Source: Candidatus Woesearchaeota archaeon
Lineage (GTDB): Archaea > Nanobdellota > Nanobdellia > SCGC-AAA011-G17 > UBA489
DNA length: 38,293 nt
NCBI GenBank assembly: GCA_016845225.1
Contig: JAERTB010000013.1
Span: forward strand, 1-38,293
Reading direction: 5' to 3'
The notes beneath the pieces were generated by a model. It did no database searches and was not told the origin of the DNA. It was given only the letters and a program-made list of their open reading frames with translations. Of this stretch, positions 1 through 38,293 are shown in pieces (positions within the stretch are counted from its first letter, which is position 1; each line of letters opens with the position of its first letter). The position numbers and the translations under genes are program-made.

Positions 1-99
1 TTTTCATTTTAATTTCCAACTATATACTCTAGTATATAAGTTTAACCCACGATTTTTAAACAAATTAGGAACAAATAAATTCTATTTAAAAAAAACTAT

Positions 100-666
100 T
101 CAGTACCAGTACTCGCCAGCACTCCAAGTTTTATTATTGCCAAAATGGGTAGAATATGCTAATGCATCTCTGAAAAATCCTAACAATATTTTAGGATTAC
201 TTTTTTCCACATATATCCATGCTCTAGGATTATGGCCTTGGTCCGCATGATTAACAAGGTAATTAAATAATACTGCATTATCACTTGTACTTGGAGGAGT
301 ATAACTCAGTTCAACTGCTTCATGATAAAATGTTCCATTTCTTTCACAATCCGCAAGGAAAGTAACTTCTGTAGTTATTCCTTGATTCACACTTGTTCTT
401 GTTACATAATTTGTTATATGGTCAATATTATATGGGTCGCCCTTACTGGTACGATATTTGTATTGAAGTTGCTCCCACCTACCTTCAATATGTAAATCTC
501 CTTTGTAATCGTATGCTGTATTTCCACCTGTCGAGTAAATCCATCCGTCGCCATCTATATCAGAAGTAATTAATGCGTGATTAAAATGTGCACCCCATGC
601 ATTAACACCAATACTTAAACTAAATAAAAATACTAAAGCCATTCCTAAAATTAATCTTGTTTTCAT
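100..666 (-). CDS. Predicted secreted protein of unknown function
   Basis: ORF with N-terminal signal peptide (MKTRLILGMALVFLFSLSIGVNA) and a DIDGDG Ca-binding-like stretch. Start moved to the internal ATG preceded by GGGTGG. Confidence 0.7.
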   Translation of the reverse strand: MKTRLILGMALVFLFSLSIGVNAWGAHFNHALITSDIDGDGWIYSTGGNTAYDYKGDLHIEGRWEQLQYKYRTSKGDPYNIDHITNYVTRTSVNQGITTEVTFLADCERNGTFYHEAVELSYTPPSTSDNAVLFNYLVNHADQGHNPRAWIYVEKSNPKILLGFFRDALAYSTHFGNNKTWSAGEYWY

Positions 667-706
667 TTTTCCACCCATAGTTACTAAGTGCTAATAATAT
701 ATAAAA

Positions 707-1036
707 TTATTCAAGATTCTCAAAACCTTCTCTTGCACTTAACACTGCAACTAAAACACAAACAGCAAATAAAGGCAATAATGCAACATTTGAAACAGCC
801 ACAAAGCTGCCCAGATATCCATTCAACCAACTAAAACTTTCACTATAAAGTTCATTCAATATTACAAATATATCTACCAACTTAACTAATGCTAATAACA
901 ACAAGCCAAACAATAAAACATTTACAGATGTTTCAAAAACACTTTTTTCATATTGCCTATTTTTAACAAGTAATCCCATACATAGAACCACTAACAAACA
1001 ACCTACAACATTCAACCATAATAAAATTGAACTCAT
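707..1036 (-). CDS. Small integral membrane protein, unknown function
   Basis: 109-aa ORF with about 3 hydrophobic segments; overlaps the upstream ORF by 4 nt. Confidence 0.65.
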   Translation of the reverse strand: MSSILLWLNVVGCLLVVLCMGLLVKNRQYEKSVFETSVNVLLFGLLLLALVKLVDIFVILNELYSESFSWLNGYLGSFVAVSNVALLPLFAVCVLVAVLSAREGFENLE

Positions 1037-2220
1037 TTCTTACTCCTTTTCTTAACCCTAAACTTTTTTTCCCCAGTAACCTTTCCAATTTCTGGATCCA
1101 TATCTCCTTTCTTCAAATCAACAACAGATTTTCCAAATTTAACTTCTAATGCACTCAAGTTCCTACTTTTTTTACTTAAACTTCTTTCAAAAGAATTCAA
1201 TTTCTTTTCACGTTCATTAAGATTATCTTCAAGTAACTCTAGTTTTCCTTCTCGTTCATTTAATTTGCTCTTAAATTTATTATTTCTAGAAGTCACCCTA
1301 TCAACTTTTTTCTTCAAATCAAAAGTATCCTCTTTCTCATCATCAAAATCTCTTACAGATTTTTTTAATTCTCTTTCTTCTTTGGCAATTTTCTTCTTTA
1401 ATATTTGAATATTATCCAGTGCTTCCCTTATATCTGATTCTTTAACTCTAACTCTAGACATCCTTGCTTCAACATCTTCTTCCCTATCTTCTAATCTTTT
1501 CAACCTTGGATTCATCAACCTCTCTCTACGTGTTAATTCTTCTTTCAAATTTTTTAATTCATTGCGGGCATATTTTACATCTTTTTCTGCTTCATCAAGC
1601 TTCTTCTCTCTAACAATCAGAACACTTTCTTTCTTATCATAAGCTCTATCCCTGACAGATTCTTCTTTCTTAGCATTATTTGAACGTTTCAAGTTATCAG
1701 AAATAAATTTTTTCAACTGTTCTAATTTTTTAACAGTTTTATCCAAACTTTTTTGTTTGGTATCTATCTTTTTTTCTTTTAATTTTATTTTCTTCTTTTT
1801 ATCATCTAATTTATCTTCAGCTTTTCTTAACTTATTAATCTCAGGAACCACGATTTTTTTTGCAAATTCATACCTAATCGGATGTTTAGCTGATTCTTTC
1901 ATCAAATCTCTCAAATCATTCTCTCTTTCTTTACTGCTACGCTTATTCAACTTAAGCAACACAACTGCCATGCTCAAAAAAATCAATACAAACAAGAAAT
2001 TCATCCCAATCTCAGCTAATTCTTCAGAAACTAAAGAGAAGTTACCTACAATAAAAGGCAACACCATCAAAACTATTACTGTATAGGCTCGATTAATTCT
2101 CAAATCAGCTAATCCTTCATCGCCCCTTTCCTTACGTAATAGCAACCAAATAAATGCAGCAATGAACAAAAATATAACTGAGATATATTTCTGAACTGAG
2201 ATTAAAACTTCCATGGCCAT
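1033..2220 (-). CDS. Membrane-anchored long coiled-coil protein
   Basis: 395-aa ORF: about 3 N-terminal hydrophobic helices, then roughly 280 aa of K/E/R/L-rich coiled coil and a basic C-terminus (RVKKRSKK). Confidence 0.75.
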   Translation of the reverse strand: MAMEVLISVQKYISVIFLFIAAFIWLLLRKERGDEGLADLRINRAYTVIVLMVLPFIVGNFSLVSEELAEIGMNFLFVLIFLSMAVVLLKLNKRSSKERENDLRDLMKESAKHPIRYEFAKKIVVPEINKLRKAEDKLDDKKKKIKLKEKKIDTKQKSLDKTVKKLEQLKKFISDNLKRSNNAKKEESVRDRAYDKKESVLIVREKKLDEAEKDVKYARNELKNLKEELTRRERLMNPRLKRLEDREEDVEARMSRVRVKESDIREALDNIQILKKKIAKEERELKKSVRDFDDEKEDTFDLKKKVDRVTSRNNKFKSKLNEREGKLELLEDNLNEREKKLNSFERSLSKKSRNLSALEVKFGKSVVDLKKGDMDPEIGKVTGEKKFRVKKRSKK

Positions 2221-2328
2221 CTTATCACTACTCTATAGTGTTATCAAAAATCCATTCAAACTTTATAAGATTTATCGTGTTTAAAAAAGAATAATTTTTA
2301 AATGAATTAAAATATAATCAAATTACTC

Positions 2329-3408
2329 ATGATTGCAGACATAACAATACTATTCGTTTCATTACTAGTTTTAACAAGATCGGCAGACATGTTATTAGAA
2401 TCTGCAGTAAGTATTGCTAAATATTTTGGACTAACTGAATTTTTTATTGGAACAACATTAGTCGCATTAGGAACTTCATTACCTGAATTAGCTTCAAGCA
2501 TGATTGCAACCTCAAGTGGATATAGCACAATTGCAATTGGAAACATAATTGGTTCAAATATCACAAATATCACGTTGATTTTAGGAATTGCTTCAATTCT
2601 TGCAGTAATCAAAGTAAAAGAAAAATATTTCTTAAACAAAATAACTTATTTGTTGGCAGCATCTCTAATATTTATTATTCTTTCATTAGATGGGGCAATC
2701 ACCTGGGTTGATGGAATTCTTTTAGTGACATTATTTATCGCGTACCTCATAAAAGAAAAGAAAGAAGCATTGAAAGGGGAAGAAGAAAGAATACAAAAAC
2801 TACTAAAGGAATTATTTGGAAAGAAAAAAACATTAGAAGAATTGAGTGAAGAAGAAAAAGGAACGTTAAGAAACATAGACTCAAAAACTAAAAAAGAATT
2901 AAGAGCAAAGGGAATTGATTTAGAAAAAAGTCTTAAACAAACTAAAACTATTTACTTAGTTAAATTATTTGGAATAGCTTTATTCTCGTTAGCCGCATTA
3001 ATTGCAAGTTCAAAATTCTTGGTAAGTTCTGCAGTAGGGCTAGCAGAAGCAATAAGTATTAGTGAAGAAATTATAGCATTAAGTTTAATTGCGTTTGGAA
3101 CTTCAATACCCGAACTAGCAGTAACATTTTCAAGTTTGAAGAAAGGACTATCGAGCATTTTAATTGGAAACATAATTGGTTCAAATATGGCCAATTTATT
3201 GCTTGTAGGAGGGATATCTGCAATGGTAGGCCCACTAGTTGTAACTGCATTAGATTGGTGGTTTACTATCCCTTTCATGATTTTTGTTACTTTAATGTTC
3301 AAGAATTATATCAACACAAAATGGATGTCAAGAGTATTTGAAGGAGTAGTATTACTATTCTTTTATGCGATATTCTTATTAACACTAGTTCTTACAACAG
3401 GAATATAA
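2329..3408 (+). CDS. Calcium/sodium antiporter, CaCA family (YrbG-like)
   Basis: Two internally related halves with alpha-repeat motifs: 'GTTLVALGTSLPELASS...IGNIIGSNITNI' and 'IALSLIAFGTSIPELAVT...IGNIIGSNMANL'. Confidence 0.95.
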   Translation: MIADITILFVSLLVLTRSADMLLESAVSIAKYFGLTEFFIGTTLVALGTSLPELASSMIATSSGYSTIAIGNIIGSNITNITLILGIASILAVIKVKEKYFLNKITYLLAASLIFIILSLDGAITWVDGILLVTLFIAYLIKEKKEALKGEEERIQKLLKELFGKKKTLEELSEEEKGTLRNIDSKTKKELRAKGIDLEKSLKQTKTIYLVKLFGIALFSLAALIASSKFLVSSAVGLAEAISISEEIIALSLIAFGTSIPELAVTFSSLKKGLSSILIGNIIGSNMANLLLVGGISAMVGPLVVTALDWWFTIPFMIFVTLMFKNYINTKWMSRVFEGVVLLFFYAIFLLTLVLTTGI

Positions 3409-3409
3409 A

Positions 3410-4120
3410 ATGAAACCAAGCGAAAACAAAACTGCAAACCATGTAGGAATTATATTAGATGGAAACCGAAGATTTGCTAAAAAATTAATGTTAAAACCTT
3501 GGAAAGGGCATGAATGGGGAGCTAAAAAAATAGAAAGTCTTCTTTCATGGTGTAAAGAATTAAGCATAAAAGAAATTACGCTTTACTGTTTTTCAATTGA
3601 AAATTTTAACAGACCAAAACTAGAATTTGATCATTTAATGAGAATCTTTGAAGAAGAATTTACAAAAATAATCGAGGATCCAAGACTAGATGAAAATAAT
3701 ATCAAGGTAAACTTTATTGGAAGAACGCAAATGTTTCCAGAAAAAGTAAAATCTGCAATGGACAAATTAGTAGAAAAAACAAAAAACAACACTAAACACG
3801 TAATCAACTTTGCAATGGCTTACGGTGGAAGAGATGAAATAGTAGATGCTACTAAAAAAATAGCAGAAAAAATAAAAGAAAATAAATTAACAGTAGAAGA
3901 AATAAACAAAGAATTATTTGCAAATAATCTCTATCTTAAAAATGATCCAGACTTAATCATTAGAACTGGAGGAGATAAAAGATCTTCAAATTTTTTATGT
4001 TATCAATCTGCATATTCTGAATGGTTTTATCTAGAAAAAACTTGGCCAGAATTTGAAAAAGAAGACTTTTTAGGCTGTATAGAAGAGTTTGAACAAAGAG
4101 AAAGAAGATTTGGAAGATAA
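3410..4120 (+). CDS. uppS: Isoprenyl transferase / polyprenyl diphosphate synthase (UppS family)
   Basis: HVGIILDGNRRFAKK, INFAMAYGGRDEI, DLIIRTGGDKRSSNFLCYQSAYSEWFY motifs. Confidence 0.95.
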   Translation: MKPSENKTANHVGIILDGNRRFAKKLMLKPWKGHEWGAKKIESLLSWCKELSIKEITLYCFSIENFNRPKLEFDHLMRIFEEEFTKIIEDPRLDENNIKVNFIGRTQMFPEKVKSAMDKLVEKTKNNTKHVINFAMAYGGRDEIVDATKKIAEKIKENKLTVEEINKELFANNLYLKNDPDLIIRTGGDKRSSNFLCYQSAYSEWFYLEKTWPEFEKEDFLGCIEEFEQRERRFGR

Positions 4121-4151
4121 CATTTATAATCTAGTTCTATTCCAATTAATC

Positions 4152-5849
4152 ATGTCAAAGAAATTTAGCGAAGAAACTTTAAATTTAATAAAAGGAATTA
4201 CAATTGAAAATTTAGAAAAATACTCAAAAGTAAACCCTAAATCTATTCTAGGTAAATTAATAGGAACTAATCCAGACTTAAAAACAAAAATACCCTTACT
4301 TATCAAAGAAATAGAATCAACAATTGAAACATTTTCAAAACTTTCAAAACCAGAATTTGAAAAAACATATAAAAAATACACTGCGCATATTAAACAAGCA
4401 GATAAAATAGAAAAAAGAAAAGGATTGCCTGAGTTAAAACCAACAACAAAAGAATATTGTTTTAGATTTGCACCTTCTCCATCTGGACCATTACATGTCG
4501 GACATTTAATCCCATTATTATTAAACAGTGAATATGCAAAAAAATACAATGGAAAATTGGTTTTAAGGTTAGAAGATACAAACCCTTCAAATATTTCTAA
4601 AGAAATTTACAAAGAATTAGAAGAAGATGCTAATTGGGCAACAGAAAATAAAATTTCAGAAGTAATAATTCAATCAGAACACGTAGAAGATTATTACAAA
4701 TACGCCAAACAATTAATTAAAGAAGGAAACGCTTACATCTCAACTTCTAAACCAGAAGAATGGAAAGAATTAGTAAAAAATAAAACTGAAAGCCCAGAAA
4801 GAAATCTTTCTCCAGAAAAACAATTAAAAAAGTGGGAAGAGATGCACACAACTTTAAAAGAAGGTTCAGCAGTGGTTAGAGTTAAAACAGACATGCAACA
4901 CAAAAATCCAGCAATAAGAGATTGGCCAGCATTTAGAATAACAGAAGAAGAACATGCACTAGTTGGTAAAAAACATAGAGTTTGGCCATTAATGAATTTC
5001 TCAGTAGCCGTAGATGATAATAGATCAAACTTAACTCATGTAATCAGAGGTAAAGACCACTTAACAAATGCAGATAGACAAAAATATATTTACAATTATT
5101 TCAACTGGGATGTTCCAGAATACATCCACATTGGAAGAATAAATTTTGAAGGGATTACAATTTCTGCTTCACAATTTCAAAAAGATATTGAAGAAGGAAA
5201 GTATTCCGGAAGAGATGATCCAAAACTTCCAACAGCTGCAGCTTTCAAAAAAAGAGGAATTAGTCCAAAAGCATTTATAAAATATGTTCATGAATTAGGA
5301 CCATCAAAAGTCGATAAGACGGTTCCTTTTGAAGATTTTATGAAAGCAATTTATGCATTTAATAGAGAAATAATTGAACCGGAAGCAAATAGATATTTTA
5401 TAGTAGAAGATCCAGTAGAAGTAGAGCTTACAGATTTACCTTCAACTCTTAAAGCAGAATTACCCTTGCATCCAAATTTCCCTTCAAGAGGTGTTAGAAA
5501 ATTCCACAAATCAAATAAATTTTACATTGAAAAAAAAGACGTAAAGAAAGATGGAAACATTAGATTAATGCATTTATGTAATTATTCAGTAAAAGCTAAG
5601 AAATTCCTATCAGAAAATCTAGATAAAGAACTAAATGCAAAAGTAATTCACTGGTTACCTATATCAGATAAAGAAAAAAACGTTGAAGTTTTAGTAAAAA
5701 GAGCTCATGGAAAAGATATCAAAGCAATTGGCGAACCAGCACTCTCAAAATTAGATCAAGGCACAATTGTTCAATTTGAAAGAAAATTCTTCGCAAGATT
5801 TGACTCAAAAGAAGGTAACGTCTTAGTATTCTACGAAACACACAAATAG
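4152..5849 (+). CDS. gltX: Glutamyl-tRNA synthetase (archaeal type)
   Basis: FRFAPSPSGPLHVGHLIPLL (HIGH motif), VIRGKDHLTNADRQKYIYNYF, YSGRDDPKLPT. Start set to the internal ATG (MSKKFSEE) rather than the one overlapping uppS. Confidence 0.93.
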   Translation: MSKKFSEETLNLIKGITIENLEKYSKVNPKSILGKLIGTNPDLKTKIPLLIKEIESTIETFSKLSKPEFEKTYKKYTAHIKQADKIEKRKGLPELKPTTKEYCFRFAPSPSGPLHVGHLIPLLLNSEYAKKYNGKLVLRLEDTNPSNISKEIYKELEEDANWATENKISEVIIQSEHVEDYYKYAKQLIKEGNAYISTSKPEEWKELVKNKTESPERNLSPEKQLKKWEEMHTTLKEGSAVVRVKTDMQHKNPAIRDWPAFRITEEEHALVGKKHRVWPLMNFSVAVDDNRSNLTHVIRGKDHLTNADRQKYIYNYFNWDVPEYIHIGRINFEGITISASQFQKDIEEGKYSGRDDPKLPTAAAFKKRGISPKAFIKYVHELGPSKVDKTVPFEDFMKAIYAFNREIIEPEANRYFIVEDPVEVELTDLPSTLKAELPLHPNFPSRGVRKFHKSNKFYIEKKDVKKDGNIRLMHLCNYSVKAKKFLSENLDKELNAKVIHWLPISDKEKNVEVLVKRAHGKDIKAIGEPALSKLDQGTIVQFERKFFARFDSKEGNVLVFYETHK

Positions 5850-5857
5850 ACACCACA

Positions 5858-5896
5858 ACCTTTAAATACCCAAATCATACGAATCAGTTATATCAC
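5858..5896 (+). promoter_or_regulatory. Archaeal promoter for the L7Ae operon
   Basis: AACCTTTAAATACCC (BRE/TATA-like) followed by TATATCAC; the AACCTTTAAA[A/T]ACCCAAA pattern also occurs upstream of S6e. Confidence 0.6.
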
Positions 5897-5918
5897 AATC
5901 TTATCAGGAGGATTACCA

Positions 5919-6329
5919 ATGACTGACGAAAATATCGTAAACAAAGCATATGAAGCTATCGAAATAGCATCTAAAACCGGAAAAATCAAAAAAGGAACAA
6001 ACGAAGTAACTAAAGCTATTGAAAGAGGTAGCGCAAAATTAGTTCTAGTAGCTGGAGACGTAAATCCTGCTGAAGTTATCATGCATATAGAGCCATTATG
6101 TAAGGAAAAGAATACACCTTACGTTAAAGTACCTAATAGAGAAGAATTGGGCGCGGCAGCAAATCTTAACATACCTACTTCAAGCGTAGCTGTAATCGAA
6201 ATGGGCGATTCTGAAGTAGCAATTAAAGAATTAGTAGCACTTCAAACAAAAGATGCTGAACCAGAAGTAAAGAAAGAAGTTACTGAAGAAGCACCTAAGG
6301 AAGAAAACGCTGAAGAAGCTAAGGAATAA
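5919..6329 (+). CDS. rpl7ae: Ribosomal protein L7Ae
   Basis: KIKKGTNEVTKAIERGSAKLVLVAGDVNPAEVIMHIEPLCKEKNTPYVKVPNREELGAA; strong SD (TCAGGAGGA); acidic C-terminal tail. Confidence 0.96.
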   Translation: MTDENIVNKAYEAIEIASKTGKIKKGTNEVTKAIERGSAKLVLVAGDVNPAEVIMHIEPLCKEKNTPYVKVPNREELGAAANLNIPTSSVAVIEMGDSEVAIKELVALQTKDAEPEVKKEVTEEAPKEENAEEAKE

Positions 6330-6333
6330 TTAA

Positions 6334-6618
6334 ATGGCAGAAGACAACAAAAAAGCAAAGGGAAAGGAAACTCAAAAAAAATCAACAGGAGTTAACTTTA
6401 GCAATGCTTACCCTGCAGAAGTTCAGGAGATTGTTGGAAGAACCGGAACACGTGGAGGAATTATCCAAGTACGTGCTAAAATTCTAGACGGCCCAGATAA
6501 AAGTAAGATTCTTAGAAGAAATGTTAAAGGAGCAGTAGCAATCAAAGATATTATCATGTTAAGAGAAAGCGAAATTGAAGCACGTTCTCTAAAAGTATCA
6601 AAGAGAGGTAAGCGCTAA
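6334..6618 (+). CDS. rps28e: Ribosomal protein S28e
   Basis: [27 protein letters not shown]...[12 protein letters not shown]-like; C-terminal [11 protein letters not shown]. Confidence 0.95.
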
Positions 6619-6619
6619 T

Positions 6620-6790
6620 ATGGCTAAGTGTACATTTTGTGGAAAAGAGATTGAAGCAGGAACAGGAACACTTTACATCAAAGATGATGCTAAAATGTTT
6701 AATTTTTGTTCAATGAAATGTAGAAAAAACCAACTTAAGCTTAAAAGAAACCCAGTACATACAATATGGACTGAAAGATTCAAAAAATGA
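6620..6790 (+). CDS. rpl24e: Ribosomal protein L24e
   Basis: Translated by hand (not in ORF track): MAKCTFCGKEIEAGTGTLYIKDDAKMFNFCSMKCRKNQLKLKRNPVHTIWTERFKK; zinc-binding Cys pattern; ATGA overlap with ndk. Confidence 0.95.
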   Translation: MAKCTFCGKEIEAGTGTLYIKDDAKMFNFCSMKCRKNQLKLKRNPVHTIWTERFKK

Positions 6791-7281
6791 TCGAGCGTAC
6801 ATTAGTTCTAATTAAACCAGATGGAGTAGAAAGAGCTCTAATTGGGGAATGTATTAGTCGATTTGAAAAACGAGGATTAAAAGTAGTTGGAATGAAAATG
6901 GTATGGACTGACAAAGACCATGCAATGAAACATTACACTGATGATATAGCAAAGAGAAGAGGAGAAAGTGTTAGAGAAAAACTTCTAGAATTTATTACCT
7001 CTGGACCTGTTGTAGCAATGGCAATTGAAGGGGTTAACGCAATTGAAAACATTAGAAAATTAGTTGGAGCAACAGAACCAAAATCTGCATCGCCTGGAAC
7101 TATCCGAGGAGACTATACTCATGTTAGTTATTCATATGCAGACGATAAAGAAATTGCAGTAAAAAATCTAATTCATGCATCCTCAGACAAAAGAGATGCA
7201 GATCACGAATTAAGCTTATGGTTCAATGACAATGAATTACATTCCTACAAGATGGTTCACGATAAACATATAAAGGAATAA
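6787..7281 (+). CDS. ndk: Nucleoside diphosphate kinase
   Basis: ERTLVLIKPDGVERALIGE..., TIRGDY..., NLIHASSDKRDADHELSLWF active-site His region. Confidence 0.95.
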   Translation: MIERTLVLIKPDGVERALIGECISRFEKRGLKVVGMKMVWTDKDHAMKHYTDDIAKRRGESVREKLLEFITSGPVVAMAIEGVNAIENIRKLVGATEPKSASPGTIRGDYTHVSYSYADDKEIAVKNLIHASSDKRDADHELSLWFNDNELHSYKMVHDKHIKE

Positions 7282-7296
7282 CAGTATTCTAAAATT

Positions 7297-7698
7297 ATGA
7301 AAAAAAAGAGTGTAGACAGTAACCCCTTATTAGTTCTTAATAATGAGACCATTTCAAATACACTAAATAATTTCAAAAATAAGTTCATTACAAAGCCATT
7401 AGACAACATAAAAAAAGGATTTATTAAATACGAAGAACCTTTTTGTGAAATTAGACAAAATCAAAAAGGGATGAAAATAACAATTAAACTTCCAGATGTT
7501 GATAAAAAAAATATATTATTAAACATCACCCAAGATAAAATTGAATTAAGGGCCAAAGCATTAGAAAAAGAAAAAGTATTAACAAATTATCATAAAATTG
7601 TAGATCTCCCTCAGGTAAGTATAACCAAACAAGCAAAGGCAGATTACAAAAAAGACAATTTACATATTACTATTCCTTATAAAAAACTAAGAAGATAG
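7297..7698 (+). CDS. Hsp20/alpha-crystallin family small heat shock protein
   Basis: Alpha-crystallin-like domain: EIRQNQKGMKITIKLPDVDKKNILLNITQDKIELRAKA...NLHITIPYKK. Confidence 0.7.
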   Translation: MKKKSVDSNPLLVLNNETISNTLNNFKNKFITKPLDNIKKGFIKYEEPFCEIRQNQKGMKITIKLPDVDKKNILLNITQDKIELRAKALEKEKVLTNYHKIVDLPQVSITKQAKADYKKDNLHITIPYKKLRR

Positions 7699-7711
7699 GG
7701 AGTTAACTCCC
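7698..7711. repeat. Perfect 14-bp palindrome GGGAGTTAACTCCC between convergent genes
   Basis: Read directly; overlaps the stop regions of the hsp20 and 54-aa ORFs. Confidence 0.6.
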
Positions 7712-7875
7712 TAGCAATAAGCTACAACTCTTACTTCTTTAGAGGCGATTAATATCGCTTGTTCTTCATCAACGTAATCATTTTCCAAGGCTTCTTGTTC
7801 TTCTATTTTCAACTCTCTTAAGGCATCACTCTCAGATTGAATTTTTACTTTATATTTCACACATCCCACCCCCAT
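7711..7875 (-). CDS. Small 54-aa hypothetical protein
   Basis: Hand translation: MGVGCVKYKVKIQSESDALRELKIEEQEALENDYVDEEQAILIASKEVRVVAYC*. It fills the gap between hsp20 and the AbrB-PhoU gene; G-rich SD-like stretch near the start. Confidence 0.5.
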   Translation of the reverse strand: MGVGCVKYKVKIQSESDALRELKIEEQEALENDYVDEEQAILIASKEVRVVAYC

Positions 7876-7884
7876 GAGACTAGT

Positions 7885-7899
7885 TCGGAAACTTTCCGA
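7885..7899. promoter_or_regulatory. Inverted repeat TCGGAAA-C-TTTCCGA, candidate operator
   Basis: Perfect 7-bp arms in a divergent intergenic region upstream of an AbrB-domain regulator. Confidence 0.45.
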
Positions 7900-8000
7900 T
7901 ACATAGTAAAGTTTATATAAGAATATATACTTACCCGATATAGAATATATAAGACATATTTTAATGTTCTATTCTTTATATAGAATATGGGGGAAATAAA

Positions 8001-8999
8001 ATGGAATATAGAAAATTAATCAAATTTGGCAATAGCTCTCATGTTATTTCGCTCCCAAAATCATGGTTAGATTCTCAAGGAATAAACAAGGGAGACGTTA
8101 TTTATTTTGAAGAAAATGAAAATGGCGACTTAATTATTTCTTCAAAAGAATACAAAGATACCGATGAAGGCAAACACTTAACAATCAATATAGATGGACT
8201 AACAGAAAAAGAAATTCAATTAGAAATAGTTTCGGGCTATATTAAAGAATTCAGAAAAATAATTCTAAAGGGAAAAGAAATAAAAAATAAGGCAACAGAA
8301 ATCAGGAAAATTCTACATGAACTAATTGGTATTGAAATCATAGAACAAACCAAATCAAAAATTATTGCAAAAGATTTTCTAAACATTTGTGAAATTAAAT
8401 TAGAAGATCTAAGAAAAAGATTAAACAGCGTAGTTATGAACATGATAAAGGATTCAAAATTAGGCGGAGAAGAAGCCAGTTATAAAGACATCCAAAACAG
8501 AGATTATGATGCTAACAAGTTTACATATGTGCTTCTAAGAGTAATTAGAAGGGGATTAGAAAAACCGAACGTAAGAAAATCAATAGGGTTAACTAAACTA
8601 GAACTAGCACATGAACAACACACCGTTCTTGCAATGGAAAGAATAGCAGACATTGCTAAATGGATATCAAGAACAGATAATGAAGCAAATTTAACAGAAA
8701 ACGAAATAGAAGAACTAAACAAAATACATTCAACAGTATTAGAAAATTATAGATTAGCACTTAATTCCTACATAAAAAAAGACTACACAAATTCTTGTAA
8801 GGCCGTTTCAATAAATAAAAAAATTCAATCTTCTTGTGACAATGTAAAAACAAACTTAAAATCTTCAGAAGCATTCAAGATAACCCACCTATTAAGAGAA
8901 ATGTCCAACAATATTGCAATCATAGGTGAAGCGGGATTTATGAATACAGAAAGCACTATTGGAAAAATATCTTACGAAGAAAAAGAACATAACCTTTAA
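8001..8999 (+). CDS. AbrB/SpoVT-like DNA-binding domain plus PhoU-like domain regulator
   Basis: N-term MEYRKLIKFGNSSHVISLPKSWLDSQGINKGDVIYFEE (AbrB-like), then helical PhoU-like repeats, as in archaeal PhoU-family regulators. Confidence 0.8.
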   Translation: MEYRKLIKFGNSSHVISLPKSWLDSQGINKGDVIYFEENENGDLIISSKEYKDTDEGKHLTINIDGLTEKEIQLEIVSGYIKEFRKIILKGKEIKNKATEIRKILHELIGIEIIEQTKSKIIAKDFLNICEIKLEDLRKRLNSVVMNMIKDSKLGGEEASYKDIQNRDYDANKFTYVLLRVIRRGLEKPNVRKSIGLTKLELAHEQHTVLAMERIADIAKWISRTDNEANLTENEIEELNKIHSTVLENYRLALNSYIKKDYTNSCKAVSINKKIQSSCDNVKTNLKSSEAFKITHLLREMSNNIAIIGEAGFMNTESTIGKISYEEKEHNL

Positions 9000-9034
9000 A
9001 ATAATGGACAAAATCACACTCATGGAGCAAAAAA

Positions 9035-10756
9035 ATGATCAGACAACCAATAGTAATAATTGCAGGACACATCGACCATGGTAAATCCAGTATTCTAGAG
9101 CGTATTAAAGGCATTTCTATTACTCGAGCAGAATCTGGAGGAATAACTCAATCTATCAAATCATATAATGTTCAAATGAACTCTATAGAAAATTGTTGTG
9201 GAGACCTTCTAAAATCTTTAAATCAAAATATTACAATTCCGGGATTATTATTCTTAGATAGTCCGGGCCATGCAGCATTTAATAATATGAGAAAAAGAGG
9301 AGGAAACCTTGCAGATTTAGCAATACTTGTTGTTGATGTAAATGAAGGAGTAATGGATCAATCTGCAGAATGTATAGAAATTTTAAAACAATATAAAACG
9401 CCATTTATCATTGCACTAAATAAAATAGATTTAATTCCTGGATGGAGATCAAACAAAAATAAAAGCCTTTTACAAAACATAGAAAGTCAAACTGAGGAAG
9501 TAAAACAAGAATTAGATACTAAACTTTATGAGATTCTTGGAAAACTAGCTGAAAAAGGAATTAATTCTGAAAGATTTGATAGAATTACTGATTATACCAA
9601 ACAAATTGCAATGGTCCCAGTAAGTGCAAATACTGAAGAAGGTATGCCAGAATTATTAATGGTTCTTACAGGATTAGCACAAAAATATTTAGAAGATAAA
9701 TTAAAAATTTCAGAAGAAACTGAAGGAAAAGCAACTATTTTAGAAGTTCAGGAAGATCCAGGAGTTGGAACAACCTTAGACATTATTTTATATGATGGTC
9801 AAATAAAAAAAGGAGATCAAATTTTAATTGGAACTTTAAACGAACCAATAATAACAAAAGTAAGAGGGTTATTTGAACCAGAAGGTAAAAAATTAAAGAA
9901 TGTAGAAAAAATACATGCGGCCTATGGTGTTAGAGTTTCAGCACCGGATCTAAAAGGTGCAATTGGAGGAATGCCATTAATTGTTGCAAACACCAATGTA
10001 GAAAAAAAGAAAAAAGAACTTCAAACAGAAATTGAATCAGTTATGATTAATACTGACAATGAAGGCGTTGTTGTTAAAGCAGACACTCTAGGAAGCCTTG
10101 AAGCATTAACTGCACTATTACAAATTGAAGGAATTTCAATAAAAAAAGCATCAATAGGTAACATAACTAAGAAAGATTTAGCCGAAGCTTCAGCAGAAAT
10201 TAACGACATCAACAAAGTTATTCTGGGATTCAATGTAAAAACTACAGAAACAGACGAAAAAGTAAAAATTATTTCAGATGGCGTAGTTTACAAAATAATA
10301 GAGGACTACAAAAACTGGAAGAAAGCACAAGAAAAGAAAGAAGAAGAACAAAAGTTAGATGAATTAACAAGACCAGTAAAAATCAAAATTCTTAAAGGAT
10401 GCATTTTTAGACAATCTGGGCCTTGTGTAGTGGGCGTTGTTGTTGAAGGCGGAACACTAAGAACAGATACAAAGCTAATAAAGGCAGACGGATCAAAGGC
10501 AGAATACATCAAAAGCATTCAACATGAGCAAAAAACTGTAAATCAAATTGAAACTGGAAAAGAAGTTGCTGTTTCAATTCCAAACATTACTGCAGGAAGA
10601 CAAATTAAAGAAGAAGATACCCTATATTCTAATCTTTCAGAAACTGAATTCAGAAAATTAAAAGAAATGAAAGATCTTCTAAAGAAAGATGAAATTGAAG
10701 TTCTAAAAGAAATTGCAAAAATTAAAAGAAGAGATAAGCCCACATGGGGAATCTAA
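9035..10756 (+). CDS. infB: Translation initiation factor aIF5B (IF2-like)
   Basis: GTPase motifs: IAGHIDHGKSS, GGITQSI, LDSPGHAAF, NKIDLIPGW; full-length domain organisation. Confidence 0.95.
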   Translation: MIRQPIVIIAGHIDHGKSSILERIKGISITRAESGGITQSIKSYNVQMNSIENCCGDLLKSLNQNITIPGLLFLDSPGHAAFNNMRKRGGNLADLAILVVDVNEGVMDQSAECIEILKQYKTPFIIALNKIDLIPGWRSNKNKSLLQNIESQTEEVKQELDTKLYEILGKLAEKGINSERFDRITDYTKQIAMVPVSANTEEGMPELLMVLTGLAQKYLEDKLKISEETEGKATILEVQEDPGVGTTLDIILYDGQIKKGDQILIGTLNEPIITKVRGLFEPEGKKLKNVEKIHAAYGVRVSAPDLKGAIGGMPLIVANTNVEKKKKELQTEIESVMINTDNEGVVVKADTLGSLEALTALLQIEGISIKKASIGNITKKDLAEASAEINDINKVILGFNVKTTETDEKVKIISDGVVYKIIEDYKNWKKAQEKKEEEQKLDELTRPVKIKILKGCIFRQSGPCVVGVVVEGGTLRTDTKLIKADGSKAEYIKSIQHEQKTVNQIETGKEVAVSIPNITAGRQIKEEDTLYSNLSETEFRKLKEMKDLLKKDEIEVLKEIAKIKRRDKPTWGI

Positions 10757-11733
10757 TCATACATAGGAAGTTTATCTCTTTCAGCTAAATAACTAATAAG
10801 TCCAGATAGAATATACGCCCCATTATTTAAAATTCCAAAATTCTGAATTGAACCATTTTCAGAATGTTTAATATTTGCCTGAACCAATCCTAAAAACTCG
10901 GGATTATCTGACTTAATATTTCTAAAAATTGGAGAACCGCTATTTCCTTGTTCAACAGTTCCACTCATAAAAGAAAACCCTCTTCTAATTTGATCTTCCA
11001 ACATTTCGCCATAATGTCCTAAGCTACTAAATTCATTAGCTAACTTTTCTGAAGAATGTTGAATACAAATAATTTCTCCATTTTCATGAATTTTATTAAT
11101 TAAATAACCATTCACAAAATTATCTTTATTTTTCACATATTCTGTAAATGGAAAAACGTCAGATCTATTCTCAAAATCAATAGAAGAATAAAATTCTGCA
11201 GCATCCCCGCATTCCACTTCAAAAATGTTTGTAAAATTAAGAGAGTGTGTTTTAGGTTCCTTCCCAGTATCTGCAACAAGTAACGCATAATCTTTAAAAT
11301 AATCAGAAATTTCTGTACTAACAACAGGATAAACATTTCCATAAATATCAAATACTTTAGAATTTTCATTATCAAATCTAGAAACATTTCTTCCAGCATG
11401 ATCAACGGTTAAAATAAGGCCACAATCATCAATCATATATCCTTGAGAAAGAGAATTTTCAGATTGTATCACTACAAGATTTTCTAAAACATTTCCTTCA
11501 TATTTCTTTTCATTAAATGAATCATTCACAAAATTATACAATGCATTTAGCCTTAATTTATCATTTTCAAGAGAATATTCTTCACCTACATCTAAAATTG
11601 CCTCATTTGTAACAATTTTTTCCAAAGAATCTTCATTTACATAGCCACCATACTCAATTAAAGCAGATCCGCATGCAGTAACTAATCCTAACGTTACTCC
11701 GCCTAGCAGATTCTTCAAATTAACATGTTTCAT
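10753..11733 (-). CDS. Trypsin-like (S1-fold) serine protease, putative lipoprotein
   Basis: Lipobox-like VTAC near the N-terminus; candidate triad in LTVDHAG (His), DYALLVAD (Asp), GTVEQGNSGSPIF (Ser). Confidence 0.75.
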   Translation of the reverse strand: MKHVNLKNLLGGVTLGLVTACGSALIEYGGYVNEDSLEKIVTNEAILDVGEEYSLENDKLRLNALYNFVNDSFNEKKYEGNVLENLVVIQSENSLSQGYMIDDCGLILTVDHAGRNVSRFDNENSKVFDIYGNVYPVVSTEISDYFKDYALLVADTGKEPKTHSLNFTNIFEVECGDAAEFYSSIDFENRSDVFPFTEYVKNKDNFVNGYLINKIHENGEIICIQHSSEKLANEFSSLGHYGEMLEDQIRRGFSFMSGTVEQGNSGSPIFRNIKSDNPEFLGLVQANIKHSENGSIQNFGILNNGAYILSGLISYLAERDKLPMYD

Positions 11734-11777
11734 CCAAAAACCTAGATTTCACCATTAATAAAGTATTTTACTCAGAA

Positions 11778-11812
11778 ACCTTTAAAAACCCAAAATACGG
11801 AACTATATCACT
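11778..11812 (+). promoter_or_regulatory. Promoter of S6e, apparently leaderless or very short leader
   Basis: AACCTTTAAAAACCCAAAATACGG...TATATCAC with the ATG at 11813, about 32 nt from the TTTAAA element. Confidence 0.55.
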
Positions 11813-12217
11813 ATGGCAGAAGAAATCAAATGTATCTTAAATGATCCAAAAGAAGGAAAGAGCTATTCAAAAGCTATTGAAACAACCTTATTATCTGGAA
11901 GAAAAGTTGGAGAAACTATTCCAGGAAACCTTTTTGGATTAACAGGTTACGAATTTAAGATTTGTGGAGGAAGTGATTCAGCTGGATTCCCAATGAGACC
12001 AGAAATACCTACACACCATAGAAAAAGAATTCTTGTTCAAAACAGCATCGGAGCTAAAATTAAAAGAAAAGGAATGTACAAAAGAAAAACAGTTAGAGGA
12101 AACACAGTAAGTGAAAACACTGCACAGTTAAATTTAGCTGTTGAAAAATACGGAACAACTCCAATAAAAGATCTATTAGCTCCAAAAGAAGAAAAAACTG
12201 AAGAAACTAAAGAATAA
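11813..12217 (+). CDS. rps6e: Ribosomal protein S6e
   Basis: GRKVGETIPGNLFGLTGYEFKICGGSDSAGFPMRPEI...RKRKTVRGNTVSE-like sequence. Confidence 0.95.
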   Translation: MAEEIKCILNDPKEGKSYSKAIETTLLSGRKVGETIPGNLFGLTGYEFKICGGSDSAGFPMRPEIPTHHRKRILVQNSIGAKIKRKGMYKRKTVRGNTVSENTAQLNLAVEKYGTTPIKDLLAPKEEKTEETKE

Positions 12218-12219
12218 TT

Positions 12220-13254
12220 CTAATCAGAATCTTTAAAATTAATTTTTTTACGAATAGTCTTTTTCAAATCCTGCTTTTTTACTTTAGAGTCTTTAACCAT
12301 TTCTAACCAACTACAAAGAACTTTACTACTAACATCTGGCTCTTCTCTAATTGCTCTCCTAACTTCCTCTAATTTAATTTTATCTAATCTAACTGCTTCA
12401 AAATCAAATTTTTCTCCCTCATACAAATTTGCGTCTTGCTTAAGAGTTCTCTCAACATAAACAATATCGAAAGGGGGACCAATTGTACTTGTAGCTCTAG
12501 ATGTGGGGTCTGCCACCCTCAATAATGTTTCAATCCCTTCCAAGGTACTTAATTTTAATTTACCAGTCCTATTTAATCTATACTTATGTTCTCCCATAAA
12601 TGTTTCAAAAGGTGCAGAAGCAGATCCGGTAGATAATCTTTCCATCACATTATATTCTGGTTTTATAGTTCCGACACCGACCTTATAGATTACAGGTTTA
12701 GAGATATTTGAAATAACCATAATGTCTGGCCTTTCTCCAGCTGCATCATTGATTCGTGCCTTGTATTCTGCATCTAATGCCGGAGGTAATTTATTAGCTT
12801 CAAACAACCCTCTAAAATAATCTTCATCGTTAAAAAAATAGAGTAAAAATTCATCCATTACTTTTTCCAAATGTAAATCATTGTATGATTTTTTTATAAA
12901 TTTTTTAAAATCTTCTTCATTATCGAAATCATGTCCATACATCCTATCAGAAAGTTCATTTGCAAAATAAGGATCTCCTGCAATTCCAAAAAAAGCATGA
13001 CTATTAATATCTCTGATTTTAGTTTCTAAACTTCTTTGTTGACCAGTTCTTGGGATAATTCCCAAAGAATCTTGTAATAGAACTACAGAATTTTCATTTG
13101 GAATTAATCCAGCACATAATGTCAAAGAAGTAAGGTCATCTCCATCTTTACCTAAAACCATTGATTCATATTTTTTTATCAATTTAGGACGATAATCACT
13201 ATCTTTAGGAATAGTTCCAATCAATCTCCGTAATTCTTCAGGTTTATAAGACAT
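12220..13254 (-). CDS. Divergent proteasome-beta/HslV-like Ntn-hydrolase candidate
   Basis: By-eye alignment to proteasome beta: TLCAGLIPNENSVVLLQDS (T1...D17), KIRDINSHAFFGIAGD (K33 and the aGdaD region), VMERLSTGSASAPFETFM (GSGS, S129), RVADPTSRATSTIGPPFDIVYVER (D166xxS169). Confidence 0.6.
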   Translation of the reverse strand: MSYKPEELRRLIGTIPKDSDYRPKLIKKYESMVLGKDGDDLTSLTLCAGLIPNENSVVLLQDSLGIIPRTGQQRSLETKIRDINSHAFFGIAGDPYFANELSDRMYGHDFDNEEDFKKFIKKSYNDLHLEKVMDEFLLYFFNDEDYFRGLFEANKLPPALDAEYKARINDAAGERPDIMVISNISKPVIYKVGVGTIKPEYNVMERLSTGSASAPFETFMGEHKYRLNRTGKLKLSTLEGIETLLRVADPTSRATSTIGPPFDIVYVERTLKQDANLYEGEKFDFEAVRLDKIKLEEVRRAIREEPDVSSKVLCSWLEMVKDSKVKKQDLKKTIRKKINFKDSD

Positions 13255-13359
13255 ATACTCTAATACCTAGTTTTTACTATATAAGTCTTTCCAAGTATTT
13301 TATCTCTTAAACTTAAAAAAACCGCACAAAAACCCTTATAAAAGCAATTTGAATATAGC

Positions 13360-14604
13360 ATGAGTATGCCTACAACTAAAAAAACAAACAATCAACCAGA
13401 AATCAGTATTGGTCTAGTAGGTCATGTAGACCATGGAAAAACCACACTTACAGAACGTTTATCTGGTAAATGGACAGATACACATTTTGAAGAATTGAAG
13501 AGAGGAATCACAATTAAGTTAGGTTATGCAAACACTTCATTCTATAAATTCAAAAATAAAGAAACTAAAAAAACAGAGTACTGTGCCAAACCAGAAGGTC
13601 CAAATAAAGAAAAAACAGAATTAAGTCGAACGGTTTCTTTCATTGATGCACCAGGTCACGAATCTTTAATGGCTACAATGATTTCGGGGGCAGCAATTAT
13701 GGATGGAGCAATACTCCTTGTTGCAGCAAATGAAGAATGTCCTCAACCACAAACTGAAGAACATCTAATGGCTTTAGAAATTATTGGCTGTAAAAATATT
13801 ATAATTGCACAAAATAAAATAGACTTAGTAACAGAAAAAGAAGCAGTTGCAAATCATAAAAAAATAAAAGAATTCGTTAAAGGGACAATTGCAGAAAATG
13901 TGCCGATTATTCCAATCTCTGCTCAAAGAGATATTAACATTAACAAACTAATTGAAGCAATTGAAACTAAAGTTAAAACACCAAAAAGAGATACGAAAAA
14001 ATCCCCAATTATGTTTATAGCAAGAAGTTTTGATGTTAACAAGCCAGGAACAAAAATCAAATCATTGGCGGGCGGAGTTCTTGGAGGAGCACTTAAGGAA
14101 GGAACTTTAAAAGTGGGAGATGAGGTAGAAATTTTACCAGGAATTCCTACTCAAAAAGAAGGAAAAACAATTTGGGAACCAATCAACACAAAAGTAATTG
14201 GAATCAAAACAGGAAAAGACGATTTAAGTTCTGCTCATCCAGGAGGATCAATAGCAGTTCTAACTTCTTTAGATCCATTTTATGTTAAAGGGGATGCTTT
14301 AAGAGGAAACCTATTGGGAATAAAAAAGAAAATGCCTGAAATTTGGCATGAATTTACACTTAAATCAAATTTATTAAAAAGAGTAGTTGGAGAAAAAGAA
14401 GACGTACAAGCAATAAAATTGACAGAACCACTTATGCTTAATGTAAATTCATCAGCAACTATTGGCGTAGTAACTCAACTAAAAAAAGATAAAATTACAA
14501 TTAAACTAAAACTTCCAATCTGTTGCACAAAGGAAGATAAAATCACCATTTCTAGGACTATTGGAAATAGATGGAGACTAATTGGTTACGGAACAATTGA
14601 ATAG
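13360..14604 (+). CDS. eif2g: Translation initiation factor aIF2 subunit gamma
   Basis: IGLVGHVDHGKTTLTERLSGKWTDTHFEELKRGITIKLGYA, VSFIDAPGHESLMATMISGAAIMDGAILLVAANE, QNKIDLV. Confidence 0.96.
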   Translation: MSMPTTKKTNNQPEISIGLVGHVDHGKTTLTERLSGKWTDTHFEELKRGITIKLGYANTSFYKFKNKETKKTEYCAKPEGPNKEKTELSRTVSFIDAPGHESLMATMISGAAIMDGAILLVAANEECPQPQTEEHLMALEIIGCKNIIIAQNKIDLVTEKEAVANHKKIKEFVKGTIAENVPIIPISAQRDININKLIEAIETKVKTPKRDTKKSPIMFIARSFDVNKPGTKIKSLAGGVLGGALKEGTLKVGDEVEILPGIPTQKEGKTIWEPINTKVIGIKTGKDDLSSAHPGGSIAVLTSLDPFYVKGDALRGNLLGIKKKMPEIWHEFTLKSNLLKRVVGEKEDVQAIKLTEPLMLNVNSSATIGVVTQLKKDKITIKLKLPICCTKEDKITISRTIGNRWRLIGYGTIE

Positions 14605-14640
14605 TTATAATTTACATCTCAAAGAACATATTTCTTTAAA

Positions 14641-14666
14641 TATCTAATTACTCATTTAATTAGATA
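14641..14666. repeat. Perfect inverted repeat TATCTAATTA-CTCATT-TAATTAGATA
   Basis: 10-bp arms, 6-nt loop, ending directly at the GTG start at 14667. Confidence 0.85.
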
Positions 14667-15062
14667 GTGATTGATAGCGAATTTGATAAAAAAGTAAGAG
14701 CATATTCTAATTGGAAGAATAATCAGAATATTCAAAATAATTATCCGGCAAGGGAAAATTATTTAGATGGAATTTCTTGTGTTGCCGATGCAATGAAATC
14801 TTTAGGAAACCCATATGGATCAAAACCATTAGAAGAAATTCCGATAATAAAAAATCCACTAAGTTTAGATTATTTAACAGAAGGTCAAAAAGCAATGATA
14901 CATATTGGTTCAATATTAACAGATACAACTGATTTTCTAGAAGATATTATTAATGGAGATATAAGTGGTTTAGAAACAAACCATGAAGAAATAACAAAAA
15001 GTAAAAAGGTTATTGATGATATTTTAGATAAAATAAGAACTGCTTACATGGAAGATATTTAA
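14667..15062 (+). CDS. Hypothetical protein, 131 aa (GTG start)
   Basis: Intact ORF filling the interval between eif2g and the convergent gyrA; no recognisable family. Confidence 0.6.
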
Positions 15063-17530
15063 ATTTCTTCAGTGTTAATTTCTTCGGTTTCAACTTTCTC
15101 AACAATTTCATTAGTTTCAACTTCTTCAGATTCCTCAGATTTAACCTTAGCAACACTAACAACTCTATCTCCTGGCAGTAATTTCATAACCCTAACACCT
15201 TGGGTGTTTCTACCAATACAGCTAATATCTCCTGCCCTCATTCTAATCACAACGCCTTTCTCACTCATCAATATCAATTCATCTGAATCTTCAACAACCA
15301 CTGTACTAACAACCTTACCATTTCTAGGACTTGCAATTATATTTCTAACTCCTTTTCCTCCACGTTTAATCAACCTATAATCTTCTAATTTAGTTCTCTT
15401 ACCATATCCATTTTCAGTAATTGTAAAAATACATTCTCCTTCACTACACCTACTCATACCAACAACATAATCGTCAACTCCAAGCATAACTCCCCTAACA
15501 CCATAAGCAGTTCTTCCCATAGTCCTCACATCATCTTCTCTAAATTTAACTGCATTACCAGAATGAGTTGCAATAATGAATTGCTCACCTTCTCCACTTA
15601 ATTTAACACTAACTACATCATCTTCATCTTTCAAACCAATTGCTTTAATTCCGCCTTTCCTAGGTTTAGAAAATTCAGAAAGACTTGTTTTCTTAACAAT
15701 TCCTTTTTTGGTACAAATCATAACACTCCTATCTTTTTTAAATTCTTGAATTGGTAATACTGCATTAATTACTTCATCCTTATCCAATCTAAGTAAATTA
15801 ACGATTGCTTTACCTTTAGAATACCTACTTCCAACAGGTAATTGATAAGCTTTCAACCAATAAACTTTTCCTTTATTGCTAAAGAATAATAATTGATTCA
15901 AGTTAGAAGTTACAAAAATATCATTAACGAAATCCTCATCTTTCAAACCAGTCCCCTTAACCCCTTTTCCTCCTCTCTTTTGTACCTTATACACTTCCAA
16001 AGGCATTTGTTTAATATATCCAGAATTTGTAACATTAACTACAACTTTATCTTCTTTAATCAAATCTTCATATTCAATTGCTCCTTCTTCTTCACCAAGA
16101 GAAGTTCTTCTTTCATCACCATATAATTTTTTTATATTTTCTAATTCATCAACAATTATTCCATCAACCTTTGCAGAAGATTCTAAAATAGATTTTAATT
16201 CTTCAATTAAAACCAACAATTCTTCTCTCTCTTTCATTAATTTTTCAGTTTCTAAAGAAGTTAACTTTTGTAATTTCATTTCTAAAATTGCACTTGCTTG
16301 TTTCTCACTAAATTCATAAGTTTCAATTAAATTTTCTTTTGCAACCTTAACATTATCTGCCTTCTTAATAAGTTGTACAAGTGGATCAATCAAGTCTAAT
16401 GCTTTTTTCAATCCATTAAGAATATGTGCTCTTTCTTCTGATTTATTTAAATCAAATTTAGTTCTTCTAATTATTACTTCTCTTCGATGATTTACAAAAT
16501 GTTTAATCATTTCTTTCAAATTCATCACAGTAGGTTTTCCGTCATGTAATGATAAGAAAATAATTCCAAAAGTATTTTTCAAAGAAGTATGTTTTAATAA
16601 TAAATTTAATACCAAATCCGGATCTGCATTTTTCTTAAGTTCAACAGAAATTCTCATTCCACTTCTATCACTTTCATCTCTTAAATCAGAAATAAAAGGA
16701 ATTGTTCCATTTTTAACTAAATTAGCAATATTTTCTAACAATGTAGACTTATTCACCATATATGGAATTTCATGAATAATTATTTTATTATCCTCAAAAC
16801 TAGTTTTAGCTTTAACAATTACTTTTCCTCTACCCGTTCTATATGCCATCTTTGCACCAGAAGTGCCGCAAATAATTCCTCCAGTAGGAAAGTCTGGAGC
16901 CTTAATATGTTCAAATAAATCATTAAAACCAATATCGTTATTATTCAAATATGCGATTACTCCATCACAAACTTCAGATAAATTATGCGGAGGAATATTA
17001 GTTGCCATTCCTACAGCAATACCCGTACTTCCATTAATTAACAAGTTAGGAATTGCGGAAGGTAAAACTGTTGGCTCCTTTAAAGAATCATCAAAATTTG
17101 GCCTATAATTTACAGTTTGTTTTTCAATATCTTTTAATAATTCACTAGAAATTTTCTTCAATCTATTTTCAGTATATCTCATAGCTGCAGCACTATCTCC
17201 ATCAACACTACCGAAATTACCCTGTCCATCAACTAAAGGATATCTTAAACTAAAATCTTGAGCCATTCTAACCAAAGAATCATAAACAGCACTATCGCCA
17301 TGAGGGTGATACTTTCCTAAAACTTCTCCCACTACACGTGCACTTTTTTTGTAAGGTTTGTTGTGAAACATCCCCATCTTATGTAATGCATAAAGAATTC
17401 TTCTATGTACTGGTTTTAATCCATCCCTAACATCAGGCAAAGCTCTAGAAGTTATAACGGACATAGCATAGTCTACATAACTCTCCTTCATCTCATCTTC
17501 AATTAACCGAGGGATATAATCTTGAGTCAT
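15059..17530 (-). CDS. gyrA: DNA gyrase subunit A
   Basis: RPLIEDEM-type N-term, [30 protein letters not shown] (catalytic Tyr), GyrA-box [10 protein letters not shown] and beta-pinwheel repeats. Confidence 0.97.
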
Positions 17531-17532
17531 TT

Positions 17533-21200
<3,668 letters not shown>

Positions 21201-21378
21201 CTATTAAGCAGAAAATTGTCACCACTGTCAATATTCTACATATCTAAATACCTCTGAATATAAAAACCTTTCTACCTCTGAAACACCAATATATGAGATA
21301 TACAGGGGCTGTACTCCTAAATTATATCTAATATTTTAAAATTTAGTGAGACTGCTAAAAAAGCAAGCATTTATATAT

Positions 21379-21398
21379 AATATTATTCCAATAATATT
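21379..21398. promoter_or_regulatory. Perfect inverted repeat AATATTATT-CC-AATAATATT, candidate RHH operator
   Basis: Between TATA-like tttatatataa and the ATG at 21402 of an RHH-domain gene. Confidence 0.65.
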
Positions 21399-21401
21399 CA
21401 A

Positions 21402-21671
21402 ATGAAAAAGAACAAAAATAGTACTGTTTTTACCTTTACAGTACCATCAGAATTGAAAATGTTATTAGAAGCAGCACAAAAAATAGGATATTATGATAGT
21501 TTGTCTGAATTTTTAAGAGATAGTGTAAGATTCACATTAGAGAATAAAAAAAATTTAAGAATAGCAATTGCCTATGAATTATACTCTGAAAAAAAAATAT
21601 CAATAGGAAAAGCAGCAGAAATAATAAAAACATCAATAGATGAAACAAAAGAGATATTTGAAGACAGGTGA
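21402..21671 (+). CDS. Ribbon-helix-helix (CopG-type) protein with UPF0175-like C-terminus
   Basis: FTFTVPSELKMLLEAAQKIGYYDSLSEFLRDSVRFTL (RHH-like), then AIAYELYSEKKISIGKAAEIIKTSIDETKEIF (UPF0175-like). Confidence 0.7.
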   Translation: MKKNKNSTVFTFTVPSELKMLLEAAQKIGYYDSLSEFLRDSVRFTLENKKNLRIAIAYELYSEKKISIGKAAEIIKTSIDETKEIFEDR

Positions 21672-21675
21672 TTAA

Positions 21676-22218
21676 ATGAAAAAAATAATACCAGAAAAAA
21701 AGATGGCAGATATAGCCCATTCATTGAAAGGAGTTTATACTTTCAAAACAGATTCTAGAAATCAATTTTATCCTTATGAATTATTAAATTATACAAATAG
21801 TCATACTTTAATCGTACCATTAAGAAGAACTGCTAGGGGGCAGGAAATGCTTCTTGATCAGCATGGATACGACTTAAGCAAAACACAATACCTAGACATA
21901 TTAGCGAAACACATCAATTCTTCGCTAGAACACCAAAACACAAAATACCTTCACCAGACTAATTTGAAAGAATTACATGATGAAATTCTAGAACAATTAG
22001 ATAGTATGGGGAATTGTCCGAAGATTTTAATTATTGATGACGTTCATGCATTGATTCCTCATCATGGAGAATTAAAAACAAGAAGGTTCTTAGATAACCT
22101 AACAAACAACGCTGAAAAGAAATTAACAAAAACAGTGTTACTAACAAATCATAAAAAATTACCTACTGAAGTTTCAAAATTCTTATTTCACAAATCAAAT
22201 GAAATGTTAGAAATATAA
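21676..22218 (+). CDS. Hypothetical protein with Walker-B-like motif but no P-loop
   Basis: KILIIDDVHALIPHH resembles a Walker B; TVLLTNHKKLP resembles sensor 1; no GxxxxGK[ST] found. Co-directional with the RHH gene, 4-nt gap. Confidence 0.55.
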   Translation: MKKIIPEKKMADIAHSLKGVYTFKTDSRNQFYPYELLNYTNSHTLIVPLRRTARGQEMLLDQHGYDLSKTQYLDILAKHINSSLEHQNTKYLHQTNLKELHDEILEQLDSMGNCPKILIIDDVHALIPHHGELKTRRFLDNLTNNAEKKLTKTVLLTNHKKLPTEVSKFLFHKSNEMLEI

Positions 22219-23046
22219 TTAATTTCTTCTAGAATCTCTTCTATCATTGCTAGAAGGTTTACGGAATACTTTCTTTTTCTTCTTAGCAAAGTATTCATTA
22301 CGTGCTTCTTCTGTTTCACCCATAAAATCATCCAAACTGTAACTCATTTCAGGAGCCTCAGGATGTTTTGCTTTAAGGTATTCTCTTGCTAAAATATAGA
22401 AAATTAATCCAAGACTTTTTCTTCCTTTATTATTACAAGGCAAAACTAAATCAACATAAGTACTATCATTATTAGTATCACAAAGAGCAACAGTAACTGC
22501 GCCAACTTTTGCTGCATCTTTTAATGCATCTTTGTCTGGCCAGGGATCAGCAACAATGATTAATTTTGCTTCTTTAAAATCTTCCAAACCAGGATTAGTT
22601 AAAATTCCAGGATGGTATCTTCCTGCATATGCTTTTGTTCCAGTTACTTTTTCAAAAAGTTTGATTGCTCTCCAACCATTTTCTCTTTTACCTACAACTA
22701 CAATATCTTCCGGTTCATAGTTAGTAATAAATTCTGCAACTGTTCTAATTCTTTTATCGATTTCTTGAACATTAAGAACGGTTAAACCATCTGTTCTTAC
22801 TTTGTAAATAAAATTTTCCATGAACTTAGTTCTAAACTTAGTTCCAATATGTAATCCAGCTTTAAGATAGCTATCTAAAGGCACCATCATGTGAGAATCA
22901 TCAGGAGCTTCTTTCTTTTCTTCTCTAGAAGATTCTTTAACTTCAGATTTAGTTTCAGCTTTAGCTTCAATTTTAACTACTTCTTCAGATCCCTTCTTTT
23001 CAGAAATTTGCTCTTCAGCTACCTTTTCGGATTTATTCTCTGTCAT
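22219..23046 (-). CDS. rps2: Ribosomal protein S2 with charged N-terminal extension
   Basis: YLKAGLHIGTKFRTKFMENFIYKVRTDGLTVLNVQEIDKRIRTVAEFI...GRYHPGILTNP...LCDTNNDSTYVDLVLPCNNKGRKSLGLIFYILAREYL. Confidence 0.95.
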   Translation of the reverse strand: MTENKSEKVAEEQISEKKGSEEVVKIEAKAETKSEVKESSREEKKEAPDDSHMMVPLDSYLKAGLHIGTKFRTKFMENFIYKVRTDGLTVLNVQEIDKRIRTVAEFITNYEPEDIVVVGKRENGWRAIKLFEKVTGTKAYAGRYHPGILTNPGLEDFKEAKLIIVADPWPDKDALKDAAKVGAVTVALCDTNNDSTYVDLVLPCNNKGRKSLGLIFYILAREYLKAKHPEAPEMSYSLDDFMGETEEARNEYFAKKKKKVFRKPSSNDRRDSRRN

Positions 23047-23183
23047 ATCCCAAACATCCACAAAATCCATTTATAAATTTAACTATAATGAGAGAATCTA
23101 ACCCCTTTAAGACATATTTTAGGCCATCTAAGAGAAATTAGACTATAATAAAATAAAATAAAAAAAAGAAATAAAAGGAATAA

Positions 23184-23855
23184 CTAAAAGTTCTTCCTAA
23201 TACCCTTAATAAGATTTTCAGACTCTTTCCTAAGACCTAGACCTAAGCCAATTCCAAGAGCTAAAGCAACACCGATTGCCAGAGCGCCGATTATTAATAG
23301 GAAAGTATGTTCTAGTATTCCCACATTAACACCTATTTGTTCAAGAGCCATAATAATAACCATGAACAGAATAACTGCCTTTAATATTCCAGCACTTGCT
23401 CTGACACCCTTTTGTTTTGAGTGTTCCCAAGTCTTGTAATAGATGTAATTTGCCGCAGCAATACCGAATAATAATACGATAACAGCTACAATTACATTTG
23501 GTAACCAATCAACAAATTGTCCTAACAATACGCTTAAGGTTCCAAGATTTACCAAGGAAACTGCTTGTTGTAAGAACAGTATAATGATATACCACTTAAA
23601 TATTTCACCTGCCACTGCTGGCACGTGAGTGTGTCCAATTGTCTTTGAGAGTCTGGCTTTTTTGACATAACTGTCAACATTAAGTTTTTCTAACACAACT
23701 TTCAATGCATGACCTAAAATTACTGCTACAAAACCACCTACTACTAGTACGATAATTGCTGCAACCAATCCAGGTAATTGTTCAACCAGTGAGTACCATA
23801 CAGCACTTAAAGGGTTGATTACTGATGTTGTTGTTTCACCTAAAAAACCAGTCAC
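23184..23855 (-). CDS. Membrane protein with conserved TM-helix repeats (mechanosensitive channel-related)
   Basis: Four or more TM segments with repeated 'LPGLVAAIIVLVVGGFVAV...'/'LPNVIVAVIVLLFGIAAAN...'; GTG start behind strong SD GGAGGTGA. Confidence 0.8.
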   Translation of the reverse strand: MTGFLGETTTSVINPLSAVWYSLVEQLPGLVAAIIVLVVGGFVAVILGHALKVVLEKLNVDSYVKKARLSKTIGHTHVPAVAGEIFKWYIIILFLQQAVSLVNLGTLSVLLGQFVDWLPNVIVAVIVLLFGIAAANYIYYKTWEHSKQKGVRASAGILKAVILFMVIIMALEQIGVNVGILEHTFLLIIGALAIGVALALGIGLGLGLRKESENLIKGIRKNF

Positions 23856-23929
23856 TATTGTTCACCTCCGTTTTCCCTAAAATTATTAGGAACATGATGT
23901 CTATGTTAATTACATTTTGTTTAAAAAAA

Positions 23930-23946
23930 TTTATAACCATTATAAA
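23930..23946. promoter_or_regulatory. Symmetric back-to-back TATA elements TTTATAA-CCA-TTATAAA
   Basis: Perfect palindrome between divergent genes 23855(-) and 24033(+); each arm reads TTTATAA toward its gene. Confidence 0.5.
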
Positions 23947-24032
23947 GTGTATACAAATCAGGATCAAAATCAAAAACTATTAAAAGAAAGAGTTTATCTA
24001 GAATTACAACAAAATTCTAACAGAAATTAAAA

Positions 24033-24500
24033 ATGAATCCGAATAAAAAATTAATAATATTGGACCTTTACAAAACAATATGGGGATCAAATTTACCATT
24101 GAGAAATGGGCTATATGAGTTCCTAAATCGGGATTCAAAAAAAATATTTACCATTTGTACAGATGATCCAGACAAAAACGAAGTAAATAAAATATTAACA
24201 GAGTTAAATATTAAAAATAATTTTGATAGTGTTTATACATATGACAATATGATTAAATTAGAAGGTCACATGTTTCCAATAGGAAAAGATTTAACTCAAA
24301 TTTGTAATGATTATCAAACTTCTAAAGAAGAAACTTTATTCATTGGAGACAGTGAAAGGGATAGAACAGACGCTCAAAGAGATGGAATATGTTTCATACA
24401 TGTACCAAAATATGAAAAGCAAACAGAACAATTTAGTTTTGATTTAATTAATGTAAATAATATAACTCAAAGGTACAGAGACCTTAGAGATATAAAATAA
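24033..24500 (+). CDS. HAD-superfamily hydrolase-like protein
   Basis: Motif I variant LIILDLYKTIW (DxYxT), FTICTDD motif II-like, LFIGDSERDRTDAQRDGI motif IV. Confidence 0.75.
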   Translation: MNPNKKLIILDLYKTIWGSNLPLRNGLYEFLNRDSKKIFTICTDDPDKNEVNKILTELNIKNNFDSVYTYDNMIKLEGHMFPIGKDLTQICNDYQTSKEETLFIGDSERDRTDAQRDGICFIHVPKYEKQTEQFSFDLINVNNITQRYRDLRDIK

Positions 24501-24509
24501 AAAAAGAGA

Positions 24510-24713
24510 TTATGCCTTTTTTGAAGGCAACGGTCTTTTAATAGAAATTGGTAAATAGCCGCCATCGAATTCTCTCTTAGCTAATTCGATTGGACTAAAT
24601 TTAATTTCTTCTAAAACCTTTTTAGTAGTTTTAAGCAACAATGGAGCACCCATTGAAATTTGTAATGCTCTTGCTCCAATAATTCTTGCTTTTTCATATT
24701 TAGTAACCATCAT
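24510..24713 (-). CDS. rpoK: DNA-directed RNA polymerase subunit K (Rpb6)
   Basis: [24 protein letters not shown]...[24 protein letters not shown]. Confidence 0.95.
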
Positions 24714-24714
24714 T

Positions 24715-25497
24715 TTATAATGCGCTCCTTAATATGTCAACTTTTTCATGTGCGATGCTAACCATTTGTTTAACATCTTCAGCAGTAAGTGATTCTTTTC
24801 CACCTTTCTGCATAGCACAAACAGTTCCATCTTTCAAAAATGCTACAGTTAATCTAGCATCTAAAAATTCTTCTTCTTCACAAGTTGGATCAACAATGTA
24901 ATCACCATGAATTTTTAACACAGTAACTTCAATAGGATCATCTTCCAAAGGAATATATTTCTTAGTTCTATTGTAGTAATCAATTTTTCCAGTTTTCTTA
25001 TCGAACTCTGGGAATTTTGCATCTTTCAAAGCAGCTAAAGCAGCTAATGAACAAGCATCTCTAAGATTGCCTGCATCATTCATTGGATAAAGATCAATAA
25101 TTACTTGCCAAACCATTTCACCTTCTTTAATACAAAGTTTGGTAAAATCCATAGCTCCACTTTCTCTAATACCTCTATCAACAACTCTTGCAAGTTCAAT
25201 TGATTCAATACTAGGCGGACCCATTTCAAATCTATCGCTAGCAAATGGTGATAATTCAGCACCAACCATGATTGAACCTTCACCAGGTGAATCAGGATAA
25301 GGCGTAGCAATATCTACTTTAACTCCAGCAACAACTTCTGTTTCTCCAATTCTTACTCTTGCAGAACCTTCGGCAGTTTTAGGAGAGATACCATACTCAA
25401 CAGAAACATCACTTCTGTATTCCAGAAGCTCTCTTCCGTCTTGTCTTTTACCTTTTTCAATTAATTGATGTATATGTTCCTTAATTATTTTTGCCAT
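24715..25497 (-). CDS. rrp42: Exosome subunit Rrp42
   Basis: [77 protein letters not shown]. Start set to MAKIIKEH. Confidence 0.95.
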
Positions 25498-25498
25498 T

Positions 25499-26203
25499 TT
25501 ATTCATACCTCGCTGCAATTGTTTCTTTTTGAAGTTTGTATATTTTGTCACACACAACTTCTGCTAAATCAACAGCTTTACTCAAATCTTCTTGGCTGAT
25601 TAATCCATCCAATTGTAAAAGAGTAATTTCTTTCTCATTAGGCATCATTGCAATTGGAATATCCACTGCATCTTCAACATCTTCTTCAGGTTTGTCTAAG
25701 TCTGCAACAACTTCTCCATTTACTTTTCCAACAGCTACAGCTGAAACTAAATCTTTCATTTCAAAACCTGCATCTGCTAGTGCCATAGATGCTGCAGTGA
25801 TTGCCGCACATCTTGTTCCTGCATCTGTTTGAATTAAATTAATAAAAACATCAATACTGCAACCAGGATAATTATCCAATTTAACTGCAGGGGTTAACGC
25901 ATTTTCAATTACTAAATTAATTTCTTTAGCTCTTCTGTTTGGTCCAGGTCTAACTCTGTTTCCACTTCCAGAAAAAGCCATCATATTGTAATTACATCTA
26001 ATCTTTCCTCTTTCAGGATCTTGTAAAAACTTAGGATGTAATTTTTTAGGTCCTCTTACTGCAGCAATTGCAATTGTTTTTCCAATCTTAAACATTGCAC
26101 TTCCCTTAGCACTAGGAATTACTCCTAACTTTGCTTCCATCTCTCTAAGATCATCAGCTTTTCTACCATCATGTCTCTTTACGGCTTTTGTATTTTTACT
26201 CAT
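25499..26203 (-). CDS. rrp41: Exosome subunit Rrp41 (RNase PH-like)
   Basis: RHDGRKADDLREMEAKLGVIPSAKGSAMFKIGKTIAIAAVRGPKKLHPKFLQDPERGKIRCNYNMMAFS...LIQTDAGTRCAAITAASMALADAG. Confidence 0.96.
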   Translation of the reverse strand: MSKNTKAVKRHDGRKADDLREMEAKLGVIPSAKGSAMFKIGKTIAIAAVRGPKKLHPKFLQDPERGKIRCNYNMMAFSGSGNRVRPGPNRRAKEINLVIENALTPAVKLDNYPGCSIDVFINLIQTDAGTRCAAITAASMALADAGFEMKDLVSAVAVGKVNGEVVADLDKPEEDVEDAVDIPIAMMPNEKEITLLQLDGLISQEDLSKAVDLAEVVCDKIYKLQKETIAARYE

Positions 26204-27042
26204 TTTTTACTCCTTTTGCTCTTCTTTTTACCGCCAACTGCTCTTCTTACAGGTTGTTCTTCTTCATCAGAATCATCCTTTGAGTCAGTCTTAGAGCTTT
26301 TCTTTTCTTTAGTTGTTTTTTCAGTTTCATGTGCTTCTTCTTCAGCATCATCAACAACTACATCTTTCATTTTTTCATCAAGGAATTTTTCAACTTTATC
26401 AGTCAAACCTTGTTCATGGCCCCTTTCATTAATCATTTCAATTGCTTCAATAGCAACTAATTCATGTTCTGGTGCGCCTTGAATCCATGCAAGTCCATTT
26501 TGACCAATGATTAATCTACAACCAGTTTTATCTTTGATTAAACCAATCATGCTTCCTTGTTTTCCAATCACTCTTGGAACTTTTGAAGGATTAACATTTA
26601 CTAATCTTCCACCACTAAGTTTTCTCAAACCTGGGCCCTTCATAGTAAGCACCATATTCTTTCTTGAAACTTGAATTAGCTTAGCAAGAACATAGTCTCC
26701 ATAATTGTAATATTGACAAAGTTCATCTCCGTCACCAACATATTCTGGAACTTCTCTTAATGATAAAATTCCATCTCTATAACCATCTATATCTGCAAAC
26801 CAAACTGTGTTGGTCATTTCAGTAATTTTTGCAATAACCATGTCTCCAGGTCTTGCCCTATACTGAGATTTAAGAGGTATAATCCTCAAAACTCTTCCAT
26901 TTATTCCTAGAACGCCCATAATTGAGCTTCTAATATTTTCACCGTCTCTATATGCTCCACCAGCAGGTAAATAATCCATGCCTTCAGCCAATGTTTGACC
27001 GGGAACTACGATTTCTTTTTCTTTAACAAATAATTCTCCCAT
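26200..27042 (-). CDS. rrp4: Exosome RNA-binding subunit Rrp4 with charged C-terminal tail
   Basis: KEIVVPGQTLAEGMDYLPAGGAYRDGENIRSSIMGVL; S1 domain; KH: GRLVNVNPSKVPRVIGKQGSMIGLIKDKTGCRLIIGQNGLAWI. Confidence 0.95.
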   Translation of the reverse strand: MGELFVKEKEIVVPGQTLAEGMDYLPAGGAYRDGENIRSSIMGVLGINGRVLRIIPLKSQYRARPGDMVIAKITEMTNTVWFADIDGYRDGILSLREVPEYVGDGDELCQYYNYGDYVLAKLIQVSRKNMVLTMKGPGLRKLSGGRLVNVNPSKVPRVIGKQGSMIGLIKDKTGCRLIIGQNGLAWIQGAPEHELVAIEAIEMINERGHEQGLTDKVEKFLDEKMKDVVVDDAEEEAHETEKTTKEKKSSKTDSKDDSDEEEQPVRRAVGGKKKSKRSKK

Positions 27043-27055
27043 ATTTATTCTCTCC

Positions 27056-27769
27056 TTATTCAATAATTTTTAATATTTTACTCTCCACTTGTCCGTGAGA
27101 GATTTTATTTAACTCGTCAAAAAACTCATCTAAAATTCCTGAAGGAATTTCAACAACTGAGTAATATGATCCGTCACTTAACCATTCTTCTTTCTTAACC
27201 TTATGTTTGTGCACAATACCTTTTGCTTGTCCACCATATGAAGCCGGAATCTTAATTTCAACTTCTTTTCTTTCAAGTTTAATAGGAATAATAGCCCTTA
27301 ACTCTTTGATCGCGTCTTCTAATTGTTCATCTGCAGATCTATGTTCATCTATTCTAAACTTAGATTCACTTATTGCATTCTCAATCCTATTAGCAGGATG
27401 AGGGTATCCAGTTTTACTATCTACTGCATTTACATGAACTAGATTAATCAATTTTTTCAACTTAGCTTCTTTTTCAGCTTCTCTGTGTTTAGTAGTAAGT
27501 TGTACTTCACCTTCTTTCAAAATTTTAGTTATCACTTCATTAACGTCTTCTGTTTGAAAAACATCTTGAAAATCACTAGTGCTTGCTTTTTCACCTTTTT
27601 TTACATCAAAGTAAACTTCAGTAGTTGCAAGAATCTCATCAAATGAAACATCCTTGCCTTCTTTGAATTCTAAAGCTTTATCGCAATCCACTTTAATCTC
27701 AAATTGTTTTCCGCCTTTCTTTAATCTGGCAATTACTGCCTTATCAACGTCAACCATTTTAAATTTCAC
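27056..27769 (-). CDS. sdo1: Ribosome maturation protein SBDS/SDO1
   Basis: MVDVDKAVIARLKKGGKQFEIKVDCDKALEFKEGKDVSFDEILATTEVYFDVKKGEKAS; ENAISESKFRIDEHRSADEQ. Confidence 0.96.
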   Translation of the reverse strand: MKFKMVDVDKAVIARLKKGGKQFEIKVDCDKALEFKEGKDVSFDEILATTEVYFDVKKGEKASTSDFQDVFQTEDVNEVITKILKEGEVQLTTKHREAEKEAKLKKLINLVHVNAVDSKTGYPHPANRIENAISESKFRIDEHRSADEQLEDAIKELRAIIPIKLERKEVEIKIPASYGGQAKGIVHKHKVKKEEWLSDGSYYSVVEIPSGILDEFFDELNKISHGQVESKILKIIE

Positions 27770-27773
27770 AAAA

Positions 27774-28493
27774 CTACTTTGTAGCTTTGCTTAATTCCTC
27801 CTGAGTGTATCTTTTGAAAGTTTTATCTACTGAGGAAACATATGCACCATCAATTCTATCGATGTTGAAATTTTCTCCAAGAGTTCTCTTTAATGCACTC
27901 ATTGCAAGTTTAAGTCCTTGCTCTACATTCATTGAATCCTTGTATTCTTTATCAAGAATTTCTTTTACTGCATCATCCATTTCTCCAATAGCTGTTGCTT
28001 TGTATTCAAAGAACATACCAGTTGGATCTGTAACAAATACATGGTTTTCTTCTCCAACACCCATGAACATAATACTAACTCCAAAAGGTCTTGCCCCTCC
28101 GACTTGAGTATACATTTGTTTAGTGTTACAGATATCTTTAACCAAAGTTTCTGTTGCAATTTGAGTATTGTAAGTAACTCTATGTTGTTGTGCAATAACT
28201 TGTGCTTTTTCAACTAAAATTCTTCCATCACTCAAAATACCTGAAGCACTTGCCCCAATGTGATCATCAATTTGAAAAATCTTTTCAACGGATTTACCTA
28301 CCATTAATTTTTCAACTATTCTTTTGTCTGCTAGAATCAAAACTCCATCCTTACATGCAATTCCAATTGCTGTTGAACCCGATTTAATTGTTTTTCTAGC
28401 GTATTCTACCTGTAAAAGTCTACCATCTGGACTAAAGACTGTACTTGCCCTATCATATCCCATTGCTTGGTGACTCATTTCATCTGCTTGCAT
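27774..28493 (-). CDS. psmA: Proteasome subunit alpha
   Basis: MGYDRASTVFSPDGRLLQVEYARKTIKSGSTAIGIACKDGVLILADKR...QQHRVTYNTQIATETLVKDICNTKQMYTQVGGARPFGVSIM. Confidence 0.97.
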   Translation of the reverse strand: MQADEMSHQAMGYDRASTVFSPDGRLLQVEYARKTIKSGSTAIGIACKDGVLILADKRIVEKLMVGKSVEKIFQIDDHIGASASGILSDGRILVEKAQVIAQQHRVTYNTQIATETLVKDICNTKQMYTQVGGARPFGVSIMFMGVGEENHVFVTDPTGMFFEYKATAIGEMDDAVKEILDKEYKDSMNVEQGLKLAMSALKRTLGENFNIDRIDGAYVSSVDKTFKRYTQEELSKATK

Positions 28494-28509
28494 CTTAATT
28501 TCCTCCTTG

Positions 28510-28863
28510 TTAACAAGTATAAACTTGCTCCGCTTTGTTAATATTTCCTGAAACTCCAATACAACTTACCATTGCATTTTGTTTTCCTATCTTATTTATG
28601 CACATTAAACCAACTTTAACGTGGTCAACATATTTTCTATCCACCCGGATTATTCCTTTCTTTCCAGAACCCTTGACAAACAACACTCCTGCATTGTTAT
28701 ATCCATATTCTCCTAAAAATTTAAGTAGATCATTATTTGCTTTATTTTTGAACTCTCTATAGTCTAAAGCCTTATTCCCAAAATAGTCCACACTATAGAC
28801 AAGATACCTTTTCTTTTCTCGTAAAGTGGGCCTTAATACCCTTAATTTGGTCTTTTTTTGCAT
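28510..28863 (-). CDS. rnp2: RNase P protein component 2 (Pop5/Rpp14 family)
   Basis: RVLRPTLREKKRYLVYSV; position at the head of the exosome superoperon before psmA. Confidence 0.9.
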   Translation of the reverse strand: MQKKTKLRVLRPTLREKKRYLVYSVDYFGNKALDYREFKNKANNDLLKFLGEYGYNNAGVLFVKGSGKKGIIRVDRKYVDHVKVGLMCINKIGKQNAMVSCIGVSGNINKAEQVYTC

Positions 28864-28864
28864 T

Positions 28865-28884
28865 TTTCGTATATATGTACGAAA
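28865..28884. promoter_or_regulatory. Inverted repeat TTTCGTA-TATATG-TACGAAA abutting the rnp2 start
   Basis: Perfect 7-bp arms, 1 nt from the rnp2 ATG at the head of the exosome superoperon. Confidence 0.5.
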
Positions 28885-28955
28885 GAAATAACCTTTTCCT
28901 TCTTCTCTTACAGCAAATATTCCAGAATTCGTAATTTATAAAGATTTCTTATTGA

Positions 28956-29699
28956 TTATTCTTCAAAAATCTCGGGATGATTGGCTTCTACCTGAGAGGT
29001 AAATAATTTAATTAGATTATCAAAAGAGTTTAATTGTAAGGGCTCAATTTTACAATTTTCACCTTTTTCATTTTTGACCCTAAATGATTCATAAAAACTC
29101 ACAGACCCATATTCAATTGGATTACCATCAGAATATTTTGGAAAATTTCCGTTTAAACTTAAATCTTCTTTTTCATTCAAAAACCCAAAAGTACAAGAAT
29201 CTAATCTAAAAGACTCATAAGCTGAATCTCTCTCAAAGGAAGCATTTATTTCCAAAGTTTTTCCATCATAAGGAAACTCAAAATAAACTGAATCATCATC
29301 TAGTTCATAACTGCCTATACCTTCATTTGTAAAAATTTGACCTGTAACCTTATTAAATTGTTTTTTTGGGTCAACTATTTCAGATTCAAAATAATTTATT
29401 CCTGAAATTAAATCTTTAACTAAATTATTGGCATATTCAACAGTAAGGTCTAACTTTGATTGAGCATCTCGGGTTTCAAAAATCTTTGGAAGTTTAACCT
29501 CGATAGGGGTCCGTTTAAGAAAATTTTCTTCTCCACAGTATTCAATGGAAGGAGAAACTAATGCTTTTGGCAAAATATAGCTTTCTTCTTGATTCAATAT
29601 TGTTTCCAAAGTAGAGTTATCGGAAGCATTATTGCAGAAATAAAGAGGACTAATTATTGCAGCCATTCCCCCTACCAGATAAGATATTTTAAAGTTCAT
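28956..29699 (-). CDS. Predicted secreted/lipid-anchored protein, unknown function
   Basis: N-term MNFKISYLVGGMAAIISPLYFCNNAS, similar to the N-terminus of the 31437-32408 protein. Confidence 0.65.
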   Translation of the reverse strand: MNFKISYLVGGMAAIISPLYFCNNASDNSTLETILNQEESYILPKALVSPSIEYCGEENFLKRTPIEVKLPKIFETRDAQSKLDLTVEYANNLVKDLISGINYFESEIVDPKKQFNKVTGQIFTNEGIGSYELDDDSVYFEFPYDGKTLEINASFERDSAYESFRLDSCTFGFLNEKEDLSLNGNFPKYSDGNPIEYGSVSFYESFRVKNEKGENCKIEPLQLNSFDNLIKLFTSQVEANHPEIFEE

Positions 29700-29748
29700 T
29701 ACTCATAAGTAACTAAAACAGTATAAAAATGTTACTAATAACTCTGAT

Positions 29749-30318
29749 TTAACAATACCACTCTAAAGAGTGAGAATTACCATCTTTATCAGTAAATTCA
29801 GATTTGTATGGGTCTTTTTTAGTGCCTGAACCTGTAACCTCTGAATCAATAGAATCAACTTCTGCCCCATCTACACTACCAGAAACATCTAAATTGCCAT
29901 TTTCATCAATATTCATAGTTAAATCTGTTGAACGGGTATTTCCATCATTCCCCGTACCCATATAAAAATGCTGAGGATTTTCTGAAGCATAATTTCCGTC
30001 TTGTTTACCTGGACCATCAATCTTACCCAGTTCAGGGGACGCACTAGGTGCATCAGAATCAGGTTCAACATCAAAGTCACGATCATCTAAATCTAAATCA
30101 CTCTCCTTAGCATTTCCATCTTCGTCAACACATGGCCTAAATGAAGGTAATGAAGGTTCCGTTTCAAGATTAGAACTTCTAGCATTTCCCCCAGAAGGAA
30201 TTTCCATAGTTGGCATTCCTGAAAAACTAACTGAATTAATACTAAAAAATATTACGGAAAGTAATACCAAAAATGCAAAAAACTCAATATTTTTTTTATT
30301 AAAAATTAGTTTTTTCAT
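29749..30318 (-). CDS. Predicted secreted Asp/Gly-rich protein
   Basis: Signal/TM helix then SFSGMPT and D/N/G/S-rich domain; C-terminal EWYC. ATGA overlap with upstream ORF. Confidence 0.65.
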   Translation of the reverse strand: MKKLIFNKKNIEFFAFLVLLSVIFFSINSVSFSGMPTMEIPSGGNARSSNLETEPSLPSFRPCVDEDGNAKESDLDLDDRDFDVEPDSDAPSASPELGKIDGPGKQDGNYASENPQHFYMGTGNDGNTRSTDLTMNIDENGNLDVSGSVDGAEVDSIDSEVTGSGTKKDPYKSEFTDKDGNSHSLEWYC

Positions 30319-30929
30319 TTAGATTCACCTTCTTTTTTTACAATTTGCCCATCCTTACATTTCCATTTAAATTTAGTGTTAGTTGTTTCTCCAGTTTCAT
30401 CATCAGTAGATTCATACTCTCCTTCAAAATTGCCTGAACCTGGAGGATTTTCAGTTACAGGAACTTCCACGGAGTCTCCAGTATCTCGATCTGTTACTGT
30501 TGCAGTTCCATCGCTGGAAATAGATACATCAATATCCAAACGATTACCAAAAGCACTCCATTGTATGTTCATATTAGAATTATCTTTCATATAATATGTT
30601 CCATCACCAGTCACCCTACCCACACGATTAACATTGCCTGCCTGAGGAGTACCTGTGTTAGAAGAAGGTGTAGGGTCCAAATTAAAACTGTTTGAATCAC
30701 TACTAACCTCATTGCCATTTTCATCAACTACAGTTTGATCAACAGTTAACAACGTACCTCCAGATTTACAATTATCAAAATAACTAGAGGTACTTGTTAC
30801 AACAGGCATCCCAGTAATAACATTAAAATCAGAACCAAAAAACATTGCAGCAGCTAACAATAAAACAACAGTTAAAATAAAATGATTATTATTTTTCACA
30901 ACTCTTTTCTTCATAAAAATAAAACACAA
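30315..30929 (-). CDS. Predicted secreted Asp/Gly-rich protein, possible tandem paralogue of 29749-30318
   Basis: MKKRVVKNNNHFILTVVLLLAAAMFFGSDFNVITGMPVV...; DENGNE stretches; C-terminal KFKWKC. Confidence 0.65.
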   Translation of the reverse strand: MCFIFMKKRVVKNNNHFILTVVLLLAAAMFFGSDFNVITGMPVVTSTSSYFDNCKSGGTLLTVDQTVVDENGNEVSSDSNSFNLDPTPSSNTGTPQAGNVNRVGRVTGDGTYYMKDNSNMNIQWSAFGNRLDIDVSISSDGTATVTDRDTGDSVEVPVTENPPGSGNFEGEYESTDDETGETTNTKFKWKCKDGQIVKKEGESK

Positions 30930-30954
30930 AACAACTTTATAAAATTAACTAAAA

Positions 30955-30983
30955 AATAAAAAAAGGACAATTAAATGTCCTAA
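30955..30983 (-). terminator. Hairpin AGGACA-TTTAAT-TGTCCT followed by T-run (minus strand)
   Basis: Perfect 6-bp stem at 30964-30981, about 10 nt downstream of the interrupted ORF's final stop, followed by TTTTTTTATTTTTT on the minus strand. Confidence 0.65.
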
Positions 30984-30992
30984 AAAATAAAA

Positions 30993-31433
30993 TCATGGAA
31001 ATAATAAACTACTCTTGAAAGTTTTTCCATCAGCAGGAATATAACACCCTCCATCACTTTCTCCTTTCATTTTAGTCCACCTTGTCCAACCAGGTTTTTG
31101 ATATTCTACAACACCATTTCTAACTCTGAACTTCATACCATCAGAAAATTCTACTTCAGAAGTTTCCCATGCATCATCTGCAGGACCGTTAGGGTTAGGG
31201 GTAGCATGTTTATCTGTCTTTGTTTCCCCATTATGAGTAAACTTAACTTACACTTCATTCATAATTGCATGAGGCGTATTTTCCAAAGTAACTGTGTAGG
31301 TACCAAGGCCAGGACTAGTGTATTCTCCAGATCCAGCAGCAAACACTGTTGTAGAAAGACCAATTAACAATCCTAAAATTGTTATATAACTTAATATTTT
31401 TTTCATTTTTCCTCCTTTAATCTTACGCTTCAA
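30993..31433 (-). pseudogene. Secreted-protein gene interrupted by a single in-frame TAA
   Basis: Signal peptide MKKILSYITILGLLIGLSTTVFAAGSGEY...NEV, TAA at 31248-31250, then the same frame stays open for 84 codons (VKFTHNGETKTDKHATPNPNG...FKSSLLFP) to TGA at 30993. Confidence 0.7.
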
Positions 31434-31436
31434 ACA

Positions 31437-32408
31437 TCAAAAATCTAAAGCTCTATGTAAGTTAATATAAAATTGAAAGTTTTCATCACCAATATTATTT
31501 TCCAAATTTAACTTTCTTTCTTGAAATACTTTGTATAACTCAATCATAACCTCTTCACTAGACCTACTTCCATTTAAACTTCCTTCAACTTCTCCAATAC
31601 ATGCAGCACCATACTCCTCAATTAGAGGATTTATCATCTCATAACTCGGAGATGTAATTAAATCGCCCTCCAAATATGGCATAATTTGTGCCAAATCTTC
31701 TTCAAGATATTTGGGAACATCTAAAGCACTAGCATTTTCTCTAGTACGAAAAGCTTCACGAGAATAAAAATTTTCTATTTCAGAAACATACAAATCAGTT
31801 TCCCTTATTTCTGAAAAAGTTTTCAAAGTATCTTTATCCCAATAAGAATCAACTTGTTCTTTTGAAGGGACATCTGCCAATTCGTAAAAAGGTTTGTTCA
31901 ATTCTTCATTCGAAAGATACTGTGCATTTTCAATACTCGTTCCAATAATACCTTCCAACCTATTCCTATTATCTACTAAAAATGGATGGTCTAAGGGCAA
32001 CCTTTCGATTAAATCACCAACAGTTAATTCATTTAAGTCTCCCATCATAGAACTATAAATATTTGTGAACAATTCTCTTCTAGGTAACTGTTGAATATCC
32101 TCTGGAGAATAAAGAGAAAATGGAGAACCAGATCCAGATTCAAATAAACTCAAAACATACTCTTCATCAGTCTCTATTTTCTTCTGAGAAGACTCAATCT
32201 TTTCCTCCAAATTGGAAGAATTAACCAGTTCTCTTCTTTCAAAAGTTGCAGGTTCATCCTTAACCCCTGCATATCTCTCAACAGGAAGTGAGGGTTCTTC
32301 TAACGGAGGCAAACCATAATCTTTCTCGCAATACAATGGAGAAATTGCTGCAGCAAGCCCTAATATGGATGCACTTATAAGCAAATTCTTGTTCTTGTAA
32401 TTCAACAT
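31437..32408 (-). CDS. Predicted secreted protein, unknown function
   Basis: N-term MLNYKNKNLLISASILGLAAAISPLYCEKDYG; helical, Glu-rich, no recognisable family. Confidence 0.65.
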   Translation of the reverse strand: MLNYKNKNLLISASILGLAAAISPLYCEKDYGLPPLEEPSLPVERYAGVKDEPATFERRELVNSSNLEEKIESSQKKIETDEEYVLSLFESGSGSPFSLYSPEDIQQLPRRELFTNIYSSMMGDLNELTVGDLIERLPLDHPFLVDNRNRLEGIIGTSIENAQYLSNEELNKPFYELADVPSKEQVDSYWDKDTLKTFSEIRETDLYVSEIENFYSREAFRTRENASALDVPKYLEEDLAQIMPYLEGDLITSPSYEMINPLIEEYGAACIGEVEGSLNGSRSSEEVMIELYKVFQERKLNLENNIGDENFQFYINLHRALDF

Positions 32409-32452
32409 AGTACATTCTAAACAATGGAAATATAAAAACTATCTGGCAGTCC

Positions 32453-32971
32453 TTAAAAAATTCTAACTTTCTTCTCATTAGGTTTCCAATTCAAAGCATT
32501 CTTGGATTCATCGCCAGACATTCCAATTAATCTAGCAAAAGCTAAAAGGTCTTTAGAGCCCCTCATCTCTTTGATATTGTTAGCATAACTACAAACCACC
32601 ATCTTAGTCCCTATTTTTTGACAAATTTTGACATTTTGCCTCATTCTTCCAAGAATTCTTGCCCTTTCAACACCAGTAGCATTCAAAACAAAACTAAACC
32701 CAAAACCAATTGCCACATCATTAGTCAATGCCAATTTTGCTAAAACTTGATTCAATCCAGAAACCCTATAATGAACTTTATCTTTCAAACTTTTCAGTTC
32801 AGGATTCATTAAAACATCATTTTGTTTATTACTAACATAATTTCTATTCTTATCTTCAGTTCCACCTTCACAAATTTTTAAATCTCCGCAAGTAAGTACT
32901 TTAGAAAATCCTAATTTCTTTCCTTGAGATTTAATTTCTTCATCCACTTCACATCTAACAATATCTAACAT
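32453..32971 (-). CDS. rnp3: RNase P protein component 3 (Rpp30)
   Basis: KVHYRVSGLNQVLAKLALTNDVAIGFGFSFVLNATGVERARILGRMRQNVKICQKIGTKMVVCSYA. Start set to MLDIVRCE. Confidence 0.92.
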   Translation of the reverse strand: MLDIVRCEVDEEIKSQGKKLGFSKVLTCGDLKICEGGTEDKNRNYVSNKQNDVLMNPELKSLKDKVHYRVSGLNQVLAKLALTNDVAIGFGFSFVLNATGVERARILGRMRQNVKICQKIGTKMVVCSYANNIKEMRGSKDLLAFARLIGMSGDESKNALNWKPNEKKVRIF

Positions 32972-33312
32972 TTTATTATGCAATCAAAAACTTCAACAAC
33001 CTCTTCAAATTTTTCTTTATTAATTTTTCCTAATTTTTTAATTATTAATTTTTTATCTAATTTTAAAATGTTTTCTACTTTAATACAACAATCATCTTTT
33101 AGAATCCCCCCACTAACATCTTCAGAATTTAAAAAAACTGAAAAAAGACCTTTAGAAATATTAGAAGTAACTGCCATAACAATTACGTCTTCAGAGCATT
33201 CATTAAATTTATCATTACTAAAAACTAAAACAGGTCTAACTTTGTTTCCTTGTTGATTTGAAAAAGGAAATGGAACCAACAAAATATCTTTTTGTTGTAT
33301 TTTTGAGATCAT
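32965..33312 (-). CDS. MazF/PemK-family endoribonuclease toxin
   Basis: QKDILLVPFPFSNQQGNKVRPVLVFSND...VIVMAVTSNIS...GGILKDDCCIKVENILKLDKKLI. Confidence 0.88.
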   Translation of the reverse strand: MISKIQQKDILLVPFPFSNQQGNKVRPVLVFSNDKFNECSEDVIVMAVTSNISKGLFSVFLNSEDVSGGILKDDCCIKVENILKLDKKLIIKKLGKINKEKFEEVVEVFDCIIKC

Positions 33313-33536
33313 AAATATTTATCCCATACCTCTGCGTCTTTTTCATTATCCCAAATTTTATCAAGAGATTTTTCAGCTAAAGCTAACCATCCTTGTTTCT
33401 CTTTTTGAGATTCTTCTATTTTATCTCTCAATAAATTTCTTATAAACTCAGATTTAGAAGGATAATTCCTTGTTTTAACAAAAATATCTAATTTATCTGC
33501 TTCTGGTTGGGGAAGCTTAATTGTAATTGTTTTCAT
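33309..33536 (-). CDS. Ribbon-helix-helix antitoxin (CopG family)
   Basis: MKTITIKLPQPEADKLDIFVKTRNYPSKSEFIRNLLRDKIEE; overlaps the mazF-like ORF by 4 nt. Confidence 0.88.
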   Translation of the reverse strand: MKTITIKLPQPEADKLDIFVKTRNYPSKSEFIRNLLRDKIEESQKEKQGWLALAEKSLDKIWDNEKDAEVWDKYL

Positions 33537-33558
33537 GGTAATCTCTAGGGGTTACCAT
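33535..33558. promoter_or_regulatory. Inverted repeat ATGGTAA-N10-TTACCAT at antitoxin start, candidate operator
   Basis: Perfect 7-bp arms overlapping the antitoxin start codon, next to a TTTAAATAA element on the minus strand. Confidence 0.6.
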
Positions 33559-33561
33559 TAT

Positions 33562-34029
33562 TTAAATCTTTTTATTTAATCCTTTTCCTTCAATAATTTT
33601 AACTTTGTGCCCTTCTTCTTTTGATTCAATCAGGCAAGTCTCCATTATTTCTGCCTCAATATTTTCTTCTATTTTCTTTTTTGAATATTTTCTTTTTTCT
33701 AATCTTTTTCTTAAGGTCTTAACATCACATCTAACAACTACAACCAAATCAACAAACTTTTTAGGTAAATAATGACTCAAATGCCCATCAAACACAACTC
33801 CTTTCCAACCCTCTTTGTTAAAACCATCAACCAAATCTTCCAATAATAAAACTAATTCATCTACATCGACAATATAAGTTTTCAAGCTCCTATCATAATG
33901 ATCATAGACCTTATACTTTTTAACAAAATCTCCAATACTGAAATACAAATAACTCTTAGTTTTCGCTAACTTCTTAGCATATGTGGTCTTTCCAGTACCG
34001 GCACTTCCTGTAACGCATATTGTTTTCAT
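33562..34029 (-). CDS. Adenylate kinase, AK6/Fap7-like
   Basis: MKTICVTGSAGTGKTTYAKKLA (P-loop), YFSIGDFVKKYKVYDHYDRSLKTYIVDVDEL, VFDGHLSHYLP, VVVRCDVKTLRKRLEKRKYSKKKIEENIEAEIM. Confidence 0.88.
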   Translation of the reverse strand: MKTICVTGSAGTGKTTYAKKLAKTKSYLYFSIGDFVKKYKVYDHYDRSLKTYIVDVDELVLLLEDLVDGFNKEGWKGVVFDGHLSHYLPKKFVDLVVVVRCDVKTLRKRLEKRKYSKKKIEENIEAEIMETCLIESKEEGHKVKIIEGKGLNKKI

Positions 34030-34101
34030 ACTATATAAAACACTAAAATCATTTAAAAAGTCTCTCAAAAACTACTTAAGAAAGTTAAAACATATTATCT
34101 T

Positions 34102-34557
34102 ATGTTTAAAACGGATTACTTTCAAAGCCTAGTAAATGAAACATTAACTCAACTTATGGAAGAAGATGAAAGATTCATAATTTCACAAAACTATTATAAT
34201 TTTTATGAAGTAACTGGAGAATTGAAAGTAATTCAAAAAAATTTAGATTATTATATACAACAAGAAATAGAATCTGACTTTGTTCCAGAAAAAAATTTAG
34301 AACAATTCATTGATGAGTGTTTATTAAAAGATAAAGTATTTACTTGTGATCAAAGTCCTTTAAAAAATTATAAATCCAAGTTAGAACAATTCAAAACTAT
34401 TTTTCCTCAAAAAGAAAAAATTTCCCAAAGCAAATTAGAAATTAAAATAAATTATAGAGGTTTTAAAGAAAAATTGTTTAGAGAAAGTTTAATTGGCTAC
34501 TTAATCGCACCTACAGGATTATTAACGAGCCATTACGCACCAAAAACTAATGAATAA
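34102..34557 (+). CDS. Hypothetical protein, 151 aa
   Basis: Intact ORF between divergent AK6 and convergent pyrH; no recognised family. Confidence 0.55.
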   Translation: MFKTDYFQSLVNETLTQLMEEDERFIISQNYYNFYEVTGELKVIQKNLDYYIQQEIESDFVPEKNLEQFIDECLLKDKVFTCDQSPLKNYKSKLEQFKTIFPQKEKISQSKLEIKINYRGFKEKLFRESLIGYLIAPTGLLTSHYAPKTNE

Positions 34558-35230
34558 TTGTTCCAACATATTTTTCATTTCTTAATAATCTCTTTAGATT
34601 GGGAATACTTCCACCAATAATGTAGGTCGTAATATTGTTTTTCTTAATTATCTTAGAAGCATTTTGATCTAAAACAAAATGTTGTCCGGGATGATATTTC
34701 ATCGCCATAACTCTTTTATGGAAATTTAAAAAACTGATATCTGAAGTAAACTTTGCATTTTTAGAAGTCTTTGGATTCTTATCATATAATCCTTTAACAT
34801 TTGTTACATTAATGAATCTAGTTTTTAGTTTATGTGCAATTGCTGCAGCAGTTCCGTCGCTTGTTTGATCTGGAGCATACCTCAATCCGCCACAAAATAC
34901 GACCTTATGTTTAACCAACATATTTTTCACTTCTTTGATAGAAGTGGGCAAGTGTCTAGTGTTTGCACACTTTCCAAAAGCATTAGCCATCATTCTTGCA
35001 TTAGTTCTTGTAATTGCAATTCCAAAATGAGATAAAAATTCTTTATTTGAATTAAAATGCTCTAATGCTTCCATGTAAGTTCTTGCAATGGTTCCTCCAC
35101 CAATCACAATCACAAACTTTCTATCTCTAAAAGAATTAATTAATTTTTTTAATTTTTTAATATAAGAATAATTAACAGAGCATCCATCAAATAGAAGACT
35201 CCCTCCAACACTTAACACCTCAACTTTCAT
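34547..35230 (-). CDS. pyrH: UMP kinase (archaeal-type PyrH)
   Basis: VLSVGGSLLF, FVIVIGGGTIARTYMEA, GGLRYAPDQTSDGTAAAIAHKLKTRFINVTNVKGLYDKNPK. Confidence 0.93.
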   Translation of the reverse strand: MKVEVLSVGGSLLFDGCSVNYSYIKKLKKLINSFRDRKFVIVIGGGTIARTYMEALEHFNSNKEFLSHFGIAITRTNARMMANAFGKCANTRHLPTSIKEVKNMLVKHKVVFCGGLRYAPDQTSDGTAAAIAHKLKTRFINVTNVKGLYDKNPKTSKNAKFTSDISFLNFHKRVMAMKYHPGQHFVLDQNASKIIKKNNITTYIIGGSIPNLKRLLRNEKYVGTIIH

Positions 35231-35267
35231 AGGAATATAATCTTAAAACTCATTTAAATAATTGTCT

Positions 35268-35690
35268 CTATTCTAATCTATTGCGATGTTCTAAGGAATC
35301 AAACAAACAATCAACAAGCGTAGTCCCATAACTCATTACATATGATTCTCTTTCTCCATAATTGTCTTTTTCTTTATTGAAAATTACTCTCAAGCCTAAT
35401 CCTCTTTTATTTCCAAATTGTTTTTCATCTTCGATTATAATTTTGCTAACAACAAATACACCCTTACCATTTCCAAGAACCATATAATCTTCTTCTGCTA
35501 AATAATCAGCAATAGATTTCATTTGAGTTTTATATTCTCCAATCAAATCTTGTATTTGAATATTTACTCCTCTCTGATAATATGGTCTCAACCAATATTC
35601 AAAAAATTTATTTTCTTCAGGAGCCATGCCTTCCAAAAATTCAAAAGCTGATTGTTCATTTTTTTTTGAAAATTCAAAATCGTCCATCAT
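35268..35690 (-). CDS. Hypothetical protein, 140 aa
   Basis: ORF overlapping the upstream DUF357-like gene by 4 nt; no recognised family. Confidence 0.6.
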   Translation of the reverse strand: MMDDFEFSKKNEQSAFEFLEGMAPEENKFFEYWLRPYYQRGVNIQIQDLIGEYKTQMKSIADYLAEEDYMVLGNGKGVFVVSKIIIEDEKQFGNKRGLGLRVIFNKEKDNYGERESYVMSYGTTLVDCLFDSLEHRNRLE

Positions 35691-36016
35691 TCATCATCCA
35701 CCGTAAATAATCTTGAATCTTTTACTGCCCAAAGACCGATTCTTGCACCAGCATCTAACCAACCATGTGCATAGTTTAATGCAGCAAATGCATTGATATA
35801 ATCATCTTTATCTCTGAAATGTTGAGCATCCGATAAATACCTCTCAATCATATCTAAGAAATCTTCTCTTGCACCATCAACCTTTACCTCTGAAGGCGTT
35901 TCTTTAGCTTTTTCATAAGCCTCTTTACTAATAGAAAAATACTTATCCAATTTATCGTCGCTAACTTCTTTCACTGTAAAATACTCAAGAATTAGCTGTT
36001 TAAATGATTTACTCAT
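35687..36016 (-). CDS. DUF357-family protein
   Basis: MIERYLSDAQHFRDKDDYINAFAALNYAHGWLDAGARIGLW, the typical DUF357 helical pattern. Confidence 0.75.
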   Translation of the reverse strand: MSKSFKQLILEYFTVKEVSDDKLDKYFSISKEAYEKAKETPSEVKVDGAREDFLDMIERYLSDAQHFRDKDDYINAFAALNYAHGWLDAGARIGLWAVKDSRLFTVDDE

Positions 36017-38293
36017 ACCTAGCATAATCACTTATTCTAACTTCATCAATTAAACCATTGAAAGGTCTCTGATCCCCAGTTGTCCAAATTCCTATATTAA
36101 ACAAATCTCCATTATTAATAACAACATTTCCACTCAATCCGGTTTTCTCTGCATAAAGTACACCATCAAGAAATATTTTAATTGAAGAACCATCATATTG
36201 TGCAGCAACATGATACCACTGATCATTTTGTAAATCAACACTTCCACTCAATGTTGTTTGACCTAAACCATAGATATTAAACGAAGCAAATAAATGCTTA
36301 CGCAAAATCCTAAAATAATTAGCATTACTAGTTTGATCTGTTAAAAATACTTGATCAGGTGCAACATTTCTCGGATAAATCCATGCCTCCCATGTAAATT
36401 TATCAGTAACATCAATATCCATTCCTACAATCTGTACATAATCGTCTTCTTCTCCATCAAAACTTAATGCAGTTCCATATTTTCCATCAGCCCAATCTCC
36501 AAACATAACCTTGCCAGCATCATTCATTCGTTTAATTTGATCATCAGAAACAGCAGTTGAATAAACTCCAACCTCATCAATCATTCCATAGAAATTACTT
36601 GTATACCCATCACCGATAAGTAAATTCAAATTACTATTTACTGCCTGAGCATAATTAGCATTATCTTCTAAAATCTCTGCTCCATTTTTATACCATCTTA
36701 ATTTCATATTTTTTAAATCACGAACAAGAGCCAATTGTACCCATTCATTAGCATTGTAGTTATTGTTATTAGCAATGCCTTGATAAGGCTGAGCATTGCT
36801 TCCTGCAGTTCCATAATAATAATTTAAACTTCCACTAGGTTCTAAAGTAATTGTTCCCTCACCACCATAAGCTTTGTTATAAGGATTTTTTCTCCTTCCA
36901 TCACCCTTAACTGCTGGATTAAGCCACATAATAATAGTTTGATCATCAATTATTTGTAACTCAGTAGGATTTCCAAAATCAACATAATCATCCACACCAT
37001 CAAATTCTAAACTTTGACCAGAAACCCCTGAAGCAAATCCAGAAAATGCAACTCTTTGCATATCATAATAATCACTAACTTCTTGTGCAGTGAACGATTT
37101 AGAATAAACAGCAACTTCATCAATAATTCCTTCAAAATTTTGACCAATTGTTAAAGGTGTGTTTGCACTTGAAGCCATTGTTTCAGTCACAGAACTATCT
37201 GAAGATTCCAAAACACCGTCAATATAAAGTTCCATTTTATTAGTACTTAAAACTCCAGCATAATGATACCAAGTATCTGCATTAAATGCAGTATTAGAAA
37301 TTATAGATTTACATGTTCCACTCCAACAATATTGAAAATTAATTTTTCCACTATTTTTATCAAAATGTGCACCATAACCTCCAATATTCCAAGGCCGTTT
37401 CATCAGAAAGAGTGGATAATTAGAAGAAGCACCAACAATATCAACTGAAGGTTTAAACCATCCCATTATAGTAACTGCATTTTGCTGAATATCAAGACTT
37501 GGAGAATCAGGAACAATAACATAATCATTTGAATCAAATTCTAAACAAAATCCAGACACCAAACAATCATATCCATTAGTTGAACTACCAGATTTCCAAA
37601 CAACACTAGTTCCCAGACTACCATCGTTTCCATTTCCACTATCGTCTTTAGTTATAGTTCCAGAACCTTCATCAAAATGAAATCTTAAAACATTATTTGA
37701 AAAATCAAAACCTCCAAAATTCACCATAGTTCCATCAAGACCATTCCCACTATAATCATTAACATCACCATCAAAATGCAACAACAATTCAGTATTTCCA
37801 TAATGCGTTCCATCATTTCCATTACTGCTTTCATCTCTAATCAAAGCACCATCACTTTCATCAAATTTATACAATAAAAGAGTGCTACCATCAGAACCAT
37901 AACCATTCCCACTTCCGCCTCCTCCAAAAGCTTGCGAATTTCCATTAGAAATTAAAGCTATTAAAGATGTAGCCTTAGAATGCATAATAGAACTGTCAAC
38001 AAATTTATATGCAAAATCTAATCTGTCATCAAAAACCTCTAATCCTTCGAATGGACAACCAGTTACAGTAAATAATTTTTCTTCGCCATTTTTCAATGAA
38101 ATATCATCAGAAGAAACTGTACAATCTGTATGTGTAAAAGAAATAGAATCCAAATTTTTTCCTTGGCCATTCAAAACTTTCAGTTGTATACTTCCCTCAT
38201 CAACTAAAAAATCTTTACATAAAAATCCAGGACCCATCATACATTTTTCATTAACAAACATTTTATGTCCTCCAAATGTAAACCACAAAGAAC
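36009..38293 (-). CDS. Large secreted protein with multiple LamG/concanavalin-like domains (5' partial)
   Basis: Three LamG-like units ending in IIDEVAVYSKSF, MIDEVGVYSTAV, LIDEVRISDYARYE; short FxFDE...SGNGNDG repeats. Frame is open to the window edge; the ORF-track 'M' is a TTG codon. Confidence 0.9.
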   Translation of the reverse strand, partial: SLWFTFGGHKMFVNEKCMMGPGFLCKDFLVDEGSIQLKVLNGQGKNLDSISFTHTDCTVSSDDISLKNGEEKLFTVTGCPFEGLEVFDDRLDFAYKFVDSSIMHSKATSLIALISNGNSQAFGGGGSGNGYGSDGSTLLLYKFDESDGALIRDESSNGNDGTHYGNTELLLHFDGDVNDYSGNGLDGTMVNFGGFDFSNNVLRFHFDEGSGTITKDDSGNGNDGSLGTSVVWKSGSSTNGYDCLVSGFCLEFDSNDYVIVPDSPSLDIQQNAVTIMGWFKPSVDIVGASSNYPLFLMKRPWNIGGYGAHFDKNSGKINFQYCWSGTCKSIISNTAFNADTWYHYAGVLSTNKMELYIDGVLESSDSSVTETMASSANTPLTIGQNFEGIIDEVAVYSKSFTAQEVSDYYDMQRVAFSGFASGVSGQSLEFDGVDDYVDFGNPTELQIIDDQTIIMWLNPAVKGDGRRKNPYNKAYGGEGTITLEPSGSLNYYYGTAGSNAQPYQGIANNNNYNANEWVQLALVRDLKNMKLRWYKNGAEILEDNANYAQAVNSNLNLLIGDGYTSNFYGMIDEVGVYSTAVSDDQIKRMNDAGKVMFGDWADGKYGTALSFDGEEDDYVQIVGMDIDVTDKFTWEAWIYPRNVAPDQVFLTDQTSNANYFRILRKHLFASFNIYGLGQTTLSGSVDLQNDQWYHVAAQYDGSSIKIFLDGVLYAEKTGLSGNVVINNGDLFNIGIWTTGDQRPFNGLIDEVRISDYARYE

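What the first reader, a model, noticed from the sequence alone, without database searches (positions are those of the whole stretch)
12220..13254. Divergent proteasome-beta/HslV-like Ntn-hydrolase candidate outside the usual families
The 344-aa protein shows no obvious family at first, but by eye its core aligns with the 20S proteasome beta fold. 'T45-L-C-A-G-L-I-PNENS-VVLLQ-D62' matches 'T1TTVGI...VVLAAD17'. K79 in 'ETKIRDINSHAFFGIAGD' sits 17 residues after D62 (16 in proteasomes, D17-K33). 'ERLSTGS211AS' matches the GSGS129 loop. 'RVAD249PTS252RAT' matches D166xxS169, with S211-D249 spacing 38 versus 37. So Thr/Ser nucleophile candidates (T45, or S43/T42), Asp, Lys, Ser, Asp and Ser are all retained. 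The roughly 44-aa N-terminal segment could be a propeptide. There is a long acidic insert before the IMVISN strand and a basic C-terminal extension of about 75 aa. The expected Gly(-1) is absent (Leu44), so autoprocessing would be atypical. The gene is not next to psmA. It may be a new self-compartmentalising protease branch or a derived inactive paralogue.
Basis: partly seen in the sequence, partly recalled or inferred. Interest (0 to 1): 0.82.

Follow-up and report, generated by a model that had tools for sequence, protein, structure and literature searches.

The report
Rare DPANN proteasome-like enzyme with extension
A tiny archaeon (probably a Woesearchaeote) carries, besides its normal proteasome, a very divergent relative of the proteasome's cutting subunit whose predicted active threonine sits behind an extra 44-residue head that its distant cousins lack, so it would have to be unmasked by cleavage before it could work.

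Summary
The ORF is real (minus strand, 13254 to 12220, 344 aa). Alone it matches no family, but five homologues, four of them distant, make the kinship testable. The family profile hits 20S beta subunits in the PDB (E 2.8e-5). HMM-HMM comparison with archaeal PsmB gives E 4e-9; reversed-sequence controls give 0.07 or more. Two modest-confidence AlphaFold models retrieve proteasome subunits in all 50 listed matches. Thr45, Asp62 and Lys79 (T1/D17/K33) are invariant in all six sequences; D249 and S252 are not. In the distant homologues the Thr follows the start Met. Only the window species and a sister species have the 44-aa N-terminal extension, and it is translated (dN/dS 0.145; Leu44 codon TTG versus CTT). 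A helical insertion after H2 and C-terminal helices resemble published PHI homologues. Best reading: a rare, divergent proteasome-like Thr enzyme, active only if cut at Leu44|Thr45; a silent regulatory form is the main rival. The published survey reports propeptides only in PsmB and HslV. New variant of a known kind; cleavage, oligomeric state and substrate are unknown.

The parts
12220..13254 (-). Gene for a divergent proteasome-like Ntn protein, 344 aa (P0001)
   Evidence: ORF and translation; homologues; HMM-HMM and PDB profile matches to PsmB; dN/dS 0.08
13123..13254 (-). N-terminal extension, residues 1-44 (two predicted helices, 5-14 and 22-34), lineage-specific; propeptide candidate
   Evidence: Absent from L006, L024, L007, L038, which start M-T; dN/dS 0.145; L44 codon TTG here, CTT in the sister species; helices from a low-confidence model
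13120..13122 (-). Thr45 codon, predicted nucleophile (Thr1 equivalent)
   Evidence: Invariant in 6/6; HMM alignment puts it on the start M-T of the L003 family
13069..13071 (-). Asp62 codon (Asp17 equivalent)
   Evidence: Invariant in 6/6
13018..13020 (-). Lys79 codon (Lys33 equivalent)
   Evidence: Invariant in 6/6
12976..12978 (-). Gly93 codon (Gly47 oxyanion-hole equivalent)
   Evidence: 5/6, Lys in L007; K79-G93 spacing 14 as in K33-G47
12727..12843 (-). Helical insertion, about residues 138-176, between H2 and the next core strand (pore-loop site)
   Evidence: Predicted helices 144-153 and 158-171 (low confidence); extra relative to PsmB in the HMM alignment; dN/dS of 110-175 is 0.048
12622..12627 (-). 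Gly210-Ser211 codons (GS129-loop equivalent)
   Evidence: G 6/6, S 5/6
12223..12444 (-). C-terminal extension, residues 271-344, predicted mostly helical
   Evidence: Helices 292-304, 310-321, 327-342, pLDDT mostly 79-89; dN/dS 0.277, the least constrained part
13277..13284 (-). TATA-box-like TTATATAG about 30 nt upstream of the ATG
   Evidence: A similar TTTATA element sits at the same distance in L005, L006, L024 and L038; suggests leaderless mRNA starting at the ATG (inference)

Best explanation
The gene encodes a member of a rare, divergent proteasome-like Ntn family of DPANN (Nanoarchaeia) archaea, distinct from the genome's own PsmA and PsmB. Predicted mechanism: Thr45 is the N-terminal nucleophile, Asp62 and Lys79 complete the T1/D17/K33 triad and Gly93 forms the oxyanion hole; an acyl-enzyme on Thr45 is resolved by water (peptidase) or by an amine (ligase). 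In the distant family members methionine aminopeptidase would expose the Thr, because the gene starts Met-Thr. In this genus a translated 44-residue extension blocks it, so activity requires cleavage at Leu44|Thr45, by itself or by another protease. The helical insertion at the pore-loop site and the C-terminal helices make a plain double barrel unlikely; a monomer, small oligomer or open ring is more likely. Shown: homology, conservation of T/D/K, constraint on the protein, a translated extension. Inferred: catalysis, cleavage of the extension, quaternary structure, substrate.
For: Homologues in other Nanoarchaeia: L006/L023 (28%), L024, L007/L025, L038. The profile of four members hits PDB 20S beta subunits over most of the core (5fmg_H 2.8e-5) and Thermoplasma PsmB at 0.02. 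L006 hits arc_protsome_B at 2.8e-5 and PF00227 at 6.6e-4, both below the curated cutoffs. HMM-HMM: family vs PsmB Prob 96, E 4e-9; vs the L003 paralogue family E 4.5e-8 over 202 columns from Thr1; reversed-sequence controls E 0.07 or more. AlphaFold model of L024: pTM 0.59, 207 PDB matches at E<=0.001, all 50 listed are proteasome subunits with probability 1.00; the window protein's own model gives the same class. Triad invariant in 6/6. dN/dS 0.034 in residues 45-270, 0.145 in the extension. Start sites supported by a TATA element about 30 nt before the ATG in five of six genes.
Against: The window protein and its 93% sister alone give no significant hit to any known family (win2 vs PsmB E 0.04); the case rests on the remote homologues. 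Structure models are of modest confidence (pLDDT 56 and 62) and Foldseek TM-scores are 0.2-0.56. Gly(-1), which precedes the cleavage site of proteasome beta propeptides, is Leu here. L007 lacks the Gly47 and Ser129 equivalents. D166/S169 equivalents are not conserved. No assay exists.
Confidence: 0.62

Rival explanations
1. The extension is never removed. The protein is a catalytically silent, alpha-subunit-like or regulatory proteasome-like protein whose N-terminal helices gate or cap something, as alpha-subunit N-terminal helices do.
For: No Gly(-1); two predicted helices in the extension; the extension is under selection (dN/dS 0.145), as a retained functional domain would be; alpha subunits carry extra N-terminal helices (PMC8665760).
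Against: T45, D62, K79 and G93 are retained against homologues 24-29% identical. A cleaved propeptide can also be constrained.
Confidence: 0.22
2. It is a connectase-like protein ligase (transamidase), not a hydrolase: same Thr chemistry, monomeric, with inserted elements giving tight substrate specificity.
For: Thr/Asp/Lys triad, about 280-345 aa, insertion and C-terminal region, features that disfavour rings; connectase is the archaeal precedent (PMC8665760).
Against: Connectase lacks H1/H2 and has its helical pair between S3 and S4. Here H1 and H2 are predicted and there is no insertion between K79 and the GIAG strand. No connectase among the 50 listed Foldseek matches.
Confidence: 0.1
3. 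It forms a self-compartmentalising double ring, like HslV or BPH, acting as a protease, perhaps together with the L003-type paralogue.
For: Beta-like fold. The L003-type gene (C11) is likewise found only in G000 and G002 of the five species in the genus.
Against: Insertion at the pore-loop site and C-terminal helices; the two species are close relatives, so co-occurrence counts as one event at most; L003-type genes occur without this family in G016, G019 and G034. No PAN-type unfoldase domain was found in this genome.
Confidence: 0.12
4. Not an Ntn hydrolase at all; the resemblance is chance.
For: No Pfam, NCBIfam or PDB hit for the single sequence at E<0.01.
Against: Profile, HMM-HMM with reversed controls, fold search and invariant triad all agree.
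Confidence: 0.03

Closest known systems
[quoted passage not shown]
   Same: Beta-like core with T/D/K triad, long insertion after H1/H2 (pore-loop site), found in archaea and bacteria, C-terminal coiled-coil helix in some members
   Different: Published homologues other than PsmB/HslV have no propeptide; this lineage has a 44-aa extension.
Archaeal 20S proteasome beta subunit (PsmB, TIGR03634)
   Same: Thr1/Asp17/Lys33 triad, GS loop, detectable homology by HMM (E 4e-9)
   Different: This genome has a separate PsmB; no Gly(-1); a helical insertion of about 40 residues and a C-terminal extension; no match above family cutoffs
Anbu
   Same: Met-Thr start as in the distant family members; GEHKY and D-x-T-x-R...G-x-P-[FL]-D-[IL] segments match weakly (E 0.67)
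   Different: Family profile vs Anbu E about 0.1; the insertion is absent in Anbu
HslV / BPH
   Same: Ntn beta-like core
   Different: Both compact, without the insertion and C-terminal helices; vs E. coli HslV the best HMM E is 0.0013 (family without the window pair)
Connectase
   Same: Archaeal, Thr nucleophile, extra elements
   Different: Connectase lacks H1/H2 and inserts between S3 and S4; here the insertion follows H2
L003-type DPANN paralogue (this genome, contig C11)
   Same: Close relative by HMM (E 4.5e-8, 202 columns) and neighbouring branch in the tree
   Different: Shorter (232 aa), starts Met-Thr, matches PF00227 above cutoff

Membership tests
Proteasome-like (Ntn) family in the sense of PMC8665760 | Conserved Thr1, Asp17, Lys33 triad | tested here: met
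   T45, D62, K79 invariant in 6/6
Proteasome-like (Ntn) family in the sense of PMC8665760 | Gly47 oxyanion hole | tested here: met
   G93, K-to-G spacing 14; 5/6 in family
Proteasome-like (Ntn) family in the sense of PMC8665760 | Beta-sheet core S1-S11 flanked by helices | tested here: inconclusive
   All 50 listed fold-search matches are proteasome subunits, but the models have pLDDT 56-62
Proteasome-like (Ntn) family in the sense of PMC8665760 | Significant profile similarity to known members | tested here: met
   PDB 20S beta E 2.8e-5; PsmB HMM E 4e-9; needs the remote homologues
Archaeal proteasome beta (PsmB) | Score above TIGR03634 or PF00227 cutoff | tested here: not met
   No hit for P0001; L006 23.8 vs 224 bits and 19.8 vs 22.4 bits
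Archaeal proteasome beta (PsmB) | Propeptide ending in Gly(-1) | tested here: not met
   Leu44 in both species with an extension; other members have Met
PHI | Helical insertion after H1/H2 | tested here: met
   Predicted helices 144-153 and 158-171 after H2 (113-139); low-confidence model
PHI | Clusters with PHI sequences | not testable with these tools
Connectase | No H1/H2, helical pair between S3 and S4 | tested here: not met
   H1 and H2 predicted, no S3/S4 insertion
Anbu | Sequence similarity to the Anbu profile | tested here: inconclusive
   Window plus sister vs Anbu E 0.0011 (residues 220-308 only); whole family E 0.085-0.12
PMI | Insertion between H3 and H4 (PMI-2 to PMI-6) | tested here: not met
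   Short H3/H4 link in alignment and model
Self-compartmentalising protease | Ring assembly and proteolysis | not testable with these tools
   Needs expression and structure

The most novel reading that the evidence does not exclude
A propeptide evolved anew in a proteasome-like enzyme outside PsmB and HslV: within a Met-Thr family, one DPANN genus put a 44-residue head in front of the catalytic threonine and now activates it by cleavage after leucine rather than glycine, giving a switchable, probably non-barrel Thr enzyme beside the normal proteasome.
Probability: 0.33. Interest if true: 0.65.

Novelty: new variant of a known kind. Interest (0 to 1): 0.5.

Why it matters
The published survey of proteasome homologues says propeptides occur in most PsmB and HslV but in no other homologue. 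A natural pair of forms, with and without a head, in one small family would let one test whether a propeptide gates a proteasome-like Thr enzyme outside the barrel context, and whether Gly(-1) is needed for cleavage. It also adds to the proteasome-like repertoire of reduced genomes: this 0.68-Mb genome keeps four such genes (PsmA, PsmB, the L003 type and this one) with no PAN-type unfoldase domain detected.

Tried and rejected
1) Alternative start at Leu44 (TTG): rejected, because the sister species has CTT there, the extension evolves under constraint, and the TATA element sits about 30 nt before the upstream ATG. 2) Viral or plasmid origin: two scans of viral contigs found nothing; no phage hit and only a chance-level plasmid hit; PHROGs gave only chance-level hits for the family. 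3) Anbu membership, suggested by the first PDB search: family-level E about 0.1, not supported. 4) Weak hits L008, L009, L018, L021, L022: unrelated proteins on inspection. Most other weak hits (L014-L017, L019, L020, L035-L037, L039-L041, L053) turned out to be PsmB-type genes on inspection, which itself supports homology. 5) Operon clue: neighbours differ between homologues, so no functional link was found. 7) Tree: the family separates from the rest with bootstrap 94, but the alignment is very divergent, so only the grouping is used. 8) Literature searches for the family in DPANN found nothing specific.

Full report
What is there. The window lies in a 679-kb genome of 28 contigs, 98% complete. 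The close relative found by the contig scan is labelled Candidatus Woesearchaeota (L026; its 22,455-base contig matches the G002 contig in length), so this is very probably a Woesearchaeote (inference). The ORF at 12220-13254 is on the minus strand, 344 aa. It stands alone between ribosomal protein S6e (11813-12217, +) and aIF2-gamma (13360-14604, +). In the three other species of the genus searched the gene is absent, and in two of them the slot between S6e and aIF2-gamma holds a HAD-type phosphatase gene instead. So it is an accessory gene.

Homologues. The single sequence hits no Pfam or NCBIfam family and only Anbu, at E 0.67, in the PDB. Among 99 related genomes only the sister species G002 matches, 93% identical. 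A search of 382 genomes of the phylum gave L006 (28%, E 3e-19) and L007 (E 2.8e-4). A scan of genome contigs added L024. A class-wide search with the profile gave L038, a distant member that also starts Met-Thr. The family is rare: a handful of genomes among the several hundred searched.

Why it is proteasome-like. A profile of four members hits 20S beta subunits in the PDB, best 2.8e-5, and Thermoplasma PsmB at 0.02. In genome searches the next hits after true members were mostly PsmB-type genes. HMM-HMM: family vs DPANN PsmB Prob 96, E 4e-9, while reversed PsmB and Anbu give 0.39 and 0.44. With the L003-type paralogue family E is 4.5e-8 over 202 columns, starting at the Met-Thr. AlphaFold models of the window protein (pLDDT 56, pTM 0.51) and of L024 (pLDDT 62, pTM 0.59) both show an N-terminal strand pair, H1-H2, extra helices, H3-H4, a late strand pair and a helical tail. 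The 50 Foldseek matches listed for each are all proteasome subunits. The models are not confident, so the fold claim rests on all lines together.

Active site. T45, D62 and K79 are invariant in 6/6, G90 and G210 too; G93 and S211 in 5/6. Three pre-named columns all falling in the invariant set has a chance of about 1e-4.

The extension. L006, L024, L007 and L038 begin Met-Thr at this position, so Met removal would expose the Thr (established rule for methionine aminopeptidase with a small second residue; own knowledge). For L007 an upstream in-frame ATG exists, but a GGGGGAAGAG stretch stands just before the Met-Thr start. The window species and its sister have 44 residues first. These are translated: 10 synonymous against 7 non-synonymous changes in 44 codons, dN/dS 0.145, and Leu44 is TTG in one and CTT in the other. 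A TATA element about 30 nt upstream of the ATG occurs in five of the six genes, which fits leaderless transcripts and supports the start codons as read (inference). [quoted passage not shown] Gly(-1) is absent; some other Ntn enzymes (acid ceramidase family, own knowledge) cleave after hydrophobic residues, so Leu does not exclude cleavage. Whether it is cut is unknown.

Mechanism and standing. Best reading: Thr45-dependent acyl transfer after removal of the head, outside an ordinary barrel (0.62 for the whole statement; proteasome-like homology itself about 0.95). [quoted passage not shown] PMI-3 and PMI-4 also have an H3/H4 insertion that is lacking here; connectase has its insertion elsewhere and lacks H1/H2 (PMC8665760). 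PHI is therefore the closest published architecture, but membership could not be tested by sequence. Rivals are listed with their refutations. The main open points are cleavage, oligomeric state and substrate.

Noticed in passing
L003:1399-2097 (- strand), contig C11 of the window's genome: A further proteasome-like gene (232 aa, starts Met-Thr, PF00227 28 bits); in the genus only G000 and G002 have it, and G016, G019 and G034 carry relatives, one (L059) with a long insertion after H1.
   Followed up: partly
window:17883-21191 (-): Bacterial-type GyrB carries an in-frame intein (Pfam Intein_splicing over 474-899) at the Toprim domain; GyrA lies at 15059-17530.
   Followed up: no
window:10753-11733 (-): Putative lipoprotein with trypsin-like motifs (VDHAG, DYALLV, GNSGSP) but no Pfam hit; counterparts in G001 and G004, absent from the slot in G003.
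   Followed up: no
window's genome (G000): No PAN-type proteasome ATPase OB domain (PF16450) found although PsmA and PsmB are present; the unfoldase partner is unclear.
   Followed up: partly
L038:1273-2166 (+): Very distant family member (297 aa, G273) next to a tRNA-dihydrouridine-synthase-like gene; a probable fragment of a relative in G509 (L052).
   Followed up: partly
L047 and L048, between S6e and aIF2-gamma: In sister species G001 and G004 the slot holds a HAD-type phosphatase gene instead of the proteasome-like gene: a variable site.
   Followed up: partly
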